In this document: in pieces, positions 1-59,093 of the stretch
Layout: each line of letters opens with the position of its first letter
Position numbering within the stretch: position 1 is the first letter of the stretch
Assembly (NCBI GenBank): GCA_021795465.1
Contig: JAJYPK010000004.1
Coordinates: 1 to 59,093, forward strand
Reading direction: 5' to 3'
DNA: 59,093 bases
DNA from: Bacillota bacterium
Lineage (GTDB): Bacteria > Bacillota > Sulfobacillia > Sulfobacillales > Sulfobacillaceae
Made by a program: the position numbers and the translations under genes
The notes under the pieces: model-generated
What the model saw: the letters and a program-made list of their open reading frames with translations, nothing else
Told to the model about the DNA's origin: nothing
Databases searched by the model: none

Positions 1-1757
1 GCCACGCAATTCGCCACGCACGACCCGTAAACATGCCGCGCGTGAATGCGCAACAAGCTCGCCGTATTTTGGATCGTGTTGTGGGATATCAATTATCCCC
101 TCTGTTATGGCATAAGATTCGACCTGGTTTATCGGCCGGACGAGTTCAGTCGGCCGCGTTGAAGCTCTTGGTAGACCGCGAGGATGCCGTATTGGCATTC
201 GTGCCGCAACAATATTTCACGATTGGATTGGAGGCGGGCACTGAGGCAGGTGGACCTCTGGCAGCCAGCTACGCAGGACCCCAGGGCGAAAAAGGTAGAG
301 TCTCGGCCGAGGATGTGGCGGGCATTCTGGGCGAGGTCACGGTAGGAACCGAGCTCTTGGTGAATGCGGTAAAGACCAAAGAGCGTCGGCGGTTTCCGGG
401 GGCTCCTTTTACGACGTCAACCTTGCAACAAGAGGCTTCCAAACGATTGGGATTTTCCGTCAAACGCACCATGAGTTTGGCGCAGCAGTTGTACGAAGGT
501 TTGGATGTTAAGGGGGAGGGAACAGTCGGTTTAGTGACGTATATCCGTACGGATTCGGTGCGAATTGCAGAAAGCGCAGAGGACGAAGTGCGTCACTTCA
601 TCGAGCATGGTTATGGCTCCCTCTATTTGAAGGACGTGGATCCACGCCGCCAAGATCGTAATCCCGTCGGATCTCAAGGTGCCCATGAGGCGATTCGACC
701 CACCGTCGTGCTAAGGACTCCCGACAAATTGAAAGACAGCCTCAATCGCGATCAATTGCGACTCTATCGTCTGATTTGGCAACGGTTTGTGGCAAGTCAG
801 ATGGCTGCACAAGTTTTCGATGCCACGACGGTAGAACTTGAGGCCCACGGAGAGAAGTTTCGGGCACACGGATCACTAATCAAATTTGCGGGGTTTGCGG
901 AACTCTATCAAGACGCCCGCGAAGCCAGCGAATCCAAGATCGACTCCAACGAAGACGATCCGAGTTCCAAAACACTTCCTGTTCTCGTCGAGGGCCAGCG
1001 TCTTCCTGTTCTTCAAATATCCGAGCAAGAACATTTCACCGAGCCTCCGGCACGCTTTACCGAGGGAAGCCTGGTGAGAACATTGGAAGAACTAGGGATT
1101 GGTAGACCATCCACATACGCACCGATTATAGATACATTGCTCCAACGACGTTATGTCGAGCGCACCCAACGAAGGTTGTTCCCAACCGATCTCGGACGGG
1201 TTGTGGTGGAACTCTTGAGCGAGTACTTCCCGGAGATCGTCAACACGACGTTCACGGCTGAAGTGGAAAGTCAGCTAGATCGCGTAGAGGCCAACGAAAT
1301 GGCTTGGCAAAACGTCCTCACTCGATTTTATGGCCCCTTTGCCGAGGAGTTGGCTCGTGCGGAAGCGGACGTGGCGAAGATGGAATTGCCGGAGGAACCT
1401 ACCGATGAGGTGTGCGACCGCTGCGGGAAACCGATGACGGTCAAATATGGACGCTTCGGGAAATTCTTGGCGTGTAGCGGGTACCCTGACTGTGACTTTA
1501 CTAAGCCATTCTTGGAAAAAACTCCTGCCTTGTGCCCCCGTTGTGCGCGCCCAGTGGTGGTGAGACGCACGCGAAAGGGTCGTACCTTCTATGGATGTAG
1601 CGGCTATCCCGAATGTGATTTCGTCACGTGGAACCAGCCTACGGATAAACTTTGTCCTCAATGTGGATCGTCGATGGCGGTTAAGCGCCGTGGGCAGCGG
1701 GAGAGTGTGCTGTGTCTTAAGGAAGGATGCGGCTATGAGTCAGAACAAGCCCAGTGA
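1..1757 (+). CDS. topA: DNA topoisomerase I, 5'-truncated by window edge
   Basis: Type IA topoisomerase that relaxes negatively supercoiled DNA through a transient 5'-phosphotyrosine link. The frame is open from base 3, so the gene begins outside the window and the Toprim domain is missing here. The visible part opens in the core with VNAQQARRILDR and LSAGRVQS. The catalytic tyrosine lies in GLVTYIRTDS (codon at 540-542). Three C4 zinc ribbons end the protein, beginning CDRCGKPM, CPRCARPV and CPQCGSSM. The ATG at 33 is an internal methionine. The 3' end overlaps trmFO by 23 bases, the usual Firmicutes order. Confidence 0.95.
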   Translation, partial: HAIRHARPVNMPRVNAQQARRILDRVVGYQLSPLLWHKIRPGLSAGRVQSAALKLLVDREDAVLAFVPQQYFTIGLEAGTEAGGPLAASYAGPQGEKGRVSAEDVAGILGEVTVGTELLVNAVKTKERRRFPGAPFTTSTLQQEASKRLGFSVKRTMSLAQQLYEGLDVKGEGTVGLVTYIRTDSVRIAESAEDEVRHFIEHGYGSLYLKDVDPRRQDRNPVGSQGAHEAIRPTVVLRTPDKLKDSLNRDQLRLYRLIWQRFVASQMAAQVFDATTVELEAHGEKFRAHGSLIKFAGFAELYQDAREASESKIDSNEDDPSSKTLPVLVEGQRLPVLQISEQEHFTEPPARFTEGSLVRTLEELGIGRPSTYAPIIDTLLQRRYVERTQRRLFPTDLGRVVVELLSEYFPEIVNTTFTAEVESQLDRVEANEMAWQNVLTRFYGPFAEELARAEADVAKMELPEEPTDEVCDRCGKPMTVKYGRFGKFLACSGYPDCDFTKPFLEKTPALCPRCARPVVVRRTRKGRTFYGCSGYPECDFVTWNQPTDKLCPQCGSSMAVKRRGQRESVLCLKEGCGYESEQAQ

Positions 1758-3096
1758 GGCCATAACCATCGTGGGAGGTGGGTTGGCTGGATCCGAAGCC
1801 GCCTGGCAATTAGCCGAACGGGGAGTCCCGGTGGAACTCTATGAGATGCGTCCAACCACGATGACGGAAGCTCACCTCACTCATAGGCTCGGTGAATTGG
1901 TGTGCTCGAACTCGTTGGGGAGTATGATAGGGAACACGCCAGGTGCACTCTTGAAAGAAGAAATGCGATTCTTTGATTCGTTGATTCTGAAGGCAGGCCG
2001 TTACGCTCAGGTTCCCGGCGGATCGGCCCTGGCCGTGGACCGCGAACGGTTCCAGGACTGCATTACGGAGGTCCTGGAGGCGCGCCCCCGGGTGCGTATC
2101 CATAGGGAGGTGGTGCACGAGATCCCGTACGGGCCAACCATTATTGCCACGGGCCCTTTAACCCACCAGACATTGAGTGGGGCACTAAAGACTCTCTTGG
2201 GAGAGACGCTTTTGTCGTTTTATGACGCCGCAGCCCCGATCGTGTTGAGCGAATCGGTCGACATGAACCATGCGTTTTGGGGGTCGAGGGAGGGCTCAAC
2301 AGATTATCTTAATTGTCCGTTGACTAAAGGGCATTACCTCGCTTTTTATGATGCCCTGGTCCATGCGGAGTTGCATCCTCGTCATGATTTTGAAACCGCT
2401 ACCCAATTTTTTGAGGGGTGTCTGCCCATCGAAGAGTTGGCTCGTCGGGGAGTACGGACACCATTATTTGGCCCCTTGAAACCGACAGGGCTGTCGAATC
2501 CGTTTGAGTCCGGGAGGCGTCCCTACGCAGTGGTTCAATTGCGTCAAGACAATGCGGCAGGATCGTTGATGAGCCTAGTTGGATTCCAGACTAATTTACG
2601 GTGGGGCGAGCAAAAACGCGTGTTTTCCCTGGTGCCGGCCCTTCATGCCGCTGAGTTTGTTCGATATGGAGTCATGCACAAAAACATGTATTTGAAGTCA
2701 CCGAAATTTTTGGAACCGACCTTTAAAGCTGGGTTTCGCGAAGATTTGTGGTTTGCCGGGCAAATAACCGGGGTCGAAGGTTACGTAGAGTCCGCCGCTA
2801 CGGGAATCATGGCAGCAATAAATGCGGCACGTTGGCTTCGCGGTGAAGCGCTTGTGGTGTGGCCGCACCAGACCATGATGGGGGCACTTGCCCATTACGT
2901 CACGCACACCAATCCCGAACATTTCCAGCCGATGAACGCCAACTTTGGTCTGTTGCCGGATCCGCCCGATCCGACCGTAGTGAGAGACAAGAAACAGCGA
3001 CGGGAAATCATGCGAATGCGCGCTTTGCGGGCGCTCCAATCATGGGGACAGCAAGTGGGACTCCTGGTGGGCCAGGATGCCGGGGGCGCGCTATGA
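1735..3096 (+). CDS. trmFO: Methylenetetrahydrofolate-tRNA-(uracil-5-)-methyltransferase
   Basis: FAD- and folate-dependent enzyme that makes m5U54 in the T-loop of tRNA. The 453-residue product has the FAD-binding GGGLAGSEAAW near residues 14-24. It also has the two cysteines known to matter in the family: one in ELVCSNSLGS (about residue 57) and one in FFEGCLPIEE. The start at 1735 was chosen because AAGGAAGG sits just upstream (1719-1726) and the protein then begins next to the FAD motif. A longer in-frame extension upstream is only overlap with topA. The stop overlaps the xerC start as ATGA. Confidence 0.95.
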   Translation: MSQNKPSEAITIVGGGLAGSEAAWQLAERGVPVELYEMRPTTMTEAHLTHRLGELVCSNSLGSMIGNTPGALLKEEMRFFDSLILKAGRYAQVPGGSALAVDRERFQDCITEVLEARPRVRIHREVVHEIPYGPTIIATGPLTHQTLSGALKTLLGETLLSFYDAAAPIVLSESVDMNHAFWGSREGSTDYLNCPLTKGHYLAFYDALVHAELHPRHDFETATQFFEGCLPIEELARRGVRTPLFGPLKPTGLSNPFESGRRPYAVVQLRQDNAAGSLMSLVGFQTNLRWGEQKRVFSLVPALHAAEFVRYGVMHKNMYLKSPKFLEPTFKAGFREDLWFAGQITGVEGYVESAATGIMAAINAARWLRGEALVVWPHQTMMGALAHYVTHTNPEHFQPMNANFGLLPDPPDPTVVRDKKQRREIMRMRALRALQSWGQQVGLLVGQDAGGAL

Positions 3097-3974
3097 GTCG
3101 CGACCTGCTTGAAGAATACTTGAGATATCTTACGGCCGTGCAAGGGTGCTCTGAGCACACCATAAGAGCCTATCGGTCGGATCTTGAACAATTCCAGGGA
3201 CAGGTTGGTAGTGTGTTAAGCGTTGACGCCAAACGGATACGACATTGGCTTTTGGAATTGGGCGAATCGGGGGTGGCGGCTCGCACCGTCGCCCGTAAGC
3301 TGTCTGTGGTACGATCCTGGATGCGATACCTGGAACGTGAAGGTATTCGAGACAATCCGGCGCGTCGCATGTTGGCCCCCCGCTTTCGTGCTCGCTTACC
3401 CCGAGTGTTGACCATGGACGAGATGGCAGCCATGATGGAGACAGCGACTAGAGGGCAGGGGGCATTGGGAATTCGAAACTGGGCCATCGTCGAGACGCTT
3501 TATGGGGCGGGGCTTCGTAGCCAGGAAACCATTGGGATGGACCTAAAAGATTTGGACCTGGAGCAGGGCATACTGCGAGTGTTGGGTAAGGGGGGTAAAC
3601 CGCGAGAAGTACCCATCGGATCCTATGGAATTCGAGCTCTTACGCAATATCTCACGGTGGCACGTCCCCAATTGCTTCGTCGCAGTATCCAGGCGGTCTT
3701 CTTGAATCACCGCGGGGGGCGTTTAACCACCCGTAGTTTGCGGCGCATTGTCAAGGCGACGATGTTAAAGACGGGAACCTCGCGCAATGTTAGTCCCCAT
3801 TGGTTGAGGCACTCCTATGCCACTCACCTCTTGATGAATGGGGCAGATCTGAGGGTGGTTCAGGAACTGCTGGGCCATGCCAGCCTGAAAACCACCCAAA
3901 TCTATACCCATATTTCGCAAGATCAATTGACCCGGGTGTACCAAAATGCACACCCTCGAGCGCATCACACGTAG
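3093..3974 (+). CDS. xerC: Tyrosine recombinase XerC
   Basis: Tyrosine recombinase that normally resolves chromosome dimers at dif with a XerD-type partner. The 293-residue protein has an N-terminal SAM-like core-binding domain. The catalytic domain carries the first Arg in YGAGLRSQE (about 139), the H-x-x-R in HWLRHSYATHLL (about 236-239) and LGHASLKTTQIYTH with the Tyr near residue 270. The start overlaps the trmFO stop (ATGA). Its place between trmFO and hslV matches the conserved Firmicutes cluster, so this is the housekeeping copy rather than a phage integrase. Confidence 0.93.
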   Translation: MSRDLLEEYLRYLTAVQGCSEHTIRAYRSDLEQFQGQVGSVLSVDAKRIRHWLLELGESGVAARTVARKLSVVRSWMRYLEREGIRDNPARRMLAPRFRARLPRVLTMDEMAAMMETATRGQGALGIRNWAIVETLYGAGLRSQETIGMDLKDLDLEQGILRVLGKGGKPREVPIGSYGIRALTQYLTVARPQLLRRSIQAVFLNHRGGRLTTRSLRRIVKATMLKTGTSRNVSPHWLRHSYATHLLMNGADLRVVQELLGHASLKTTQIYTHISQDQLTRVYQNAHPRAHHT

Positions 3975-3997
3975 TTAATGATAGGGGGATGAATTGA

Positions 3998-4546
3998 ATG
4001 GGTGAAAGCCAGTTCCATGGCACGACCATATTGGGTATGGTCAAAGACGGTCGTGCGGTCATTGGCGGTGATGGCCAAGTTACGTTTGGGCAAAATACCG
4101 TGATGAAGCACACCGCTCGCAAAGTGAGACGTCTCTATCATGGGGCCGTCTTGGCCGGATTTGCAGGAGCGGTGGCGGACGCGCTAACCTTGTTCGAGCG
4201 ATTTGAGGGCAAACTGGAAGAACATCACGGCAATTTGTCCCGATCCGCGGTGGCACTGAGTCGGGAATGGCGGACCGATAGGATGTTGGGGAAACTGGAA
4301 GCATTGCTTCTTGTGGCCGACAAATCGGACCTCTTTATCCTGTCTGGGACCGGAGAGGTCATTGAGCCCGACGACCAAATTGCGGCAGTGGGGTCGGGGG
4401 GGAGTTACGCCCTAGCCGCAGCGCGAGCCTTCGCCTCGCTGGAAAATCCTCCGGCAGTCGATGACGTCGTGCGGCGCGCGTTGAATATTGCGGCGGATAT
4501 TTGCATTTACACCAATCATCACCTTACTATCGAGATACTTGATTAG
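3998..4546 (+). CDS. hslV: ATP-dependent protease subunit HslV
   Basis: Proteolytic subunit of the HslUV (ClpQY) two-component protease in the cytoplasm. The 182-residue protein has the N-terminal nucleophile region [13 protein letters not shown] followed by [11 protein letters not shown]. The catalytic residue should be Thr9 after removal of an eight-residue propeptide, which is slightly longer than in many HslV proteins. AGGGGGA lies just upstream of the ATG. The gap to xerC is 23 bases and to hslU 23 bases. Confidence 0.95.
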
Positions 4547-4569
4547 GATTAACGGAGGGAGATATCACG

Positions 4570-5979
4570 ATGGATGAAGCCCTATTGACACCTAAACGGA
4601 TCGTAGAAGAATTGGATCGGTATATCGTCGGGCAACATGGTGCTAAGCGGGCGGTTGCGATTGCGCTACGCCATCGTTGGCGCCGAAGCCGCCTGGACCC
4701 TGAGCTGCAGGAGGAAATTACACCTAAAAACATCTTAATGATTGGTCCTACCGGGGTCGGAAAAACGGAGGTAGCCCGCAGGCTAGCGCGTTTGCTCCGG
4801 GTGCCCTTTATTAAAGTGGAAGCCACTAAATTTACTGAAGTGGGATATGTGGGTCGTGATGTTGACGCCATGATTCGAGATCTGGTCGAAACCAGCGTCC
4901 GGATGGTCAAGGAGGAACGCACCCAGTCGGTCAAAGACCGGGCGGAGCGTGCTGCCGAAGACCGCATCGTTGAGGCTTTAGTCCCGGATCCGGTGGATGA
5001 ATCGGCGCAACAAAACCCGTTCGAAGCCTTGTTTGCGGGCGCAGGTGGCAATTACCAGAACAAGCGACCGGTCGACTTTGAAGAGCGTCGACGAATTGAA
5101 GAAGATCGCCGTAAGGTTCGAGAAAAACTACGATTAAAGGCCATGGAGCACGACCTGGTCGAAGTGAATATAGAAGACGCGGCCCCCCAAATGCCGATGT
5201 TGGGCAATATGCCGGGATCCGAGGAGAACCAAATGAATCTCGGTGAGATGTTTGGGAACTTGTTGCCCAAACGTACCAAGCGACGGAAAATGACCGTGGC
5301 GGAGGCGCGCAAAATCTTGACTCAAGAAGAAGCTCAAAAACTAATTGACAGTGATGCCGCCAATGCCGATGCTCTGTGGCGGGCCGAACAGCAAGGTATT
5401 ATTTTTATTGACGAGTTTGATAAGATTGCGTCATCGAGCCAAGATGGCCGAGGTCCCGATGTCAGTCGCGAAGGAGTCCAACGCGATATCCTTCCGATTG
5501 TGGAAGGGTCGACCGTAAACACTAAATATGGGCCAGTAAAGACGGACCACATCCTATTTATCGCAGCCGGCGCTTTTCACGTCAGTAAACCGAGTGACCT
5601 CATTCCCGAGTTGCAGGGACGATTTCCCATTCGGGTGGAATTTAGTGCGCTGACCGAAAATGATTTTTATTCAATTTTAACCGAGCCCAAAAATTCACTC
5701 ATTGCGCAATATCAGGCGCTGTTGGGAGCCGAAGGCGTGGAGGTGCGTTTCGAAGATGAGGCGCTGCGGGCAATGGCGCGTTATGCCGATCGCGTGAATC
5801 GGGACACTGAAAACATCGGAGCCCGACGCTTGCACACGATTCTCGAGAAAGTTCTGGAAGAGCTAAGCTTTGAGGCATCTGATCTCACAGGGCAGGTCAT
5901 TCCGATTACGGCGGACTACGTGGATCAACGGTTGGCGCAGATTGCCGATAATATTGACATTAATCGGTATATACTCTGA
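4570..5979 (+). CDS. hslU: HslU unfoldase (AAA+ ATPase)
   Basis: AAA+ ATPase that unfolds substrates and feeds them into HslV. The 469-residue length is typical. Walker A is GPTGVGKTE (about 59-67), the intermediate I-domain spans roughly residues 105-240, Walker B is [10 protein letters not shown] (about 276-285), and the C-terminal tail ends NRYIL, the segment that docks into HslV. The gene follows hslV with a clear GGAGGGAG ribosome site. Confidence 0.96.
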
Positions 5980-5994
5980 ATTTTTGCTTTCGTT

Positions 5995-6025
5995 ATGACA
6001 TTCCAATCCATTATTGTGATATACT
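5995..6025 (+). promoter_or_regulatory. Putative promoter upstream of codY
   Basis: ATGACA (5995-6000) and TATACT (6020-6025) are separated by 19 bases in the 101-base gap between hslU and codY. The -10 is good and the -35 is weak. Such a promoter would let codY be expressed apart from the upstream cluster. Confidence 0.4.
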
Positions 6026-6080
6026 CAAAACCGGAAATTGGTGCGATGACGAAACCAGCATTTTTAAGGAGGCTTTTGTC

Positions 6081-6863
6081 GTGGAACAACTGTTAGAAAA
6101 GACGCGACGTATTAACCGATTACTACAACGCACGGCCGGGCATCCTGTCAACTTCGAAGAAATGGCGCAGATCTTGAGCCAACTGATTGCCGCTAACGTG
6201 TATGTGGTGAGTCGTCGGGGTAAGATTTTGGGTTATTCTCTCTTGGATTCCTTCGAGTGCGACATTATGATCCGCGAAGTTCTTGGGCAGGATTCCTTTC
6301 CTCAATCCTATAACAATGGGTTGTTGAAGGTTGACGAAACTTTTCCGAATGTGTCCCAAGAATCACGTCGGTGTGTCTTCTTTCGGGATAAGCAGTGTAT
6401 ATACGAAAATAAGATTACGACGGTAGTGCCGGTTAACGGAGGTGGCGACCGCCTAGGCACCCTGGTGCTGTCCCGCTTCGGCCGGGAGTTCGAGGATGAA
6501 GACCTAATTTTGGCAGAATATGGTGCCACCGTGGTGGCCATGGAAATTCTGCGGTCGAAATCGGATGAGTTGGATATGGAGGCCCGCAAAAAGGCGGCGG
6601 TCAAAGTAGCGATTGACACACTTTCCTACTCGGAACTCGAAGCAGTCCAGCATATTTTTGAGGAATTGGGCGGCGAAGAAGGGCTGTTAGTGGCCTCCAA
6701 AATTGCGGATCGCGTGGGGATTACGCGGTCGGTGATTGTCAATGCGTTACGGAAGTTTGAGTCGGCCGGCGTAATCGAATCCCGGTCCTTGGGGATGAAG
6801 GGTACTCATATCCGCGTGTTGAACGACCGCCTTATGGCAGAGCTCAAAAAACTTCATCGTTAA
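6081..6863 (+). CDS. codY: GTP-sensing transcriptional repressor CodY
   Basis: Global regulator that senses branched-chain amino acids and GTP and represses starvation genes. The 260-residue protein has the N-terminal GAF-like effector domain and a winged helix-turn-helix near residues 204-240. The helix-turn-helix includes the very conserved [20 protein letters not shown] and the wing [13 protein letters not shown]. The start is GTG, with AAGGAGG at 6066-6072. Downstream of hslU is its standard place in Firmicutes. Confidence 0.96.
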
Positions 6864-6881
6864 GACATTGTGAACGTAAAG

Positions 6882-6913
6882 AGAGGGTGGGCGGGGTCTT
6901 CTGCCCACCCTCT
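6882..6913. terminator. Rho-independent terminator between codY and mtgA
   Basis: Perfect 11-bp stem AGAGGGTGGGC (6882-6892) / GCCCACCCTCT (6903-6913) with a 10-base loop. It lies 18 bases after the codY stop and abuts the stop codon of the convergent mtgA gene. The T-run is short on both sides, so it may serve both directions. Confidence 0.75.
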
Positions 6914-7632
6914 TATTTCGCCAAATGCAGTGGTTGGCGAAAAATATGGTGAGCCTCGGCCATAGAGATCATGTGGTCGGCGACCATGCTGATCAAGACC
7001 TCCCATTGACGATCTTTGGCTGATTTATAATGAGTCAGGGGGTCGTACGCTGACGGGGCTTGCGGCAGCCCGGCCATGAGGGTAGCATCTTGGGCGGGCA
7101 ATGTTCTTAGGGATCGATCGAAGTAAACCACGGAAGCCCGGCCCACCCCGTAACTCGCATGGCCAAGATACACTTCGTTAAGGTACATGTTGAGTATCTG
7201 CTGCTTACTATAGAGCGCCGTGACCATCAGGGACAGTAGGACACCGGTAACCTTGCGGGGGATGGTCTTTTTCGGGGACAGCATCATGTCTCTGACCAGT
7301 TGTTGCGTAATGGTGCTCCCACCTTGGGCAAACGTCAGTGTTCGGATGTCAACCAGGAGTGCGCGGCCGATGCCTTCAAAAGAAATGCCCCAATTTTGAT
7401 AAAAGCTGCGATCCTCCGTCGCGATGAGCGCCTTGACCAGCCAAGGATTGACGGTGGCGCGTTTGAGGTAGAGGCCATGGTGACTGGTGACCCGTTGATG
7501 GACGCGTGCCGGCAGTGCCTCCAAGGCCGACCAATATCGCCAATAAAATAAAGCTAACGCGGTCAAGGTTACCAGACCTAACCAAAGAAGACTTCGAATC
7601 CGTCGGGCCCATACATCATTGCGGCGCTTCAT
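6913..7632 (-). CDS. mtgA: Monofunctional peptidoglycan glycosyltransferase (GT51)
   Basis: Polymerises lipid II into glycan strands at the outer face of the membrane. The 239-residue protein has one N-terminal membrane helix (about 14-30) and then a GT51 domain. The catalytic Glu is in ATEDRSFYQNWG (about residue 73), followed by GGSTITQQLVRDM (104-116). Further family motifs are LNMYLNEVYLG and AGLPQAPSAYDP. No transpeptidase domain follows, so it is the monofunctional type. The start at 7632 is 10 bases after the stop of the upstream gene, so the two are probably cotranscribed. Confidence 0.88.
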   Translation of the reverse strand: MKRRNDVWARRIRSLLWLGLVTLTALALFYWRYWSALEALPARVHQRVTSHHGLYLKRATVNPWLVKALIATEDRSFYQNWGISFEGIGRALLVDIRTLTFAQGGSTITQQLVRDMMLSPKKTIPRKVTGVLLSLMVTALYSKQQILNMYLNEVYLGHASYGVGRASVVYFDRSLRTLPAQDATLMAGLPQAPSAYDPLTHYKSAKDRQWEVLISMVADHMISMAEAHHIFRQPLHLAK

Positions 7633-7642
7633 GGGTGGCGCC

Positions 7643-8401
7643 TCAATGATAGAAGAGCGGTGCGATACGCCAATTCTCCTGCCGCGCCTGGTTAGGATCG
7701 TGGGAGAAAAACGGGCGTGCATTGGTTTCATGCACGATCTCCATCAGCCGTTTGACTGACGATTGAGCTAATTTGAGGTCTGTGGAGGCTCCCACGTGAT
7801 CGGGGTCAAATTGCTCACGGGTGTACACCGCATCGCTGGTGATTAGAAGGGGTCCGGTGGATGTTTCGACGAGGAGAGATTGATGACCCAACGTATGACC
7901 TGGGGTAAAAATCAGGGTGATACCTTCATCAACCGGAGTATCTCCATGGATTAAGGTCAGTTGTGTACGGTCGATGGCGGCCGCGGCCGGATCCAGGTAT
8001 TGTGCCGGGTCTTGCACCAAGCCCTCCCATTCGTTTTTTTGTATCATAAAGCGATGAGTGGAGAACTCCTGGTTGCCACCGGCATGATCGAAATGCAGGT
8101 GGGAGTTCATCACCAGGTCGATATCTTTTACGGTAAATCCAATCCCAGCTAACTGCGATGGGATCATGTCGTCGGGAGTAAGTTGAGGTGCCAGTAACTG
8201 AGAAAAATCATCCCCCAAAAGTTTTCGCGGTTCCAAACGACATTGCGCGGAGCATCCGGTATCGAACAATAAAAGCCCATTGGGCGTTTGGATCAGATAG
8301 GCATAGACCGGAATAGATAACCGTCGCCCAGGTGCGGCGGCAGGGTCGAGCACCGTGGCGTCCACATCAAATTTGCCAACCGGCAGAATCCAAAATCGCA
8401 T
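7643..8401 (-). CDS. Metallo-beta-lactamase fold hydrolase, N-acyl homoserine lactonase-like
   Basis: The 252-residue protein has the zinc motif HLHFDHAGG (residues 101-109), then TPGHTLGHQS and a late FSHD, the order seen in AiiA/AttM-type lactonases. The N-terminal YLIQTPNGLLLFDTGC is also like that family. The real substrate cannot be read from the sequence; other lactones or esters are possible. The start at 8401 was chosen because the protein then begins MRFWILPVG, as in relatives. An upstream ATG (8413) lies directly on the AAGG and is less likely. It probably forms an operon with mtgA. Confidence 0.75.
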   Translation of the reverse strand: MRFWILPVGKFDVDATVLDPAAAPGRRLSIPVYAYLIQTPNGLLLFDTGCSAQCRLEPRKLLGDDFSQLLAPQLTPDDMIPSQLAGIGFTVKDIDLVMNSHLHFDHAGGNQEFSTHRFMIQKNEWEGLVQDPAQYLDPAAAAIDRTQLTLIHGDTPVDEGITLIFTPGHTLGHQSLLVETSTGPLLITSDAVYTREQFDPDHVGASTDLKLAQSSVKRLMEIVHETNARPFFSHDPNQARQENWRIAPLFYH

Positions 8402-8443
8402 GGTGGCCACCATCCTTTTTGCGATCATTATGGTAGGGCTTCG

Positions 8444-8465
8444 AGAAATCATCAATTTCTTGATG
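8444..8465. promoter_or_regulatory. Overlapping small palindromes in divergent promoter region
   Basis: AGAAAT-N5-ATTTCT (8444-8460) overlaps CATCAA-N4-TTGATG (8450-8465). They lie between the lactonase-like gene (minus) and the GH18-like lipoprotein (plus). This could be an operator for either gene; no regulator can be named. Confidence 0.3.
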
Positions 8466-8630
8466 CTCGATGACCTCACCATGATCCAAATCATAGCATA
8501 TTCTCGATCTTCGGTGGGGTTAGCTCGTCCACTGGCGTCGTCATCCTAATTTTTCCGCCTTTGACAATCACCTCAGAGGATGCGGAACGTGACGCATGGC
8601 CATACTCGAACCGAGGTGATCGATCGAACC

Positions 8631-9626
8631 ATGGTAAGGCAACGGAGAACAAGTTTGGGGGCATTTCTAACCCTGATGGTGGCACTGGTTGGATGTGGGT
8701 TTCATGCAAAGGCTGCACCTACGTCCACGGTAAAAAAACCTGTCTTGAGCGTGGTGGGATTTTGGGCTAATGATGTGAGCACGCCATTGACCGCACTCTA
8801 TACACATCCTCATGCGATCTTCGAGTTCTCGCCATTTTGGTACTCGGTGACGGCATCGGGTTCCCTAAAGAGCCATGTGAACGCGACCATTCTGGCCCAA
8901 ATCACCAAGGCACACATTCCGGTGATGCCCTTGGTCAATGACGCCACCGGGACCCAAGCTTTTTTACCCTCGAAGACGACACGGACAGCAGCTGCCCGGG
9001 CGATTGCCGATATGGTTGGGACGATGCACTTTCAAGGAGTGAACATTGATTTTGAACCCAGCCATACGCATTTGAGGACCGAACTCACCGCTTTTATGGT
9101 TGAGTTGCGAGATTTCTTGCCGCATACTGACAGAATTACGATGGACGTGGTTCCTCATTCGGGAGGAGCCTACCAGTATCATAAACTTGGCCCTGAGATT
9201 AATCAGTTTATTTTGATGAGTTATGATGAGCACGCTGCGGGGTCGTTGGCGGGACCGGTAGCCGCGATGCCATGGGTTAACAACATCGTGGTGCGTGAAC
9301 TGAAAAAGGTTCCGGCGTCCAAATTGGACTTGGGGATCCCCGTCTACGGATATACCTGGCCAACGGGGAGTACGCATGCCGTAACTATCCCCTACAATGC
9401 GGTGACGCCGACCATGATGTTGCACGCTAAGTGGAGTCCACGCTACCAGGAGACGTACGCCCATTTTGCGGGACATACATCGTGGTGGGAAAGTCTCCAG
9501 GGCATGAGTCAAAAAATTGCTTTGGCTAAGCGAGATCATTTGGCCGGGGTTGCCCTATGGCACATGGGCTATACCAACCGAGCGGTCATGCAACTGCTAT
9601 TGCATCAAATCGGTCGCCAGCCCTGA
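8631..9626 (+). CDS. GH18-like (YaaH/chitinase-type) glycosidase, lipoprotein
   Basis: A 331-residue secreted lipoprotein. The N-terminus has charged MVRQRR, a hydrophobic stretch and the lipobox LVGC with Cys22. The body is a GH18-type barrel: VVGFWANDVST, FSPFWYSV, and the catalytic-strand motif GVNIDFEP with Asp140 and Glu142. YGYTWP near residue 242 is also typical of the spore-germination YaaH/CwlJ-associated group. The likely role is cutting a beta-1,4-linked amino-sugar polymer. The start at 8631 has GAGGTGAT ten bases upstream and gives a proper lipoprotein signal. It heads the exopolysaccharide gene group. Confidence 0.78.
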   Translation: MVRQRRTSLGAFLTLMVALVGCGFHAKAAPTSTVKKPVLSVVGFWANDVSTPLTALYTHPHAIFEFSPFWYSVTASGSLKSHVNATILAQITKAHIPVMPLVNDATGTQAFLPSKTTRTAAARAIADMVGTMHFQGVNIDFEPSHTHLRTELTAFMVELRDFLPHTDRITMDVVPHSGGAYQYHKLGPEINQFILMSYDEHAAGSLAGPVAAMPWVNNIVVRELKKVPASKLDLGIPVYGYTWPTGSTHAVTIPYNAVTPTMMLHAKWSPRYQETYAHFAGHTSWWESLQGMSQKIALAKRDHLAGVALWHMGYTNRAVMQLLLHQIGRQP

Positions 9627-9721
9627 GATTTTTGCGCAGGTTCCTTTTTCTTTATTCAATTAAGAGGAATCTCGCCCCTTGGTGTCGAAAGATGAGACAC
9701 AAGGAGGATGTTAATAGCCGG

Positions 9722-10480
9722 ATGGAACTTCAAGAACTTTGGCGTGTGATCCGAAAGCGCCTCAAAATGATCATCATCATTACCGTGGTCGCGGTGGCAA
9801 CGAGTGGGATTCTTAGCAAATTCGTTTTACCTAAGCAGTATGCCGGGACCACTACCTTGATTGTTATCCCTCACAATTCGACCCAAAGTCTTTTAACGTC
9901 CATGGTGACGGGTCAGCAACTGGTTGATACGTACGCCCAATTGGTGACCTCGCGACCCGTGGTGGGAGGGGTCATTCAAAGCCTGGGACTCAACGTCTCG
10001 GTGACGCACTTGACGAAGATGATTACCGCGACACCCTTAACTAATACCGATCTACTGACCGTCACGGTCAAAGCCCCTTCGTCTTCGTTCGCGGCTCAGG
10101 TAGCCAATGAAGTGGCCTTGAAGACCGTATCCGAAGTGACCCTGGTGCAGGGTCAAAAGAATCTCAAGGTGGTTAATTCCGCCATAAATAATCCGATTCC
10201 CGTAGGCCCGAAGACCAAGGTCAACGTGGCGATCGCCCTGGTGTTAGGCCTTATGGTCAGCGCAGGACTAGCATTTTTGCTGGAATATCTCGACGATTCG
10301 GTACGATCGGAAGACGATGTAAAACGTCTCTTTGATTTAGCGCTCTTGACGGTGATTCCCACGATCCACGACGAATCGGCGACCCAGACATCCAAAGATC
10401 GGCCTAAGCGGACTCTACGGTCCAAAGCCAGAGGTCAACGGGCTGTTCGAACGACGAGCCGGTTCGAAGGGAGGATGTAG
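9722..10480 (+). CDS. Polysaccharide chain-length / kinase modulator (Wzz, YveK-CapA type)
   Basis: A 252-residue membrane protein with a Wzz domain. It has an N-terminal MELQELWRVIRKR segment and a first membrane helix near residues 17-36. An extracytoplasmic region with LIVIPHNS and MVTGQQLVDTYAQLV follows, then a second membrane helix near 165-185 and a cytoplasmic tail rich in basic residues. In Firmicutes such proteins activate the adjacent BY-kinase. AAGGAGG is at 9701-9707, a rather long 14 bases from this ATG; an in-frame ATG at 9692 is an alternative. It lies 5 bases before the kinase gene. Confidence 0.85.
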   Translation: MELQELWRVIRKRLKMIIIITVVAVATSGILSKFVLPKQYAGTTTLIVIPHNSTQSLLTSMVTGQQLVDTYAQLVTSRPVVGGVIQSLGLNVSVTHLTKMITATPLTNTDLLTVTVKAPSSSFAAQVANEVALKTVSEVTLVQGQKNLKVVNSAINNPIPVGPKTKVNVAIALVLGLMVSAGLAFLLEYLDDSVRSEDDVKRLFDLALLTVIPTIHDESATQTSKDRPKRTLRSKARGQRAVRTTSRFEGRM

Positions 10481-10485
10481 GGGTT

Positions 10486-11187
10486 ATGCCATTGGACTTA
10501 TCTCATCTAATCGACCCGAAATTAGTGGTCCTTACGGCGCCGCGGTCTGCTGCGGCGGAACAATATCGGGCCTTACGCACCAACCTAGAATTCCTTGGGG
10601 TGGATGGCCCCTTGGTGAAGGTCATGATTACTAGTGGGACACCAGGGGCCGGGAAAAGCTTAACGTCGTGTAATTTGGCGATTGCACTCGCGCAAGCCGG
10701 CAAGAACACCATCTTGGTGGATGCGGATTTACGACGACCCATGGTTCATCATCTCTTTGGCACTGGGAATCTATCCGGACTGACCACGGCGCTTACACGT
10801 CCCGAAGAGTGGCATAAGTATGTGACGCATGGACCCATCGGTGGGCTATCTTTGCTGACGAGTGGCCCGATTCCGCCCAACCCGTCAGAAATGATGTCGT
10901 CACCGATCATGACCGAGCTCTTTTCCCAACTGGGGCAGGCCTATGATATGGTGATCGTCGATACGCCACCGGTTGTCTCATTTACGGATGCGGTGGCATT
11001 AAGTCAAAGCCTGGACGGGGTCATTTTGGTGGTTCGAGCCGGACACACGTCACGCAAGGTGGACCTTAAAGGGAAAGAACGCTTGACGCAGGTAAATGCC
11101 CGCATTCTTGGCATTGTGCTCAACGATATTGAGATGAACGACGAAGCCTATAGCTACTATTACGGATACGGGGACCGAAAACCGTGA
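10486..11187 (+). CDS. CpsD/CapB-family tyrosine-protein kinase
   Basis: Bacterial tyrosine kinase that autophosphorylates and controls exopolysaccharide assembly together with the Wzz-type modulator just upstream. The 233-residue protein has Walker A SGTPGAGKS (50-58), Walker A' ILVDADLRRP (76-85) and Walker B MVIVDTPPV. A C-terminal tyrosine cluster, AYSYYYGYG, is the usual autophosphorylation site. It ends with GTGA, so its stop overlaps the start of the phosphatase gene. Confidence 0.9.
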   Translation: MPLDLSHLIDPKLVVLTAPRSAAAEQYRALRTNLEFLGVDGPLVKVMITSGTPGAGKSLTSCNLAIALAQAGKNTILVDADLRRPMVHHLFGTGNLSGLTTALTRPEEWHKYVTHGPIGGLSLLTSGPIPPNPSEMMSSPIMTELFSQLGQAYDMVIVDTPPVVSFTDAVALSQSLDGVILVVRAGHTSRKVDLKGKERLTQVNARILGIVLNDIEMNDEAYSYYYGYGDRKP

Positions 11188-11951
11188 TTGATTTGCATGC
11201 GCATGTATTGACAGGGATTGATGATGGACCGAAAACGGCTATAGACACGCTCGCGGTATTAAAGCAGGCGGTATCGGATGGTACGCGCCAAATCGTCTCG
11301 GTGGCTCACGCCAATGATGGTCATTTTGACGTGACCCGGGAGGTCTATGACAAGGCCTTTGCCGCTGCTGTCAAAGAAATTCGGATGGCGAGGCTCGACG
11401 TCGAACTGATTCCGGCGATGGAAGTGCGGCTGGGTCCAAAAATGGATGAAGGTTATCGAAACGGCGATTTTCTAGCAATTGGCAACACCCACTATTTTTG
11501 TGTGGAGTTACCTCCTAACGACTTTCCTGCGTATACCTTAGATGCGTTGTACAAATTGTCGCTTGAGGGATTAAGACTGTTAATTATCCATCCCGAGCGC
11601 AATCGCGGTATCCGTAAACGTCCTGAATTAGCGGAGCGGTTGATCCGTATGGGAGCGATGGGGGTTGCGTCGGGTGGCTCCATTTTGGGGCAATTTGGAC
11701 CGGAAGTGGAAGCATCGGCATGGCAATTGATTGAAATCGGGTTTATACAAGCCGTGGCAACAGATGGACACTCCCTGGCGAAGCGGCCGTTGCGATTGTC
11801 GGTGTACGAACCCGTACTCAGTCGACGCTATGGGGAATCGGTGGCTATCTCCATGCTGACGACCACGCCCTCTTTGGTTTTGGATGGAGCACCTGTTGAA
11901 CTTGTACCCCATCCTCGGATCGGATGGCGGCGTTGGTTCGGAACCCGCTGA
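11184..11951 (+). CDS. PHP-domain tyrosine-protein phosphatase (YwqE/CpsB type)
   Basis: Metal-dependent phosphatase that reverses BY-kinase phosphorylation. The 255-residue protein begins MIDLHAHVLTGIDDGP, the first PHP metal motif. The other metal ligands appear in SVAHAND, PAMEVRLG, LLIIHPERN and ATDGHS. The GTG start overlaps the kinase stop by four bases, so the pair is translationally coupled. Kinase and phosphatase encoded next to each other is the normal arrangement in capsule loci. Confidence 0.9.
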   Translation: MIDLHAHVLTGIDDGPKTAIDTLAVLKQAVSDGTRQIVSVAHANDGHFDVTREVYDKAFAAAVKEIRMARLDVELIPAMEVRLGPKMDEGYRNGDFLAIGNTHYFCVELPPNDFPAYTLDALYKLSLEGLRLLIIHPERNRGIRKRPELAERLIRMGAMGVASGGSILGQFGPEVEASAWQLIEIGFIQAVATDGHSLAKRPLRLSVYEPVLSRRYGESVAISMLTTTPSLVLDGAPVELVPHPRIGWRRWFGTR

Positions 11952-11955
11952 TGTG

Positions 11956-11972
11956 TAGTCGTAAGACGACTA
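11956..11972. repeat. Small hairpin TAGTCGT-AAG-ACGACTA
   Basis: Perfect 7-bp stem (11956-11962 / 11966-11972) with a 3-base loop, four bases after the phosphatase stop. A related hairpin, TAGTCA-TTTG-TGACTA, occurs at 14978-14993. There is no T-run, so it is probably not a terminator by itself. Confidence 0.4.
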
Positions 11973-12084
11973 AAATGATGGGGTTAGACGCAGGATTCTA
12001 GAACCTTTTGTCGAAATATACCAGTGAACCAGTTCAGCCGAGCTGGAGCGTTGTTAAAATGAACTGCGGAATAATTTTAATTTG

Positions 12085-12117
12085 GTCCCGGCACCTATGG
12101 TGCCGGGACTGTTTTTA
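12085..12117 (+). terminator. Rho-independent terminator
   Basis: Perfect 11-bp stem GTCCCGGCACC (12085-12095) / GGTGCCGGGAC (12099-12109) with a 3-base loop, then TGTTTTTA. It separates the kinase/phosphatase operon from the flippase gene. Confidence 0.88.
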
Positions 12118-12160
12118 TGGGGACCGGGCAATGCTATGAGAATTGGATTCCGGAGGCCCT

Positions 12161-13351
12161 ATGCTAGCACTACGAGGATTTTTAAAGGACAACATGATAT
12201 TTGGTGTCGCCACCCTATTGGGCGGATTTTTTAACTACTTGTACCATGTGGTGCTAGCCCATGTTCTTGGCCCCGCACACTACGGCGATCTGACGACATT
12301 TCTTAATGTAACGGCTTTGATGGTCATTCCCGCATCGGTGGTTACGCTCGTCTATACACGGGTCGGAAAACGCCCAAAACCACGGCAAGCCAGACGTGAA
12401 TCCATTTATCTGTGGGCCACGGCCACTCTATTATGGGGGTTGGTCTGGATTTTCAATGGATTCTTAGGTCGGCTGCTTCATGTGTCGGGGCTACTTCTGG
12501 TGATTTTTACGGCGGAAGTTGTGCCTAGTCTAGCGTTGGCAGCCAATGTGGGAATATTGCAACGAGCACGTTGGTATATGTATGTGGGATTGCTTGGTGT
12601 GATTACTACGGGATTTCGCGTGATGGCTGCCGCTGGTGCGGCGTGGAGTGGGTACCGACTTGCGGCAGTGGGCGTCTTGGAGGGACTTGCTGCGTGGGTC
12701 ACGTGGGGAGGGAGCCGATATGTGGCAGCAAGGGTGCATGAGGCTGGAGAAGCCATTGATGCCAAAGTTGTCATGGGAACCGCGGTGGTGGGGGTTCTTA
12801 ACGTATTGCTCGGCCTCGCCGACGGCTTGTTGGCCAAGCACGCCTTGACAGCGGTCTCGGCCGGGCGTTATGGAGGATTGGCCACGATCGGACACAGCCT
12901 ACAATATATCTCGCAGAGCCTCGGGACGGTGATGTTAACGGCCATCATATCGGATTGCAGTCGCCGTCGACGCTACCTCTGGATGACAATCCTTGCTTAC
13001 AGTACGCTAGCAGGGGTAGGTGAAGGGATCTTTGTGGCACGGGGAGTCTGGTTGGTTACTATAATTTTGGGAAGAAATTTTTTGCCAATCGCAAGTGCCT
13101 TGCCGTACTATGGATGGGGAATGATGGCTTTGGGGCTCAACAATATCGTGATGTTATATTCGGTAGCCTTGAAGCGATGGGAAGTCATTGCAGCATCAGG
13201 TGCAGGCCTTAGCTATTGGGTCTGGAGGCTGACCGGGCTTCACCGGTTTAGCGGATTTGTCTTCGTTACGGCTCGAACTCAAGTTGCGGTGACCATGTTA
13301 GCCGTGGCGGTGACGGTGCTGGGGGCCCTAGTGCGTAAGCATGCCGATTAA
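12161..13351 (+). CDS. Polysaccharide flippase-like membrane protein (MOP superfamily)
   Basis: A 396-residue integral membrane protein with about 11-12 predicted helices. The N-terminal ATLLGGFFNYLYHVVLAHVL and GPAHYGDLTTFLNV are typical of Wzx-like oligosaccharide translocases. It likely moves lipid-linked polysaccharide units across the membrane. The ATG at 12161 follows CCGGAGG with good spacing; a TTG six codons upstream is less likely. The 3' end runs into the acyl-CoA ligase gene. Confidence 0.75.
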   Translation: MLALRGFLKDNMIFGVATLLGGFFNYLYHVVLAHVLGPAHYGDLTTFLNVTALMVIPASVVTLVYTRVGKRPKPRQARRESIYLWATATLLWGLVWIFNGFLGRLLHVSGLLLVIFTAEVVPSLALAANVGILQRARWYMYVGLLGVITTGFRVMAAAGAAWSGYRLAAVGVLEGLAAWVTWGGSRYVAARVHEAGEAIDAKVVMGTAVVGVLNVLLGLADGLLAKHALTAVSAGRYGGLATIGHSLQYISQSLGTVMLTAIISDCSRRRRYLWMTILAYSTLAGVGEGIFVARGVWLVTIILGRNFLPIASALPYYGWGMMALGLNNIVMLYSVALKRWEVIAASGAGLSYWVWRLTGLHRFSGFVFVTARTQVAVTMLAVAVTVLGALVRKHAD

Positions 13352-13394
13352 AAGGGCTCGGGGTCTATATAATTCGACAAAGAGGGCGGTAGCT

Positions 13395-14915
13395 ATGTTA
13401 ACGGTGGGATCTGCCTTATCCGGTTCTGCTCGGCGACTGGGGCCGAAAAAGGCGTTAATTTTCGGAGAGCAGGCCTTGACCTACCAAGACCTGAATACCC
13501 ATGCCAATCAAATTGCATGGGTACTCCATCGGCAGGGAATCCAACCTGGACAGCGTGTGGCACTGTTACTCCCTAACGGGCTGGAGATGGCAGAAATATA
13601 TTTTGGCATCGCCAAGGCTGGAGTGGTGGGCGTGCCGTTGAACTTGCGCTGGGCTCCACCCGAGATCGCTTATGCCATTCGCGACGCGGAGGTATCCTTA
13701 ATTGTCTCAGACCCGGAGTTGCAACCCATATTAAGCCAATTAGACTTGGATCAAACGGAGGTATTGTATACCGGAGTCCAAGGAACTTGGACGGATCGCG
13801 TGGCCCAGGCACCACCCAGTGAACCAGATTTTTACGTAGTCCAAGAAGAAGATCCATGGGTTCTGGTCTATACGTCGGGAACGACGGGAAAACCCAAGGG
13901 CGCCATACGCTCGCATCGTGCTAATATCATGATTGCATTAGCATTAGCTTCCGAACTGGGCATTTCATCGGAGCAAACGGGTTTTGCAATTCTTCCAATG
14001 TTTCATGTCAATTCGATGTGGTTTGTCACCTTGTCGATGGCGATAGGTGCAACCTGTGTGATCTACCCGTACAGGACTTTTCATCCGCACCACGTCATTG
14101 AACAGGTGAATTTGCACTCCGTGAACTACGGAATGTTTGTGCCAAGCCTCCTCACTTTTCTGGCAGACGCCGTGGAATCGGGAAAAGTCCGGGCCGAGGG
14201 GCTCAAAGTAATCATGACGGCATCAGCGCCCCTTGACAGTACCTTACGCGGCCGGATCATCCGCGGATTTCCCGACGCCCGCCTCTATGATATCTATGGG
14301 TCAACAGAGTATGGGGCTGCTACCATGATTCGGCACTCCTTACATGGGCCACTGGGATCGGTAGGCTATCCGACCATCGGTCAGGACATTAAAATCCTAG
14401 ATGATGAACGAAAATTGGTAGACTCCGGTCGGGTTGGGGAAGTGTACGTACGGGGACCCTCATTGATGACCGAGTACTGGAAAAACCCTGAAGCCAATCA
14501 TCGAAACTTTACGCCCGACGGATTTCTTACCGTGGGTGATATGGGTTATCTGGACGAGGACGGTCTTTTGTTTCTTGTCGATCGCAAGCAGGATATGATC
14601 ATTGTGGCGGGTGAAAATGTGTATCCTACTGAGGTCGAAGACGTGTTGCTAAGACATCCAGATGTTGGATTGGCGGCCGTGTTTGGGGTCCCAGATGCAC
14701 GGCGCGGAGAGCGCGTTCTGGCATTGGTCACACAACGAGAAGGACGCACCTTAGATGTAGAGGCTCTCCTTGATCTGTGCCATGATAACTTGGCGGATTA
14801 TAAACGCCCATACCGCATCAAGGTTGTTCCTGAATTATCCCTTGGCCCGTCGGGAAAAGTGGTACGGCGGTTAGCGAAGGAGAGATGGGGATCCGTAGAC
14901 TCGTTCGGAACATAG
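13395..14915 (+). CDS. AMP-dependent acyl-CoA ligase
   Basis: A 506-residue ANL-superfamily enzyme that activates a carboxylic acid through an acyl-adenylate. It has the P-loop YTSGTTGKPKGA, the YGSTEYGAA motif, VGDMGYLDEDG, DRKQDMIIVAGENVYP and the C-terminal catalytic Lys in LGPSGKVVRR. The substrate (fatty, aromatic or other acid) is not readable. The start at 13395 has AGAGGG eight bases upstream. An ATG at 13341 overlapping the flippase stop is in frame but has no ribosome site. Confidence 0.85.
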   Translation: MLTVGSALSGSARRLGPKKALIFGEQALTYQDLNTHANQIAWVLHRQGIQPGQRVALLLPNGLEMAEIYFGIAKAGVVGVPLNLRWAPPEIAYAIRDAEVSLIVSDPELQPILSQLDLDQTEVLYTGVQGTWTDRVAQAPPSEPDFYVVQEEDPWVLVYTSGTTGKPKGAIRSHRANIMIALALASELGISSEQTGFAILPMFHVNSMWFVTLSMAIGATCVIYPYRTFHPHHVIEQVNLHSVNYGMFVPSLLTFLADAVESGKVRAEGLKVIMTASAPLDSTLRGRIIRGFPDARLYDIYGSTEYGAATMIRHSLHGPLGSVGYPTIGQDIKILDDERKLVDSGRVGEVYVRGPSLMTEYWKNPEANHRNFTPDGFLTVGDMGYLDEDGLLFLVDRKQDMIIVAGENVYPTEVEDVLLRHPDVGLAAVFGVPDARRGERVLALVTQREGRTLDVEALLDLCHDNLADYKRPYRIKVVPELSLGPSGKVVRRLAKERWGSVDSFGT

Positions 14916-14943
14916 ACATGGGTTCACTTAGGGATGTCCAGGG

Positions 14944-14967
14944 AGTCCATCACCGTTCTGATGGACT
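14944..14967 (+). terminator. Possible terminator hairpin after acyl-CoA ligase
   Basis: Perfect 9-bp stem AGTCCATCA (14944-14952) / TGATGGACT (14959-14967) with a 6-base loop, 29 bases after the stop. The tail is TATCC, so the T-run is poor. Confidence 0.45.
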
Positions 14968-14977
14968 TATCCTGATG

Positions 14978-14993
14978 TAGTCATTTGTGACTA
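14978..14993. repeat. Small hairpin TAGTCA-TTTG-TGACTA
   Basis: A 6-bp stem between the acyl-CoA ligase and the IS607-type recombinase. Its surroundings (CTGATGTAGTC before, GACTAA after) resemble the hairpin at 11956-11972. It may be a small dispersed repeat or part of a mobile-element end. Confidence 0.35.
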
Positions 14994-15108
14994 ACTCTGT
15001 CGCCGCCTTCAAAAACCCGAAAACGTGTTCCTTACAGTTTAAGTTTATTACGACCAATCTATGATGATCGCAGATAATCTGTTAAAATAACACATGGGTG
15101 TTTATATC

Positions 15109-15738
15109 ATGGATGAGCAATTTGTCAGCATCGGCAAGGCGGCCAAGATGCTCGGCATGAGCATCGACGGACTCCGGAAATGGGAACGCGAAGGGCGCCT
15201 GATTCCGGTGCGTACCGTGACGAATCATCGGCGCTATCCGGTCGCGAACTTACGCGCTCTGATGCACGAGGATGCACCAGATGTGGCTCGGGACACGCGT
15301 TGTCTCCTCTATGCCCGCGTGTCGACGGAAAAACAGCAAGAAGCCGGGAACTTGGATCGTCAACTCGGACGCTTAACCGCTTTCGTGGCGGACCGACAAT
15401 GGACGGTGGTGGCCGCTTTGACCGATGTGGCCAGTGGTTTGAATGAAAAACGACGGGGTCTGCATCGGTTGCTGGATCTGGCTCAGCAACACCAAGCGGG
15501 CATCGTGGTGGTGGAGGATAAAGATCGATTGACGCGCTTCGGGTTTTCGTATCTAGAACGTTATTTGCACGCCTTTGGCATGCGTGTTGTGGTCATGGAG
15601 CACACGGTGAAAGACGATCCACGCACAAAACGCGAGGAATTTCAGCAGGAACTCGTGGAGGACTTGAGTGCCATTACCACGGCGTTCTCGGCTCGCATTG
15701 ATGGCAAACACGGAGCGGAAAAGATAGAAATGCAGTAG
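15109..15738 (+). mobile_element. tnpA: IS607-type serine recombinase (TnpA), orphan
   Basis: About 209 residues. An N-terminal MerR-like helix-turn-helix (IGKAAKMLGMSIDGLRKWER, then NHRRYPVANL) is fused to a small serine-recombinase domain with the nucleophile in LLYARVSTEKQ. EDKDRLTRFGF lies further on. This order is that of IS607 TnpA. The frame is intact. No TnpB-like nuclease frame follows, so it is an orphan or a decayed element. An in-frame ATG at 15094 could add five residues; GGGTG precedes the 15109 ATG, and TAAAAT at 15083-15088 may be its -10. Confidence 0.85.
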
Positions 15739-16039
15739 CCTCCTTGTTGAGCCCGTCAAGCGGGCCAATCCGGCGTATTTGGGTCCCTCAATGCCCTGAA
15801 ATTCAGAACGCGCAGCTGGCCACCCTCTGCAAGCATGTAGGCATCAACCGCAAGGCATTGCGGATTACGCGCCATCATCGCCACTGTTCTTGCTCGCACG
15901 GACCTGGCACCTCTTTGCGTAGTTGTCAGACCATCCTCCCCATCGCCTGATTGCGAACGTGGAGCTCATTTGGGGTCGGATGGTCTCATGGGATGGGGCA
16001 CGATCCCCCGATCTGTGTCGCGGGCGACAATAGCGCACA
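15739..16039. other. No clear gene downstream of the IS607-type recombinase
   Basis: Short frames only, all interrupted. No TnpB zinc-ribbon or RuvC-like motif was found. It looks like decayed accessory DNA between the recombinase and the hicBA remnant. Confidence 0.5.
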
Positions 16040-16271
16040 TTATTATCGGTACCAAACTAGAAACACCGTCCGGTGACACATCGAGGTAGCGAAGAACATG
16101 AATTAGCACGTCCGGTCGCACCGTGTGTGCCGGGTGCGTAGGAATGCTAAAAGGGACGCCGTTTCGATTGCGTCCTCGAACTTGCGGAGATCCGAGCCCA
16201 CCGCTTTCTTGAGTAAACTCCTGTATTAGACGACACAAATCGTGATACAAGATTTGTGGAAGCTTTGGCAT
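16040..16271 (-). pseudogene. hicA-like toxin remnant, frameshifted
   Basis: The frame begins MPKLPQILYHDLCRLIQ and ends VPFSIPTHPAHTVRPDVLI plus HVLRYLDVSPDG. These match the start and the VPxHP...LxxIL region of HicA RNA-cleaving toxins. The central part, where the active-site GSH should be, is only recognisable in another frame (GSDLRKFEDA, with Asp in place of His). The gene has therefore suffered at least two compensating frameshifts and is probably dead. Its start overlaps the restored hicB stop as TAATG. Confidence 0.55.
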
Positions 16272-16479
16272 TAGACAAGTGGCACTCGACGAATAGATTT
16301 TTGAACAGATCAACCGTTATCTCGTCTCCATGATGCGTGACGAGATCATGAAGATCCTCACGAAAATTCATGATCGCTTGCGCAGAGGTGTCTCCCGTGG
16401 TGAGGCATTGTGCTTCACCAGAATACGCGAGAAATTCTTGCGAATTGCGTAACCTCTCAACAATTACGGGAATCTCCAT
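16271..16479 (-). pseudogene. hicB-like antitoxin remnant, one-base frameshift
   Basis: MEIPVIVERLRNSQEF, then AYSGEAQCLTTGDTSAQAI, resembles the partial RNase-H fold of HicB antitoxins. AAGGAG lies nine bases before the ATG. The frame is lost at an A-run (TTCAAAAATCT). Adding one A restores the ending KKSIRRVPLV followed by TAA, giving about 69 residues and a TAATG junction with hicA. The lesion is either a real decay or a homopolymer sequencing error. Confidence 0.55.
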
Positions 16480-16547
16480 TGTTAGATTCTCCTTCTCCCT
16501 TGTAAAGCACAATCAAAATGTGAGAACCTTGCGCAGGAGTGAATCCA

Positions 16548-16570
16548 ACAGTCCGGCGATGCCGGACTGT
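16548..16570. repeat. Perfect hairpin ACAGTCCGGC-GAT-GCCGGACTGT
   Basis: A 10-bp stem with a 3-base loop located upstream of the hicB-like remnant. There is no T-run on either strand. It could be an operator for the old hicBA locus or a mobile-element hairpin. Confidence 0.4.
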
Positions 16571-16952
16571 GCGGATCGTACGGGAACTCTCCAACCATGG
16601 CTGCTGACTTATCACCGGGAGCGTCGGCAATACCGCGCGCAAAAGAACGCGGCACCCGAATAGTCAAGACACCTTCGATGTCCAGCCATTCCTGATGTCG
16701 AGGACTGTGCCGTGTATTACACCAAAACCGCAAGCGAGCAACACGGATCTGGATTCTCGGGAGACCGTTTTATGACCGTCTATCAGGCGGCCTTTCAGCA
16801 GCTGCTCCACACCATGCCCTTCGAAACAGGTCCACTCCACGTCGTCTATGACATCTGTCAGTATGTGTAGCGTTTACACCTGCGTGTGATCGACGAGATG
16901 CAGCAATGGGTGTCGAACGTCACGTAATTCCACCGGCAATAAGCGTACGGCA
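16571..16952. other. No recognisable gene; interrupted plus-strand frames
   Basis: From about 16711 a plus-strand frame reads VYYTKTASEQHGSGFSGD and continues to a TAG at 16868-16870. A second short frame, RLHLRVIDEMQQW, follows in register. This may be a broken gene of unknown family. Confidence 0.35.
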
Positions 16953-17105
16953 ATGCGCCTAGGCTTAACAATTTTGGAGCTCAATGTCTCACCGATTGAG
17001 ATCCCCTCGGATGACGAGACTATTGCTGTCGGATTGGCCGAGGGTACGTTGGATCCGGTGCAAGTGGCACGATGGCTCGAAGAACTGTACGCGTGCTCTC
17101 AGTAG
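16953..17105 (+). CDS. Small hypothetical protein or gene fragment
   Basis: A 50-codon frame: MRLGLTILELNVSPIEIPSD, then a glutamate- and leucine-rich end including AEGTLDPVQVARWLEEL. There is no good ribosome site before the ATG. The composition looks coding but no family is recognised. It may be the 3' fragment of the broken gene just upstream. Confidence 0.3.
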   Translation: MRLGLTILELNVSPIEIPSDDETIAVGLAEGTLDPVQVARWLEELYACSQ

Positions 17106-17255
17106 AATTCGAATCCTCCATTCGCTATGAAGGGGAAAAGACGATAAAAGAGTAGAGTCGCTCCCGCACTCAGAGAGCGGAAGACGGTCGTCAGCACGAG
17201 ACTCTTTTGCAGTCGTGGTTGTCCGCGCCTCACGGATCGGAACCCAAACGGCGGA

Positions 17256-18410
17256 CTAAAGCCGTAGGGCTTGCGAAAAGTCGGCTATAATATCGGTTGG
17301 GTCCTCCAGACCCAGCGATACCCGCACCACATCACCGGTAATCTCGCGAATCCTGCGTTCATCCGAGGTCAGGGCCGCATGACAGTGCAACTCCGGTAAG
17401 GATACAATGGTTTCTGTGCCACCTAGCCCGGCGCCAATACGAGCCCAACGAAGGCGTGATGCCATTTTGGTGACCAAATCCGGACTCTTCAACCGAAAGG
17501 TGACCATCTGTCCAAAACCACGCTCCGTCTCAATGGTGCGTAGAGCTACTTCATGGCCCGGATGGTCCTGCAAGCCCGGGTAGTACACGGTGGTGACGGC
17601 AGGATGATCTTGTAGTGTTTGAGCCAACTCGAGTGCGGTGGCGGACGCATGGCGCATTCTCACCGGGAGCGTACGAAGTCCCCGATGGACGGTATAAGCG
17701 TCGTCGGGGGATAGAATGGCACCCGCCGCGTTTTGTATAAAGTATAACCTTTCGGCAAGCCCGGATTCCCTTGCTACCGCGAGCCCAGCGGTGACATCGG
17801 AATGGCCGCCAATCATCTTAGTGCCCGAATGTAGCACCAAGTCGGCACCCAGGTTTAGCGGATTTTGCAGATAGGGGGTGATAAACGTGTTATCTACCCA
17901 GACATCAATGTCATACTTATGGGCCCATCTGACGATGCGGGGGATGTCAGCGACGTGGAGAAATGGGTTCGAGAAGTTTTCTACCAAGATCGCTTTAGTA
18001 TTAGGACGTCTGACCCTTTCTAAATGCTCTACGGAATCGGTATTCGCGTAGCTCGCGCTAATCCCAAAGCGACTAAACACTCCTCGCAAGAGACGCTGCG
18101 TGCCGCCCTGACAGTCTTCGGATACGATGACGTGATCTCCAGTTTCGAGAAGTAAGAAGCTGGCAGTGATAGCAGCCATGCCGGACGCAAACGCAAAACC
18201 CCGTACCCCTCCCTCAATGAGTGCGAGGGCACTCTCCAGCGCGTTTCGGGTCGGGTTACCGGATCGTGAATAGTCGAACGGCGGGGGATTCCAAGGATCC
18301 GCCTGATGATAGGTCGTCGCCCGGTATACCGGTGGAACGACGGCTTGGCTTTCGGGATCTAATTGGTGAGCATGAACAAAACGGGTATCCGGAGTAGACT
18401 TCGTCGGCAT
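17256..18410 (-). CDS. Cystathionine gamma-synthase/lyase family PLP enzyme (first copy)
   Basis: A 384-residue fold-type I PLP enzyme of trans-sulfuration (MetB/MetC family). Visible motifs are PPVYRATTYHQ, FDYSRSGNPTRNALE and FASGMAAI, and the PLP lysine lies in LVLHSGTKMIGGHSD. The exact reaction cannot be assigned from motifs alone. The start at 18410 follows GGGGAAGGA; the ATG seven codons upstream overlaps that ribosome site. It lies 49 bases after the second copy, so the two form an operon. Confidence 0.85.
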   Translation of the reverse strand: MPTKSTPDTRFVHAHQLDPESQAVVPPVYRATTYHQADPWNPPPFDYSRSGNPTRNALESALALIEGGVRGFAFASGMAAITASFLLLETGDHVIVSEDCQGGTQRLLRGVFSRFGISASYANTDSVEHLERVRRPNTKAILVENFSNPFLHVADIPRIVRWAHKYDIDVWVDNTFITPYLQNPLNLGADLVLHSGTKMIGGHSDVTAGLAVARESGLAERLYFIQNAAGAILSPDDAYTVHRGLRTLPVRMRHASATALELAQTLQDHPAVTTVYYPGLQDHPGHEVALRTIETERGFGQMVTFRLKSPDLVTKMASRLRWARIGAGLGGTETIVSLPELHCHAALTSDERRIREITGDVVRVSLGLEDPTDIIADFSQALRL

Positions 18411-18459
18411 GGTTGAATCCTTCCCCCTCATTCATAAATGGAAAATTGGTCTCGCCAGA

Positions 18460-19608
18460 TTAGCGACTCAAGGCCGCATCGAGGTCACGCACCAGGTCGT
18501 CGACATGCTCGATGCCCACTGACAATCGCATCAGTCCCGGACGGATTCCTAGAGCCATCCGTATCGCCTCCGGTAACTCCCTGTGTGTTTCGCTGTAGGG
18601 ATGGGTAATCAGAGACTCCACACCACCGAGACTTACTGCCGGGAGAACGCACTGCAACCGTGATGAAAAGACGCCCGGATCCATGTGGGCTGGCAATTGG
18701 AAGGAGACCATGGCACCAGGTCCGGTGGCTTGTTGTTGGTGAAGCGCAATGTCCTTCTTGACGCCTAATTCCGGATAATACACGGCCGCTACGTTCGGAT
18801 GCTTGTCCAAAAATTGGGCAATCTGCCGGGCGTTGGATTCCTGTTGATTGAGACGCAAAGCCAAGGTCTTCAGACCCCGCATCACCAGCCAACTATCCAT
18901 GGGACTCAAGACACCACCGCACGCATTGGCAATGGTGGCTATATGTTCGGCAACTTGGGGTTCACGCGCGATCACCGCACCGGATAACACGTCATTATGG
19001 CCCGAAAGGTACTTGGTAGCGCTGTATATCACTAAATCGGCCCCTAGTTCGATAGGTCGTTGGCGTAAAAATGTCATGAACGTGTTATCGACGGCCATCA
19101 CCGCACCATATTCATGGGCTATCCCTGCGATAGCTCTAATATCAGAGACCTGTAGCAGAGGATTGCTAGGGCTCTCGATAAAAACTAACTGGGTATTGGG
19201 GCGCATTGCTGCCCTCAAAGCAGGCAAGTTTCGTGTATTCACATAGGTGGTGGAGATTCCAAACTTGGTGAAGGTATCCTCAAATAACCGATACGTGCCA
19301 CCGTAGACATCTTCTGTGAGCACCACATGATCGCCTTGTTTGAGACTGGCAGCTACGGCCTGGATGGCGGCCATTCCGGAACTAAAGACGCTTGACCCGG
19401 TGCCCCCTTCTAAAACGGTCAGTGCCTCTGCGAGAGCCGTGCGGGTCGGGTTGTCGGTGCGGGAATAGTCAAAAGTGCCGAGACCTTCGGGACCATGTTG
19501 ATAGGTCACAGTCGGATAAATCGGGGATGACACCGATCCATAGGTGGGATCGGCGTGGATCCCGACCTGGGTTAGCAATGTTTCTTGGTGCCACGCGTGG
19601 GTTGACAC
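18460..19608 (-). CDS. Cystathionine gamma-synthase/lyase family PLP enzyme (second copy)
   Basis: A 382-residue paralogue of the next gene, with FDYSRTDNPTRTALAEAL, FSSGMAAIQAV, VDNTFMTFLRQ and the PLP-lysine motif LVIYSATKYLSGHNDV. The start is GTG at 19608 with AAGGAG seven bases upstream. Two such enzymes in tandem often split the work into cystathionine synthesis and cleavage. Which one does which is an open question here. Confidence 0.85.
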   Translation of the reverse strand: MSTHAWHQETLLTQVGIHADPTYGSVSSPIYPTVTYQHGPEGLGTFDYSRTDNPTRTALAEALTVLEGGTGSSVFSSGMAAIQAVAASLKQGDHVVLTEDVYGGTYRLFEDTFTKFGISTTYVNTRNLPALRAAMRPNTQLVFIESPSNPLLQVSDIRAIAGIAHEYGAVMAVDNTFMTFLRQRPIELGADLVIYSATKYLSGHNDVLSGAVIAREPQVAEHIATIANACGGVLSPMDSWLVMRGLKTLALRLNQQESNARQIAQFLDKHPNVAAVYYPELGVKKDIALHQQQATGPGAMVSFQLPAHMDPGVFSSRLQCVLPAVSLGGVESLITHPYSETHRELPEAIRMALGIRPGLMRLSVGIEHVDDLVRDLDAALSR

Positions 19609-19628
19609 GTGAAAGCTCCTTTCGCCGC

Positions 19629-20012
19629 TTAGGACAAGAGAAATCGTTCCAGTCCTTCTCGGATCGCTGTACTTTCTGATGCCAGCACCAAAAGTTCTTG
19701 GCTCAGTTTCTCCACCCATTGATCCACGGGGATGGTTTCGGTCTTCAGAGCGATGTCGCGCACCACCTTGATCCGCTGCGCTTCAAGACGTCCTCGGTTT
19801 TGGAGAAGACTATATTTCATGTCACCTAGCATGACGTGAATGGCCGATACGGGTTTACTCTTAGAAAACAGGCTTCCACGTCGCTCAACAACGGTTTGGT
19901 TCGGGATCGCGCCTTCGAGTTTTTTCGCGAGGATCTCTAAAAATGCCAAGATGTCGCCGCCATCTTGGCGTAGGCTGGCAGCCAAAATATCGAAAGATAA
20001 ATCGTCAGCCAC
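19629..20012 (-). CDS. Conserved-looking hypothetical protein
   Basis: A 127-residue soluble protein starting GTG with AGGAG nine bases upstream. It is mostly alpha-helical by composition (DILAFLEILAKKLEG, WVEKLSQELLVL) and has no motif I recognise. It leads the minus-strand operon with the two trans-sulfuration enzymes (gap 20 bases), so a link to methionine or cysteine metabolism is possible. I do not name a function. Confidence 0.7.
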   Translation of the reverse strand: MADDLSFDILAASLRQDGGDILAFLEILAKKLEGAIPNQTVVERRGSLFSKSKPVSAIHVMLGDMKYSLLQNRGRLEAQRIKVVRDIALKTETIPVDQWVEKLSQELLVLASESTAIREGLERFLLS

Positions 20013-20405
20013 GTTGAGCACACTCCTAATAGCATTTGTTTGGTATTTTAGCATAACCAGGGCCACGTGGGCGCTCTCATCTAAAGAGAGTCCCGACTAA
20101 GGAGACTCTCCTTGGTCATCACTAGATCAGAGGACGAGCGACCCCCTGGTGGGCGTCAGGGCGATATCAACGTGGGTCCGCTGGTATGGTTGGTACCGGA
20201 TTCATCGCGAAGAGGGCATGGGGCGGCCCAGAGACCCGACCGCCAGCAACTTGGACTATGATGACGGTATTGGATTCCCAACCACCTCGATCCCGCTACC
20301 GGGATCACAGGAATGGAGGTAGGTGGGAAAACCATCGGTGCGAACGTTAGGGGTACCTTCCGCTTGTCGCAGTTCTAACACGATGGAGTCTTGGAAGACC
20401 TCTAG
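20013..20405. other. Leader/intergenic region with hairpin; possible coding remnant
   Basis: On the minus strand GAGAGTC...GACTCTC (20110-20104 and 20092-20086) is followed by TTT, an attenuator- or terminator-like hairpin before the trans-sulfuration operon. On the plus strand one frame (20163-20390) carries coding-like text such as GITGMEVGGKTIGANVRGTF, broken by two TGA codons, so an old gene remnant is possible. Confidence 0.35.
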
Positions 20406-20693
20406 CTAAAGATGTTTAAACAGCGGTCCCGCCACCTGTTGAATTTTATCGTAGAGGCTAGAGAGAATCGAAGCAAAGACGGCCCGTGTACCCTCGGCAT
20501 GAGTAAGGGCATGTTGTACGGTTCCCAGAGCGTTGATGATCGGATTAAGTTGCCATAGAATAACCGCTGCCAGGAGAATCATGATGAGAAATATGTTACG
20601 CATATAATGCTTTTTTGGTTTAGCCTTCCGACGAGTGTCTCCGGGTAGGGCCATGGCTTTGTGGTCGCGTGTAGCTTCTGAAGGGGTTGACAT
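20406..20693 (-). CDS. Small single-span membrane protein
   Basis: 95 residues. A polar, basic N-terminus (RRKAKPKKHYMR) is followed by one membrane helix, NIFLIMILLAAVILWQL, and an amphipathic tail. It starts at 20693 after GGGAGGTG. No family recognised. It faces the same way as the trans-sulfuration operon but is 393 bases upstream of it. Confidence 0.65.
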   Translation of the reverse strand: MSTPSEATRDHKAMALPGDTRRKAKPKKHYMRNIFLIMILLAAVILWQLNPIINALGTVQHALTHAEGTRAVFASILSSLYDKIQQVAGPLFKHL

Positions 20694-20741
20694 CGCTTCA
20701 CCTCCCAATATTTACCAGGTATGCTATCATAGCGAGACAGG

Positions 20742-20927
20742 GTGAGCAAGCCCAAACGTGTCGCGTGGGTCGACGTCGATCGTGCTACGGTTCACTGGTT
20801 GCTATCATTTGATGGGAAAGTGTCTTGGTTTATCGAGGAATTACACGGTTTAAGGATGATAATACAATCAAGGGATAGTAATGGAATTTATTTGCCAAAG
20901 TCGGGCAGGGTAACGGAAAGTAAGTGA
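20742..20927 (+). CDS. Doubtful small ORF upstream of the SAM riboswitch
   Basis: A 61-codon frame starting GTG (MSKPKRVAWVDVDRATVHW) with AGGGTGAG near the start. No recognised domain. It could be a real small protein or chance; there is no supporting context. Confidence 0.25.
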   Translation: MSKPKRVAWVDVDRATVHWLLSFDGKVSWFIEELHGLRMIIQSRDSNGIYLPKSGRVTESK

Positions 20928-20937
20928 GAAAGACCCA

Positions 20938-20966
20938 TTGACCACGGGCTCGGGTGATGATACAGT
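20938..20966 (+). promoter_or_regulatory. Promoter of the SAM-riboswitch operon
   Basis: TTGACC (20938-20943), a 17-base spacer and TACAGT (20961-20966). Transcription would begin near 20973, just ahead of the riboswitch P1 helix at 20988. Confidence 0.65.
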
Positions 20967-20987
20967 CCGATCAATTAAATACGTTTA

Positions 20988-21132
20988 CTTCTTATCAAGA
21001 GTGGTGGAGGGACTGGCCCTATGAAGCCCGGCAACCCCCGTATGGGAGGGTGCTAAATCCTGAAAGATCCGAGTTGAGGATCTTTACAGATGAGAAGAGT
21101 GCACACGCCTCTTCTCATCCGGCGTGTTTTTT
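20988..21132 (+). promoter_or_regulatory. SAM-I riboswitch (S-box) with intrinsic terminator
   Basis: The classic S-box core is readable: CTTATCAAGAG, GGTGGAGGGACTGGCCC, ATGAAGCCCGGCAACC and GGTGCTAAATCC. Helix P1 pairs 20988-20996 with GATGAGAAG (21089-21097). The antiterminator is a perfect 11-bp pairing of 21089-21099 with CTCTTCTCATC (21109-21119). The terminator is ACACGCC (21103-21109) / GGCGTGT (21121-21127) plus a six-T run. P1 and the antiterminator share a strand, so SAM binding favours the terminator. It should switch off the split metE and yitJ genes when SAM is plentiful. Confidence 0.95.
21103..21132 (+). terminator. Riboswitch-controlled terminator
   Basis: Stem ACACGCC / GGCGTGT (21103-21109 / 21121-21127) followed by TTTTTT. 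It is mutually exclusive with the antiterminator described for the SAM-I element. Confidence 0.9.
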
Positions 21133-21174
21133 CTGTGGGTACTAAATTCGGGACAGTATGAGGAGAGCGAAATT

Positions 21175-22167
21175 ATGCGGATAACTACGGTGGGTACGTT
21201 TCCTAAAATCGCCAAAGATCATGGGCCAAGCGTCCGAACGGCGACTCAACGTTTCGAACGGCGGGCCATAAATGCGACCGATTTGGACCAGGGTTTTCGA
21301 GACGTAACCCAAAGGGTACTAGGGATTGCGGCGGAAAACCGATTGGACCTAACCACCGACGGGCTTATACGATGGAATGACCTGTTTGATGGAGTGGTGC
21401 GGGACATCGACAACGTGACGTCGGCGGGGTTACTGCGATTTCTAGATAATAACTTTTACTATCGTCATCCCGTGATCCGAGGTCGATTGTCCTATCAAGG
21501 AGGCGTCTTGCGGTGGTGGCATCAACAAGCTCAGCAACTGTCGTCCGTTCCGCTCAAGGTCGTTTTGCCGGGACCTCTGACATTTTTGAAACTAGCGGAG
21601 GACGACAGTTACCACAACCGTGACCGATTATTATCGGATTTAGTGGAGGTGTTACGCCTTGAGGCCCGGTCGCTCCGCGATCTGGGTGCAGCGGAAATCC
21701 AGTGGGATGAGCCCGCTCTTGCCTATTATCCCGGGTGGGATGTTCACGAAGTTACCGATGTCCTCGCGTCCCTGCTACAAGACGCCGGGATCCCACAGGC
21801 TATCGCGTTATATTGGGGGCCAAACGTCCACTCTTGGATTGACCCGTTGAGCCAAATCGGATTCGACCGCGTCTATTGTGACGCGGTGTCGGATCCGGAG
21901 GTGGTGCCCTATTTGGAGCACACAACGGTTCAAGCCGAAGTAGGTCTTGGCTTAATCGACTCTCGACAAGTAAGCCGTGAATCGGTGGCGACCACGGCGC
22001 GACTCGTCGAACGAGTTCTGGCTGTTCACGGGGACCATAAGGTATGGTTGCACCCGAATGGGGGTCTCGAACTCCTGCCCCCAGATCGAGCCGAACAAAA
22101 GGTGCAACTGCTCGCGTCCATTCGTGACGCTATTGAAGGACGCCATGAAGGAGGTCTCACATCATGA
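21175..22167 (+). CDS. MetE-like protein without zinc ligands (first half of a split methionine synthase)
   Basis: A 330-residue TIM-barrel protein of the cobalamin-independent methionine synthase superfamily: TVGTFPKIAKDHGPS, VVLPGPLTFLKLA and EIQWDEPALAYY. At the two places where active MetE carries zinc ligands it reads IALYWGPN and WLHPNGGLELLP, with no cysteine. It therefore looks like a non-catalytic partner, similar in logic to the N-terminal half of long MetE. The start at 21175 has GAGGAG upstream. Its stop overlaps the next start as ATGA, so the two halves are coupled. Confidence 0.82.
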   Translation: MRITTVGTFPKIAKDHGPSVRTATQRFERRAINATDLDQGFRDVTQRVLGIAAENRLDLTTDGLIRWNDLFDGVVRDIDNVTSAGLLRFLDNNFYYRHPVIRGRLSYQGGVLRWWHQQAQQLSSVPLKVVLPGPLTFLKLAEDDSYHNRDRLLSDLVEVLRLEARSLRDLGAAEIQWDEPALAYYPGWDVHEVTDVLASLLQDAGIPQAIALYWGPNVHSWIDPLSQIGFDRVYCDAVSDPEVVPYLEHTTVQAEVGLGLIDSRQVSRESVATTARLVERVLAVHGDHKVWLHPNGGLELLPPDRAEQKVQLLASIRDAIEGRHEGGLTS

Positions 22168-23150
22168 CCCGGACATTGCAAACCACCAGTGTGGGGAGCT
22201 TTCCTAAGCCCCCTCATTTGATACGGGCACGCGCTCGGTTTCGACGGAACGAAATAACGGCTGAAGAATTGCGTCAGGCCGAACGACAGGCCACGTTGGA
22301 CGTAATCAGATTGCAAGAAGAGTTGGGTATAGATATCTTGGTCCATGGTGAGATGGAACGCGGCGACATGGTAGCTTATTTCGCCGAAAACTGGAACGGC
22401 TTCGCCCTTTCACTACCGGTGCGTTCCTATGGAAATCGGTATTACCATAAGCCTGTCGTCGAGGGCCCTATCTCGTTTAAAGGAGCCCCGGGCCTAACGG
22501 TACCGGCGTGGCAAACAGCTCAAGCACTCACCAATAAACCCCTCAAGGGAATGTTAACCGGCCCCTACACAATCTGCGACTGGTCTTTTAATGATTACTA
22601 CCCGGACCGGCGTAGCCTAGTATTGGAATTAGCTCACATGGTCCATGAGGAAGCCATGGCTTTGGCTCAAAGCGGTGCTACACACATTCAAATTGATGAG
22701 CCTGCTATCTCAACCCGGCCACGTGAGCTTGACCTGGCGATTGAAGCCATGGCCATTGTCACACGAGATTTGCCAGCCCACACCATCAGCCACATTTGTT
22801 ATGGTGATTTTGAAACCATTTATCCCGCACTGTTGGACTTGCCGGTGGATCAACTGGATCTCGAAGCCACTAATGGACACTTTCATTTGTTAGATGTTTT
22901 GGCATCCACTCCTTGGCCGAGCCATAAGGAACTCGCGCTCGGCGTGGTCGACGTCCATAGTCATCGGATGGAGTCTGTGGACGAGGTTAAAGCGGGTATA
23001 TTGCGGGCGTTGGAGATTATCCCCCCCCAATTGCTGTTCATCGACCCGGACTGCGGGCTAAAGACGAGAACTTGGGACGAGGCCGTGGGAAAACTTCGCG
23101 TAATGACCCAGGCAGTACAGGCGGTACGCGACGAGACAGGGCTCGACTAA
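22164..23150 (+). CDS. Cobalamin-independent methionine synthase, catalytic half
   Basis: A 328-residue core-type MetE protein that methylates homocysteine. The zinc site is complete: His210 and Cys212 in SHICYGDF, Glu234 in LDLE and Cys297 in DPDCGLKTR. Other motifs are GPISFKGAPGL, MLTGPYTICDWS, HIQIDEPA and ALGVVDVHSHRMES. With no fused N-terminal domain it must use either the upstream MetE-like protein or a different methyl donor. It sits behind the SAM-I riboswitch. The stop TAA overlaps the next ATG by one base. Confidence 0.9.
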   Translation: MTRTLQTTSVGSFPKPPHLIRARARFRRNEITAEELRQAERQATLDVIRLQEELGIDILVHGEMERGDMVAYFAENWNGFALSLPVRSYGNRYYHKPVVEGPISFKGAPGLTVPAWQTAQALTNKPLKGMLTGPYTICDWSFNDYYPDRRSLVLELAHMVHEEAMALAQSGATHIQIDEPAISTRPRELDLAIEAMAIVTRDLPAHTISHICYGDFETIYPALLDLPVDQLDLEATNGHFHLLDVLASTPWPSHKELALGVVDVHSHRMESVDEVKAGILRALEIIPPQLLFIDPDCGLKTRTWDEAVGKLRVMTQAVQAVRDETGLD

Positions 23151-25054
23151 TGGCGGGATCCGAATTCCAAACCCATCTGGAGACGCGAGGCATCCTGGTA
23201 GCGGACGGGGGCATTGGCACCTATCTGATGGCTTCGGGCATGGATAAGCGGGCTCTGCCTTTGATGCCAATTGAGGATCCTGATGCCGTATTTCAGGTCC
23301 ATCTGGAGTATCTCAAAGCAGGTGCCCAAGTTATCGAAACCCATACATTCGAAGCTAACGCCAGTAAATTGGGGGCGCTGGGGCTGGTAGAAGACGTCTA
23401 TAGTCTCAATCGACGGGCGGCGCAGTTGGCGCGCCACGCGCGCGATACCCATGGACGCCCGAGTTTTATCATGGGATCATTGGGTCCGCTTGCGGTCGGG
23501 GTCGAGGCCAGCGTGGGGCCAGGGATTACCTACGGCAATGCTTTGGAAATATACCGTGAAGCTGTCCATGGTTTAGTGGCCGGTGGCGTGGACGGGTTTA
23601 TGGTTGAGACCATGTCCGATCGTCACACGGTGCTTGCCGCGGTGACAGCGATTCGCCAAGAGTCCCTGTTGCCCATTGTCGTGACCTTTGCGTTTTCTCC
23701 GGATGGGGAGACTTTATATGGTTTGACGCCTGAGGACGCTATCACGTTCGCGGCCGAATTACCTGGAGGACCGCCGTTTTTGGTGGGGGCTAACTGTGGA
23801 AGTGGGCCCGCACCGCTGTTGGATGCCGTGCTACGTATGGCGCCCATTGCCAAGAAATATGGTATCGCCTTGGCGGCTTATCCCAATGCGGGCGAACCTT
23901 CGCGACGTGGGGGTCATATTCACTATCCTGCCAGCCCCGAATATGTTGGAACCATTGCGCCCGCGTTGCGGGCGGCGGGGGCGGTCCTTATTGGCGGTTG
24001 TTGCGGAACGAATCCAGAACACACGGTTGCGATAGCGCGATCTTTGGCGGATCCGCGGGTGTGGACTGTTCCCAACTGGGAGCCCGGGATCGCTGATCCC
24101 CACCACATCGTGGAGCCGACATCCGAGGCGATAGAGCGGGGGCTCGGTGCCTTGTTTGAGCGTCAGTTTGTTGTCAGTGTCGAATTGGATCCCCCACGCG
24201 GGATAACGGTTTCGCGTGTGTTGGATGCGGCGCGAACCGTCTATAACGTCGGCGCCGATGTCGTGAACATCGGGGATAGCCCGATGGCCCGTGTGCGTCT
24301 GAGTGCGATGGCCACCGCGCGACTTATTGAGGAACAGATACCGATACAGACGATTTTACATTTTACAACCCGAGACCGTAACCTCATGGGAATCCAGAGT
24401 GACTTATTGGGCGCCCATGCTTTAGGGGTGCGTAACGTTCTTTGCCTCACTGGGGATCCTCCAGGCCTAGGCGACTATGCTCATGCTACGGCGGTCTATG
24501 ACTTGGATTCGATTGGCTTAGTCAAGGTGCTCGAAGGGTTTAATCACGGACATGACGCCTTAGGCCAGGCCATTGGGGTGCCCACCCAATTCGATATCGG
24601 TGTGGGGATGAATCCCAACGCCAGCGATGTGGAACATGAAATCACGAGAAGCCTGGCCAAGGTGGAGGCCGGCGCGCAATTTATCATGTTACAGCCTATT
24701 TATGATCCGGCGATTCTCTATGAATTTCTGGAAAAAGCGCGTCTCCCCGCTAACATTCCCTTAGTGCTGGGAGTAATGCCTCTGGTGTCGTATCGGCAAG
24801 CTTTATATTTGCACAATGAAGTACCGGGGATTAACATTCCCACCCCTATTTTAGAGCAACTTGCCTCGCATCACGATGGTCAGGCTTTGGGATCGGAGTT
24901 AGCCATTCAACTAATCGACGACTTGTCTCATATTGTGTCTGGAGTCTATTTGGTGCCCTCGTATAATCGCGTCGCTAGTCTCGTCCCGATTATCCAACAC
25001 ATACGCCAAACACGACCTACGATTGGGTCCAATAGCGTGCCATCTGATGGATGA
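23150..25054 (+). CDS. yitJ: Bifunctional homocysteine S-methyltransferase / methylenetetrahydrofolate reductase
   Basis: 634 residues in two domains. The N-terminal half is a zinc homocysteine methyltransferase with Cys216 in GANCGSGP and Cys284/Cys285 in GGCCGTNP. The C-terminal half (from about residue 340) is an FAD-dependent MTHFR with VVSVELDPPRG, ADVVNIGDSP, NVLCLTGDPPG and AQFIMLQPIYDP. It can supply 5-methyl-THF to the MetE pair and also make methionine itself. The start at 23150 overlaps the MetE stop. The 3' end overlaps the convergent otsB by 38 bases. Confidence 0.92.
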   Translation: MAGSEFQTHLETRGILVADGGIGTYLMASGMDKRALPLMPIEDPDAVFQVHLEYLKAGAQVIETHTFEANASKLGALGLVEDVYSLNRRAAQLARHARDTHGRPSFIMGSLGPLAVGVEASVGPGITYGNALEIYREAVHGLVAGGVDGFMVETMSDRHTVLAAVTAIRQESLLPIVVTFAFSPDGETLYGLTPEDAITFAAELPGGPPFLVGANCGSGPAPLLDAVLRMAPIAKKYGIALAAYPNAGEPSRRGGHIHYPASPEYVGTIAPALRAAGAVLIGGCCGTNPEHTVAIARSLADPRVWTVPNWEPGIADPHHIVEPTSEAIERGLGALFERQFVVSVELDPPRGITVSRVLDAARTVYNVGADVVNIGDSPMARVRLSAMATARLIEEQIPIQTILHFTTRDRNLMGIQSDLLGAHALGVRNVLCLTGDPPGLGDYAHATAVYDLDSIGLVKVLEGFNHGHDALGQAIGVPTQFDIGVGMNPNASDVEHEITRSLAKVEAGAQFIMLQPIYDPAILYEFLEKARLPANIPLVLGVMPLVSYRQALYLHNEVPGINIPTPILEQLASHHDGQALGSELAIQLIDDLSHIVSGVYLVPSYNRVASLVPIIQHIRQTRPTIGSNSVPSDG

Positions 25055-25826
25055 TTTCCCGTACGGTGGCTACCGACTCGACTCGAAAGCGCGCACTTGT
25101 GGGGAAAGCGGCATCGGTGCCTACTTTGACGGTAAGTCCCGTGGGCAAAGCTAAAAACATGTCTTCATCGGTGACGTCATCACCCCAAGCTAGGCAGAGA
25201 CTGGTACCCTGAGGATCCACGGCACCTCGGATTACCCGTACCGCGTCGGCCTTAGTGGGGCCATTCGTGGCTCGGACTTCGTAGCAGAGTTGTCCTGGTT
25301 TAAGGACCCAGGTGCTGCCCCAACAATATTCTCGCAGGATCCGATTTAAGTTCACTATCGCGGCTTGTGGAGCCTGTCGGTAGTGGATGCTCATTGACGT
25401 TGCCTTGGCTTCGACCCACACCCCAGGTAAATCCTTCACACGCGTATGAAGATCCAAGGCCACCGTATTTGCCTCGTCTTCTATGGTTTCCTGACTAGGA
25501 TGCCTCCAGACAAACGATTGTGGTCCCCGTACTTCAGCCCCATGATCTCCCGCAAGCCATAGGGCTGGGTGGGATGGCAGATGTCGTGTGAGATCCCGTA
25601 GAGGTCGTCCGCTTACGATGGCCACGGTCTGGAGAGGAGCGGTGGCGAGTCGGATGAGGTCGTCAGTGAGATCGGGCAGCAGTTTCACCGCGTCGGGGTG
25701 AGGTGCCAAATCAACCAATGTCCCATCAAAATCAAAAAACCAAAGCCAGGTTTGTTGGGAGGACGGAACCGATCGATTGCCATGTCTAAGTAGCACTGTC
25801 AGCAAGTCGTGGTTATGGTGTGGCAT
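25017..25826 (-). CDS. otsB: Trehalose-6-phosphate phosphatase
   Basis: HAD-family phosphatase that releases trehalose from trehalose-6-phosphate. About 269 residues. Motif I is WFFDFDGTLVDLAPHP, followed by VAIVSGRPLRDL, AGDHGAEVRGP and motif IV AWGDDVTDEDMF. The start is uncertain: the ATG at 25826 overlaps the otsA stop by 14 bases, and another ATG pair lies at 25841-25844. No strong ribosome site is visible, so translation is probably coupled to otsA. Confidence 0.88.
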   Translation of the reverse strand: MPHHNHDLLTVLLRHGNRSVPSSQQTWLWFFDFDGTLVDLAPHPDAVKLLPDLTDDLIRLATAPLQTVAIVSGRPLRDLTRHLPSHPALWLAGDHGAEVRGPQSFVWRHPSQETIEDEANTVALDLHTRVKDLPGVWVEAKATSMSIHYRQAPQAAIVNLNRILREYCWGSTWVLKPGQLCYEVRATNGPTKADAVRVIRGAVDPQGTSLCLAWGDDVTDEDMFLALPTGLTVKVGTDAAFPTSARFRVESVATVREIIHQMARYWTQS

Positions 25827-27261
25827 AGGTGTGGGCCACATCATTTAAGTCTCGGATGATGCGCGTGATCCAGTCGTAAATAGTATGATCATGAATGTGC
25901 TCGCGCATAGACTTAATCCGACGGGCGCGGTCTTCCGGGGAAATGATGGCCGCTCGGTGTAATTGTTCGGCAACGTCGTCCGGGTCTAATGGATTGAAAT
26001 GAAAGGCTTCCTCTAGTTCTTGTGCGGCACCTGTCATCTCGCTCAATAGGAGCACACCTTGGTTGTCGATCTGCGACGATACAAATTCCTTAGCCACCAG
26101 GTTCATTCCATCGAATAGGGAACTGACTAAGGCATAATCCGCGGCACGGAACAGCCCCATCAGACGCGGTCGGTCAATGCTGCGTCGAATATGGACCATA
26201 GGAGTCCACCCTCTATCCCCGTATTTGTCGTTAATACGCGCCGATGCATCCACGAATTGATCATAGAGGCGCCGATACGCGCGGACTTCGGTCCGTGTCG
26301 GAACCACCACTTGCAAAAACGTGATTCTACGGCGGTGCTCTGGGTACTGGGCGAAGAATTTATCTATCGCTTGAAGTCGTTGCAATAGGCCTTTGGTATA
26401 GTCTGCACGATCCACCGAAACGGCGAGGCTGACGTGATGATTACGAGCTCGCTTACGGATGCCGGCCGTCCACCGTTGAATTCGGGGGGTATTAACCATG
26501 TGCTCGATGGCCGTGATATCCACGGATATCGGGTAATCGCGCACCACGACGCGGTGCGTTCCGACCTGGATCACGCCCTGGGTTCGGTCGACCGGGATCT
26601 TTAATCCTCGTTCCACCGCGGTCAAAAAGTTATCCACGTCTTGGGGGGTTTGAAATCCCAGAATGTCGGCCCCTAAAAGTCCCCGGGTGATCTCTTGATG
26701 TTGCGGACACAGCCGAAACAACGTAAATGGTGGCCAGGGAATATGCCAAAAGTGCGCGATCGCCACATCGGGCCGCAACTCTCGTAACATACGCGGGAAC
26801 AGCGCCAAATGGTAGTCATGAGAAAACACCGACCCGTTGGGCGGCGCCAGACTGGCGACGCGGCGAGCAAATTTTTGATTGACGCGGCGATAAAGATGGA
26901 AGGCCTCCCGTGAAAACTGGGTCCGTTCAATCAACATATGACTGAGCGGCCATAATCCTTGATTGGAGTAGCGGTTGTAATAACCGAGGACTTCTTCGGG
27001 CGACAGAAACACACGATGCAACGGATATTTAGGATCTATGGGAGGTACCATACGAACACCTCCTGGTGCGGTTTCGCGGTCAGCGGAACCACTTCCCCAG
27101 GCCACCCAAGCACCACCACTCCGTTGTAATAAGGGATCTAACGCAGACACCACACCGCCTGCAGACTGCAACCGTCGGATGCCTTGGGCAGCCTTTTCAT
27201 CAATGTACGGCTCACGATTTGTCACGACAATTAATGATCCTCTATGATCCTCTACGGCCAT
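25813..27261 (-). CDS. otsA: Trehalose-6-phosphate synthase
   Basis: GT20 enzyme that joins UDP-glucose and glucose-6-phosphate. The 482-residue length is normal. Motifs are VTNREPY, GGVVSALDPLL, SHDYHLALFPRML, FWHIPWPP and SVDRADYTKGLLQRLQAID, with LFDGMNLVAKEF near the end. The start at 27261 follows GAGGGGG. With otsB it makes trehalose, a compatible solute and desiccation protectant. Confidence 0.94.
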   Translation of the reverse strand: MAVEDHRGSLIVVTNREPYIDEKAAQGIRRLQSAGGVVSALDPLLQRSGGAWVAWGSGSADRETAPGGVRMVPPIDPKYPLHRVFLSPEEVLGYYNRYSNQGLWPLSHMLIERTQFSREAFHLYRRVNQKFARRVASLAPPNGSVFSHDYHLALFPRMLRELRPDVAIAHFWHIPWPPFTLFRLCPQHQEITRGLLGADILGFQTPQDVDNFLTAVERGLKIPVDRTQGVIQVGTHRVVVRDYPISVDITAIEHMVNTPRIQRWTAGIRKRARNHHVSLAVSVDRADYTKGLLQRLQAIDKFFAQYPEHRRRITFLQVVVPTRTEVRAYRRLYDQFVDASARINDKYGDRGWTPMVHIRRSIDRPRLMGLFRAADYALVSSLFDGMNLVAKEFVSSQIDNQGVLLLSEMTGAAQELEEAFHFNPLDPDDVAEQLHRAAIISPEDRARRIKSMREHIHDHTIYDWITRIIRDLNDVAHTYATP

Positions 27262-27312
27262 GATTTCCCCCTCATCTACCTATACTCCTAATGGTAACAC
27301 ATTTGGCGAATA

Positions 27313-28908
27313 TTAGGAGCCTGAATAGAGACGACGTGCTCGGCGACCAATCCAGGCCCGAGCGTCGTCGACCTCGGGAAAATGCAGCCAAGCTAGTGTT
27401 GTGACGAACGCGAGACCGGAAATCATTACACAAAGAACGATGCCGGCCGCTAAGGGAATAAGTCCGTAGATTTGGTCGAGGCGCAAGAATCCACGACTTA
27501 AAAAAGCCAAAACGACCATCGGTATGGCGGCGATGCCCAACATGGTGAATGTGTGACGAAATCCGATGCGCGACCGGGCACCTCCTTCACGAAAGACAGC
27601 CCGGGCTAAAAGTGCGGTATTTACCCATGCGGCGAGTGCGGTGGCGAGGGCCAGGCCATTCGTATGCATAACCCGCACTAAGATGAGGTCTCCCACAATG
27701 TTAACACCGATGGTAATGATGCTAAAGCGTGAAGGACTCCGTGTATTACGCGTGGCGAAGAAGAGTTTTTGTAGGTAGAAGGATAACCCGAATCCGGGCA
27801 GGCCTACGGCAAAGTACAACAGCGTACCGGCAGTTTGGGCCGTTGATCGATTGGAGAACGCGCCATGTTGATAGAGGAGGCGTAGCACCGGGACGCGAAA
27901 CACCATGAACCATATGGTAATGGGGACAATAACGGCCAACACCATCCGGAGTCCTTTCATGGCGAGAGCTAGGAAAGTATCATGGTCTTGACGGCTATGA
28001 TGTTGCGATAGTTTGGTGTAAATGGGGGTGGCAAGGGACGCCACAACGAGTCCTATCGGCATCTGAATCAGGACGTAGGCGTAGTTTAACGACGCGAGGC
28101 TTCCTGACACCTGTGTCGACGCTAAGATACGGTCTACAATAAGTCCCACGGTGCCGACGGAACTAACCAAGAAAAAAGGCCCCGACATCGTAATCATTTG
28201 GCGGAGTAACGGATGGTGGAAATGCCATCGGAAATGTAAATGAATACCGGCGCGTCCCAAAGCAGGCCAGGTAACTAGCAGTTGGGAGGCCACCGCCAAC
28301 AGAAATCCGATGGCTACTCCGGTGATCTTCCAAAGGCTACCCAAAACGATAATGGTGGAAATCCGCACAATATTAATTGCCAAGGGAGAGATGGATGGTA
28401 GAAAATATTGTTCACGTTCTTGCAATACCCCGACAATAATTCCAGATAGACCCCAAAAAATGATGGTGGGAACCATAATCCGGGTCATTTTGATGGTAAG
28501 CGGCACCTCGGACCCATGAAACCCGATAGCCACCAAATGAATAATTTCTGGGGCTAAGATCTCGCCGAGCACGATCAGGATCAGCGAAAACACAACCACT
28601 AATGTAAATAGCTCATTGAGAAATCGCTCAACCGAGTGGGGAGAGTATTGGCTATCCCCTTGAGTCATGGTGGGGACCACCGTCGTCGAGATGGCAGAAT
28701 TTATGGTACCAAATAGCAGGTTTGGCAACATCGAGGCCATCAGCCACGCATCCGTGTTTCTTGATGTTCCGAAGGCTGCAGCCATGACGACTTCTCGAAA
28801 AAATCCACTGATGCGACTAATCAATGTCGCGCCAAAAACGATGGTTGCCGAACTGCCGAGACTGCGGGAGCGCAGCCGAGCTCTTCTGGGCGTATGTTGG
28901 TCTGCCAG
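27313..28908 (-). CDS. murJ: MurJ/MviN-type lipid II flippase, probable CTG start
   Basis: About 531 residues with roughly 14 membrane helices: SRISGFFREVVMAAAFG, DAWLMASMLPNLLFG, SAISTTVVPTMTQ. The first ATG/GTG/TTG codon in frame is TTG 28824, which would remove the N-terminal helix start. In frame upstream, CTG at 28908 follows a perfect AAAGGAGGG (28915-28923) by six bases and adds ADQHTPRRARLRSRSLGSSA, a normal MurJ-like basic N-terminus. A TGA blocks the frame just above. The likely substrate is lipid II or another undecaprenyl-linked sugar. Confidence 0.85.
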   Translation of the reverse strand: MADQHTPRRARLRSRSLGSSATIVFGATLISRISGFFREVVMAAAFGTSRNTDAWLMASMLPNLLFGTINSAISTTVVPTMTQGDSQYSPHSVERFLNELFTLVVVFSLILIVLGEILAPEIIHLVAIGFHGSEVPLTIKMTRIMVPTIIFWGLSGIIVGVLQEREQYFLPSISPLAINIVRISTIIVLGSLWKITGVAIGFLLAVASQLLVTWPALGRAGIHLHFRWHFHHPLLRQMITMSGPFFLVSSVGTVGLIVDRILASTQVSGSLASLNYAYVLIQMPIGLVVASLATPIYTKLSQHHSRQDHDTFLALAMKGLRMVLAVIVPITIWFMVFRVPVLRLLYQHGAFSNRSTAQTAGTLLYFAVGLPGFGLSFYLQKLFFATRNTRSPSRFSIITIGVNIVGDLILVRVMHTNGLALATALAAWVNTALLARAVFREGGARSRIGFRHTFTMLGIAAIPMVVLAFLSRGFLRLDQIYGLIPLAAGIVLCVMISGLAFVTTLAWLHFPEVDDARAWIGRRARRLYSGS

Positions 28909-28937
28909 CTCGCACCCTCCTTTGTTTCATTGTTAGT

Positions 28938-28943
28938 AGTATA
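28938..28943 (-). promoter_or_regulatory. -10 element of the murJ promoter
   Basis: TATACT on the minus strand (28943-28938). Transcription would start near 28931, 8 bases before the AAAGGAGGG. The -35 region (around ATCAAC) is weak. The position supports a start codon close to 28908. Confidence 0.45.
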
Positions 28944-29228
28944 CCAAGATTGTCGGTGGAAGTTGATCTCGGTGGCTTAAATACGTCTATCCCATCGAGG
29001 GAGTTTGGATAGCGGAATTCTCGGTCGTATGAAAAAATTATGCCAGGAACGACAGCATCAAGAGCGTTAGTGATCCGTCCCTGGCCTAGAAACTCGCAGT
29101 ACGGCGTAAGTTCAGGTAAAGTAGTGATCATTCCAGTGAGTCAAAGTTTTTGTCGTCAACCGCTCGCGGCGACTTCAGCACTTGGGGCAACTGGGATGGA
29201 TAAGATTCAGGAACGCGGAGGGGCTTAG
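28944..29228. other. Intergenic region between murJ and the AI-2E family gene
   Basis: 285 bases. A minus-strand frame (from ATG 29131, MITTLPELTPYCEFLG) runs toward murJ but matches no family and has no ribosome site. I see no convincing gene. Confidence 0.4.
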
Positions 29229-30362
29229 ATGACCAATCCACCACCAAACACTCGGTGGGCATCCGGGTTAGCTAGAACACGAGATATCGTCCTAGTGATA
29301 ATCGGTATTGGCGTGATCTTGATCGCGACAACATGGGCATTGGCTCGGGTTGCTAATGTTGTCGTCGTTCTGGTCCTCGCTTTGATGTTTGAAATTACCC
29401 TCAGTCCCTTGGTAGAACGGCTGGCCCTATCGTGGAGGCGATCGTGGGCGGTCTTCGTAGTGGTGTTTTCTAGCGTGGTGATTTTTGTAGCCGGGGGCGT
29501 CTTGCTGGTAACCGTCATTGCTGCTCAAATCGCGACGCTGGTCGCGAGATTTCCCACGGAGTTTCAGATTTTAACCCATCGCACGCCGGGAATTCTTAGT
29601 TGGCTATCAAATCTCGGCATTAAGGTCAGCGTCACGCAGATTGAAGATAAAATCTTTAGTAGTATGGGCCAAATGTCATCGTTTGTGGTGCGCCAAACGG
29701 TAACCATCGTGACAAATCTGATTGACTTTATTGTTGATGGCATCATCATTCTGTTCATTACGGTGTACCTGCTTTTAGATGCCAACCGGATTCAGGGTGC
29801 GGTTTTGCGATTGGTGCCGCATCGGCGACGTGAAAACCTCTTGGCCGTCGAGCATACTTTGGCACGCGTGATTGGAGGGTATGTGCGGGGTCAATTCTTC
29901 TTATCGATCATCGTGGGAACTGGTTTTGGAATCGGATCTTGGGTCATCGGTTTACCGTATCCGTTGGTGATTGGAGTGTTTGCGGCCATCATGGAACTCA
30001 TTCCATTGTTAGGCCCAGTTTTGGGGGCAATCTTGCCGTTAGTCTTGGCCCTCTTCAATAACCCTTGGGTAGCTGTCCCGGAAGTGTTGGTACTGCTCGC
30101 TGCCATTCATTTGCTGGAGTCTCAAATCCTCGGGCCTCGCATTATTCGCAACCAGGTTGGGCTACACCCTGTGCTGTCGGTGGTGGCCTTGATGATTGGG
30201 GCCGAATTACAGGGTATTTGGGGGGCGCTGTTCGCGGTTCCCACAGCCGGGATTCTTGTCGCAGCCTGGGTTGCAGGCGGTCGAGTGTGGCGAGAAAAGG
30301 TTGTATTGCCGAGCCAGCCTAGTCGGGCGGCCCGGCCACCCGACGGTCCCAAGATTAAGTGA
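29229..30362 (+). CDS. AI-2E family transporter (PerM-like permease)
   Basis: A 377-residue membrane protein with about seven to eight helices. Two helices at the N-terminus are followed by a large loop and a C-terminal bundle with GYVRGQFFLSIIVG, GVFAAIMELIPLLGPVLG and LGPRIIRNQVGLHPVLS, the signature of the UPF0118/AI-2E family. Family members export varied substrates; the one here is unknown. GGAGGGG precedes the ATG. The last 8 bases overlap the convergent nucleotidyltransferase. Confidence 0.85.
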   Translation: MTNPPPNTRWASGLARTRDIVLVIIGIGVILIATTWALARVANVVVVLVLALMFEITLSPLVERLALSWRRSWAVFVVVFSSVVIFVAGGVLLVTVIAAQIATLVARFPTEFQILTHRTPGILSWLSNLGIKVSVTQIEDKIFSSMGQMSSFVVRQTVTIVTNLIDFIVDGIIILFITVYLLLDANRIQGAVLRLVPHRRRENLLAVEHTLARVIGGYVRGQFFLSIIVGTGFGIGSWVIGLPYPLVIGVFAAIMELIPLLGPVLGAILPLVLALFNNPWVAVPEVLVLLAAIHLLESQILGPRIIRNQVGLHPVLSVVALMIGAELQGIWGALFAVPTAGILVAAWVAGGRVWREKVVLPSQPSRAARPPDGPKIK

Positions 30363-31596
30363 AAGCAACTACCTTATCGCTATACACGTGGCTTCGAGGA
30401 TCGATGATGGCCGATTCTAGGGTCGTGCCCGCCTCCAACGTAACTTCGTCGCCCAATCCCGTGTATCGCGTGACGCTGGTCCGGTGCTCCGCGCTCGAAT
30501 GGACCCGGACCATAACTCCTAATAGTGATTCTGAAATTTTGGCATAGGATTCGATGTGACAACCCTCATCCAGATGCGAATGATACACTTCAGAATAAGG
30601 TTCGATAATCACGTCGTCTGCCAGGGTAGAGTTGCGCACCTGGGCATACGGTCCGATTTGAACGTTGACGCCAAGATAACTCGACTCCACAGTGGCCGTG
30701 GGATGAATACGGGGGGCAGCCCGGTTTGTGAAGGGGGCTCCGATTGGCCGTCTTGGCCAATCCATATCCATTTGACCGTGCAGGACGCGTTTCATGGTCT
30801 CTAGAAAGTCAGGAATGTTACCCAGATCACCCACATCGGATGCGGGATACGTGTATACGTTGTACTGTTCTTTCACCATCCACGGTAATAAGTCGTGACC
30901 AAAGTCTAGTCGGTCGCGTCGCATCACTTGGAGTCGCTCACACTCATTAAGTTCCTGAAGAACTTCTGGACGAATGAGGTAGACTCCGGCGTTCATAGAA
31001 AACGGGATCTGCTTTGCCGAGTCCCAAGACTCCGCCTGAGTCAGGTCTAATAATTCTTCGACACTAGGCTTTTCTTTGAAAGACCGTACTCGATTATTCC
31101 TATCAGTGAGGACCACACCATACCGGCCCATTACGTGTTCCGCGTTCTGGATTCCGGTGACGACAACCACGTCAGCATGGGTGTCTTGATAGACTCGGTA
31201 CAATCCCTGAAGATCGAGATTGAACAGACTGTCGACTGGAAACACTAGTACGGGTTCTTTAATGCCAAAGTATGCTGCGTTGCGTAGCGTGGCGTCTCCG
31301 CTACCGGTATCGAGAGGATCGAGAATGGGAGGCGAGTAGTAGACGGCAATGTCCTGGTATTGATATCCTACGTTACTCTTGATTTGATACCGATTTTCCA
31401 TGCCTTTTGCCACAATTAGCGCGTAACGCACCCCTTGCTCTTGCAACCAATTTAATTGCCAGTGGATAATGCGTCGGCCCATGAAACGGATGACCGCTTT
31501 GGATCGCAAGTAATTGGTACCTTTGAGTGTTAAAGGGCGGACCCGTTCACCGCGGCCCGCCGCCAGTCCCATGGCGACAATTGATAACGATTCCAT
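30355..31596 (-). CDS. Sugar nucleotidyltransferase with left-handed beta-helix tail
   Basis: 413 residues. The N-terminal nucleotidyltransferase fold has GLAAGRGERVRPLTLKG (a variant of GxGTRxxPLT) and FPVDSLFNLDLQG. A C-terminal hexapeptide-repeat region (from about residue 310) has NVQIGPYAQVRNSTLADD and VIIEPYSEVYHSHLDE. This is the layout of glucose-1-phosphate or mannose-1-phosphate nucleotidyltransferases. The sugar cannot be decided. The start at 31596 follows GGAGGGG. It probably supplies an activated sugar to the envelope pathways in the window. Confidence 0.82.
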   Translation of the reverse strand: MESLSIVAMGLAAGRGERVRPLTLKGTNYLRSKAVIRFMGRRIIHWQLNWLQEQGVRYALIVAKGMENRYQIKSNVGYQYQDIAVYYSPPILDPLDTGSGDATLRNAAYFGIKEPVLVFPVDSLFNLDLQGLYRVYQDTHADVVVVTGIQNAEHVMGRYGVVLTDRNNRVRSFKEKPSVEELLDLTQAESWDSAKQIPFSMNAGVYLIRPEVLQELNECERLQVMRRDRLDFGHDLLPWMVKEQYNVYTYPASDVGDLGNIPDFLETMKRVLHGQMDMDWPRRPIGAPFTNRAAPRIHPTATVESSYLGVNVQIGPYAQVRNSTLADDVIIEPYSEVYHSHLDEGCHIESYAKISESLLGVMVRVHSSAEHRTSVTRYTGLGDEVTLEAGTTLESAIIDPRSHVYSDKVVAFT

Positions 31597-31747
31597 CGAA
31601 GAGCCCCTCCGTATCGCATTGACATTTGAGTATACGCTGAGCTGGCTATACACGTATTGTAGCAGAATGTAGCCATCGGCTGCCAATAATGGGAAGCTTA
31701 TGCAAGGGGCCGTTCGTGAATATATTCTAAGATATTAGGACTTGTAG

Positions 31748-31778
31748 AAAATCATGCCAATGGACCCTTTGGCATGAT
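31748..31778 (-). terminator. Probable terminator, minus strand
   Basis: Perfect 10-bp stem ATCATGCCAA (31751-31760) / TTGGCATGAT (31769-31778) with an 8-base loop. Read on the minus strand it is followed by TTTTC. It may end the Nudix transcription unit about 450 bases upstream. Confidence 0.55.
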
Positions 31779-32106
31779 GATAGACAGCATTGCAACGCCA
31801 TGGCTTCCCGGGCGGCTAAAAAAAGTACATCCACTATCCAGACACAACAAGATATCAAGAAAGGGAAGGTCGAATGGCCGAGATTTCGGCCCACTGGGCT
31901 AATATCCTAGGCTCTCTAAAGAATCCCACGGGTTAAGCTAGGGCCTATCGAGAATCGAGGATAACTTCACGACGACTTAATGGACCATTAGACGTTTATG
32001 ACGGTCTTCCGTTGAACGGTTCGATTGACATGGCTGAATGGGCCTGGACATCACAGTTGGGCCAGCTAAGCTGGCACAGACAAGACCCTTGACTTCCCGC
32101 GTCGCC

Positions 32107-32174
32107 ACCCTCTCTCCACTTCCCTCACATAGCACCCAGGGTTCTCGCTAATACCACTCCAAGTGAGAGAGGGT
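32107..32174. repeat. Long imperfect inverted repeat
   Basis: ACCCTCTCTCCACTT (32107-32121) pairs with AAGTGAGAGAGGGT (32161-32174), 14 bp with a single bulge, enclosing 39 bases. It lies 55 bases downstream of the Nudix stop. It could be a structured RNA end or a mobile-element scar. Confidence 0.45.
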
Positions 32175-32228
32175 AGACTGTAGACCCGGACTTGTTGGTC
32201 TAAAGCACCTGGTACTGGAAGAAGGGAT

Positions 32229-32702
32229 CTACGAAATGATGGGAGGAGTTTCTTTACCAGATACAATATCTTCAAATATTTGTCTCTGACCGGGGAACAA
32301 CTGCGCCGGTAAATCATTGCGAGGGAAAAATCGGATATCTAGGGATTCTTCGGTTGTTTGTGCCAATTCACCATCGTAATCGTTACATACAAATTCGATC
32401 AACACATTGGCGACCCGATCGCCATTCGGATGCGTCCATTCATTTTTACGGCCCGAATAAATCCCGAACAGAGCCATCTTTCCGAGTCGTAGACCTGTTT
32501 CCTCAAACACTTCCCGTCGAGCCGCATCTTCAACGGTTTCACCAATTTCCAGGTAACCTCCAGGTATACCCCAATTCCCGCTATCTTCCCGTTGATGAAG
32601 CAATAGACGGTCCTCACCGTCAAAGACTAACGCTCCACATGCCACCATGATGATCTTTGTGTTCCCAACCAAGGATCGAATTTCTCGAATATAATCTGCC
32701 AC
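32229..32702 (-). CDS. Nudix hydrolase
   Basis: 157 residues. The Nudix box is complete: GYLEIGETVEDAARREVFEE followed by TGL. It hydrolyses a nucleoside diphosphate linked to another moiety; the substrate is not readable. WTHPNGDRVANVLIEF downstream is common in the ADP-ribose/YjhB-type subgroup. The start is GTG at 32702 with AAGGAG nine bases upstream. Confidence 0.85.
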   Translation of the reverse strand: MADYIREIRSLVGNTKIIMVACGALVFDGEDRLLLHQREDSGNWGIPGGYLEIGETVEDAARREVFEETGLRLGKMALFGIYSGRKNEWTHPNGDRVANVLIEFVCNDYDGELAQTTEESLDIRFFPRNDLPAQLFPGQRQIFEDIVSGKETPPIIS

Positions 32703-33257
32703 GGGCTTGCTCCTTAGACGGCGAATTTATGCTAAGTATAGTACAAATTGGGATAGGTAGTGTAGCTGATATGGGTAGTAAGACCATTGGCATGGTTACG
32801 GCATGATTAGTCCTCGAGGATCGATTCTGGTGGGGCGGGTTAGTGTTGAACACGTAGCTCGATACACCCACCGTATCTCTCCGATGACCGACGGACTCTC
32901 GGGGAGAAAAGGGCACCCGAAGGGCAAGGATGCCGCTAGCGGCTGGCGGGATGACCAGCAAAAGAGCAACACCCTCGACCCGATCCGAACGCCGTGTGTC
33001 CACGCATCGGGTATGGCCGATACCCCTTCGTCGAGTTTGCATCGACGTGGGAAAACTCTTGTTACTTGCCCATTATAAAGTGTGGGGAGCCAGAAAAAGT
33101 CGCGATTGGGTTCGCCGTCGCGTAGTGTTCCAAGCTTTCTCTGCTTGTGGCCAGGCCATTCGGGGAATCGGCAAAGCCTAGTCGCAAGCAAGGCTTCCCC
33201 GAACACGCGGTCATGACAGAACTAGCTCGTAGCGTTGAAGTACCGTATACTATAGGG
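32703..33257. other. 555-base gap, possible structured RNA, no clear gene
   Basis: Contains a 12-bp palindrome, GCCGCTAGCGGC (32932-32943), flanked by GGGCACCCGAAGGGCAAGG and GACCAGCAAAAGAGC. These look like conserved-RNA text (weakly glycine-riboswitch-like) but match no class I can confirm. A plus-strand frame at 32930-33181 is not recognisable as a protein family. Confidence 0.35.
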
Positions 33258-35921
33258 ATGAGAATTTGTGGCATTCCTTCGATGCAAGAGTGGGTTCCTG
33301 GATATCGAGAGAGGCTGGGTTTGTGGCATCAGGTCTCTACTGGATTAGAATTCGTGCCATGGCCGCACAGAAATTTGTTGGTCGCCGATGAGCCAGGGGC
33401 GGCAGAGTTCGAGGCCTGGGATCGCTATGGCTTGGAACTGCAACTCTACGGAATCGCGGTGCCAGCGTTTAGTCCCGGGAACGTTGATCAATTGCGCGTC
33501 GGCTGGAATCTAGTCGTTGAGGCGGGCGTCGACGAAGCGATCCGGAATGCCTATGCGACGACGGTGGGATGGCCTTGGACTCGTGATGAATATGGGCGGG
33601 AGTTTAAAGCTTGGCTTGACGCGTGGACGGAACAACACATGCAACAGGTGGTCCGGAGTCTTAATCTACCTCGGACGTTGGGTGGATCGCTTGGACGTCG
33701 ATTAGCCAATCAAGTCATCTCCGCCCCGAATCTATGGAACATCGGTGGTGCAGACAAGGTGCTTGTGCTGAATACGACAGCGCAATGGATCGAAAAGGCG
33801 CAGCGGATGTTAACCCAGAAACCGCGAGAGAATGCCGAAGCTTGGACCGTGAGAATTCGTGACCTTGGGGAAAATACTATCGGGATAAGTGTCTTCGATG
33901 ATAGTGGACTCGACGTGCGCTATCAGGTGATGCAACGGTGGGCGGCCTACTGGTTGCCATGGGCCCAATTAGAAGATTATACCGAGGTCGTGGTCTCCGA
34001 TGATGTCTTGGGGATCTTTTGGGAAGAAGAGTTACCGCGTCTTTATCGAATTGGAGCTACGGTGCAAATTCCGAAGCATTGGGTCCGTCACCAATTGGTC
34101 GCACGTCCCTCACTCGAAGCTGGTTGGAGACCTCATAGTCTGGATACCCGTCAGTGGTTGGATGTGGAGTGGGATGTCTTGCTGGATGGCATGCCGATGA
34201 CCGAAGACATGCTGGTGGCACTCGCTAAAGCCGAGGCACCACGGATCAAAATTCAGCAACAGTGGGTTGTCGTCGATGACGCACTGGTCCGCCGCGCGAA
34301 GACGCTGTTACGAACCATCCATCGACGTCACCAAAGTTTGGGCGCACTCTATTTTCGTGAATTGATGGCCGAACGCTATGACCCCTCTTTGGTACCTGAG
34401 ATACGCCGACGTGTGTCGGAGGTCCTGGCTGATTCGCCTAAGGTCGATATGGATGCGGCAGGTTTTCGCGGTGTATTACCCGCATACCAAAAAGTGGGTG
34501 TAGAGTGGCTTCGAGGTCGGATGGAACATGAATTAGGGGCCCTTCTTGCTGACGACATGGGTCTAGGTAAGACCATCGAGGTTATTGCGGCGGTTTTGGA
34601 TTTTTGGAGAGGGCATCCCGGTCGGATGGGCCCCATATTGGTGGTGTGTCCGCTTTCGGTGTCGACGAACTGGGTAAAGGAATGGAAGCGGTTCACACGG
34701 GACTTACCTGCGAAGCTGTACCGGGGGACGCGTCGGGTTTTTGCTGTGAAGTCGGATGAGCGCGATGTGATTATTACCACGTTTGATACCGTGGTCCGTG
34801 ATCATAAACAAATGGCCAAGGTGGCTTGGGAAGGATTGATCATTGACGAAGCCCAACATGTAAAAAATCGCCATACTCAACGTGCCCAAGCGTTGGCTAC
34901 GCTTAACACTCGTTGGAGGGTAGCCTTGACTGGCACCCCCGTGGAAAACCGTCTTCTAGATCTATGGGCTATCATGGACCTATTAAATCCTGGGTGTTTG
35001 GGATCGTCAAAGGACTTTCAACAGTACTTTGAACGTCCCATGAGTCGGGGGGCTGAGGAAGAGCGCAAGAATGTGGCGGAAGAATTAACGCGAGCCCTGG
35101 CGCCCTTCGTCTTGAGACGAACCAAGACCGATCCGGAGATTCGCAAGGATCTGCCAGACAAGCTGGAGGTTACAGAATGGGTTAACTTAGAACCGGAACA
35201 AGTGGTGCTCTATAGAGGGATTGTCGACCAACTGTTAGAAGAACTCGAACAAGGAGAGAGCATGGAAGCTATGACGCGGCGTGGTATTGTGCTCCGGGCG
35301 ATTACGGCCCTAAAACAGATTGTTAATCATCCAGCTCAATACCTTCACGAAGCTGAAGCAAACCCTAGACGATCGGGGAAGTTGATGCGGCTCGATGAGT
35401 TGTTGGCGCAATGCGTATTACGTGGAGAAAAGAGCGTGGTGTTTACCCAATACGTTCGCATGGCGCGATTACTCCATGGGTATGCTAAAACACGCTATGG
35501 AGTTCCAGTCGACATTTATCATGGGGGACTTGCGGCAGGAATGCGAACCGGTGTCGTGGACATTTTCAATGAATCTCCAGCTCCTCGAATCCTCATCGCA
35601 TCACTGAAGGCGGGTGGTGTAGGGTTGAACCTACAATCGGCCTCGCAAGTATTCCACTATGACCGTTGGTGGAATCCTGCCATTGAGGATCAAGCCACCG
35701 ATCGCGTATGGCGGTTGGGGCAAAACAAACCCGTTACGAGTTATAAATTGGTGAGTCGGGGCACCATTGAAGAACGCATTGATGAACTCATTCATCAGAA
35801 ACATTACTTAACCTCTCTCATTATGGAACCCATGGCGCAACGTCCCATTACGGAGTGGAATACCCACGAACTACGAGAGTGGATGTCCTTAGGAGAACGC
35901 TATGAAATCGTTAAACCGTAA
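33258..35921 (+). CDS. SNF2-family DEAD/DEAH-box helicase
   Basis: 887 residues. The N-terminal 400 residues are the bacterial SNF2-associated region, ending near LPAYQKVGVEWLRGRMEHE. The ATPase has motif I LLADDMGLGKTIEV, motif II IIDEAQHVKN, motif III ALTGTPVENRLLD and the helicase C lobe with SVVFTQYVRMARLL, KAGGVGLNLQ and DRVWRLGQNKPV. It should translocate on double-stranded DNA or remodel protein-DNA complexes. The ATG at 33258 has no ribosome site but lies seven bases after TATACT (33246-33251), so the mRNA may be leaderless. It overlaps the SWIM gene by 20 bases. Confidence 0.9.
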   Translation: MRICGIPSMQEWVPGYRERLGLWHQVSTGLEFVPWPHRNLLVADEPGAAEFEAWDRYGLELQLYGIAVPAFSPGNVDQLRVGWNLVVEAGVDEAIRNAYATTVGWPWTRDEYGREFKAWLDAWTEQHMQQVVRSLNLPRTLGGSLGRRLANQVISAPNLWNIGGADKVLVLNTTAQWIEKAQRMLTQKPRENAEAWTVRIRDLGENTIGISVFDDSGLDVRYQVMQRWAAYWLPWAQLEDYTEVVVSDDVLGIFWEEELPRLYRIGATVQIPKHWVRHQLVARPSLEAGWRPHSLDTRQWLDVEWDVLLDGMPMTEDMLVALAKAEAPRIKIQQQWVVVDDALVRRAKTLLRTIHRRHQSLGALYFRELMAERYDPSLVPEIRRRVSEVLADSPKVDMDAAGFRGVLPAYQKVGVEWLRGRMEHELGALLADDMGLGKTIEVIAAVLDFWRGHPGRMGPILVVCPLSVSTNWVKEWKRFTRDLPAKLYRGTRRVFAVKSDERDVIITTFDTVVRDHKQMAKVAWEGLIIDEAQHVKNRHTQRAQALATLNTRWRVALTGTPVENRLLDLWAIMDLLNPGCLGSSKDFQQYFERPMSRGAEEERKNVAEELTRALAPFVLRRTKTDPEIRKDLPDKLEVTEWVNLEPEQVVLYRGIVDQLLEELEQGESMEAMTRRGIVLRAITALKQIVNHPAQYLHEAEANPRRSGKLMRLDELLAQCVLRGEKSVVFTQYVRMARLLHGYAKTRYGVPVDIYHGGLAAGMRTGVVDIFNESPAPRILIASLKAGGVGLNLQSASQVFHYDRWWNPAIEDQATDRVWRLGQNKPVTSYKLVSRGTIEERIDELIHQKHYLTSLIMEPMAQRPITEWNTHELREWMSLGERYEIVKP

Positions 35922-36324
35922 TCCGGAAACCCTCGACGCGTGGATTAGGCGCCGCGCGGTCGACGGTGTGGATATCATGCCAGATGGGGTACATGGCGGT
36001 TTTTGGGATGGTGAGGAATGGTATTCCGTTTGGATTCCCATCGCCGATTGGGATGGTCCGGTGGCAGGCTTATCTAAAAGTCATTGCTCTTGCGGCGCGG
36101 GTCAGTGCATTCATCGAGAGACCGTGTGGCATCTTGTGATGCCCCTTTTAGGTTTGGTCGTTCCGGGGTCCTCGTGGGCAACATTTTGGAAGGATGCGGA
36201 CTTGCCGACAGAGTTTGGACCGGGAGCTACGTATCTGCGTGAGCGTTTACAGCAAATCCAAGATCAGTCGCGCAGGCGTGCCTGGACCGAATTGGCATAC
36301 CATATTTATGACACAAAGACATAA
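35902..36324 (+). CDS. SWIM zinc-finger protein, helicase partner
   Basis: 140 residues with a SWIM-type CxCx(n)CxH motif, CSCGAGQCIH (about residues 62-71), and a following VWHLVMPLL helix. SWIM domains bind DNA or protein and are commonly encoded beside bacterial SNF2 helicases. AGGAG lies seven bases before the ATG, inside the helicase gene. The overlap and order imply that both proteins act together. Confidence 0.8.
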   Translation: MKSLNRNPETLDAWIRRRAVDGVDIMPDGVHGGFWDGEEWYSVWIPIADWDGPVAGLSKSHCSCGAGQCIHRETVWHLVMPLLGLVVPGSSWATFWKDADLPTEFGPGATYLRERLQQIQDQSRRRAWTELAYHIYDTKT

Positions 36325-36416
36325 AAAGCGGGATTAGCCCGGCTAATCCCGTGGTGAGAATCCGATCCCTCAGCCGATCCTCTGGCACTCCACAATCCTT
36401 ATAGTGCGTCCCAGCA
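36323..36416 (-). ncRNA. Candidate small RNA (about 95 nt)
   Basis: On the minus strand a strong promoter (36423-36451) is followed by about 65 bases without a frame of coding character. A terminator then follows: CGGGATTAG / CTAATCCCG (36329-36337 / 36343-36351), with TTTTT on the minus strand at 36327-36323. The RNA would start near 36416 with TGCTGGGACGCAC. It contains a further pairing, GCACT...AGTGC. It reads antisense only to the last bases of the SWIM gene. Confidence 0.5.
36329..36351 (-). terminator. Terminator of the candidate small RNA
   Basis: Perfect 9-bp GC-rich stem with a 5-base loop and a five-T run on the minus strand. On the plus strand no T-run follows, so it does not serve the helicase operon well. 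Confidence 0.7.
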
Positions 36417-36422
36417 AAACCT

Positions 36423-36451
36423 ATGATATCATCTGTCTGAAAATTTGTCAA
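36423..36451 (-). promoter_or_regulatory. Strong sigma-A-like promoter
   Basis: Minus strand: TTGACA (36451-36446), exactly 17 bases, then TATCAT (36428-36423), with TGA just before the -10. The -35 is a perfect consensus. No protein gene with a ribosome site follows. Confidence 0.75.
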
Positions 36452-36496
36452 ACAATCAAGTGAAGAAGAAGCGCGTCTTCCCGGGGAGGGGTCACG

Positions 36497-37204
36497 GTGA
36501 GTGGTAACAGTGCTCGGGTAATTGTGGGGATTATCGGCGTGACGGGTGGGATTGGACGTGCCTTAAGCGTGGCGTGCCGGGACCGAGGATATGTGGTGGT
36601 GGGATTTTCGAGAAATCCTGGGACCGATGAAGTGCCACTTAACCTCTCGGCACCCGAACCTATGGTATCTCGTGTGATTGCAGAGACAGCAGAGCGGGTC
36701 GGGGAATTTACGGCGTGGGTTAACTTAGCGGGTGCGGACATCTTAAGTGAGCCTGTCCGCAGCATGTCTTACGAGGCTAAGTTGAATCAGTTGTGGGAAA
36801 TTGACGTGTTGGGTAGTGTCCGTTGCAGTCGAGCAATTTTACCACACTTGGTGGCCGATGGCTGTGTTATTAATATCGGCTGGGATGACGCGTGCATCGG
36901 ACATCAAGGAACCTTTGGAGAACTTTATGCTCTGACCAAGGCGGCGGTAACCGCTTATAGCAAAAGTCTTGCGATGACCCTTAATGCCTCCTCGAAAAAA
37001 GTGTTTGTCTTTGCTCCTGGCTGGGTTAGCACCCGGTGGCATGCCGGTTTAACGACTCAGCAGCGAGACACTTACACCGAATATATCACCGATGGAGCTT
37101 GGCAAACGCCAGAGGAGGTCGGGGAAGCGATCGCCGACTTGATTGTGGGCCGGGCCGCACTCGACTCGGGAACCGTGTACGTTTTGCCGAAGCGAGAGTC
37201 CTAG
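36497..37204 (+). CDS. Short-chain dehydrogenase/reductase, atypical active site
   Basis: 235 residues. The NAD(P) motif is GVTGGIGRAL, and the catalytic YxxxK is in YALTKAAVTAYSKSL. Where classical SDRs have a catalytic Ser (NISS), this protein reads INIGWDDACIG, so the serine is absent. The substrate is unknown and the protein may be non-classical. The start is GTG at 36497 after GGGGAGGGG. The stop shares the palindrome CTAG with the convergent DUF2231 gene. Confidence 0.82.
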   Translation: MSGNSARVIVGIIGVTGGIGRALSVACRDRGYVVVGFSRNPGTDEVPLNLSAPEPMVSRVIAETAERVGEFTAWVNLAGADILSEPVRSMSYEAKLNQLWEIDVLGSVRCSRAILPHLVADGCVINIGWDDACIGHQGTFGELYALTKAAVTAYSKSLAMTLNASSKKVFVFAPGWVSTRWHAGLTTQQRDTYTEYITDGAWQTPEEVGEAIADLIVGRAALDSGTVYVLPKRES

Positions 37205-37746
37205 ATCTTGGGTTTGATGCGAGTCACATGGGAAACACCAACGCCATGGTTATACACCATAGAACCTCCTAAGGTGCCCGTGAGACTTACCATGATGACG
37301 GCGGCGATGACTAAAATGGTATCAAGTAAAGACTGTCGTCCGCGACCGGTGTGCCAGATAGACCATAAAGACTGTTGGCGCCCTACCGTGGGAAAATGGG
37401 CGAACCAGCGGACAAACCAGGCCCCTAAGGCAAAGACCCCGGTCAAGACCGCATCACGTTGATGCGCATACAAGATCGGAAGTGTAGCGGGCGTCCATTT
37501 GACAAATTGCTCTGAAATCATCCCCGCGGCTGCGGCACTCACAATCGCCAATAACGAAAGGGTAAGGGCCCAAAATCCCGCACGGTCAAAGAATCGATCC
37601 TGGCGCGGAATTAAAAAGCCGATAATTTCGATCAAAAGGGTGAGATACAAGAGCGCAATGGGGAAATGAACAATCATTGGGTGGATTGTTGGCGGAAAAA
37701 TGGCGGTTCCAAAGCGAAGCCACATGGTAACTAAACTCTGAAGCAT
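37201..37746 (-). CDS. DUF2231 membrane protein
   Basis: 181 residues with four predicted membrane helices and the typical opening IHPMIVHFPIALLYL, then LSLLAIVSAAAAGMISEQF and LTGTLGGSMVYNHGVG. The family is found in membranes and is sometimes linked to heme or electron transfer; the function is not established. The start at 37746 has GGAGGAA upstream. Confidence 0.82.
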   Translation of the reverse strand: MLQSLVTMWLRFGTAIFPPTIHPMIVHFPIALLYLTLLIEIIGFLIPRQDRFFDRAGFWALTLSLLAIVSAAAAGMISEQFVKWTPATLPILYAHQRDAVLTGVFALGAWFVRWFAHFPTVGRQQSLWSIWHTGRGRQSLLDTILVIAAVIMVSLTGTLGGSMVYNHGVGVSHVTRIKPKI

Positions 37747-37971
37747 TATGGGTTGTTCCTCCGTATGATAAGGCTGTGTGTCTTTATTGATTGTACCGAT
37801 GTTCTTGGTGGAATGCATTCATCATCCTCTCATTTTTACCATACTAGCGAACTTTAGACGTCAATGATGTGCAGCAAATGAGTGCATCATTCAGTCCAAG
37901 TCCGAAGATTCACGCGCATGAACCGTGGCCATCGGCCACTTGAAGCAGGCTTCGTATCTTCAAAAGAATAA

Positions 37972-38127
37972 CAGGAATTCTGGTTATGGCTCGAAAAGGA
38001 GAGGGATACCTTGGGCATTAGGGTGGTGCCGCCTTACGAAACAACAAATTGCGGCTCCGAAACCGTAGGGGGCAAGGAATTTTGGATTACTGATTCGGAC
38101 GGTTTTACGGTCGCTACCGCTTATTGA
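37972..38127 (+). pseudogene. VOC (glyoxalase/bleomycin-resistance) family, 3' remnant
   Basis: 51 codons with no start: WLEKERDTLGIRVVPPYET, then GGKEFWITDSDGF, the usual last beta-strand of VOC metalloenzymes. A TAA at 37969 blocks the frame upstream, so only the last third survives. Its stop lies tail-to-tail with the fragment on the other strand. Confidence 0.55.
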
Positions 38128-38265
38128 GCCTTCGTCAACGCCAACAACCTGCCAGACAAATTGATTGGGATATTAATGGCCTCATTGGACTGGATATCTT
38201 CGTAGCTGGGGGCTTTGTTATCAATCTTGATTCCATGGAGATTTTCTACCAGAAACGCAGTCAGT
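38121..38265 (-). pseudogene. C-terminal gene fragment cut off by the intron remnant
   Basis: The frame reads LTAFLVENLHGIKIDNKAPS, then NEAINIPINLSGRLLALTKA and TAA. It looks coding but I cannot name the family. It begins exactly where the group II intron remnant ends, so it may be the 3' exon of an interrupted gene whose 5' part is gone. Confidence 0.4.
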
Positions 38266-38640
38266 GGTAAAGTAGAGTAAGGGGGGTGTCCGAACCCCGT
38301 CTCCTCATCGAACAGGACATGTGGCCCGCATCCGGCTCTCCGACGACAGTTGCCCAAACTTGGCGAGACCGGGTGGTCTCGGTACGACTCGTTGCAGGAT
38401 TCAGTCTCTCCGAAGAGGGACAGCCGTCTCTCTCTAGGGGCAATGAAGCCGTTCAGTCGCTACAGTCGAATACGCTATGGTCGAAGCGGCCGCCCGTCGT
38501 CTTCTTGCCAGGTTATGTTGTTCCGTGCGGCACTGTGCTACTATTTCGTCCCCCGACTCCCTGCCCCACCCGCTGGTGAGGGATTGGCAGTCACCGCGTT
38601 GCCCTACTTACGGTCGCGGGTCTTTGCCTGAGGGCGAAAT
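38266..38640 (-). mobile_element. Group II intron remnant (domains V-VI)
   Basis: Minus strand: GAGCCGGATGCGG...TGTCCTGTTC (38338-38310) is recognisable as domain V, with the AGC triad. It is only 29 nt instead of 34, the tip of the stem being lost. It is followed by a domain VI-like GATGAGGAGACGGGGTTCGG hairpin and an ending CTTACTCTACTTTACC typical of bacterial introns. About 300 bases upstream (to the thyX stop) have no maturase frame. The element is probably dead. Confidence 0.6.
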
Positions 38641-38646
38641 CTAGAG

Positions 38647-40065
38647 TCAACGCTCAAAGGGATCAAATTCGGAAGGCGGGGTGACACGGATGTGTTTGGC
38701 GATCCCGGGCATTCGTTGTTCCAGTGCGCGATACATCTCCCACGCTAAAGTTCGATAGCTAAAGTGACCCGCCGACCGGGAACGGAGTTCAATGAGATAG
38801 CAGGCTTCTGCGAGATCCATGACAAAGAGTGCCCGCCGGGCATGGGCTAGTGGTAAGAGATAGGGCACCATAGTGGGGTCGATGGTCCCCAGTTTGGCAT
38901 AATAAGCGTCGAGGCGTTGTTGGTAAGGAAATGTCGGAACCAGGTCTTTGAGCATTGACGGGTGCTCGAATCCCGAGGCTAGTGCCAGTTCTGGCACTAC
39001 CTTGGTCAGACGACGGTGGCGATTGAAGTCGCGAAAGGAACCGACGTCCATGGTGAGGTCAAAGTAGAGAGAACCGTTGCGCATGAATCGCGGCCAGTCG
39101 TCATGCGGCCCACGGTCGGCAAACAGGGTTGCCACAATGTCATCGCGGGTGCCTTTGTCCAGGTCTTGAACATAATGGCGAATCGTGCGGAAAGACATGG
39201 GACGCACGTCGTAAAGAGCCATGGCGATGGCATCTGTGATCGGATCTTCGCCGGCTAGAGTCAAGTCGACGGCGGGGGGGATTTCAGACCCAGACGTAGA
39301 GCGAGGCAGGATGTCTTCTGCGATGTCGCGGACGATGGAGCGTAAATCAGCTTTGTAAGGGCTCGGCGATGCGTATTTAATGAGGGTCGGTGCTACCGGA
39401 GTTTCTTCTACGGATCGATCAAGGCTAAAGGGGGCTTTCTCGGTGACCGCTTCTTTCATATGCCAAGCCATGTCACGGATTTCTTGATGAGGGGAGCCGA
39501 GAAGGCGACTCACTTGGTTCTCGAGCACTCGAGCACTCGTGATTTGGCCTACGCTAGTCAGGGTCGCTAGTGGAAGCGCATAGCGCGCAACATCAAAGGC
39601 GCGTGCTTTTATGGTGCGATCGTAGGCACCGCCCTTCATCGTCGGTGGCTTCGGATACCGATCCCTCAACGCCTGAAAACAGATGTCGTATAGACCGCGA
39701 TACAAAGCAAATAACTCACGGATTGCTTCATCGTATCCCTCTGGTGGGGATGTCGGACGGTAGTACGGTGCATTGTCGAAGTTTTGATAACGTGTAGACC
39801 GCTCTTGTCCGTCCCACAGCGGTTCATCAACCAGAGTCATGGCTGCAAACAGGGAGATGTCCTCGATGGCTAACGGAATATGGGCCAGGTCGGCGATAGA
39901 GGCATGGCCGTACGAAAAATAAAACGTGTCAAGAAAGTTGGCAGCCTTTTCTTCGGACAATTCGAGCAAACTATCCCGTAAGGGAGAGTTGGATCGGGAA
40001 TACTTCGCCATTCCATACGCCGATACTTCGGGCGGGATGTTTCGCAAGGCATATACGTTAGGCAT
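38647..40065 (-). CDS. thyX: Double-length FAD-dependent thymidylate synthase (ThyX family)
   Basis: 472 residues, twice the usual ThyX size, apparently two fused ThyX-type halves. The first half has YGHASIAD (52-59) and QERSTRY (87-93), the end of the ThyX signature. The second half has FNRHRRLTKVV (about 345-352), resembling its RHR start. A single complete RHRxxSxNExSxRY motif is absent, so one active site may be shared or changed. ThyX makes dTMP from dUMP with methylene-THF and FADH2. AAGGAG lies before the ATG at 40065. No thyA is seen nearby. Confidence 0.8.
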   Translation of the reverse strand: MPNVYALRNIPPEVSAYGMAKYSRSNSPLRDSLLELSEEKAANFLDTFYFSYGHASIADLAHIPLAIEDISLFAAMTLVDEPLWDGQERSTRYQNFDNAPYYRPTSPPEGYDEAIRELFALYRGLYDICFQALRDRYPKPPTMKGGAYDRTIKARAFDVARYALPLATLTSVGQITSARVLENQVSRLLGSPHQEIRDMAWHMKEAVTEKAPFSLDRSVEETPVAPTLIKYASPSPYKADLRSIVRDIAEDILPRSTSGSEIPPAVDLTLAGEDPITDAIAMALYDVRPMSFRTIRHYVQDLDKGTRDDIVATLFADRGPHDDWPRFMRNGSLYFDLTMDVGSFRDFNRHRRLTKVVPELALASGFEHPSMLKDLVPTFPYQQRLDAYYAKLGTIDPTMVPYLLPLAHARRALFVMDLAEACYLIELRSRSAGHFSYRTLAWEMYRALEQRMPGIAKHIRVTPPSEFDPFER

Positions 40066-40090
40066 GGATTCTCCTTGAAATTGACATAAA

Positions 40091-40417
40091 TTAGCGATAT
40101 CGTTGTCCTATTAATAAGATCGCGGCGGAGCGACCAGCGCTAGAGAGCTCCCCAATTTCCGCAAGCTGGCAATCACCACCATTGAATAATGCATGGGCGA
40201 CGTGTAACAGTATCCGAGATTCGGGTTCAAACCGTTCTGCGGCATGATGAATCTGATTCCAATCGATGTGCTGTGTTTCAAGGTCTACCCATTGCATGAT
40301 CGTTTGACGTTCATGATCACGAAACAACGGTAGGGCAACGGCCTCCATCACGGCGTTCCATTCTGGCGATCGCTTAATCCAAAGATGCGGCCCAATAAGG
40401 TGTTGGAATGTGGTCAT
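40091..40417 (-). CDS. Hypothetical protein upstream of thyX
   Basis: 108 residues, soluble, rich in His and Trp (WVDLETQHIDWNQIHHAAER) with no recognised motif. AGGAGAGG lies before the ATG. It ends 25 bases before the thyX start, so it is probably cotranscribed with it. Confidence 0.65.
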   Translation of the reverse strand: MTTFQHLIGPHLWIKRSPEWNAVMEAVALPLFRDHERQTIMQWVDLETQHIDWNQIHHAAERFEPESRILLHVAHALFNGGDCQLAEIGELSSAGRSAAILLIGQRYR

Positions 40418-40537
40418 GGGGTCCTCTCCTTTGTCTCAAATGTCAAGAGTATTGTCGCTTTTTTTGTCGAATCGTGCAAGATCCGACGCGGATAGGCGGT
40501 AGTGGTCCCATTCATAGCGGGTAATTTTCTGGGCACG

Positions 40538-40568
40538 TTGACTGTAGAACGCTGTACAGCTGTACAAT
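40538..40568 (+). promoter_or_regulatory. Promoter with palindromic operator in a 19-base spacer
   Basis: TTGACT (40538-40543) and TACAAT (40563-40568) with a 19-base spacer. The perfect 14-bp palindrome TGTACAGCTGTACA (40553-40566) fills the end of the spacer and covers the -10. This looks like a regulated promoter; a long spacer with an internal palindrome is typical of MerR-family control, but a repressor is equally possible. Confidence 0.55.
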
Positions 40569-40599
40569 AGATGCATCTTAAGGCAAGGAGGCAAGAACG

Positions 40600-40758
40600 A
40601 TGGCACGCAACCGCAGTGAAAGCAACTCAAAACACTTGACGCTCGTCGACCCTGTCCCCAAGCCAACGCACCGCGCCAAAACCATCATGGCGTTGTTCAC
40701 ACTAGTGGGCTTCTTGTTTTTGATGTTTGGAGGATTTTTGCAACTGTTTATTCGATAA
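40600..40758 (+). CDS. 52-residue single-span membrane protein
   Basis: MARNRSESNSKHLTLVDPVP is followed by a C-terminal membrane helix, IMALFTLVGFLFLMFGGFL. AAGGAGG (40585-40591) is eight bases before the ATG. The polar N-terminus and tail helix suggest a tail-anchored small protein. No family recognised. It is driven by the palindromic promoter just upstream and is followed 26 bases later by the Rpn-tail-like gene. Confidence 0.65.
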   Translation: MARNRSESNSKHLTLVDPVPKPTHRAKTIMALFTLVGFLFLMFGGFLQLFIR

Positions 40759-40784
40759 AGGTGTCTACGAGAGGAGGTAAAACC

Positions 40785-41072
40785 ATGCGAGATGAATATG
40801 GAATGACTGTGGAGGAAGCTAGACAAGTGGGCTATCGAGAGGGACATGCAGTAGGACTACAAGAGGGGATTGAGGCGGGGCTACAGGAAGGGACCTTAGT
40901 CGCTTTACGTACCATGTTGATGCGGGTACTACACCATCAGTTTGGTGAGTTAGCCCCCGGCATGCGGAGCCAGATTGCCGACGAAGACCACGCGGAGATC
41001 TTATCGAACTGGGTAAGTCTTTCTCTATCCAGTCGATCCATGGATGAATTTCAGAATCGTGCTCATTCGTAG
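40785..41072 (+). CDS. Small protein resembling the C-terminal tail of Rpn/DUF4351 nucleases
   Basis: 95 residues: YREGHAVGLQEGIEAGLQEG repeats, then MLMRVLHHQFGELAP and SRSMDEF. This is the coiled, glycine/glutamate-rich end found after the PD-(D/E)XK domain in Rpn (YhgA-like) proteins. The nuclease domain itself is absent. GAGGAGG lies before the ATG, so it is translated as a stand-alone protein. The 3' end overlaps the LysR gene by 10 bases tail-to-tail. Confidence 0.65.
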   Translation: MRDEYGMTVEEARQVGYREGHAVGLQEGIEAGLQEGTLVALRTMLMRVLHHQFGELAPGMRSQIADEDHAEILSNWVSLSLSSRSMDEFQNRAHS

Positions 41073-41965
41073 TCAGCCAAGGTCGGGGATTGCAGTAGGG
41101 CTTGAATGAACTGATGGGCCAACCGTAAATTAAGGTCGCGCCGGTGGACAACGTAGAAGTTTCGGTAAAGATTTAAACCTAGAATCTTCAAGGTGTGGAG
41201 TACTTCGCGCTCGGTGGGCAGGATGGTGAATGGCGAGAGCACCGTAATGCCCATGCCAGAAGTGACCATGGCCTTGATTGCTTGCGTCGTTGCCAACACC
41301 AGTCTTACCTCGAGCGTCTGAAGGTCTACCCCCACGTGATTTAGCGCTTCTTCGAAGGTTTGGCGGGTTCCGGACCCGGGTTCCCGTAAAATCAAGGGTT
41401 GGTCCACAAATTCTTGGAGCGTAATATCTTGTCGGGTGGCCCAAGGATGGCTTCGGGGTACCACGGCACAAGGGCGGTCATTGAGAAATGGGCGCACCAC
41501 AAGTTGTGGGTCCACGAGGTGGGCCTCGATGAGCCCAACCTGAATTTCCCCTTGCCGTACACGCTCAAATATGGTGCGCGAATTTGCCATCATCACGGAA
41601 ATATTGGTCGCGGAGGGAAACCGCAAATCACGAGACAAGACTCTTGGTAAGACGTACTCGGCAATCGTCAGACTGGCACCGACCGTCAATGTTGTGGGTT
41701 GGTATGCCTTTAGTTCCGCTAGAGCATGGCGTGACTCGTCAACGGTCTTTAATAGCGAGTTAACGAATCGATAAAGGACTTCACCCGCCGTGGTAAGCTC
41801 AACCCCTTGATGGGTTCTTAAAAACAGTATCGAATCGTACGTGGCTTCTAGCTGGTGAATTTGCTGGCTGACCGCGGACTGTGACAAATTGAGGTGACGC
41901 GCCGCTTGAGAAATGGTACCCAGCTCGGCGACCATTTTGAATGTGGTCCAAATTTGTTCGTTCAC
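41063..41965 (-). CDS. LysR-family transcriptional regulator
   Basis: 300 residues. The winged helix-turn-helix is near residues 14-45 (ISQAARHLNLSQSAVSQQIH), then a linker helix and an effector domain with LTVGASLTIAEYVLP and REPGSGTRQTFE, as in CysL/YeiE-type regulators. The start is GTG at 41965 with GGAGGG upstream; ATG 41977 is an alternative. It is divergent from the SoeABC-like operon and probably controls it. Confidence 0.88.
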   Translation of the reverse strand: MNEQIWTTFKMVAELGTISQAARHLNLSQSAVSQQIHQLEATYDSILFLRTHQGVELTTAGEVLYRFVNSLLKTVDESRHALAELKAYQPTTLTVGASLTIAEYVLPRVLSRDLRFPSATNISVMMANSRTIFERVRQGEIQVGLIEAHLVDPQLVVRPFLNDRPCAVVPRSHPWATRQDITLQEFVDQPLILREPGSGTRQTFEEALNHVGVDLQTLEVRLVLATTQAIKAMVTSGMGITVLSPFTILPTEREVLHTLKILGLNLYRNFYVVHRRDLNLRLAHQFIQALLQSPTLADYE

Positions 41966-42000
41966 GTGGCCCTCCATCAAGAATTCTAATGAATGTCATA

Positions 42001-42028
42001 AGAGAACACGGACGGCGAGACGTTCTCT
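42001..42028. promoter_or_regulatory. Inverted repeat in the LysR/soeA divergent region
   Basis: AGAGAAC (42001-42007) and GTTCTCT (42022-42028), perfect arms 14 bases apart, 36 bases from the LysR start. Size and place fit a LysR-type operator. TTGACC (42051) and TAAAAT (42072) form a possible soeA promoter with a short 15-base spacer. Confidence 0.55.
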
Positions 42029-42090
42029 CTACGCTATTATTACATATTAGTTGACCCATTGGTCGTTACGTTAAAATTCGCGGAGGTATT

Positions 42091-44958
42091 ATGGCCATCG
42101 AAAATATTAATGATAGGACAGCGTCGCCCGATGGAGTGAGCCGCATTCATACGACTTGCTATATGTGTGCATGCCGTTGTGGGATCGAGGTAACAGTCGA
42201 AAACGACCGGATCCGGTTTATCTCAGGAATCCCTGAGAACCCTGTTAATCGGGGCGTGTGGTGTGCTAAGGGTGGAGCCGGCATCATGACGGAATATAGC
42301 CCCGCTCGTCTGACGACTCCCTTGATTCGGGATCCGAAAGCAGAGCGGGGATCGGGCAAATTTATCCCGGCAGACTGGGATACGGTACTTAGTCTCGTGG
42401 AAGGCTGGCTTCGAGAGATTCGGCGCACCGACCCAAGACAATTAGCTTACTTCACTGGACGCGATCAGATGCAGGCTTTTAACGGCTTTTGGGCAAAACA
42501 ATTTGGTACGCCCAATTGGGCCGCGCACGGGGGATTCTGTTCGGTGAATATGGCGGCCGGGGGAATGTATTCGATTGGAGGTAGTTTCTGGGAGTTTGGC
42601 TGGCCAGACTTAGAGCAAGCCCGCTGGTTCATGATGTTTGGGGTGGCGGAAGATCATCCGAGCAACCCGTTGAAACTGGCTATCGCGCGCCTCAAAGATC
42701 GCGGCGGACGCTTTGTGGTAGTCAACCCGGTGCGTAGCGGGTATGGAGCACTAGCGGATGAATGGGTTCCGATCCGGCCGGGCACAGATGGCGCGTTTAT
42801 TATGGCGCTGATGCATGTGTTGTATCGTGAACACCTATACGACCAGGAATACCTGAAGCGATATACGAATGCCGCAGCCCTGATCGAGGTCCTACCAGGA
42901 TCCTCCCATGACGGCATGTTTATCAAGAGTAACGATGGAGACTTATTAGTGGCCCTTCATTCAGGATCCATCGTACCGTTGATGGAAGCAGCGGGCCAGG
43001 GTGTCTTGGAAGGATCGTTTATCCACGAGGGGAAAACCGTACGGCCCGCTTTTGGTGTTTTTTTGGAAAGGCTCGACTCTGCAACCCCAGAATGGGCGGA
43101 ACGCATTACCGGGATACCTAAAAAAACCATCATACGACTGGCGATGGAAATGGGGATTACGGCCATGCGCCATCCTATTACCCTGCCAGTGCCGTGGAGA
43201 GATTTCTATGGGGTTACCCATCATGAGACCTTAGGACGACCTGTGGCGTTTCACGCGATGCGAGGTTTAGCCGCACACACCAATGGATTTCAGACGATCC
43301 GTGGTCTCTTCGATCTCATGATGATGTTGGGGACGGTGGATGTGCCGGGAGGATTTCGGTATAAAAGTCCTTATCCGAAACCGATTCCACCACGCGTCAA
43401 ACCGGCCCCGAATCGCAGCGACTATCAGGCGGGTCAGGCGGCCAAGGCACCATTACTTGGATATCCTACGACCCCGGACGACTTGTTGGTCGATGGCGAT
43501 CAACCGGTTCGGATCGACGAGGCGTATTCTTGGAAATATCCTCTGGCTGCGCATGGAGTGATTCAAAATGTGATCCGCAATGCCTACAGTAGGGAACCCT
43601 ACGGAATTGACACCTTAATGATCTATATGGCGAACGTTGCCTGGAACTCGACTTGGAATACCTTAACCACGCGGGATATGCTTCAAGCGAAGGACGATCA
43701 AGGAAACTACCGAATTCCTCATGTCGTGGTGATTGATGCCTACGACTCGGAGACGGTGGCTTTCGCCGACGTCGTGTTGCCGGATACAACCTACCTCGAA
43801 CGATGGGACGCCTCCTCCTTGCAAGATCGGCCGATCTCCGAGCCGGATGGACCAGCCGATTCTATTCGCCAGCCCGTTGTCTCACCGCCGCCGGGCGTCC
43901 GACCTGCGGCAGACGTTTTGATTGATCTGGCGAATCGACTCCAGCTCCCCCGTTTTGTGGATAACGGCGTCCAACAATTTCGAGATTACTATGATTTTAT
44001 CCAAAAATGGGAAACAGAGCCGGGGTCCGGTACGGGTATTCTTGCCGGACGTCGCGGTCACGAAGGGACCAAGACTCTTGTTGGGGAACCCAATTTTCAA
44101 CAGTTGCAGGCTTACGCCACAAATAAGGCGTTTTGGTCTTACGAGTTACCGGATTCCATGAAATATTACCGTATGGCGAACCGGGAGTATTTAAGTTGGG
44201 CGACCGACGCGAAGTTTCTTGCGAGCCCGGATCCGATAGTCCTGAATTTTTATTCCGAGGTGCTGCAGACGTTTCGGTTGGCAGGCCAGGGCTTGTGGCC
44301 GGGGAAGAGTCCCACAGACCCCGCGCTTCGGGACCGGTTAGCCACGTATTTTGATCCTTTACCGTTATGGTACCCACCGTTGGAGGACCAGATTGAGGCG
44401 AACCAGGACTTCCCGTTGACGATTCTCACCCAAAGACCCATGACCCACTATCATTCCTGGGGATCTCAGAACGCATGGCTTCGCCAACTGCTGCACGAAA
44501 ATCCGCTATTTATGAATCCCAAAATGGCGGAGTCGCTGGGACTCTCTGACGGGCAGTGGGTGTGGATAGAATCGCGGCTAGGTAGAATGACCGCAACCTT
44601 GCGGTATTCGGAAGCGGTAGATCCTTCAACCGTATGGACTTGGAATGCCATTGCCAAAGGCCCTGGGTCTTGGGGATTGGATCCCAGTGCCCCAGAGGCT
44701 ACCCGAGCAGTCCTGATTAATCACATCATTCCGGACACCATACCACTTGGATATGAAGGAATTTGGTATAACAACGATCCCATCACGGGTCAAGCAGGCT
44801 GGTACGACGCCAAAGTACGGGTTTACAGCTCGGACCTCCATGAGGTATGGCCACAGGTCGCCAGAAGAACCCCGATCCATGCCGGAGCCGTACAAACCAA
44901 GCGACTGGCATATTCGACTCGGGTATCAAATGCGGGCAACCCCCGGACAGGAGGATAA
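42091..44958 (+). CDS. soeA: Molybdopterin oxidoreductase, SoeA-like (sulfite dehydrogenase catalytic subunit)
   Basis: 955 residues of the DMSO-reductase family. The N-terminal [4Fe-4S] ligands are Cys23, Cys26, Cys30 (CYMCACRC) and Cys58 (GVWCAKG). The likely Mo ligand is Cys150 in HGGFCSVN. There is no Tat signal, so it stays in the cytoplasm. Size, lack of a signal and the partner genes (four-cluster ferredoxin, DmsC-type anchor) match cytoplasmic sulfite dehydrogenase SoeABC. Polysulfide, thiosulfate or tetrathionate reductase relatives remain possible. GGAGG precedes the ATG. Confidence 0.8.
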   Translation: MAIENINDRTASPDGVSRIHTTCYMCACRCGIEVTVENDRIRFISGIPENPVNRGVWCAKGGAGIMTEYSPARLTTPLIRDPKAERGSGKFIPADWDTVLSLVEGWLREIRRTDPRQLAYFTGRDQMQAFNGFWAKQFGTPNWAAHGGFCSVNMAAGGMYSIGGSFWEFGWPDLEQARWFMMFGVAEDHPSNPLKLAIARLKDRGGRFVVVNPVRSGYGALADEWVPIRPGTDGAFIMALMHVLYREHLYDQEYLKRYTNAAALIEVLPGSSHDGMFIKSNDGDLLVALHSGSIVPLMEAAGQGVLEGSFIHEGKTVRPAFGVFLERLDSATPEWAERITGIPKKTIIRLAMEMGITAMRHPITLPVPWRDFYGVTHHETLGRPVAFHAMRGLAAHTNGFQTIRGLFDLMMMLGTVDVPGGFRYKSPYPKPIPPRVKPAPNRSDYQAGQAAKAPLLGYPTTPDDLLVDGDQPVRIDEAYSWKYPLAAHGVIQNVIRNAYSREPYGIDTLMIYMANVAWNSTWNTLTTRDMLQAKDDQGNYRIPHVVVIDAYDSETVAFADVVLPDTTYLERWDASSLQDRPISEPDGPADSIRQPVVSPPPGVRPAADVLIDLANRLQLPRFVDNGVQQFRDYYDFIQKWETEPGSGTGILAGRRGHEGTKTLVGEPNFQQLQAYATNKAFWSYELPDSMKYYRMANREYLSWATDAKFLASPDPIVLNFYSEVLQTFRLAGQGLWPGKSPTDPALRDRLATYFDPLPLWYPPLEDQIEANQDFPLTILTQRPMTHYHSWGSQNAWLRQLLHENPLFMNPKMAESLGLSDGQWVWIESRLGRMTATLRYSEAVDPSTVWTWNAIAKGPGSWGLDPSAPEATRAVLINHIIPDTIPLGYEGIWYNNDPITGQAGWYDAKVRVYSSDLHEVWPQVARRTPIHAGAVQTKRLAYSTRVSNAGNPRTGG

Positions 44959-44962
44959 CGCG

Positions 44963-45625
44963 ATGCAACTCACGATCATTACGGATTTGAATAAATGCGT
45001 CGGGTGTAAAAGCTGTCAGGTGTCTTGTAAAGAGCATAACACGGCAGGAGCTTTTGGCACCGTGCCCGACCACGATCCCTATACGGAACCCGATGGGATG
45101 TGGTGGAATCGGATAGTGGGGATGGAGTCGGGAGAATATCCGAATGCGAGTGTGCTGTATCTGCCCAAGGCATGCATGCATTGCTACGACGCTCCATGCG
45201 TGCCGGTGTGCCCTACCGGAGCCTCTTATAAGCGGGAAGATAACGGGGTGGTGTTAGTCGACTACGACAGTTGCATCGGATGCCAGCTCTGCATGTGGGC
45301 CTGCCCCTATGGGGTCCGTGAATTTGATGAGCATGAGGGTGTGGTTAAAAAGTGCACCATGTGTATTGACCGCATTGAGGACGATACCTTGCCCGACATT
45401 GAGCGTCAGCCTGCGTGCGTACAGAGTTGTCCGACGCACGCGAGAACCTTCGGTGATCTCGAAGATCCAGAGTCTGAGGTTGCCAAGTTAGTGGCGCAAA
45501 GGCAGGGGTTCACACTACTACCGGAACTCGGTGCGAGGCCGGCGGTTCATTATTTGCCACGACGACAAGCTCCCGTAATTCTCGACGAAAGTGAAGTCTT
45601 ACGCATTATGGAGGAACGCTACTAA
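44963..45625 (+). CDS. soeB: Four-cluster ferredoxin subunit, SoeB-like
   Basis: 220 residues carrying electrons between the Mo subunit and the membrane. Cysteine groups are CVGCKSCQVSC, CMHCYDAPCVPVCP, CIGCQLCMWACP and CTMC with CVQSCP, enough for four [4Fe-4S] clusters as in DmsB. The ATG at 44963 follows AGGAGG and is four bases after the soeA stop. It shares a base with the next start (TAATG). Confidence 0.88.
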   Translation: MQLTIITDLNKCVGCKSCQVSCKEHNTAGAFGTVPDHDPYTEPDGMWWNRIVGMESGEYPNASVLYLPKACMHCYDAPCVPVCPTGASYKREDNGVVLVDYDSCIGCQLCMWACPYGVREFDEHEGVVKKCTMCIDRIEDDTLPDIERQPACVQSCPTHARTFGDLEDPESEVAKLVAQRQGFTLLPELGARPAVHYLPRRQAPVILDESEVLRIMEERY

Positions 45626-46644
45626 TGCGCCCGACATTGCCACTGTTATTAATGACCGTCTTGCAAGGGCTATCCGGCGGACTCATGATTTCATTCGGAG
45701 TCTTGTGGTGGTTAGTCCCGAGCGCTCTACCCACGCTCGACATTCTGTTGTGGAGTGCCTTCCTGATTGCTGCGATTGGCGGCGTAGCATCGTTGTTTCA
45801 CATGCATAAGCCGAAGGCTGGACGTTATATCTTGCGTCGCTTGAGGACATCATGGCTCAGTCGTGAGGCCCTCACTACGGGGATTTACGTGCCTGCTCTG
45901 GGTGTTCTTGTTATCCTACCTCATCTGGTTCCCAAAATTCCCTTAGAGTACTATGGTCTAGGAATCGTGTTTACAGGGGTTTTGGGGTTGGTCGCCATGT
46001 ACGTGACCGCCATGTTGTACGCCACCATACCGGCTATGCGCAGTTGGCATACGCGGCTTACCGTGATTGCCATGATGCTGGTCGGTATCGTCAGCGGCAT
46101 GGCCGTCGCTGAAGGCATCCTGGCGGTCGCACACGTACCTGGCGCTGGCGGGAGGGATTTTCATATTGCGTTGTTGGTAGGAATAGCGGTCTTGGCGGGA
46201 ATCAAGTGGATGCAGTACCGCCACTTCTTGGAGGCCAGACAATCTCTCAGGACGGCGACCGGCACTGGAATGCCGGCAGCTCCTTATCGTCTCATCGATT
46301 CTGGTACCACGAAACTCCCATATCGTACCCAAACCCAGGTGGGGCCAGAATTGGCACCTCGCCGACGCCAAATGTTATATGTGATGATGGGGCTGACCCT
46401 TATCGTCGTACCGATGGCGCTCCAAATTTTCCCCCTGCAGCCCGCCGAATTGGGCATACGATGGACCAGCGCGGCGATAGTGATGGTATGCGGAGCGTTT
46501 GTTGAACGCTGGCTTTTTTTCGCCGATGTCACGCATAGTTCGAGGGTATGGTTTGGCGACGAATTGAAACGCGCCTCTTCGGTTTCTAGTAACCGCGTCT
46601 CGCCGGATTTTGTACGGCGGTTTAGGCACCAGGACGGCTTGTAA
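45625..46644 (+). CDS. soeC: DmsC-type membrane anchor, SoeC-like
   Basis: 339 residues with about eight to nine membrane helices. The DmsC signature HMHKPKAGRYILRRL then RTSWLSREAL lies near residues 64-90. It should anchor the SoeAB pair and pass electrons to quinone. It overlaps soeB by one base. The C-terminal 60 residues include a last helix and a basic tail. Confidence 0.85.
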   Translation: MRPTLPLLLMTVLQGLSGGLMISFGVLWWLVPSALPTLDILLWSAFLIAAIGGVASLFHMHKPKAGRYILRRLRTSWLSREALTTGIYVPALGVLVILPHLVPKIPLEYYGLGIVFTGVLGLVAMYVTAMLYATIPAMRSWHTRLTVIAMMLVGIVSGMAVAEGILAVAHVPGAGGRDFHIALLVGIAVLAGIKWMQYRHFLEARQSLRTATGTGMPAAPYRLIDSGTTKLPYRTQTQVGPELAPRRRQMLYVMMGLTLIVVPMALQIFPLQPAELGIRWTSAAIVMVCGAFVERWLFFADVTHSSRVWFGDELKRASSVSSNRVSPDFVRRFRHQDGL

Positions 46645-46647
46645 ACA

Positions 46648-47595
46648 GTGCGGTGGCTTTTCGTTACTCATGAACCAGAAAACTCCGTGGACTGGACATT
46701 GGGTCTTACGCTTGCGGAATGGTTGGATCACGAAGGGTTCCGCGTACTGACTCGAGGGTTCGGATCGCAGCTTGGACGGGCACCTCGCTGGGATGTCTTC
46801 GGTCAAGGTCCGCAAGTTCTCGCGGGACTGCGGGGTCACGCCGCGCACGTGCTAACCAGTCGAGATCCTTCCTATGCGCGGTTTCAAGAGTCAAGCCTTC
46901 AGATCATTAGTACCCACCCTCTCGCCAATCCGCGAAAACCTGGGGACCGGATCGTCTACTTAGCTTATCCCGTTCCCGAGGAATACTTTGAGGAAGACAC
47001 GATGAAGGCGGTGTTCGATGTCACGCGTAGATTTCGACTCGAACACCGACCCCGTGTGGTTTTTGCAGGAGACTACACGGATGGAGCCGGACTGTCAACG
47101 CTATTTCAAGCAGTCCGTACGGTGTTGCGGGGTCAAGGCGAACTGATCTTACTCAACGGTCGCGAATATCGTGACCAGTTGGCACCGGTGATAAAAACTT
47201 TGGGCTTGGAAGAAGTGGCAATTTTTTTGCCACGGCTAACGGACAGGGAGGAATCGGGCATTTTTCACAGTGCGGATGTCTACGTGGATCCGAGTCACGA
47301 TTCCGAATGGTTTCCGGTCGGCGCGTTGCGGGCCATGGCCTCGCGTCTTCCAATCGTAGCTTGGGAGACACCCCTAATGACGTCTCTGTCCAATCGGGGC
47401 GCGCTGATGGTATCGCCTGGTCGCGATGATGCTTGGGCGCCGGCCATTAGCGAAGCCTTGGGCAACGAGCCCCTGAGAGAGCGCATGATGGAACGGACGC
47501 GAACTGCGATGGCGGACCATCGGTTGGCCATAGTGGGAAATACCTTTCTCCAGCTGGCTTCTCAGTGGGGCGTTCCCATTCCAACGAAAGTCTAA
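46648..47595 (+). CDS. Glycosyltransferase-like protein (GT4/GT-B fold)
   Basis: 315 residues with a GT-B outline: MRWLFVTHEPENSVDWT at the start, VVFAGDYTDGAGLSTL near the inter-domain region, and the donor-site text FHSADVYVDPSHDSEWFPVG and ALRAMASRLPIVAWE. The start is GTG three bases after the soeC stop, so it is in the Soe transcription unit, although its function points to the polysaccharide genes that follow. Acceptor and donor are unknown. Confidence 0.72.
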   Translation: MRWLFVTHEPENSVDWTLGLTLAEWLDHEGFRVLTRGFGSQLGRAPRWDVFGQGPQVLAGLRGHAAHVLTSRDPSYARFQESSLQIISTHPLANPRKPGDRIVYLAYPVPEEYFEEDTMKAVFDVTRRFRLEHRPRVVFAGDYTDGAGLSTLFQAVRTVLRGQGELILLNGREYRDQLAPVIKTLGLEEVAIFLPRLTDREESGIFHSADVYVDPSHDSEWFPVGALRAMASRLPIVAWETPLMTSLSNRGALMVSPGRDDAWAPAISEALGNEPLRERMMERTRTAMADHRLAIVGNTFLQLASQWGVPIPTKV

Positions 47596-47671
47596 AACTT
47601 CAATCGACTCAGTCAAGGACCTCCGCGGCGAAATTTGCTAGAATAGGTCGAAGTAGGCTGGGAGGGTTGTT

Positions 47672-48961
47672 ATGGATTGGGTGATCGCAAGCATAGCGTT
47701 AGCTGTCGTGGGAGGTTCTCTGGGTTTTTCTCGTCCCCAGTGGGGATGGTTGCTGCTAGTGATTGCCGCAGTGGTGGTGGAGATTATCCATGCGTTTTCC
47801 CCCCGCATTGAACAATATTTTCCGTTTGTTGGAGTAGGTGTGGGAGTCTTTGCCCGATCGCTGCCAGAATGGCGTACGTGGTGGCCATACATTCGAACAC
47901 GACCGAGCCCTTATATATGGTTCTTGCTCTACTTGTTGGTGATTTTTGTGGCCACCGGGGTAGCCATCGATCCCAAGATCTCGCTCCGCTATGCGGTGGG
48001 GGTGCCGGCCGTGCTCTGGATCACTACGATCTATATTCCCCGGCTAGCCCACGATGGGGCGATTACTATAGGCCGTCTCGCACAAAGTTTCGCGGTGATT
48101 GGGGCTTTCTTAGCTCTTTTTGCGGGTATCGCAGCATTGGTCTTTCATAGTGGGTTTCCGGTGCCGGTGGGCCGACGGACAATTTTGGCATGGCAATGGC
48201 CGTTTGCCAATAAGAACACGCTAGGCATGATGATGACGTTTGCGGTTCCCGCGGCTTTCGGACTGATTTTCCACCCGCGGCAGATGTCATGGACGACGCG
48301 TGGTGTGAGCATCGCGCTGTTTATGATGGTAGCTTTAGGAGATGCTCTAAGTTACTCACGGTCGGGATGGATTGCTGCGGCGATTGGGATCGGTGTCTTC
48401 GTAATGGCTTACTTTGGGCGGCGGGGATTCATCGGCATGGTGATTGCGGTGCCGCTAGCTTTTATCGCTCTGGTGTTAAAAACGGGCATCCATCGTTGGG
48501 AGTTATTGTGGCATAAGGGCTTAAACGGTCGAACCGTTTTATGGCGAGCCGGGTTTCGGGCTCTTCAACACCATTGGTGGTTTGGAGTGGGACCGGGTAA
48601 TTCGCCGCAAGCGATCCTCCCCTATGTGCCGCAGGTGTACGCGGGCGTCACACCGCAAGATAGCATTCTGCGAACCTCGGTGGAACTCGGGCTCGTGGGT
48701 CTCGCGATTTGGTTCATTATCGTAGTGGGCGGCGTGCTGCGGACGGCGGGCCAATTTTGGGTGGCGCGACGGTCGGTGGCCATGCGGTGGGAAGTGACTA
48801 TGGTAGGAGCTTTGTTGCTGGCGACATTGGCGCAACAAATGGTCGAATCCCTTTTTATGGGCGGTGTGTCTTTTGGGGATTTCTATTTTACCCTCATCAT
48901 TTCTTGGGTATGGCTAATGGATTTTCGCGGCCGTCGGAATCGGCGGGGAGCGGGCTTTTAG
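47672..48961 (+). CDS. O-antigen ligase / Wzy-polymerase family membrane protein
   Basis: 429 residues with about ten to twelve helices. The Wzy_C/O-antigen-ligase signature is present: NKNTLGMMMTF, SYSRSGWIAAA, GRTVLWRAGFRALQHHWWFG and then VGPGNSPQ. It polymerises or ligates a lipid-linked polysaccharide outside the membrane. GGGAGGG precedes the ATG. Confidence 0.82.
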   Translation: MDWVIASIALAVVGGSLGFSRPQWGWLLLVIAAVVVEIIHAFSPRIEQYFPFVGVGVGVFARSLPEWRTWWPYIRTRPSPYIWFLLYLLVIFVATGVAIDPKISLRYAVGVPAVLWITTIYIPRLAHDGAITIGRLAQSFAVIGAFLALFAGIAALVFHSGFPVPVGRRTILAWQWPFANKNTLGMMMTFAVPAAFGLIFHPRQMSWTTRGVSIALFMMVALGDALSYSRSGWIAAAIGIGVFVMAYFGRRGFIGMVIAVPLAFIALVLKTGIHRWELLWHKGLNGRTVLWRAGFRALQHHWWFGVGPGNSPQAILPYVPQVYAGVTPQDSILRTSVELGLVGLAIWFIIVVGGVLRTAGQFWVARRSVAMRWEVTMVGALLLATLAQQMVESLFMGGVSFGDFYFTLIISWVWLMDFRGRRNRRGAGF

Positions 48962-49007
48962 CCGACGTGAAGGGAGAGAGGACTTTTTCATATGAGCTTC
49001 TCGACTG

Positions 49008-50318
49008 CTATTTTTTATGCCGCGCTGACCATTGGAACAGGGTTTGAAAGATAATTGAGATGTCCTTCCACCACGACCAACTTTTGGCATAGTGCAGATC
49101 GAACGCAGCCTTATCTTCGGGCGAAGATGTGTAACTGCCGGCCACCTGGGCGAGTCCGGTGAGGCCAGGATTACTCACGTGTCGAAGGTCATAATAGGCG
49201 ATGGATTGTCGGTGTTGGTCCACAAAGATCGGCCGCTCAGGGCGGGGTCCGACCAGCGACATATCGCCTTTGAGAATGTTCCAGAGTTGAGGAGCCTCGT
49301 CCAAGTGCGATGCACGGAGGAAACGGCCCAACCGAGTTACTCGAGGGTCCTGACGGGTCGCAAGAACGGGGCCGGTTAGTTCTTCTGCGTTTGGTATCAT
49401 GGTGCGAAATTTTAGGAGCAAAAACGATCGACCGCCTGCAGCCACCCGTTCTTGACGGTATAAAATAGGGCGTCCCGAGGCAAGATAGATTGCTAAGGCA
49501 ATGGCGCCGAAGAAGGGCATGCCAACAACGATACCGACAGCCGACACACCGATGTCTGCGATACGTTTGAAGACGGCAGAGCCGTGACGGGTTCGAATCG
49601 AGGCGAGTGAAAACATGGGAGATTCACCAACGGTGGTTAAGTCGGCACCGCTGACCAACAAGTCATAGGCATCGGGTGTCCAGAGACAAGGAATATTTAG
49701 CGCCATGCAATTGAGGAAGTATCGTTCGCGCAAGGGTTTTGGTACCGTTCCGAGCACTACTGCTCCGATGTTTTGAAGTCTAGTTGGTTCGGTGGCTTCG
49801 CCGGGCGTCGCATAGACGACGCGGATGCGGGGTAGGAATTGCCCTGCTTGAACGGTAAGGTTGTTCCACTCCGACTCCATCCCGACGGCGAGCACATTAA
49901 TGGACGGCGCATGACGCAGACTAATGGACCGATATGCTAGTCGCCATCCTAGGAAAATAGGGATTTCCAGAACAATGGAGATTAAAAATACCGACCGGGG
50001 TAGACCGAAGTTAACCAAAAGATAGGTCAGGGCCAGCGTAAAAAAACCGTTGACCAGAATCGCAGTCGCCACGGCACCCCTTAATTCGTTCGATGTTTTG
50101 TGACTGGCGTTGCCATAGAGACCATAAAGGTAAAATACCACAAAGAGCGTAAAAAATTGCCATAAGGCAATCCTTTGGTAGGCTTGCCAATTGTATGCGG
50201 GAGGAATGCGCCAACCGAACCGGGCCACAAATGATAGGACAGTCGAAATGAACAAAAACAGCATGTCCGCCATCGCAAGAATTGCGTTATGGTACCAGTG
50301 TCTTGGGTAATGCCCCAA
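49008..50318 (-). CDS. Initiating sugar-phosphate transferase (WcaJ/PssY type)
   Basis: About 436 residues. Four to five N-terminal membrane helices are followed by a CoA-binding-like region and the C-terminal bacterial sugar transferase domain with KRIADIGVSAVG, FLLLKFRTMIPNAEEL, LDEAPQLWNILKGDMSLVGP and LTGLAQVAGSY. It transfers a sugar-1-phosphate to undecaprenyl phosphate and starts the repeat unit. The start chosen is TTG 50318, eight bases after GGGAGGG; ATG 50270 would lose conserved RHWYHN. It converges on the polymerase gene. Confidence 0.88.
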   Translation of the reverse strand: MGHYPRHWYHNAILAMADMLFLFISTVLSFVARFGWRIPPAYNWQAYQRIALWQFFTLFVVFYLYGLYGNASHKTSNELRGAVATAILVNGFFTLALTYLLVNFGLPRSVFLISIVLEIPIFLGWRLAYRSISLRHAPSINVLAVGMESEWNNLTVQAGQFLPRIRVVYATPGEATEPTRLQNIGAVVLGTVPKPLRERYFLNCMALNIPCLWTPDAYDLLVSGADLTTVGESPMFSLASIRTRHGSAVFKRIADIGVSAVGIVVGMPFFGAIALAIYLASGRPILYRQERVAAGGRSFLLLKFRTMIPNAEELTGPVLATRQDPRVTRLGRFLRASHLDEAPQLWNILKGDMSLVGPRPERPIFVDQHRQSIAYYDLRHVSNPGLTGLAQVAGSYTSSPEDKAAFDLHYAKSWSWWKDISIIFQTLFQWSARHKK

Positions 50319-50522
50319 AAGGTGTCCCTCCCCCACATCACGACACGATCCCTGATGTCTCATACATTATAACGCCATAGATTACTAAAAGGCTTCATCT
50401 ATTATTCAATCAAATTTCAGCAGGTTTCGCAATGGTTGGTCCGCGTGGTAACATGATCTAGTAACCATCATGGCACATGCGGCGTTATCCCTGTGATTGC
50501 GCTCGTTTAAGGAGGGACTTAG

Positions 50523-52073
50523 ATGCGATTACGGTGGGTTGGACTGGCTCTGTTGGCATTGGCTGCAGTACCGTTGTCCCTGCTACATCCCAGGGCTTTG
50601 GTAGCCCACATACCGTCGACATTTGGCCCACTCGCTCAAGATGGGAACAGTTTTCATTTGTCCGCCACAAGGCAGACCCATGCGCCCCTTACTTCTGCGC
50701 ACACAATGGCCCTTGCGATTAACCCACCCGCGCCAAATCATTGGCGGGGAGTGATCGAGGGATTTTATGGACCTACCTGGTCCAACCGCGCTACCATTCA
50801 CCTGCTAAAGTTTATGAGTCAACATCACTTGAATACGTTTGTCTATGCCCCCAAAGACAACTCCTATCTCCGAGCATCGTGGAACCAACCCTTTTCTCAG
50901 TCTGCCTTGACCCATTTAGCGCAACTGGCCGTAGCGGCCAGAGGCCTGCACATTAATTTTGTTGTGTCGATTAGTCCCGGTCTCTCTATTGTTTATAGCA
51001 ATGCGGCCGATCGGGCCCAGCTTCTGATGAAAATTAATCAGTTAAGGAGCATTGGAGTGCAAAGTTTTATGCTAAGTTTTGATGACATTCCAAAGACTCT
51101 CGACGCTGCGGACCAAGCCGTATATGGGAATAATTTAGGGTTGGCTCAGAGCTCTTTGGCGAATTACGTGCTGAAGGCGGAGACTCAGGTGGATTCGAGA
51201 TTTCGAATGGTTTTCACGCCTACGGTGTACTGGGGAGATCACGCCAATTCGTATTGGGACAATTTGCGACAAAACTTAAACCCGCGGGTGCCCGTTGTTT
51301 GGACGGGACCAGGTGTATTGTCGCCTACGATTACGTCGCAAGATGTCCAAGCCGCCGCGGCGGCCTTAGGTCACCCCCTCGTGGTTTGGGACAATTATCC
51401 AGTCAATGACTATTCGTATGTGATGTACCATCGTCCCCAACTGTTTATGGGGCCATTGGTGGGGAGAAGTGCCGGTGTGGTCAATAGAGTGCAGGGCTAT
51501 TTGATGAATCCCATGCTGCAACCCCTGGCATCGGAAGTGGCCTTATGGACGGCCGGTGCGTTTTTGCATAACCCTACAGGATACAATCCGGGTCAATCAT
51601 GGCAACACGCGATAGCCGCTATTGGTGCCAAATCTCCCGCGGCATTTAAGATATTTTGTGAGGACTCGTCGGCAAGTTTCCTCAATCCAGGCGCATCCAA
51701 TACCGTGTCACCTGCTATTGCGCCGTTTTGGCAACAATACCAAGCGAAAAAAAATCTTGAGTCTACTCGTCTATACCACGCATTTGAGGCCATGTCGAAC
51801 GTTAATACCCAATTGAGTCAGAGCCTCAATCCCCAGCTCTATCAAGAAATTAAACCCTGGGCCCAACAACTCTCTCAGGAGGGTGCGGTCGGGGTGTCCA
51901 TGATCCAGATCGTTGAAAAAAGGCTCGTAGGAGATTCGACTCCGGCATCCGCAATCAACACCACCGTGGCCTCGGCTAATAAGGTGGTTAGTGCGTCCAA
52001 CACACTCGGAGTCACCACGGTGGTTAATCAATGGATTAGCCAAGCTAAGACGCTGCCCCCGTTTGCTCCCTAG
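50523..52073 (+). CDS. Secreted GH84 beta-N-acetylglucosaminidase-like protein
   Basis: 516 residues. The signal peptide is hydrophobic from about 4 to 24 (WVGLALLALAAVPLSLL). The GH84 barrel opens with RGVIEGFYGPTWS (about 74-86) and has the catalytic Asp pair in MLSFDDIP (about 185-186). YAPKDNSY and WDNYPVNDY are also family motifs. It should remove N-acetylglucosamine from a polymer by substrate-assisted catalysis. AAGGAGGG lies before the ATG. The stop shares CTAG with the convergent flavoprotein gene. Confidence 0.86.
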   Translation: MRLRWVGLALLALAAVPLSLLHPRALVAHIPSTFGPLAQDGNSFHLSATRQTHAPLTSAHTMALAINPPAPNHWRGVIEGFYGPTWSNRATIHLLKFMSQHHLNTFVYAPKDNSYLRASWNQPFSQSALTHLAQLAVAARGLHINFVVSISPGLSIVYSNAADRAQLLMKINQLRSIGVQSFMLSFDDIPKTLDAADQAVYGNNLGLAQSSLANYVLKAETQVDSRFRMVFTPTVYWGDHANSYWDNLRQNLNPRVPVVWTGPGVLSPTITSQDVQAAAAALGHPLVVWDNYPVNDYSYVMYHRPQLFMGPLVGRSAGVVNRVQGYLMNPMLQPLASEVALWTAGAFLHNPTGYNPGQSWQHAIAAIGAKSPAAFKIFCEDSSASFLNPGASNTVSPAIAPFWQQYQAKKNLESTRLYHAFEAMSNVNTQLSQSLNPQLYQEIKPWAQQLSQEGAVGVSMIQIVEKRLVGDSTPASAINTTVASANKVVSASNTLGVTTVVNQWISQAKTLPPFAP

Positions 52074-53161
52074 GGTCTACGAAAGGTACGCGCAAGCTTC
52101 AGACGATACTGGCGGAAAGACAATTCCTTTAATGCACGCGCACTTAACCCACGGACTGGTATTCCTCCGTGTAAGACCCATCCCACGCCTTGTCCAGGGT
52201 CTAGAGAAATAAGCATGCCTCGCAAGCGTGGCGAGAAACCGGTGGCCTCCAATGGTTTACCCAAAATCAAACGGCCGATGGTGGTTCCTACATAGTGGCC
52301 AGCAATGGTGGCCACCTGGGCGGTTGCCGGCACATCCTTGCCATCCGCTGTGACATGCCACAGGTCGCCAGCCACAAAGATCCGGTCGGTCGCCTGGCCG
52401 TTTGCATTCGTGATGGGGAATCCGTGGTCATCCAGGTTAAGGCCCGTGTGACGGATCCATTCGGGAACAGCAATACCTCCCGCCCAAACTAACACATCAT
52501 ACCCGTATTGATCGCGGTCTAGGACTATCGAATGGGTTTCGATGCGTTGAACTTTTTGTCCTAGCACCACCGTGACTCCAGAGCGCAGTAAGCGCTGCAG
52601 GGCGTATTCAGCAAGCCCACGTCCGAGGGCGGGTAACACGCGCCGGGCTGCTTCGATTAGAATCACGTCATGGTCGGCGGCGAGCATGCCGGCCACTTCG
52701 ACACCCGTCAATCCACCCCCGACAACGGCGACGCGTTGGGCCTTATGGTACTGCAAGGCTTCCTTAATGCGTGCGGTGTCTTCCGCGTTGCGAAGCGGAT
52801 GGCCGTACTTTTGAAGACCGGGAATAGGAGGCATCGAAGGCGACGAGCCAGATGCTAGGACGAGCCAATCATAGGGCACTTTACTGCCATCTTGGGTCAA
52901 CACCGCTGGTGGCGTGTGTTGCAGGCCAATAGCAGCGGTCTTGACATGTTTGACTTTGGTTTCGTCTAAAATCTCGGCATAGTCCACGACATGCCGAGAT
53001 ATAGCGCCATGTACGGAAAGAGCTTCGGGTAATTCGGGAATTAACTCATGGGCATTACCCGGTTCGATGAGTTGGATTCGCACATCGGGAACATCTTGGA
53101 GAGCCCCAATTACCGCGAGCCCCGCATAGCCACCGCCTACCACCACCACTTCTACTGCCAC
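52070..53161 (-). CDS. NDH-2-like FAD-dependent oxidoreductase
   Basis: 363 residues. FAD motif VVVVGGGYAGLAVIGAL is at the N-terminus, the NAD motif VAVVGGGLTGVEVAG is near residue 150, and DRIFVAGDLWHV holds the second FAD contact. It resembles type II NADH dehydrogenases or sulfide:quinone reductases; no SQR cysteines are evident, so NDH-2 is favoured. The start is GTG 53161 with AAGGAGG eight bases upstream. It follows the radical SAM gene by 17 bases. Confidence 0.82.
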   Translation of the reverse strand: MAVEVVVVGGGYAGLAVIGALQDVPDVRIQLIEPGNAHELIPELPEALSVHGAISRHVVDYAEILDETKVKHVKTAAIGLQHTPPAVLTQDGSKVPYDWLVLASGSSPSMPPIPGLQKYGHPLRNAEDTARIKEALQYHKAQRVAVVGGGLTGVEVAGMLAADHDVILIEAARRVLPALGRGLAEYALQRLLRSGVTVVLGQKVQRIETHSIVLDRDQYGYDVLVWAGGIAVPEWIRHTGLNLDDHGFPITNANGQATDRIFVAGDLWHVTADGKDVPATAQVATIAGHYVGTTIGRLILGKPLEATGFSPRLRGMLISLDPGQGVGWVLHGGIPVRGLSARALKELSFRQYRLKLARTFRRP

Positions 53162-53178
53162 CGAAAGGGCCTCCTTCA

Positions 53179-54072
53179 TCAAAATGTCCATTGAGGCTGT
53201 GTGAATTGGTGAAAAGGCACCGGTCCCGGGCCAGAGGACTGCAACTGGTACCGAGCATACAGCGTACGCAATTGAGCATTGAGAGTCTGACGATACTCGA
53301 CGTGGAGCTCGGCCCGTTCATTGAAGTGACTTTGAAACGCCTTGGCTCGTGAAGCATCGAGTGTTGACAGGTGCTTAAAAAAATATGCTAACATACTTGG
53401 TGTGAAATGGGAAAGGCCCGTCATCACCCATGAGGCCTGGTGGATCGTTGCCGCCTGGAACAGCGCATCTAAATTCTCCCATTGGTCGGTCCATTCGGGA
53501 ATCAGAGGGGCACACAAAAGTGCCACGGGAATGTTCAGCGCGACGAGGCGGTCGATGGCTTTCCATCGCCGATCGGGGCTTGCGGTTCCGGGTTCTAAGT
53601 GACGGCAGAGATCACGGTCCATGGTGATTAGGCTTATATGGACCACGAGTTGACCGCGTTCTGCGAGGATCTTCAGGATATCCAGATCACGAAGAATGAG
53701 GGGAGATTTCGTGGTAATGGAGATACCATGCCCGGTGTCCCGAACCGCCTCTAGTATCCTCCGGGTGTTGAGCGCTTTGCTTTCTAGCGGCTGATACGGG
53801 TCGGTGGCGGTGCCAATCGCGAGGACTTTGGACAGTGGCAGTCGGTCCAACTCACGGCGCAATTGGGCCCGACTGAAGATTTTAGAAAACAAGATGGTTT
53901 CAAACTCAGTGCCGATGTCCAGTTCCAAATACGCATGGCTATCACGGGCATAGCAATATTTGCAGGCATGACTGCATCCGCGATAGGGGTTGATGGTGGC
54001 GTCAAAATCATAATGCGCAGAATTTTGATTGATAAGCGACTTTACGTGCATGGGGCGAATTTCTCGCGTCAT
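53179..54072 (-). CDS. SPL-family radical SAM protein
   Basis: 297 residues. The [4Fe-4S] motif is Cys33-x3-Cys37-x2-Cys40 in GCSHACKYCYARDSH. The protein also has TDPYQPLESK, SITTKSPLILRDLDIL and ISLITMDRDLCRHLEPG, typical of the spore photoproduct lyase-like group (COG1533). It lacks the extra spore photoproduct lyase features I would expect, so the exact reaction is open. The start is ATG 54072. Confidence 0.82.
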   Translation of the reverse strand: MTREIRPMHVKSLINQNSAHYDFDATINPYRGCSHACKYCYARDSHAYLELDIGTEFETILFSKIFSRAQLRRELDRLPLSKVLAIGTATDPYQPLESKALNTRRILEAVRDTGHGISITTKSPLILRDLDILKILAERGQLVVHISLITMDRDLCRHLEPGTASPDRRWKAIDRLVALNIPVALLCAPLIPEWTDQWENLDALFQAATIHQASWVMTGLSHFTPSMLAYFFKHLSTLDASRAKAFQSHFNERAELHVEYRQTLNAQLRTLYARYQLQSSGPGPVPFHQFTQPQWTF

Positions 54073-54143
54073 GGCCCAACCCCTTCACTTAGGAAACTTT
54101 TGTTTCATTATACCAAATGTATGTGACTTAAGGGGGATTTGAT

Positions 54144-54722
54144 GTGGAATTGGAGTGCGCTTGGTCCACGAGTGACCAAGAATATCTGAGGTACCACGAT
54201 GAGGAATGGGGAGTTCCGCTTCGGTCGGATCCCCGGTTATTCGAAATGTTGGTATTAGAGGGTAGCCAAGCGGGATTGAGTTGGATCACGGTATTGCGCC
54301 GAAGGTCGTCTTATCGGGTCGCTTTTGAAGAATTTGATATCAGCCGGGTGGCAAAGCTTGACCCCCAACGGTTGATCGAGGCTCCCGGGTTGATTAGAAA
54401 CCGAAAAAAGATTGTCAGTGCCATTCACAATGCACAGATCGCACTCAAAATTCAAGCGGAAGTGGGGTCTTTGTCCCAATACCTGTGGAGTTTTATCGAT
54501 GATGAAACCATTGTCAACGGGTGGCGAAAAGCCGAGGAGGTGCCGAGTTACAGTGCTAGATCGGTTGCCATGAGCCAGGGGCTCAGGTCCTATGGCATGT
54601 CTTTCGTGGGGCCAACGATTTGCTATGCATTCATGCAAGCGGTAGGGATGGTCAATGATCACCTGATGAGTTGCCCGCGGTATAAGGAATTAGGTGGCGT
54701 GTTGAGTGGTGAGATCATTTAA
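54144..54722 (+). CDS. tag: DNA-3-methyladenine glycosylase I
   Basis: 192 residues. Zinc ligands match Tag: Cys in ECAWS, His in YHDEEWGVPL, and His/Cys in VNDHLMSCPRY. QAGLSWITVLRRR and SFVGPTICYAFMQAVGM are family motifs. It removes 3-methyladenine from DNA. The start is GTG after AAGGGGGA. It is divergent from the radical SAM gene, which shares the DNA-repair theme. Confidence 0.93.
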   Translation: MELECAWSTSDQEYLRYHDEEWGVPLRSDPRLFEMLVLEGSQAGLSWITVLRRRSSYRVAFEEFDISRVAKLDPQRLIEAPGLIRNRKKIVSAIHNAQIALKIQAEVGSLSQYLWSFIDDETIVNGWRKAEEVPSYSARSVAMSQGLRSYGMSFVGPTICYAFMQAVGMVNDHLMSCPRYKELGGVLSGEII

Positions 54723-54753
54723 ACAATGGTCTTGATGGAATGGGGGGTGCCGG

Positions 54754-55815
54754 GTGAGAGTCTTGGAAATTATTACTGGGGGCGAGCCTGGGGGAGCCCA
54801 GCGCCATGTCAAAGAGTTAAGTCAGTACCTAAGGGCTAACGACCACGAGGTCATGGTGATGCACGGAGGGGGGCAATGGTTGACCGAATCCCTCGGCCCC
54901 GAATTCCCGACCCGGTATGTGGCGTCATTGGGTCGCACCCCAAGACCAGACCAAGATATCGACGCGGCTCGTCAAATGGCAACGGCTATTTCCGAATACC
55001 ATCCGCATGTGGTACACCTCCATAGCTCTAAGGCGGGCATTTTAGGACGATGGGTGGCCTGGCGACGGAGGGTTCCTGCGGTCTATACTGCGCACGGTTA
55101 TGTGTTCCAAGATCCGACCTTGTCCGGGGCCGCGCGTAGCGTCTATCGACAGTTGGAGGGATGGGCGGCTTCACGTAGCGCCGCCACGATAGTCGTGTCC
55201 CATCGGGACCTAGCCTTCGCGACAGCTCATACCCGTGGCCATAATGCACATTATATTACGAATGGTGTGGGCCGCGCCGCTATTGGGTCCCACAGCCTGC
55301 ATGTACCACCCGTCGTGGGTTTTATGGGGAGATTTTCACGTGAAAAGGGGCTCGACTGGTTGATTCCCATTGCGGCGCAGCACCCTGAATATGTATGGCG
55401 TTTTGCAGGTGATGGAGGTTTGCGGGCAATCTTAACGGATGCTGCGACACGATATCCTCACGTCCTGTGGGATGGGTGGGTCGACAACTTGGACGCATGG
55501 TTTCATGAGGTGGATGTGTTGGTCCAACCGTCGTGGAAGGAAGGGACTCCCTACACGTTGCTCGATGGGCTCGCCCGTGGGGTGCCTGCGGTGGGAAGTC
55601 GGGTGGGTGGGATTCCTGAAATATTAGGACCTATCGACCCTGCCTTGCTGATTACGCCAGGCCAAGCGGGTGAACTGATGACGGCCATCCACCATGCCCT
55701 AGCTTACCGGGAACAACTGAAAAATGCCATCTGGAGCCATCTGGAGGATCATTTTGATCGTGATGCGCAACTGGCAAAGGTCGTGGGAGTGTTAGGGAAG
55801 GCGGCGCGTCGATGA
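54754..55815 (+). CDS. GT4-family glycosyltransferase
   Basis: 353 residues. Retaining GT-B enzyme with GGEPGGAQRHVKELSQYL at the start, VHLHSSKAGILGRW, VGFMGRFSREKGLDWLIP between the domains and the donor-site EGTPYTLLDGLARGVPAVGS. It probably adds one sugar in the exopolysaccharide repeat. The start is GTG; the stop overlaps the next ATG (ATGA). Confidence 0.86.
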   Translation: MRVLEIITGGEPGGAQRHVKELSQYLRANDHEVMVMHGGGQWLTESLGPEFPTRYVASLGRTPRPDQDIDAARQMATAISEYHPHVVHLHSSKAGILGRWVAWRRRVPAVYTAHGYVFQDPTLSGAARSVYRQLEGWAASRSAATIVVSHRDLAFATAHTRGHNAHYITNGVGRAAIGSHSLHVPPVVGFMGRFSREKGLDWLIPIAAQHPEYVWRFAGDGGLRAILTDAATRYPHVLWDGWVDNLDAWFHEVDVLVQPSWKEGTPYTLLDGLARGVPAVGSRVGGIPEILGPIDPALLITPGQAGELMTAIHHALAYREQLKNAIWSHLEDHFDRDAQLAKVVGVLGKAARR

Positions 55816-56858
55816 GGATTATGGTGGTGAGCGGAATTGCGCTCGAAGGACCTCTGCAAGGAGACCGCCTCCGGCTTAAGGGAATTGTCGCTGGTGCCGA
55901 ACGAATTGATGAGACGTGGGTGCGAGAAGTTGGGTCTCTTAGCCCAGGTGGTCAGCCCTGGCTCAGGTCTATCTTTCAAATGGCTATGGGGCAGTCCCCT
56001 TATATGACTTGGTACCGGCAGCAGTGGGCATCGGGGAAGGCGGCGCCATCGCCCGATCTTCTCTGTGCTTTCCAACTTCGAATGGCGCCCCTCGCCCTAT
56101 CGCTGGGGGCTTCGTATCGAATTTTGGATCTCACCGATAGCATGGGTCTTTATCGACAAAGTCTCGTGGGGGTTCCTGGGGCGCGGAAAAAGCGGCTTTG
56201 GTTGCGCGGGATCGATCGCGATGAAGTTACATGGGGAAGCCGGTTTGACGAGGTTTGGGTAAGCTCCGAGCGGGACCAAATGTGGTTGGCGGCACACGGC
56301 CTAAAGACCCACGTGATCGAGAACACGGTGCTACAGCGAACGTTGTTGAAACCGGGAGACCCACGCCATCTTTTGTTTGTCGGTAACTTAGAGTACTTGC
56401 CGAATCGGGTGGGACTCCAGCAATTTCTTGACACCATCTGGACCAGGCTTTACCAAGTGGGATATTTTCTGACCGTGGTGGGGAAGGGATCCGAGGATAT
56501 TCACGTGCCGGGGGTGAAGGGTCACGGATACGTGCCTGAGTTGCGGCCGTATTACGAAGCCGCCGGGGTGATTATCAGCGCGGTACCCATGGGTGCCGGG
56601 AGCCAGAATAAAATTTTAGAGGCTATGGGATGGGGACGTCCGGTGGTTGCCCATCGCGACGCTTTGGCGGGCCTTAGTGCCTCGCAACGCGATGCGGTGA
56701 TCCCAGTTGTCCATCCGGAAAACTGGTTATCCGCTCTTCAAATTCTTGATGATTCCGGTGCTTATCGCGAGAGGGCTCGGCGGGGGCTCGTCGCGGTAAG
56801 TGCCTTAGGCGACCCAGTGGCCCGTCGTCTCAAGACTTTGCAATCTGCTTTAGGTTAA
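55812..56858 (+). CDS. GT4-like glycosyltransferase, coupled to the previous gene
   Basis: 348 residues. GT-B fold with VSGIALEGPLQGDRLRLKG at the N-terminus, LLFVGNLEYLPNRVGLQQFL and GHGYVPELRPYYEAAGVIIS, then MGAGSQNKILEAMGWGRPVV. This is the layout of Stp2-like/GT4 enzymes. Start/stop overlap with the upstream gene implies a joint role. The stop shares TTAA with thrB. Confidence 0.8.
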   Translation: MRIMVVSGIALEGPLQGDRLRLKGIVAGAERIDETWVREVGSLSPGGQPWLRSIFQMAMGQSPYMTWYRQQWASGKAAPSPDLLCAFQLRMAPLALSLGASYRILDLTDSMGLYRQSLVGVPGARKKRLWLRGIDRDEVTWGSRFDEVWVSSERDQMWLAAHGLKTHVIENTVLQRTLLKPGDPRHLLFVGNLEYLPNRVGLQQFLDTIWTRLYQVGYFLTVVGKGSEDIHVPGVKGHGYVPELRPYYEAAGVIISAVPMGAGSQNKILEAMGWGRPVVAHRDALAGLSASQRDAVIPVVHPENWLSALQILDDSGAYRERARRGLVAVSALGDPVARRLKTLQSALG

Positions 56859-57754
56859 GGATGAATCGGGCTCTCAGTGGCTTCAGCAGAATCCCTATAG
56901 GGTTCGCTCACAATCACCTCGACATCACGGGTCCCTGCCCATAATTTGGATAGTGCGGACGATTGGTCTGGATCCACCAGCGCAATTACAGCCGGTCCGG
57001 ATCCCGACAACACCGCGGCGTAAGCCCCTGCGGTCTGCGCTATATCGAAAAAGTGTTGCATTTGCGGATTAAGCTCTACACGGTATGACTGGTGCAAGCG
57101 GTCGGCACTTGCGTCGCGCAATACACTCCAATCTTTTTGCGTGACAGCGTGTATCCATAAAGCCATGCGTTGGGCATTGAAGACGGCGTCCTGCCGTGAG
57201 ACCACCTGAGGGAGGAGCTTACGGGCATCGGGGGTCGATACGGGATAGGGGGGGACCGCGATCACGACGGCGAGCTCGGGCGGCGGGTAATGGCGAACCT
57301 GAATTAAGGAATCGGTGTCAGTCCAGGACAACGTAAATCCTCCATATAGAGCGGATGCAGCGTTGTCGGCGTGCCCTTCTAATCGATTGGCCCATTGTAA
57401 CAAGTTATGACGTGATAAGGGATGCGGAAGGAGGCTATTGGCCAGTAACAGGCCTGCAACCACGGCAGCCGCACTGGAACCAAGCCCTTTCCCCAAAGGG
57501 ATGTGGTTAATAATTGTCAACCGTCCCGGTGGCAGGAAGTCTCGGGTAATGGTGCGATAGAGAGCCTGCGCCGTGTGCCAAATGAGATTGTCCGGTCCCC
57601 GCGATAAGACCTCTTGCCCGTACCCGGAGATTTCAATGGACCACGTCGGCATGGGGGTAAAGGTCACCTCGAGGAACAAGGTTAGGGCCATACCGAGGGT
57701 ATCCAGTCCAGATCCGAGATTGGCGGTGGTGGCGGGAACCTTGATGTATCGCAC
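56855..57754 (-). CDS. thrB: Homoserine kinase
   Basis: GHMP-family kinase that phosphorylates homoserine for threonine synthesis. 299 residues with VPATTANLGSGLDTLGMAL, the ATP loop IPLGKGLGSSAAAVVAG and VLSGSGPAVIAL near the C-terminus. The start is GTG, five bases after the thrC stop, with no strong ribosome site, so it is probably translated by coupling. Confidence 0.92.
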   Translation of the reverse strand: MRYIKVPATTANLGSGLDTLGMALTLFLEVTFTPMPTWSIEISGYGQEVLSRGPDNLIWHTAQALYRTITRDFLPPGRLTIINHIPLGKGLGSSAAAVVAGLLLANSLLPHPLSRHNLLQWANRLEGHADNAASALYGGFTLSWTDTDSLIQVRHYPPPELAVVIAVPPYPVSTPDARKLLPQVVSRQDAVFNAQRMALWIHAVTQKDWSVLRDASADRLHQSYRVELNPQMQHFFDIAQTAGAYAAVLSGSGPAVIALVDPDQSSALSKLWAGTRDVEVIVSEPYRDSAEATESPIHP

Positions 57755-57759
57755 CGTGT

Positions 57760-58794
57760 TTAGTCCAGTGCCTCGTCAAGCATGGTGGTGATGGTAGTTA
57801 ATAGCGTACTAGCATGGCTGGGTGTGGCGGTTATGCTGGCCCACCGCAACGGCGTATCGGTGTCTTTAAGCCCAGCTCCGGTCAACACGACCACGATATC
57901 GCCAGCGGGAAGGACAGACAGGTTTTGGCGTTTTAAAAGCCCGGCATAGGCGGCTGCGGAGGCCGGTTCCACAAAAATTCCTCCACGGGCCAGTTCGCGC
58001 TGCGCAGAGAGGATAGCGGTGTCATCCACGGACAAAAATTGGCCATGACTCTCTTTTACCGCGATCCTTGCGGTGTCGGCACTGGCGGGATGCCCGATGC
58101 GAATCGCCGAAGCAATGGTAGCGACCTCGTCCATGAAACGGTTTTGGACCAAGGGGTCTGCGCCTTGGGCCTGCACTCCAAGAAATTCGGGAGATTGTCG
58201 GGTGTACCGGCGAAATCCTTGGAAGTATGCGGAAATGTTACCAGCGTTGCCCACGGGCAGTGCCAATAGCTGTGGAACACCCCCAAGTTCATCGACAATT
58301 TCGTAGGCCGCGGTCTCTTGGCCCCGAATTCGCCATGGATTGACGGAGTTGACTAGGGCAATCCAGGATTCGGTGGCTGCCGTCTGGCGCACAGCAGTCA
58401 AAGCATGGTCAAAATTGCCTTGGACGGCAATTAACTGTGCACCATGGGCAGCGGCTTGGACCATTTTAGGTGGAGCCACTTGGCCTTCTGGCATCACCAC
58501 AAAGGCAGGCAGGCCCGCCCGTCCGGCGTAGGCCGCAGCGGATGCCGCCGTATTGCCGGTGGAGGCACAGATTACCGCCTTGGCGTTCTGGTGACGAGCC
58601 ATGGACACGGCGACGGTCATGCCCCGATCTTTAAAGGATCCCGTAGGGTTGGTCCCTTCGAGTTTTAGCCACACGCGCGACTGACCCCAAGTCTGCCAAT
58701 GCACTAAAGGGGTACTGCCTTCTCCAATAGAATAGGGGACCACGTCCGAGGGAATTTCCAACCAACGGCGGTATCGTTCGATGAGTACGGGCAA
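57760..58794 (-). CDS. thrC: Threonine synthase
   Basis: PLP enzyme turning O-phosphohomoserine into threonine. 344 residues. The PLP lysine is in NPTGSFKDRGMT, followed by CASTGNTAASAAAYAG, ALPVGNAGNISAY and FVEPASAAAYAG. TTG 58794 is preferred because GAAGGAG lies eight bases upstream; the GTG at 58803 directly touches that ribosome site. It forms an operon with thrB. Confidence 0.92.
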   Translation of the reverse strand: MPVLIERYRRWLEIPSDVVPYSIGEGSTPLVHWQTWGQSRVWLKLEGTNPTGSFKDRGMTVAVSMARHQNAKAVICASTGNTAASAAAYAGRAGLPAFVVMPEGQVAPPKMVQAAAHGAQLIAVQGNFDHALTAVRQTAATESWIALVNSVNPWRIRGQETAAYEIVDELGGVPQLLALPVGNAGNISAYFQGFRRYTRQSPEFLGVQAQGADPLVQNRFMDEVATIASAIRIGHPASADTARIAVKESHGQFLSVDDTAILSAQRELARGGIFVEPASAAAYAGLLKRQNLSVLPAGDIVVVLTGAGLKDTDTPLRWASITATPSHASTLLTTITTMLDEALD

Positions 58795-58881
58795 AGGATC
58801 CACTCCTTCGGGAAAGATGGGTAAAGTGGCACTATGGTATCACACAAGTAAGGAACCAGACAATGATTTAATGCCCGCGTT

Positions 58882-59093
58882 TTAAGTTGACGGCAATAGC
58901 TGAGTCAGGTCTTGTATCTCGCGGGTTCGGCCCACAAAAAACTGCCCAAAATCTGCAAAACGGGCGCTGGCCTCATCAAATCGCATTTCGTAAATGAGTT
59001 TTTTGAACCACAAGGGATCGTCGGCGTACAACGTAACACCCCATTCCCAATCATCCAGGCCTTGTGAGCCCGTGATGATTTGGGTGACCTTAT
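58882..59093 (-). CDS. hemQ: Coproheme decarboxylase HemQ, 3' part only
   Basis: The last 70 residues of a chlorite dismutase-family protein; the 5' part is outside the window. [18 protein letters not shown] and [17 protein letters not shown], then FFVGR, match HemQ of Gram-positive bacteria, which makes heme b from coproheme. Being the HemQ type fits the Gram-positive assignment. Confidence 0.88.

Follow-up and report, generated by a model that had tools for sequence, protein, structure and literature searches.

The stretch of DNA analysed here, referred to as the window (59,093 nucleotides), contains two co-directional genes on the plus strand, a SWIM-like ORF and a gene named as SDR by Pfam, and the gap between them carries on the minus strand what is very probably, as judged from its sequence, an RNA gene of ~94 letters with its own start and stop signals (Table 1). 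The SWIM label is that of the first-pass annotation and has no Pfam match; the SNF2 protein beside this ORF is named by Pfam. The RNA interval is free of genes, the SWIM-like ORF ending at 36324 and the SDR ORF starting at 36497, in agreement with the earlier statement that no gene lies between the promoter and the terminator.

Table 1. Features of the minus-strand RNA locus, the flanking genes and the paralogue in the same genome.
Feature	Position	Strand	Basis
−35 element TTGACA	36446..36451	−	promoter scan
−10 element TATCAT, extended (TG upstream)	36423..36428	−	promoter scan
Predicted sRNA transcript, ~94 nt	36323..36416	−	5′ end placed from the −10 position
Conserved core of the RNA family, 59 nt	36354..36412	−	covariance model R1, 77.8 bits, E 6e-19
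Hairpin P1 (GCACU/AGUGC), loop motif GGAUUGUGG at 36398-36390	36385..36407	−	pair counts
Hairpin P2 (GAGGAUC/GAUUCUC), loop GGCUGAGGGAUCG at 36375-36363	36356..36382	−	modelled pairs
Intrinsic terminator hairpin CGGGATTAGCCGGGCTAATCCCG, 10 pairs	36329..36351	−	terminator scan
SWIM-like ORF	35902-36324	+	label of the first-pass annotation
SDR gene	36497-37204	+	Pfam
Class B paralogue in the window genome	G000:C175:9015-9075 (locus L117:6016-6076)	+	R1

The promoter, TTGACA-17-TATCAT, which had been proposed on the minus strand, is of sigma-70 type, matches the consensus at 11 of 12 positions and has an extended −10 element. The GC-rich hairpin and TTTTT that were claimed to follow it are also present, as a 10-bp stem and then CTTTTT, with the U-run at 36327-36323. 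Taken alone, the window promoter is not beyond chance: the whole window has one site of at least 11/12, compared with an average of 0.6 over ten shuffles, and around the locus there are 2 promoter-like sites where 4.4 are expected in shuffles. Terminator-like sites number 9 where 4.3 are expected. A fortuitous promoter and terminator without function would agree with the promoter counts; this explanation, to which we give a negligible probability, is refuted by the family-wide conservation with covariation described below. It is the conservation in relatives that raises the candidate above chance level. The single-sequence fold of the sRNA is only modestly stable (z −1.8), and the evidence for structure is therefore comparative.

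When the minus-strand interval was compared with 41 genomes by blastn, strong matches came from the same genus and, restricted to a 58-nt core, from further genera of the family; weaker ones came from a second class of copies, with one member in the genome of the window itself. With the covariance model R1 and a cut-off of at least 68 bits, the order yields 33 copies; the genomes that carry them, 20 out of 42, belong to a single family and have one to four copies each. The copies score 68–83 bits, while the next best match among the relatives reaches 23 bits. The records with names are Sulfobacillus thermotolerans Kr1, which has three copies, S. benefaciens and other Sulfobacillus, and there are also Bacillota genomes. 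Searches of 154 genomes of the class and of a 398-genome phylum sample added no further genome with the RNA. An exact 22-nt pattern match in a metagenome-assembled genome labelled Verrucomicrobiaceae is without P1 and scores only 25.8 bits, and was taken as chance. Since about half of the genomes of the order are without the RNA, it is dispensable. The family is previously unlisted and confined to Sulfobacillus-type bacteria; the earlier remark that the RNA belongs to no recognisable family holds for Rfam 15, where there is no match at the gathering score or when relaxed up to E 5.

The copies split into two old paralogue classes. The window RNA is a member of class A, and the same genome holds one copy of class B; this paralogue and the multi-copy nature of the family go beyond the first-pass annotation. 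In the window genome, the class B copy is preceded by TTGACA-17-TATTAT as its promoter, and its long terminator-like stem is without a clear U-run. At L122:6011-6069 and 6203-6263 two class B copies occur in tandem, with 192 nt from one start to the next and a separate promoter and terminator for each. Most copies of the family have a sigma-70-like promoter. Over the 33 copies, the best promoter in the 50 nt upstream has a mean of 10.0/12, compared with 7.4 in shuffles, and the distance from the −10 element to the GGGAC leader is 8–12 nt in all copies except one, where it is 6 nt. The core is followed by a hairpin in 32 of the 33 copies, a few of them without a clear U-run, and the sequence of this hairpin is unrelated between copies and differs between lineages. 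The conservation of promoter and hairpin in relatives, on which the candidate had been made to depend, is seen for the promoter and for the presence of a terminator, but not for the terminator sequence itself. The conserved part is instead a two-hairpin core, which the first-pass annotation did not describe.

The core opens with a 5′ leader, GGGAC (GGAAC in a few copies), followed by P1, whose loop motif is GGAUUGWGG (GGAUAGCGG in three copies), and by P2, whose loop is GGYUGAGGGAUCG; both loops are G-rich and almost invariant. The fifth pair of P1, read directly from the sequences of 29 distinct copies, is G-C in 12, U-A in 9, C-G in 5 and G-U in 1, and is unpaired in 2. In P2, each of the six modelled positions is paired in 100% of the copies and A-U/G-C exchanges occur; the covariation score is reached by none of 500 shuffles and lies above all slid registers; the alignment behind these P2 counts and this score was fitted to the model and thus leans towards structure. 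The covariance analysis that had been called for in related genomes accordingly reveals a covarying structure, in P2 and in the fifth pair of P1. Single-base length differences among the copies, with no frame visibly conserved, led us to reject a small protein as the product. The locus thus combines its own promoter, a covarying structure and a terminator with no coding potential, as a free-standing structured sRNA gene would. With the promoter, the two internal hairpins and the terminator kept in relatives, and with compensatory base changes, the original reading of a candidate small RNA gains support, and from the sequence comparisons we consider it almost certain that the locus is a true sRNA gene and represents a new family.

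An SDR gene is divergent from the RNA in 12 of the 17 class A copies, and the other class A flanks, such as an AI-2E transporter or SNF2/SWIM, change between genera. The class B copies lie in several unrelated places, common only to close relatives. A structured and highly conserved core followed by a terminator would also be found in a cis-acting element such as a riboswitch or leader, which we consider very improbable: in the window the gene that follows downstream runs in the opposite direction, and the copies have no same-strand downstream gene in common. Because the neighbouring genes differ and such a common downstream gene is missing, the RNA is best regarded as free-standing, and it very likely acts in trans. 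A mobile element was rejected as well, as the RNA matched nothing in plasmids, phages or viral contigs and class A is syntenic.

The RNA-negative genomes carry no diverged RNA copy beside their SDR orthologues, and in several of them an apparent SWIM gene abuts the SDR gene directly. The window RNA lies antisense in a gap between two co-directional genes that are seemingly adjacent in RNA-negative relatives, and read-through from SNF2/SWIM into SDR would yield an antisense copy of it. Other elements were observed near copies of the RNA or in the window. In G021, the class B copy at 5948 (−) of locus L119 is preceded by a gene with MerR-type helix-turn-helix and resolvase domains, which we read as IS607-type and whose end lies ~60 nt upstream of the RNA. 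In G002, a class B copy has a c-di-GMP-I riboswitch (L126:2660-2753, −) ~2.7 kb away, and the window itself contains a SAM (S-box) riboswitch at 20989-21096 (+) with 87 bits and E 2e-19.

The pattern of conservation within the core suggests how the RNA may work. Across 24 copies of both paralogue classes, little or no variation is seen in the loop residues, in the GGGAC leader (except one position) or in the GCAC strand of P1, and this strand is kept in sequence while the neighbouring fifth pair varies freely. That a paired stretch retains its sequence and not only its pairing suggests recognition by sequence and shape, which in our reading favours a protein partner; an alternative pairing is another possible reason why the P1 stem does not vary. 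With a protein partner, the RNA would make contact through a surface formed by the two loops and the invariant GCAC/GUGC stem, and, acting in trans, it might titrate this RNA-binding protein or hold it in a small RNP. Our best explanation of the locus is accordingly a free-standing gene for a structured, trans-acting sRNA whose loops and stem contact a protein, a reading to which we would give roughly an even chance; for the protein contact as such, which is drawn from the conservation pattern, the balance is equally even.

The main alternative to protein contact is that the RNA is a base-pairing regulator, its loops pairing with C-rich stretches of a few mRNAs, perhaps with the help of Hfq. 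Base pairing is the commonest mode of bacterial sRNAs; the conserved loops lie exposed in the predicted structure, the paralogues keep the same loops, and Hfq is present in most of the genomes searched. On the other hand, searches for Hfq gave nothing in g2, g3, g6 and g10, four genera that carry the RNA, and the conservation reaches into a paired stem. In addition, in a 1.6-Mb portion of S. thermotolerans, about half of its genome, complements of the 7-mers and 8-mers of the core were not enriched near the 1342 starts predicted there; the test used crude gene calls, and an sRNA with few targets would escape it. The streptococcal csRNAs, LhrC and the actinobacterial 6C RNA are multi-copy base-pairing sRNAs whose C- or UC-rich loops match Shine-Dalgarno regions. 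Like them, the present family occurs within a genome as several similar copies, every one of which has a promoter and terminator to itself, and its loops are conserved; it differs in that these loops are G-rich and in the lack of target enrichment near starts. We give base pairing a minor but appreciable probability, lower than that of protein contact.

One specific form of protein contact is that the RNA is a Gram-positive counterpart of RsmY/CsrB, whose GGA loops would sequester CsrA beside or instead of FliW. The core has 4–6 GGA per 60 nt, with GGA in the P1 and P2 loops of nearly all copies (GGAU in loop 1, AGGGAU in loop 2), and csrA and fliW are found in the window genome and in most relatives. 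Most copies have more GGA than their mononucleotide shuffles, but the majority do not exceed their dinucleotide shuffles, and the GGA of loop 2 is lost in two copies. CsrA is moreover not found wherever the RNA is kept: G002 (97% complete) has no detectable csrA, fliW or flhA and keeps two copies, one with intact loops, and G003, a fragmented assembly, also has no detectable csrA and fliW. Conversely, several csrA-bearing genomes, one of them nearly closed, are without the RNA. Like RsmX/RsmY/RsmZ and CsrB/CsrC, the CsrA-sequestering sRNAs of Gammaproteobacteria, the RNA is short and free-standing, carries GGA in hairpin loops, ends in an intrinsic terminator and has more than one paralogue per genome. 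In contrast to them, it belongs to a different phylum, gives no Rfam match to those families, has two hairpins only, is strongly conserved beyond GGA, stem included, and is kept in a genome without csrA. Because G002 keeps its RNAs without csrA and many csrA genomes are without the RNA, CsrA is a possible but not a favoured partner, and we consider this specific reading unlikely. Somewhat more room, though less than an even chance, is left for a broader reading, and we propose tentatively that in this Gram-positive-type lineage the RNA may be a lineage-specific sponge of an RNA-binding protein, which might be CsrA beside FliW, or another GGA-binding protein where CsrA is absent.

A search of the open-licence literature gave nothing relevant on small RNAs of Sulfobacillus, and we found none described in these acidophiles. 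The present family adds to this group a well-supported structured RNA with ancient paralogues and a putative two-loop contact surface, and its covariance model R1 could be offered to Rfam. If the partner is indeed CsrA or another GGA-binding protein, these bacteria would have a sponge RNA where control of CsrA is otherwise expected to be exerted through FliW.
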